Part shown: positions 1-10,258 of the stretch, in pieces
Layout of the letters: every line of letters begins with the position of its first letter
Numbering within the stretch: the stretch's first letter is position 1
Source of the DNA: an uncultured Candidatus Udaeobacter sp.
GTDB lineage: Bacteria > Verrucomicrobiota > Verrucomicrobiia > Chthoniobacterales > UBA10450
NCBI GenBank assembly: GCA_955652715.1
Contig: CATPBS010000298.1
Location: forward strand, 1 to 10,258
Length of the DNA: 10,258 nucleotides
Direction: 5' to 3'
The notes under the pieces: generated by a model
The model's input: the letters and a program-made list of their open reading frames with translations, nothing else
Told to the model about the DNA's origin: nothing
Databases searched by the model: none
Translations under genes and position numbers: made by a program

Positions 1-941
1 ACCCACATGAAAATAAAAATCATGATGGCAACTTTTGGGAAGAAGACTGCGATGTTGATCAGGCCGAAGATCCATCCGTGCGAGCCGTCTGGGATTCCGG
101 GGAAATGCCAGCCCCCGAAAAACAATGTGACGATGACGGCCGACCCTGTGATCATCGCGGCGTATTCGCCCAGAAAATACAAAGCGAACTTCATGGAGCT
201 GTATTCGGTGTTGTAACCGCCGGCCAACTCCTGTTCAGCTTCCGGCAGGTCAAATGGGAGCCGGTTTGTCTCGGCAAAAATTGCGATCATAAACACGAGG
301 AACGAAATGATCATGGGAACGGCGAGCAGCCATTTCCACGGGTTCATCCAATCGCCGACAAACGGCGCAATGAACCAGCCGTGCTCAATCTGGTAACGCA
401 CCACGCTGGTCAGGCGTAAATTTCCGACCAGCAGAAAAACGGGAATCACCGCCAGCCCCAGCGAAAGTTCGTAGGAAAGCATTTGCGCACTGGAACGGAT
501 ACCGCCGAGGAATGGATATTTGGAATTCGATGCCCAACCGCCAATGACAATTCCGTAAACGCCAAGCGAGGCAATGGCGAACACGAAGAGAATTCCAATG
601 TTCACGTCGGCGATTACCATCGGAACACCGAACAGAGTGCTGCCGAATGGAACCACCGCGAAGGTGATAATGGCCGGCATTACAGCCAGACACGGCGCCA
701 GCCAGTAATAAAACGTGTTTACGTTGCCCGGCGTGAAATCTTCTTTCAGCAACAACTTGAACATATCCGCGATGGGCTGGAATAGACCGGCCGGCCCCAC
801 GCGATTTGGTCCCAGCCGATCCTGAATAAAAGCGCTTACGCGGCGCTCGGCGTAAACTGTGTAGGAAACCATGGGCAGAATCACCACAAAAAGAATGCCG
901 ACGATTTTCAGCAGTGACGTGATAACGAAGAAAGAATCCAT
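1..941 (-). CDS. nuoH: NADH-quinone oxidoreductase subunit H (partial, C-terminus beyond window)
   Basis: This is the membrane subunit of complex I that contacts the quinone chamber and couples quinone reduction to proton translocation. The reading frame from ATG at 941 stays open to the window edge, giving 313 full codons. About 30-40 residues of a usual 330-350 aa NuoH are missing. Visible family features are a first transmembrane helix (about 8-30), the loop ERRVSAFIQDRLGPNRVGP at 32-50, and the highly conserved acidic loop ETNRLPFDLPEAEQEL at 224-239, followed by GGYNTEYSSMKFALYFLGEY. Several further hydrophobic helices are evident. No Shine-Dalgarno sequence precedes the ATG. The frame upstream is open for 52 codons back to the nuoG stop, with a TTG as an alternative start, but residue 1 as chosen fits the family N-terminus. 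It follows nuoG in the same operon after a 156-bp gap. Confidence 0.96.
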   Translation of the reverse strand, partial: MDSFFVITSLLKIVGILFVVILPMVSYTVYAERRVSAFIQDRLGPNRVGPAGLFQPIADMFKLLLKEDFTPGNVNTFYYWLAPCLAVMPAIITFAVVPFGSTLFGVPMVIADVNIGILFVFAIASLGVYGIVIGGWASNSKYPFLGGIRSSAQMLSYELSLGLAVIPVFLLVGNLRLTSVVRYQIEHGWFIAPFVGDWMNPWKWLLAVPMIISFLVFMIAIFAETNRLPFDLPEAEQELAGGYNTEYSSMKFALYFLGEYAAMITGSAVIVTLFFGGWHFPGIPDGSHGWIFGLINIAVFFPKVAIMIFIFMW

Positions 942-1097
942 CTCGGCGCCGTGGGTTCTACTGTGTTGCAACAGCTGCGGATTTACAACGGCGCCTGTAG
1001 CTATAACAATGCACGTGCCAATTGTAACACACGCATGCTGCCTGTTCCGGTCAGTGGCATGTTGCCTCTTGCCAAAACGGCGGGCTGGAAGCCTGAG
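942..1097. other. nuoG-nuoH intergenic gap with a short direct repeat
   Basis: This 156-bp spacer is longer than the other gaps between consecutive nuo genes here. No convincing gene, promoter or terminator is visible. Read on the minus strand it is open in the nuoH frame, but the translation is basic, low in hydrophobicity and unlike either neighbour. It contains an 11-bp direct repeat with one mismatch (GCATGCTGCCT at 1033-1043 and GCATGTTGCCT at 1057-1067, plus strand), spaced 24 bp start to start. The significance of that repeat is unknown. Confidence 0.4.
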
Positions 1098-2840
1098 TTA
1101 GGATCGCGATCCTGGCCGGATGGAGCGGCGTCTCGCCTGGATGGCGACCGCTTGCTCGATCTTTTCGTCGTCGCTGGGATGCATCGGCGGCAATTCTTCC
1201 ATCTGTAGAATATGCACGCCGAGGTCGCCGATTTTGCTCAGACTTAACCCGGCGAATTTCGGGATGGTCTCGCCGATGCGACGAAAGACGTCATCAATGG
1301 ATAAAAGCGAGTCGCCCCCACCGACTGCCTGGAGCAAATCGCGCAAAATCTCCCAATCATCGCGCGCATTTCCTGGCGGGCGCACGGCGCGATTCAATCG
1401 TTGCAACCGGCCTTTGCCGTTCACCATTGAGCCGCGTTTTTCGGCAAAACCGCACGCGGGCAGAACAACGGTCGCTTTTTCGGTCGCCTCGTTGGACAAA
1501 ACATTCATCACGATGAATACAGGGAGCTGCGCGAGCTTTTGGACCGAGATGCCTAAATGCATCGTGTTTTCTTTAAAGACCGCCAGCGCCTTGATTTGAC
1601 CGGATTTCACCGCATCGGCGATTGCAAGCAGGTTCGCGCCCGGTTCAGATGTTGACCCAAGAATGAGTCGCGCGCCGTTGGTATTCGGGTTTCGATCTTC
1701 ACTCAACAAAATATCGTCACCGGGACCCCGCCGCGGAACGATGTCAATCATCTGCGCGCCTAACGACTTCGCCAATTGCAACGTAAGCCAAAGCTCCTCG
1801 TTAGTCATCCGGCCGGACGCGATGATGGCAATCTCAGGGCCAGCAAATTGTCTTAACTGGAGCGCGGCTTGGGCGATCGCGGTTGGCCAATCTGCTGGAA
1901 TCAGATTTCCTTGCGAACGAATCTGTGGCTCTAGCAGACGGTTTTCGGATTCGAGATAATTGAAGTTCAGCCTCCCGTAATCACACATCCAGGACGAATT
2001 CACGTGATCGTTTTCGCGAGGTGTTTGCCGGTAAATCACGTCCTCGCGCGAGGCGATGACAGTGTTGCAGCCGGTCGCGCAACTTGTGCAGATGCTTTTA
2101 GTCTCCTTCAGAAACCAGACGCGCATCTTGAAGCGAAAATCTGTCGACGTGAGCGCGCCGACCGGGCAGATATCGACGGTGTTTAGAGAGTAATTGTTCT
2201 CGAGCAGCTTCCCCGGGTGCGCAGTCAGCACGGTGTAACTGCCGCGATCGACGAACCCGAGAACGTCGTCGTGTGCGATTTCCTGGCAAAAACGAATGCA
2301 CCGCGAGCACAGGATGCAACGCTCGTCATCGAGCGTAACCCGGGGACCAATCAGCACATTTTTCGGTTTTTTGACTTTGTTCTCGAGGAAGCGCGACTTG
2401 GAATCGCCGTAATCGACGCTGAATTCCTGCAAACGGCATTCGCCCGCCTGATCGCAAATCGGGCAATCGAGCGGATGATTGATGAGGAGAAATTCCATCA
2501 CGCCGCGCTGACATTCCTTCACCAGCGGCGAATTAGTGCGAATGCCCATGCCTTCAGCGATATCCTGAGCGCAGGAAATTTGCGGCCGCGGCATCCAGTT
2601 GATGATCGGTTTATCATCGGCGCCGAGCTCCGGCTTGCGATCGGGGCCGAGCCTGGGGAAGCCCATTTCGATCAAACACATCCGGCAATTTCCGGGTGAA
2701 CTAAGCTTCTTGTGATAACAATAGCGCGGCACATAACTCCCGGCCTGCTCGCATGCCTCGATCACGCGGGTGCCCTTGGGGAATTGATGCCAGACGCCAT
2801 CGATCTGGACGTTGAAGATTGGCACGCTCGGCTCAGGCAT
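1098..2840 (-). CDS. nuoG: NADH-quinone oxidoreductase subunit G, compact form
   Basis: This peripheral-arm subunit carries the electron wire of complex I. The 580 residues include the N-terminal ferredoxin-type domain with [2Fe-2S] ligands C41, C52, C55 and C90. Next is the His-Cys [4Fe-4S] site H122, C126, C129, C135 within HPLDCPICDQAGEC. A further [4Fe-4S] site follows (C175, C178, C181, with C225 in the DICPVGAL motif). A C-x2-C-x3-C-x27-C set (C251, C254, C258, C286) matches the off-pathway N7 cluster motif of bacterial NuoG. The remaining roughly 290 residues are a shortened molybdopterin-oxidoreductase-like domain. Total length is well below E. coli NuoG (about 900) and Thermus Nqo3 (about 780). 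No frameshift is evident and the frame ends in TAA. The ATG at 2840 lacks a Shine-Dalgarno site. Upstream, a GxxExxY gene separates it from nuoEF. Confidence 0.96.
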   Translation of the reverse strand: MPEPSVPIFNVQIDGVWHQFPKGTRVIEACEQAGSYVPRYCYHKKLSSPGNCRMCLIEMGFPRLGPDRKPELGADDKPIINWMPRPQISCAQDIAEGMGIRTNSPLVKECQRGVMEFLLINHPLDCPICDQAGECRLQEFSVDYGDSKSRFLENKVKKPKNVLIGPRVTLDDERCILCSRCIRFCQEIAHDDVLGFVDRGSYTVLTAHPGKLLENNYSLNTVDICPVGALTSTDFRFKMRVWFLKETKSICTSCATGCNTVIASREDVIYRQTPRENDHVNSSWMCDYGRLNFNYLESENRLLEPQIRSQGNLIPADWPTAIAQAALQLRQFAGPEIAIIASGRMTNEELWLTLQLAKSLGAQMIDIVPRRGPGDDILLSEDRNPNTNGARLILGSTSEPGANLLAIADAVKSGQIKALAVFKENTMHLGISVQKLAQLPVFIVMNVLSNEATEKATVVLPACGFAEKRGSMVNGKGRLQRLNRAVRPPGNARDDWEILRDLLQAVGGGDSLLSIDDVFRRIGETIPKFAGLSLSKIGDLGVHILQMEELPPMHPSDDEKIEQAVAIQARRRSIRPGSRS

Positions 2841-2866
2841 AGCTAAGGGAAGCAGGAATCATTAAC

Positions 2867-2896
2867 GAATCAGGAAAGCAGGAACGCAGGAAATTC
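2867..2896. repeat. Left arm of inverted repeat flanking the GxxExxY gene
   Basis: On the plus strand this arm is GAATC followed by three octamer units: CAGGAAAG (2871-2878), CAGGAACG (2879-2886) and CAGGAAAT (2887-2894). It matches the reverse complement of the right arm (3296-3327) at 26 of 27 positions counted from its outer GAATC end. Its inner end overlaps the GxxExxY stop codon (2895-2897). A further GCAGGAA lies just outside at 2852-2858. Confidence 0.85.
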
Positions 2897-3329
2897 ATTT
2901 AGAAAACTCGACGGTGCCGTCCGAGCTCGGACGCTCGCGGCAAAAGCGCTTAATGGTTAAAGGAGCCGTCGCGAAGTTAAAAAGCAGCCCGTCGTGGAGA
3001 TTTGTCGCTTTAAGGTAGCTGCGCCCTATTGCGAAATGAATGTCCTCCAATTCGCTGACAGCCTTTAGTTCAACAACAATTTTTCCTTCAACGAGGAAGT
3101 CCAAACGGTGCTCGCCGATCTGGTGATCGCGGTAAAAGAGAGGCACCGGATACTCCCGGATGAACTGAATTCCGCTCAGCGCAAATTCAACTGCAAGTGC
3201 TTCTTCGTATATTGATTCAAGGAAACCGGGCCCTAGTTCGCGATGCACGCGAATCGCAGCGGCGATAATCTGCTGCGTGATTTCGGAATCTCTGAGAATC
3301 TTTCCTGCTTTCCTGCTTTCCTGATTCAT
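2895..3329 (-). CDS. GxxExxY family protein (PD-(D/E)XK nuclease-like fold)
   Basis: The 144-residue protein carries the family's name motif as G35-F-L-E38-S-I-Y41, preceded by a helix with IRVHRELGPG. It also has a nuclease-superfamily-like core with D77 in RLDFLVEG and E87-x-K89 in VVELKAV, then the conserved YLKAT and GLLFNF segments and a final IKRF strand. The cellular function of this family is not established; nuclease activity is only inferred from the fold. The start ATG at 3329 lies 3 bp beyond the nuoEF stop, with no Shine-Dalgarno, so translational coupling is likely. Residues 2-11 (NQESRKAGKI) are encoded by the octamer repeat arm rather than family sequence. Its TGA overlaps the opposite arm. 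It has no known role in complex I, and its position looks like an insertion. Confidence 0.88.
   Translation of the reverse strand: MNQESRKAGKILRDSEITQQIIAAAIRVHRELGPGFLESIYEEALAVEFALSGIQFIREYPVPLFYRDHQIGEHRLDFLVEGKIVVELKAVSELEDIHFAIGRSYLKATNLHDGLLFNFATAPLTIKRFCRERPSSDGTVEFSK
3296..3327. repeat. Right arm of inverted repeat, three perfect octamers
   Basis: On the plus strand the unit CTTTCCTG repeats three times without error (3300-3323), flanked by GAATC (3296-3300) and GATTC (3323-3327). It is the inverted partner of 2867-2896. It encodes the N-terminal residues of the GxxExxY protein, directly after its ATG. Confidence 0.88.
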
Positions 3330-3332
3330 ATT

Positions 3333-5354
3333 CTAGATCGTCCCTTTCGCACCCGCTTTTTCCCACCCCGGATCGTGCGCCATGGGGACAGTGGGAATCG
3401 ACTCCTCCTCAATCAGCTCTTCCGACGTGTATTCAGGCGGAAGGGGTGGGGGAACCGGTTTCCGGGCGCGGGCCGCAAATTCCTCAGGAAATTTTTGGAC
3501 AAAACTTTGCGTCGGCCACGGGCATTCTTCGCCAAATGCGCAAATGGTACGCCCGGCGATGTTGTCGCCAATGGTTTTGAGCGTTTTCGGGTCTTCCACA
3601 ACTCCGCCGCCACGCAACATGCGGTCGGTGATTTTCTTCATCCAAAGCGAGCCTTCCCGGCAGGGTGTACATTGGCCGCAGCTCTCGTGCGCGTAGAACT
3701 CGTTGATATTGTTTAATACCCAGACCACGTCCCGGGAATCGTCCAACACGATCACGCCGCCGGAACCGGCCATCGAACCTGCCGCAGTCAGTGAGTCAAA
3801 GTCCATTGGGATTTCGTCGATCGACATCTCCCGCTCAATTGTCGATCCGTCGGCTTGTCTTTGCTTGAGCTTAAATCGTTCATCGGCGCGCAAAACTTTC
3901 GCGGAGCTTCCACCAGGGATGACCGCCTTTAGTTTTCGGCCAGGTCTTAACCCGCCGGCCATTTCGTAGATCAACTGGCCCATCGTTACCGCGCCGACTT
4001 CGATTTCTAAGTAGCCCGGTCGCTGAACGTCACCGCTTACACAGACAATGCGCGTTCCCGTGTTGTTAGGTCGGCCAAGACGCGAATATTCCGTGCCGCC
4101 CATCGCAATGATGTGTTTTATGTGGCAGAGCGTTTCGACGTTGTTGACGATGGTTGGGCACATGTAGAGGCCGAGCACTGCTGGAAAGTAAGGTGGCTTG
4201 ATTCGAGGATAACCGCGCTTCCCTTCCAGCGATTCGATGAGGCCCGTTTCTTCTCCGCAAATGTAAGCGCCCGCGCCCCGATGAATGTAAATCTCTGCGT
4301 CGAATCCGGAGCCGAGAATGTTTTTCCCAAGGAAATTGCGTGCGCGCGCTTCTTCGATTGCGCGTTCGAGAATCTTCGCGCCTTCCGGGAATTCGCCTCG
4401 TATGTAGATGTAAGCCGTGCGCGCGTTGAGCGCGTAACACGAGATCAGAATTCCCTCAAGTAATTGATGTGGATCGCGGTGGATGATGTAACGATCCTTG
4501 AATGTGCCCGGCTCCGATTCGTCTGCGTTGCAGATCAGATAGACGGGCCGTTTTTCGTCGGGTTTAATGAAGCTCCATTTCAAGCCGCAGGAGAACCCGG
4601 CCCCACCGCGGCCGCGCAGGCCGGAGTTTTTGACTTTGTTGATGATGTCACTGCGCGACATGGTTAGCGCTTGCTTCAATTGCTCGTAACCGCCATCGCG
4701 CAGGTAACAGTCGATATCCGTTGTCCAATCTGAGCGTCCGATATTTTTGAAAATTAATCGATGTTCGAGAGGGTGGGGCGGTGGCCAAGGAGCGGCGGTC
4801 TCCAGTCCGCCGTTCCCCGGTGGGCGGTCTGGAGGCCGCCCTTCCTTGATCAGGCTGGCCGCAGAATTCGGATCGACGTTCTCGTGTAGTTCCTCGCCAA
4901 TCATACACACCGGCGCGGTACCGCAGCTTGCCAGGCATTCGACAAATTCGACACTGTAATTACCGTCGGCGCTGACCGTAATGGGATTGTGCATTCCCTC
5001 GCCGTCAGGCGGGCGTTGGATACCAAAAGTCGCGCACAATTTTTCCATCAGCTCAAAACCGCCGGCCATCGCGCAACTAAGTGTGCGGCAGACGCGGATG
5101 TGGGTTTTGCCCGGCGGCTGCTGTCGAAACATTGGATAGAAGGTGACCAGCTCGAGAATATTGATCGGTTGCAAGCCGAGCTTTTCCGCGATCCACATTA
5201 CGGCCTCGTCGCTGATGAATCCGAAGTGTTCCTGCCAAAGATGCAACAGCGGCATGGCCGCGCTTCTTCGGTGATCGCTCGGATAGCGCGCGATCGCCTC
5301 ATCCATTTTGCGCTCCAGCTCGGCGGGAATGCGTATGCTCGTCGAGTCTGTCAC
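3333..5354 (-). CDS. nuoEF: NADH-quinone oxidoreductase subunits E and F fused
   Basis: This single 673-residue frame combines the NADH dehydrogenase tip of complex I. Residues 1 to about 169 are NuoE, with [2Fe-2S] ligands C89, C94, C140 and C144. Residues from about 198 are NuoF. It has the FMN-binding GRGGAGFSCGLKW (248-260), the NADH-site NADESEPGTFKDR (276-288), GAGAYICGEETGLIESLEGKRG (360-381), and [4Fe-4S] ligands C559, C562, C565 and C605. The proline- and glycine-rich linker (170-197) is largely encoded by a hairpin-forming DNA repeat (4787-4847). A proline-rich then acidic tail of about 40 residues (630-673) extends past the usual NuoF end. The start is GTG at 5354, chosen because NuoE similarity begins just after it; the next ATG (M17) would cut into the NuoE N-terminus. 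No Shine-Dalgarno is obvious. It begins 26 bp after the BamE-like gene. Confidence 0.95.
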   Translation of the reverse strand: MTDSTSIRIPAELERKMDEAIARYPSDHRRSAAMPLLHLWQEHFGFISDEAVMWIAEKLGLQPINILELVTFYPMFRQQPPGKTHIRVCRTLSCAMAGGFELMEKLCATFGIQRPPDGEGMHNPITVSADGNYSVEFVECLASCGTAPVCMIGEELHENVDPNSAASLIKEGRPPDRPPGNGGLETAAPWPPPHPLEHRLIFKNIGRSDWTTDIDCYLRDGGYEQLKQALTMSRSDIINKVKNSGLRGRGGAGFSCGLKWSFIKPDEKRPVYLICNADESEPGTFKDRYIIHRDPHQLLEGILISCYALNARTAYIYIRGEFPEGAKILERAIEEARARNFLGKNILGSGFDAEIYIHRGAGAYICGEETGLIESLEGKRGYPRIKPPYFPAVLGLYMCPTIVNNVETLCHIKHIIAMGGTEYSRLGRPNNTGTRIVCVSGDVQRPGYLEIEVGAVTMGQLIYEMAGGLRPGRKLKAVIPGGSSAKVLRADERFKLKQRQADGSTIEREMSIDEIPMDFDSLTAAGSMAGSGGVIVLDDSRDVVWVLNNINEFYAHESCGQCTPCREGSLWMKKITDRMLRGGGVVEDPKTLKTIGDNIAGRTICAFGEECPWPTQSFVQKFPEEFAARARKPVPPPLPPEYTSEELIEEESIPTVPMAHDPGWEKAGAKGTI
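4787..4847. repeat. In-frame palindromic repeat at the NuoE/NuoF junction
   Basis: Two 25-bp arms (4787-4811 and 4823-4847) are reverse complements at 21 of 25 positions around an 11-bp loop. Each arm contains an 18-bp GC-rich core (GGCGGTCTCCAGTCCGCC at 4794-4811 and GGCGGTCTGGAGGCCGCC at 4823-4840) that is itself nearly palindromic. It would fold into a strong hairpin in DNA or mRNA. It encodes residues about 170-190 of the fused protein, exactly between the two subunits. I believe similar GGCGGTCT...CCGCC repeats occur dispersed in related genomes, but this cannot be checked here. Confidence 0.75.
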
Positions 5355-5380
5355 GTGCGAGAGAAATCCGCTCCAGCAGA

Positions 5381-5680
5381 TTAATCGGACAACGTGCTGT
5401 CTTTCGACTGCACTTTGTCGTCCTTGAATACGATCGTGACGGTGTCTTTGCCCTGCCGGTAAACGTACGTTGTTTTTTTCATGATCACGAAATCTTCAGT
5501 CGTAAGTGAACTCGGCGGCCCCAGAATCGATTCCACCTGCTTTTTCGACATTCCTTCCGTTACCAGATCGACATTCTCCTTTGTAATGCGTTTGCCGGAA
5601 CAGGAAACTCCGAGCACGAGCAGGAGCACCAGCGCAAATCTCGAGACCGATCGCAAGATTGACATGGTTATCTGTCGCAT
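5381..5680 (-). CDS. Small BamE/SmpA-OmlA-like lipoprotein
   Basis: The 99-residue protein has a basic N-terminus, a hydrophobic stretch (about 15-25) and a lipobox-compatible LGVSC ending at C27, so it is probably a lipoprotein. The mature part contains EGMSKKQVESILGPPSSL, the hallmark of the SmpA/OmlA (BamE) fold, followed by a short beta-rich segment ending in VFKDDKV. E. coli BamE is an accessory part of the outer-membrane beta-barrel assembly machine; whether this protein does that job is not known. ATG at 5680 overlaps the end of nuoD by 13 bp. An alternative ATG at 5665 (residue 6) starts 2 bp after the nuoD stop and keeps the whole signal peptide. Either way it is tightly coupled to nuoD. 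Its position between nuoD and nuoEF is unusual. Confidence 0.82.
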   Translation of the reverse strand: MRQITMSILRSVSRFALVLLLVLGVSCSGKRITKENVDLVTEGMSKKQVESILGPPSSLTTEDFVIMKKTTYVYRQGKDTVTIVFKDDKVQSKDSTLSD

Positions 5681-6927
5681 TCGCCCATAACGAAGTCCAG
5701 ACTACCCAGCACCGCCGGCACATCACTCACCATGCAGCCTGGCAAAAGCTCGGGCAGGATACTGAGGTTCACAAACGACGGCGCTCGAATTTTCAACCGA
5801 TACGGCACGCCGCCGCCTCTGCTGTTAATGTAAAAGCCAAGCTCGCCTTTGGGATTTTCGGCTGCGAAATAGACTTCGCCAGGTGGCGCATCGAGCCCCT
5901 CGGTCACCACGATGAAATGATGGATCAATTCCTCCATCTTTGTCATCACCCGCGATTTTGGCGGCGTCATGTTCTTCCAATCCGCAACATTAATTGGTCC
6001 GGTGGGAAGTTTATTGATCACCTGCCGCAGGATTCGGACGCTTTGGCGGATTTCCTCGAGCCGCACCAGATAACGGTCATAACAATCACCCGCGCTGCCG
6101 ATCACTACGTCGAAATCGTAATTGTCGTAATCGAGATACGGATGTTTGCGCCGCAAATCGTGATCGATCCCGCTCCCGCGCAGGTTAGGGCCGGAGAGCG
6201 CGTAGGCAATCGCGCGATTCTTCGAGATAACGCCGACGTCTTTGGTCCGATCGACAAAAATTTTGTTCCGGGTCAACAACCTGTCGCACTCATTCAGGCT
6301 CGGCTCGAAATCGTCCAGGAATTTTTTCAGTTGCGGAATGAAGCGCTCAGGCAGATCGCGGATTTGCCCGCCCACGCGCGTATAGGAGGTGGTGAAACGC
6401 GCCCCGGTTAACAGCTCGAAAAGGTCATAAAGTTTTTCGCGCTCGGTAAATGTGTACAGGAAGACCGTCATCGCGCCGAGATCGAGCGCAATGGCGCCAA
6501 GACCCAGCAGATGCGAAGAGATGCGGGACGTTTCGCAGCACATGGTACGGATCGCTTTTCCACGCGGTGGAATGTCCCAGCCCATCAATTTTTCAACAGC
6601 GAGCGCGTAAGCGACATTATTTGAAAGCGGCGCGAGATAATCGAGCCGGTCGGTGTACGGCACGAATTGGTTGTATTGCATGTTCTCGGCGATTTTCTCG
6701 TCGCCGCGATGGAGAAAGCCGATGTCCGGTGTGGCTTTGGTAATGATCTCGCCGTCCAGTTCGAGCACGAGCCGCAAAACGCCATGCGTGGCCGGATGCG
6801 ACGGCCCCATGTTGAGCACCATTTTCTCGCCGATGTCATCGTCATCAGGTTGTCGCAGCACCGCATCGGCTGCGGCCACTCGCTTGACCGGGTCGGGTGA
6901 TTCGATCTCGCGCGTCGTGAAGGGCAT
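5668..6927 (-). CDS. nuoD: NADH-quinone oxidoreductase subunit D
   Basis: This 49-kDa-type core subunit forms the quinone-binding site of complex I together with NuoB. The 419 residues include GPSHPATHGVLR (41-52) and LHRGDEK (72-78, the family signature). YTDRLDY (91-97) follows, and the C-terminus RAPSFVNLSILPEL...SLDFVMGECDR is typical. By spacing, H48 and Y97 correspond to the quinone-contacting His59 and Tyr108 of the bovine protein, so the site looks intact. About 35 residues precede the conserved core. The ATG at 6927 is not preceded by a Shine-Dalgarno; an array of 8-bp A/T-rich repeats lies immediately upstream instead. It is the first gene of the minus-strand operon in this window. 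nuoC is not fused to it and not adjacent. Confidence 0.97.
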   Translation of the reverse strand: MPFTTREIESPDPVKRVAAADAVLRQPDDDDIGEKMVLNMGPSHPATHGVLRLVLELDGEIITKATPDIGFLHRGDEKIAENMQYNQFVPYTDRLDYLAPLSNNVAYALAVEKLMGWDIPPRGKAIRTMCCETSRISSHLLGLGAIALDLGAMTVFLYTFTEREKLYDLFELLTGARFTTSYTRVGGQIRDLPERFIPQLKKFLDDFEPSLNECDRLLTRNKIFVDRTKDVGVISKNRAIAYALSGPNLRGSGIDHDLRRKHPYLDYDNYDFDVVIGSAGDCYDRYLVRLEEIRQSVRILRQVINKLPTGPINVADWKNMTPPKSRVMTKMEELIHHFIVVTEGLDAPPGEVYFAAENPKGELGFYINSRGGGVPYRLKIRAPSFVNLSILPELLPGCMVSDVPAVLGSLDFVMGECDR

Positions 6928-7075
6928 GGGTAAAGTTAAAAAGTTAAAAGGGTTACAACGTTAAAGGATTTACGCTGGCGAGTGAACCACCGCGTGCAAG
7001 CGATTTTGGCGGCCTCTGCTCCCCAAAACAAAACCACTCGCAAGCTTCATCCGCTCGCGTTAACTACACGATGCT
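6928..7075. promoter_or_regulatory. Divergent nuoD/fabD intergenic region
   Basis: This 148-bp region separates two divergently transcribed units, so it should hold promoters for both. On the minus strand a weak sigma70-like pair can be proposed: TTCACT, 17 bp, then TAACGT, ending about 30 bp before the nuoD ATG. I see no good match for fabD. No operator or riboswitch is recognisable. The placement is by logic of gene orientation; the motif match is weak. Confidence 0.4.
6933..6965. repeat. 8-bp tandem array before nuoD
   Basis: On the plus strand AAGTTAAA occurs twice in tandem (6933-6948). It is followed by a degenerate unit AGGGTTACA (6949-6957) and another near-copy ACGTTAAA (6958-6965). 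The array ends 5 bp from the nuoD start codon, where a ribosome binding site would normally be. The same unit length is seen at 3300-3323 and 8738-8769. Confidence 0.6.
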
Positions 7076-8017
7076 ATGCCAAAAAAGATTGCACTGCTTT
7101 TCGCCGGGCAGGGCGCGCAAAGCGTTGGGATGGGACGCGACTTGGCGGAGAACTTTCCAAGTGCGGCCAATTTGTGTGCGCAAGCTGATGAAATCCTCGG
7201 CCGGCAGTTGACTGAAATTATGTGGGACGGGCCCGCGGAGACGCTGACGACTACATCGAATTGCCAGCCTGCCTTATACCTGCATTCACTGGCGGCGCTG
7301 GCCGTCGTTCGCCAATTGTTTGGCGATTTTCCCATCGATTGTGCAGCCGGCCTATCTCTCGGGGAAATGACTGCGCACGCGGCAGCGGGCACATTTGATT
7401 TTGCGACAGGCTTGAAGCTTGTGCAGCGGCGCGGCGAATTCATGGATAAAGCGTGCACAGCCACACTGGGTGGCATGGCGGCAATGATCGGCGGTGTGGA
7501 GAACGACGTGCGCCGGCTGGCTGCCGACGAAGATGTCGATATCGCCAATATTAATTCGCCAGGACAAATCGTAATTTCCGGCGAACTCGCCAAGGTAGAG
7601 GCGGCGGTTGGCCTAGCTAAGGAATACGGCATTCGGCGCGCAACGATGTTAAATGTCGCTGGCGCGTATCATTCACGATTAATGGAGAGCGCTTACCTCA
7701 AGCTGGGGAAAGTGTTGCTCGAGGTAGAGATGCAAATTCCGCAATTCTCTGTCATCAGCAATGTCACCGGCGAGGAGGTGGACACGCTTCCGGAAATTCG
7801 GCGCACATTACAGGAACAGGTGACAGCGACGGTTCGCTGGTACGATTGCATGCAGCGGATGCTGGCGCGCGGTTGCGAGTTTTTTATCGAGTTGGGACCG
7901 GGCGATGTGCTGGCTGGTTTGCTCCTGCGCACACGAAAAGGTTTGAACGTGATGTCAGTTAGCGACGCGGAATCTGCGTACCATTGCGCTACGCAAATGC
8001 GCGCCGTCTTGGCGTAG
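7076..8017 (+). CDS. fabD: Malonyl-CoA:ACP transacylase
   Basis: It transfers malonyl from CoA to acyl carrier protein, feeding type II fatty-acid synthesis in the cytoplasm. The 313 residues match the usual length. Visible are the N-terminal LLFAGQGAQ (oxyanion-hole region, 7-15), the nucleophile elbow GLSLGE with S94, and R119 in the QRRGEFM motif that binds the malonyl carboxylate. The catalytic histidine H199 lies in VAGAYHS, and Q248 in the EQVTATVRW segment. GLSLGE in place of GHSLGE is a common natural variant. The ATG at 7076 is chosen because MPKKIALLFAGQGAQ is the family start; an ATG at 7071 is out of frame. No Shine-Dalgarno is visible. Other fab genes are not adjacent in this window. 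Confidence 0.97.
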   Translation: MPKKIALLFAGQGAQSVGMGRDLAENFPSAANLCAQADEILGRQLTEIMWDGPAETLTTTSNCQPALYLHSLAALAVVRQLFGDFPIDCAAGLSLGEMTAHAAAGTFDFATGLKLVQRRGEFMDKACTATLGGMAAMIGGVENDVRRLAADEDVDIANINSPGQIVISGELAKVEAAVGLAKEYGIRRATMLNVAGAYHSRLMESAYLKLGKVLLEVEMQIPQFSVISNVTGEEVDTLPEIRRTLQEQVTATVRWYDCMQRMLARGCEFFIELGPGDVLAGLLLRTRKGLNVMSVSDAESAYHCATQMRAVLA

Positions 8018-8037
8018 CATCAGGCGAAAGGGATGCT
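8016..8037 (+). terminator. Weak hairpin after fabD
   Basis: AGCATC (8016-8021) and GATGCT (8032-8037) form a 6-bp stem with a 10-nt loop overlapping the fabD stop codon. A T-containing stretch (GTGTTTTGTT) begins a few bases later. The stem is short and the T-run is displaced, so this is only a candidate. Confidence 0.2.
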
Positions 8038-8067
8038 GCGTGTTTTGTTAGTGCGTGCGCACGGCCA

Positions 8068-8154
8068 TGTCATTCCGAGCGAAGCGAGGAACCTCACAAA
8101 TGCGGCACACGTCACGTGAGGAGGAGAGGTCCTTCGCTCGTGCTCAGGATGGCA
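8068..8154. repeat. 'HSERSEE'-type inverted repeat between fabD and yqeY
   Basis: The left arm begins TGTCATTCCGAGCGAAGCGA (8068-8087) and continues to 8095. The right arm (8124-8154) is an imperfect reverse complement ending CTCAGGATGGCA. Translated on the plus strand, the left arm gives CHSERSEEP, a well-known spurious peptide from a dispersed palindromic repeat found in many phyla. It fills most of the 233-bp gap (8018-8250) upstream of yqeY. A small GCCAC/GTGGC hairpin (8167-8181) follows it. It could fold as a long hairpin in the fabD-yqeY transcript. Confidence 0.8.
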
Positions 8155-8250
8155 CCGCTAATGACTGCCACAGTAAGTGGCCATGCTGAATAAATCGCAT
8201 TGCCTATCTGCCACCAGATGACAACAGAATCTGATCACCTAACTTCCCCT

Positions 8251-8706
8251 ATGACACTCTTCCAACGGATCGACTCGGATCTGAAAGAGGCGATGCGCGC
8301 CAAGGATACGACCAAGCTAAGCGTTCTGCGCATGCTAAAGTCTGCTTTGAAGTACGGCGCGATCGCAAAGTCGGGCGCAGAAGCCGAACTGAACGACACT
8401 GAGGCTGCGCAGGTCATTCGCAAACAGGCGAAGCAGCGCCAGGACTCCATCGACAGTTTTGAAAAAGGCGGTCGCCTAGAACTGGCCGACAGGGAAAGAG
8501 AAGAGTTATTGATCCTAAACGCGTATTTGCCGCAGGCGATGAGCGGAGATGAGGTGGCAAAAGTCGTGCGCGAAACAATCGCCGGGATCGGCGCTACGTC
8601 GAAAGCCCAGATGGGCGCCGTGATGAAAGCGTTGCAGGCAAAGGCCGCCGGTCGCGTGGACGGGAAAACGCTGAGCGCGGAAGTGCAGCGGCAGTTGGGT
8701 TCGTGA
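8251..8706 (+). CDS. yqeY: GatB/YqeY domain protein
   Basis: The 151-residue protein belongs to the YqeY family, which resembles the C-terminal tRNA-binding domain of the GatB subunit of tRNA-dependent amidotransferase. Its own role is not established. Recognisable segments are the N-terminal LKEAMRAKDTTKLSVLRMLKSALK, the central VIRKQAKQRQDSIDSFEKGGR, and EELLILNAYLPQAMSGDEV. The C-terminus has MGAVMKALQAKAAGRVDGKTLSAEV. I prefer the ATG at 8251 to the upstream in-frame ATG at 8200. The family begins right at this methionine, and the 17 extra residues of the longer form have no family character. No Shine-Dalgarno is present at either. It lies between fabD and ispD on the same strand. Confidence 0.93.
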   Translation: MTLFQRIDSDLKEAMRAKDTTKLSVLRMLKSALKYGAIAKSGAEAELNDTEAAQVIRKQAKQRQDSIDSFEKGGRLELADREREELLILNAYLPQAMSGDEVAKVVRETIAGIGATSKAQMGAVMKALQAKAAGRVDGKTLSAEVQRQLGS

Positions 8707-8735
8707 TGCGAGAATCGAGATTCGTGAATCGCATC
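8705..8735. repeat. Palindromic hairpin at the yqeY stop codon
   Basis: A perfect 7-bp stem GATGCGA/TCGCATC (8705-8711 with 8729-8735) encloses a second small palindrome, GAATCGAGATTC (8712-8723). The stem starts inside the yqeY TGA stop. It could act in mRNA stability or weak termination, but no T-run follows; an octamer array begins 2 bp later. Confidence 0.5.
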
Positions 8736-8737
8736 CG

Positions 8738-8769
8738 ATTTAACGATTTAACGGTTCAACGAATCACGT
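8738..8769. repeat. 8-bp tandem array before ispD
   Basis: ATTTAACG occurs twice in perfect tandem (8738-8753), followed by the near-copies GTTCAACG (8754-8761) and AATCACGT (8762-8769). The array ends 7 bp before the ispD ATG, filling the place of a ribosome binding site. Confidence 0.65.
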
Positions 8770-8776
8770 CGCAATC

Positions 8777-9514
8777 ATGCTGAGCGCCATCCTCGTCGCG
8801 GCAGGTGACAGCCGCCGCATGGGCTTCGATAAATTGTTTGCGGTGATTGGCGGCAAACCAGTCATCGCGCACACGATACGCGCATTTGAGCGCGCCAACT
8901 CGGTCGATGGAATTATTGTCGTCGCCCGGGAAGATCGACACGACGAAATCAGAAGGATTGTTCGCGATGAAAATTTCAAAAAGGTTCGTTCCATGATTCC
9001 GGGCGGCAAACACAGACAGGATTCCGTCCGTGCCGGCCTCGACCATCTGGACTCGCTTACGCGATATGTCGCAGTGCACGATGCCGCGCGGCCGCTGGTT
9101 AGTCCGGAGCAGATCGAGCGCGTGTTCCAGCAATGCGTAAATCACAGCGGTGCCGCTCTGGCTGAGCCAATGAATGACACGCTCAAGCGTGCGGATACCG
9201 GTCTATTCGAGTCGGGCACCCACCGCGGCGGGCAGGGAGGGCAAGTTCTTACGGTCACCGGTTCGGTGGATCGACATCGACTTTATGCGATGCAAACGCC
9301 GCAGATTTTCGAGCGGCAGCTCATCGAAGAGGCGTATCGCGCTGTGTACGCAGAAAATATCTCCATAACGGACGAGGTTTCAGCGGTCGAGCGACTCGGT
9401 CGTAAAGTCGTGCTCGTTCTCAACGATAATTTCAATTTCAAAATCACTTACCCGCGAGATTTGCCGCTGGCGGAGTTTGTGCTTACGCAACGGAAGGATT
9501 CTGTCGCAAATTAA
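8777..9514 (+). CDS. ispD: 2-C-methyl-D-erythritol 4-phosphate cytidylyltransferase
   Basis: It converts MEP and CTP to CDP-methylerythritol in the non-mevalonate isoprenoid pathway. The 245-residue protein shows the nucleotide-binding loop AILVAAGDSRRMGFDKLF (4-21, with R14 and K19 in the CTP site) and GGKHRQDSVRAGL (76-88). HDAARP (101-106) is followed by DTLK (134-137), TPQ (174-176) and TDEVSAVE (198-205). FKITYPRDLPLAE near the C-terminus carries K222. The stretch between DTLK and TPQ is 36 residues, about 14 longer than in E. coli IspD. It includes a Gly-rich segment (about 147-156) that looks like a loop insertion. No fused IspF domain follows. The ATG at 8777 lacks a Shine-Dalgarno. 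It converges on the metallophosphoesterase gene with a 15-bp gap. Confidence 0.96.
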   Translation: MLSAILVAAGDSRRMGFDKLFAVIGGKPVIAHTIRAFERANSVDGIIVVAREDRHDEIRRIVRDENFKKVRSMIPGGKHRQDSVRAGLDHLDSLTRYVAVHDAARPLVSPEQIERVFQQCVNHSGAALAEPMNDTLKRADTGLFESGTHRGGQGGQVLTVTGSVDRHRLYAMQTPQIFERQLIEEAYRAVYAENISITDEVSAVERLGRKVVLVLNDNFNFKITYPRDLPLAEFVLTQRKDSVAN

Positions 9515-9538
9515 CGCTGTCCGGCGCTATCAGCGGCC
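9515..9538. terminator. Possible bidirectional terminator hairpin between convergent genes
   Basis: Short inverted sequences (CGCTG 9515-9519 with CAGCG 9531-9535, or GGCGCT 9523-9528 with AGCGGCC at 9532-9538) lie in the 15-bp gap between the convergent ispD and phosphoesterase genes and spill into the latter's end. Stems are short or bulged and no clear T-run follows, so the call rests mainly on position. Confidence 0.22.
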
Positions 9539-10246
9539 AACTGCAAGACGCTCGGCGAGGAGCTGTGGCAGACCGGCCTTAGAAATCTTCTTTTGCGCGG
9601 TCGCCAGATCATATTTTATCCGCACCAATTCGATCAGATTGTTTTCAATATCGTAAATGCAATACGCCGCGCGCCAATTTCCGTCGCGTGGTTGCCCCAC
9701 GCTGCCTGCGTTAATGAAATATTTTTTGGCCGGCTCGATGCGGACGTGTTCGATCCTTTCCTGCCTCACGCCCTGGTCGCGAATGAATACCATCGGCACA
9801 TGAGTGTGGCCGAAAAAACAGACGGCGGTGCGCTGGTAGGTGAAACTTGCGACAGCGTCGAGATTGCTAAACACATAGCCCCATTGACCGGGTGTATCGA
9901 GTGTGGCGTGCACGATTGTAAAATCGTGTACGCGTTTCTGTAACGGCAACCTGCGCAACCATTCCTTGTCCTGATCCGTCAAGTTGTCGCGGGTCCACTG
10001 GATGGCGCGCTCGGCTAATTCGTTGAAACGTTCCGAAGACGTGGGGAGCGTTGCCTCCTCGTCGTGATTGCCTTTTACGACGGGACAATCCAATTCGCGG
10101 ACACGTTCCAGGCATTCTCGCGGATTTGCGTTGTAACCGACCACGTCCCCCAGGTTCACGACCATGTCGTACGGAGGAGCGGCGGCGAGGCACGCCTCCA
10201 TCGCCTCCAGGTTGGCGTGAATGTCGCTGAGTAGGAGAACGCGCAT
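9530..10246 (-). CDS. Metallophosphoesterase, YfcE/MJ0936-like phosphodiesterase
   Basis: The 238-residue protein is a calcineurin-like binuclear-metal phosphoesterase. The five metal-binding motifs are in order: D8-x-H10 in LLLSDIHANLEA, GDVVGY with D34, GNHDE with N60 and H61, H113 in IVHATLD, and GHTH with H147 and H149. A later NAGSVGQPRDGNWRAAYCIYD segment is typical of the YfcE/MJ0936 branch. Members hydrolyse phosphodiesters in vitro, but the physiological substrate is unknown, so I give no gene symbol. No signal peptide or membrane segment is seen, suggesting a cytoplasmic enzyme. The ATG at 10246 fits the family start exactly; too little upstream sequence remains to judge a promoter. 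It is convergent with ispD. Confidence 0.94.
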   Translation of the reverse strand: MRVLLLSDIHANLEAMEACLAAAPPYDMVVNLGDVVGYNANPRECLERVRELDCPVVKGNHDEEATLPTSSERFNELAERAIQWTRDNLTDQDKEWLRRLPLQKRVHDFTIVHATLDTPGQWGYVFSNLDAVASFTYQRTAVCFFGHTHVPMVFIRDQGVRQERIEHVRIEPAKKYFINAGSVGQPRDGNWRAAYCIYDIENNLIELVRIKYDLATAQKKISKAGLPQLLAERLAVGR

Positions 10247-10258
10247 CGGTCAGCGTGC

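Follow-up and report, generated by a model that had tools for sequence, protein, structure and literature searches.

This locus raises the question of what a small GxxExxY gene, bracketed by inverted arrays of octamers, is doing inside a nuo operon. The window, by which we mean the whole stretch of DNA that was analysed, is contig C298 (10,258 nt) and comes from a draft assembly, 69% complete, that totals 1.98 Mb over 369 contigs. The GxxExxY gene (2895..3329, minus strand, 144 aa) lies between a NuoE-NuoF reading frame (3333..5354, minus strand, stop codon 3333-3335) and NuoG (1098..2840, minus strand, start codon 2838-2840). The NuoF neighbour scored 553.9 bits with the best NuoF model, slightly below that model's own cut-off, and 482.1 bits with the NuoF model PRK13596, above cut-off; the NuoG neighbour scored 454.6 bits with the best NuoG model, again slightly below that model's own cut-off. 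The top inverted repeat of the whole window is the pair of arms around the gene, 27 nt each, 26/27 (96%) complementary and 407 nt apart, and between them lies the GxxExxY gene only. Read in gene sense, the 5' arm (3301..3327) consists of three CAGGAAAG octamers, touches the start codon and is translated as the N-terminus of the protein (MNQESRKAGKI). The 3' arm (2867..2893; neither arm is assigned a strand) is its inverted copy, made of three CAGGAA-type octamers, and since a single base separates its end from the stop codon (2895-2897) it abuts that codon and does not overlap it. These results confirmed what the sequence-only reading had described, inverted arms of three CAGGAAAG-type units around a GxxExxY gene in the nuo operon, with NuoE/NuoF and NuoG as neighbours. 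The limits it had given to the arms, 2867-2896 and 3296-3327, proved a few bases too wide, and of the two overlaps between arms and gene that it had proposed, the one at the N-terminus held and the one at the stop codon did not.

A further short stretch, 2843..2859 (CTAAGGGAAGCAGGAAT, no strand assigned), lies next to the nuoG start and resembles the TCTRAGGAAAG arms present in two relatives, G024 and G008. It could be a left-over right arm of another subtype, and this likeness, judged without a statistical test, suggests that an earlier element once occupied the nuoF-nuoG junction of the window.

In profile searches, the window protein matched TIGR04256 (131.6 bits, cut-off 35) and PF13366 (125.6 bits, cut-off 22), and nothing but nuclease families matched it in NCBIfam and Pfam. 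Its PF13366 match, its E..D..(E/D)xK residues (E38, D77, E87 and K89) and its fold place it in the PD-(D/E)XK nuclease superfamily, as a predicted nuclease with a minimal domain. E38, D77 and K89 are invariant, and E87 nearly so, in alignments of 12 and 46 sequences. The median dN/dS at the nuo site was 0.079 (22 of 105 pairs, those with pS<0.7), so that the gene is under strong purifying selection there. The window arms enclose the GxxExxY gene only, and the locus lacks the transposase of a known family that an insertion sequence encodes; neither is the gene a RAYT tyrosine transposase, its match being PF13366 only. A PDB sequence search with the protein gave no match at E<=1, and PHROGs gave a weak match only (E 0.044). 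A known anti-phage defence gene was rejected (0 PADLOC families at E<=1), as were carriage by phages (no GxxExxY match among 50,697 phage records) and by plasmids (matches in just 8 of 72,556 plasmid records, all below 60% identity). Note that residues 100-106 of the window protein read AIGRSYL, whereas most relatives have AQxxNYL; the nuo-type protein is without the Q of that helix. From the window query, 7,109 related protein clusters were reached, and a close one (P0071) bears the name Verrucomicrobia bacterium.

Are other GxxExxY genes bracketed in the same way? TIGR04256 matches were found in 32 of 39 genomes (its own, same genus and same order), with 0 to 12 per genome, many of them fragmentary or stop-interrupted. 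Our genus set comprised 101 loci from 23 genomes, with 8 weak or fragmentary loci left out and 3 of the 101 having flanks that were too short, and the 350 nt upstream of each gene were aligned with the reverse complement of the 350 nt downstream; 130-nt flanks were used later. With 350-nt flanks, the inverted score was at least 16 in 55 of 98 loci, compared to 10 of 98 for the direct alignment. With 130-nt flanks, inverted arms scoring at least 13 were present in 71% of 97 loci and at none of 485 positions chosen at random within those loci. A wide scan, with one genome per species, gave at least 558 confirmed relatives, of which the best 80 were kept; this wide set holds the loci most like the query and is not a random sample. 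These best 80 of at least 558 come from Planctomycetota, Bacteroidota, Cyanobacteria, Chloroflexi, Geothrix, Treponema, Patescibacteria, Nitrospinota, Wallbacteria and others. Among them, 62 of the 78 loci with enough flank reached 13, compared to 22 of 78 for the direct alignment and 5% in the cross-locus control, and inverted arms scoring at least 13 were found in 80% of 76 loci versus 1.1% of 380 random positions. In the genus, 29% of loci stayed below this threshold, as did 20% of those tested from the best 80 of the wide scan. The unit of gene plus arms is real, specific and family-wide, and it is found across phyla. The earlier proposal that gene and arms form one unit was borne out, since other GxxExxY genes are bracketed too and the window arms enclose nothing else.

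The arms follow a common rule of spacing. Counting only arms of at least 22 nt and a score of at least 16, the period was 8-10 nt in 114 of 128 arms (65/72 in the genus, and 49/56 in the wide set, the best 80 of at least 558); it was 11 in nine of the remaining arms, 12-13 in five, and 5-7 in none of the 128. In shuffled arms, the periods were scattered over 5-13. Examples of such arms are GAATCAGGAAAGCAGGAAAGCAGGAAA, TTAACCACGAATGGACACGAATGAACACGAAT, CCCGCGAATCACGCGAATTAACGCGAAT and CCGCAGATTTCGCAGATTTACGCAGATT. We then compared arm similarity with protein similarity, restricting the comparison to pairs of loci that differ in both site and genome and have an arm score of at least 13. In the genus the two tracked each other (r=0.51, 65 loci, permutation maximum 0.133), and they did so in the wide set, again the best 80 of at least 558 (r=0.286, 57 loci, permutation maximum 0.169). 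At five of six sites, the mean match between the two arms of a locus was higher than the match to the arms that other genomes have there, and equal in one, a comparison made without a statistical test. Judged from these alignments, arm sequence and spacing are tied to protein family and lineage, and this matched arm code strongly suggests that the GxxExxY nuclease recognises its own arms.

The 101 genus loci fell into 32 flank clusters, of which s05 and s15 are one site; the site counts are approximate because s02 and s03 each contain two protein clades. More than one flank cluster was occupied by 8 of the 12 protein clusters (>=60%, single linkage, at least two loci each). At s05/s15 the gene is oriented one way in G020 and G004, and the opposite way in G021, G010, G000 and G008. 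The site at G021:C168 (s08) carries a GxxExxY gene in G000 as well and is empty in ten relatives, which were selected because a single BLAST match ran across the junction; their aligned flank ends are -1 to 37 nt apart. No array is present at these empty s08 sites, and no target-site duplication stands out in 137 loci (at least 4 nt in 11 of 137, versus 13% in the cross control); a duplication may have been lost, as the insertions look old. These two results lend no support to the suggestion, made from the window alone, that octamer repeats serve as landing sites. Elsewhere, the place of the gene is taken in some relatives by a half array or by a small inverted element of another kind. Two half arrays at an intergenic site (L350 and L351), each a single arm TTAACCACGAATGGACACGAAT, are perhaps end products of decay.

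The repeats are also present without the gene. The source genome contains 20 occurrences of CAGGAAAGCAGGAA with at most one mismatch, five of them in the window's own arms, versus 0 for the reversed control, so the window repeat is not a product of chance. Several of the copies outside the window belong to gene-less inverted pairs with arms some 20-110 nt apart (C99 near 5186, C111 near 2363, C296 near 1709, C11 near 5093 and C202 near 4352). At a nuoF-nuoG junction on contig C235 of the same genome (G000), the two ends of an AATCTGGAAACCAGGAA-type element are retained, its left arm with the gene's first codons and its right tip, which reads as a clear case of an internal deletion derivative of a GxxExxY element. 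A short element at the nuo junction of G002 was also considered as a gene deletion derivative and was unconvincing, as 19 of 500 shuffles were as good in the best case. Note that G000:C235:1-160 (L059) and G020:C340 (L129) each add a second nuoF-nuoG junction to their draft genome, which may represent a duplicate operon or mixed strains.

For the CAGGAA-type arrays, 15 genomes with the gene at nuo were compared to 15 without it, five of unknown state being left out. The median density of CAGGAANNCAGGAA was 6.0 per Mb with the CAGGAA-type gene at nuo versus 1.25 without it (p=2.7e-4), and the excess persisted after subtracting 4 per gene-bearing genome (p=0.0095). In five sister pairs, the only control for phylogeny, the raw CAGGAANNCAGGAA count was higher with the gene in 5/5, and the count per Mb in 4/5. 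G046 has 29 arrays and no CAGGAA-type gene at nuo; draft genomes may hide a gene. Of 35 genomes, 34 contain ACCACGAATNNACACGAAT with at most one mismatch, and the control gave 0 matches. For arrays of the ACCACGAAT arm type, the excess with the gene was weak (p=0.10; 7 gene-bearing genomes, 25 genomes), reaching p=0.027 when a gene fragment was taken as the eighth gene-bearing genome. These counts only suggest that gene-less copies are mobilised in trans. The sequence-only reading had held that a genome-wide repeat with no association with GxxExxY genes would speak against it. Half of this was found, since the repeat does occur genome-wide without the gene, but it is very strongly associated with GxxExxY genes.

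When 363,355 nt of G007 were scanned without bias, 20 inverted repeats of all kinds turned up, versus 2 in shuffled sequence; among the 20 are GxxExxY loci, one locus of a four-helix-bundle gene, octamer-like pairs that enclose no gene, and families unrelated to these. In G007 there is also an inverted element of about 150 nt with GGTAGCGCACGCGTCTCGCGTG-like arms, present in two copies less than 20 kb apart (L232:4180-4329 and L232:18267-18417). Another small inverted family of the same genus, of AGGTAGGGGCGATT type and ending in AATCGCCCCTACC, is intergenic (L359, L360 and L226:3068-3694).

What is present at the nuoF-nuoG junction in the relatives? We located nuoF in 31 of the 35 genomes of the genus and took 30 loci; 29 junctions were read, and that of G015 was seen in L113. 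The GxxExxY gene was present at 15 of these 30 junctions, three were empty (G044, G006 and G043), and 12 had other elements or remnants. Empty junctions in relatives, proposed earlier as a check, exist both here and at the G021:C168 site. The insertion into the nuo operon is likewise real, but it is not specific to the source genome, as half of the relatives have the gene there. Nine of the gene-bearing junctions have CAGGAAAG-like arms, with TCTRAGGAAAG tips in G024 and G008, and six have AATCTGG arms. Short hexamer inverted elements of CTCGTGCTCATGCTC type occupy seven junctions (L159, L166, L167, L168, L173, L181 and L182), and in three (L165, L175 and L185) a hexamer array is followed by a frame that starts like a four-helix-bundle protein; the L175 frame is TIGR02436 (72.8 bits), and those of L165 and L185 look broken. 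The last two junctions have a short CAGGAAAG element and a remnant, respectively.

Genes of the TIGR02436 (four helix bundle) family were present in 32 of 39 genomes. Taking the best one or so of each genome (30 loci, L368-L397), inverted arms scoring at least 13 were found at 24 of 30 loci versus 0 of 150 random positions, with a period of 7 nt in 22 of 24 usable arms. One further TIGR02436 locus, L234:14384-14874, is bracketed by inverted arrays. GxxExxY and TIGR02436 are unrelated proteins that share the outline of their loci and differ in unit length, with periods of 8-10 nt in the one and 7 nt in the other. The passages of PMC4990558 on the 23S rRNA intervening sequence (IVS) of Coxiella burnetii describe an element of 428 nt whose ends form a 28-bp stem and which contains three tandem heptamers and a small S23 ORF; its tandem repeats adjoin the start codon, and it is termed there a selfish element. 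As described in those passages, the Coxiella IVS fits the layout of the TIGR02436 family. The GxxExxY element is like it in having about 430 nt, terminal inverted repeats, short tandem repeats and one small ORF (PMC4990558). However, the IVS encodes an S23 four-helix bundle, has heptamers, lies in rRNA and is removed by RNase III, according to the same passages, whereas GxxExxY is a predicted nuclease with units of 8-10 nt. With a different protein, and located between nuoF and nuoG, the window element is not a 23S rRNA IVS.

Of the explanations competing with a dispersed element that recognises its own arms, one akin to homing survives best, and we consider it unlikely. It proposes that the nuclease cuts the empty nuoF-nuoG junction, that repair copies the element in, and that the same lineage re-enters other hosts. 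Free-standing homing endonucleases are small nuclease genes at a fixed intergenic site, with empty alleles, and the GxxExxY locus is like them as a small nuclease-family gene at an intergenic site with empty alleles. In support of homing, the nuo clade is confined to the nuo junction (12/12 loci of its >=60% cluster) and is patchy on the nuoF tree, where sister genomes differ in nuo state: G010/G040 (100), G039/G044 (97), G046/G015 (90) and G021/G041 (82). Moreover, the GxxExxY data reject the nuoF topology (14 loci, without G011, which was left out for its poor nuoF alignment; dlnL 229, pAU 2e-4), with dlnL 120 for 10 complete inserts, and they reject the nuoG topology (dlnL 154; 11 loci, G011 included). 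The control, nuoG against nuoF, gave a difference of dlnL 24-25 only and was itself nominally rejected. The insert data of site s01 also conflict with the host tree (dlnL 67-70), and the nuo flanks follow the host tree up to the junction in a run that included G011, whose nuoF reading is faulty. A long co-conversion tract around the nuo insert was looked for in that same run, with its faulty G011 reading, and none was found.

Within arm subtypes, however, this conflict is not seen. The insert data did not reject the host topology for the GAATCAGG subtype (p=0.13 with 7 loci, 0.31 with 6), and insert and host had the same topology in the five loci of the AATCTGG subtype; these within-subtype tests have low power, the gene being short and support low. 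When the GAATCAGG and TCTRAGG loci were combined (8 loci), the host topology was rejected (dlnL 31, p=9e-4). The conflict therefore lies between subtypes, and several old elements side by side, followed by differential loss, could explain the nuo pattern as well as re-entry. This fits the possible left-over arm at 2843-2859, by which the window may retain the arm of a second subtype. For this reason, repeated lateral entry into the nuo site was dropped as a proven event. Sites s03 and s04 had no tree conflict (5 loci each), and since synonymous sites at the nuo site are mostly near saturation, no recent movement is seen there. Homing also leaves the arms unexplained, and we know of no homing endonuclease with arms of the GxxExxY type.

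It is improbable that the repeats are operators, through which a domesticated host regulator or repair nuclease would autoregulate from around its own gene. The strong purifying selection, the retention at shared sites and the 5' arm touching the start codon would be expected of such a gene, but arms in inverted order flank the gene on either side, copies without a gene lie dispersed in the genomes, and the number of matches per genome varies from 0 to 12, many of them broken. Least probable of all is an RNA-level element like the 23S IVS, with transcript arms that pair and are cut by RNase III so that the insert is tolerated in operons: its outline is that of the Coxiella IVS as PMC4990558 describes it, but the arm mismatches have no G-U bias (88 G.U-compatible versus 102 A.C-type in the genus, and 71 versus 82 in the best 80 of at least 558 wide-set loci), on which ground an RNA stem kept for pairing was rejected as the main force, the window element is located in a protein-coding operon, and arm identity goes with protein lineage, something not expected from pairing alone.

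The reading we favour, and hold to be rather probable, is that the window contains one copy of a single-gene element that is old, moves slowly and encodes a nuclease that recognises the element's own arms. On evolutionary grounds, its status as a dispersed selfish element is well supported; arm recognition and movement we infer. The single-gene element would be a very widespread one, made of a minimal PD-(D/E)XK nuclease gene and inverted arms, each of about three direct repeats spaced 8-10 nt. The GxxExxY protein would bind the repeated units of its own arms and cut there, and the armed segment, with its gene or as a gene-less derivative mobilised in trans, would now and then be copied into, or moved to, a different intergenic junction without duplicating the target. 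Such movement would be slow on the time scale of the genus, where most copies look old and, in part at least through internal deletion, would decay to short inverted repeats. The window copy would be an old insertion in the nuoF-nuoG junction.

REPs are palindromes, and the GxxExxY arms are arrays of three direct repeats. In other respects, the element is like the REPIN/RAYT system as presented in PMC3116915, with short inverted doublets that are scattered, intergenic and linked to a type of gene proposed as their spreader; unlike it, GxxExxY belongs to a PD-(D/E)XK family, and RAYTs are tyrosine transposases (PMC3116915). TAACTGA heptamer arrays were reported from Beggiatoaceae, cyanobacteria and Bacteroidetes, mostly intergenic, and their carriage by mobile elements was considered in the sections of PMC4679880 that treat them. 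Unlike the GxxExxY arms, these arrays include only one inverted set among the 170 tabulated in the genome (PMC4679880), and the words four helix, S23, intervening and nuclease are absent from the main text of that paper. Our search of the literature covered open-access full texts. No description of a GxxExxY-plus-arms element was found there, the four arm motifs and two repeat-encoded peptides are absent from these texts, and GxxExxY is mentioned in passing only in the passages that name it.

More tentatively, GxxExxY proteins may be the nucleases that serve a class of mobile elements, so far unrecognised and present in many phyla, in which each lineage would read its own arm code of about three units of 8-10 nt and mobilise both the gene and its gene-less miniatures; TIGR02436 would form a parallel 7-nt system, of which the 23S rRNA IVS is one special case. 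GxxExxY is a large family of small genes without an assigned function, and its own arms offer a concrete candidate substrate for the nuclease. The element reading accounts for the repeat-encoded N-terminus and for part of the short intergenic repeats of the genus. As the arm sequence changes with the protein, the family would also provide a natural set of matched protein-DNA pairs. If this proposal is true, thousands of GxxExxY or four helix bundle genes would be the coding parts of two similar-looking classes of selfish elements.
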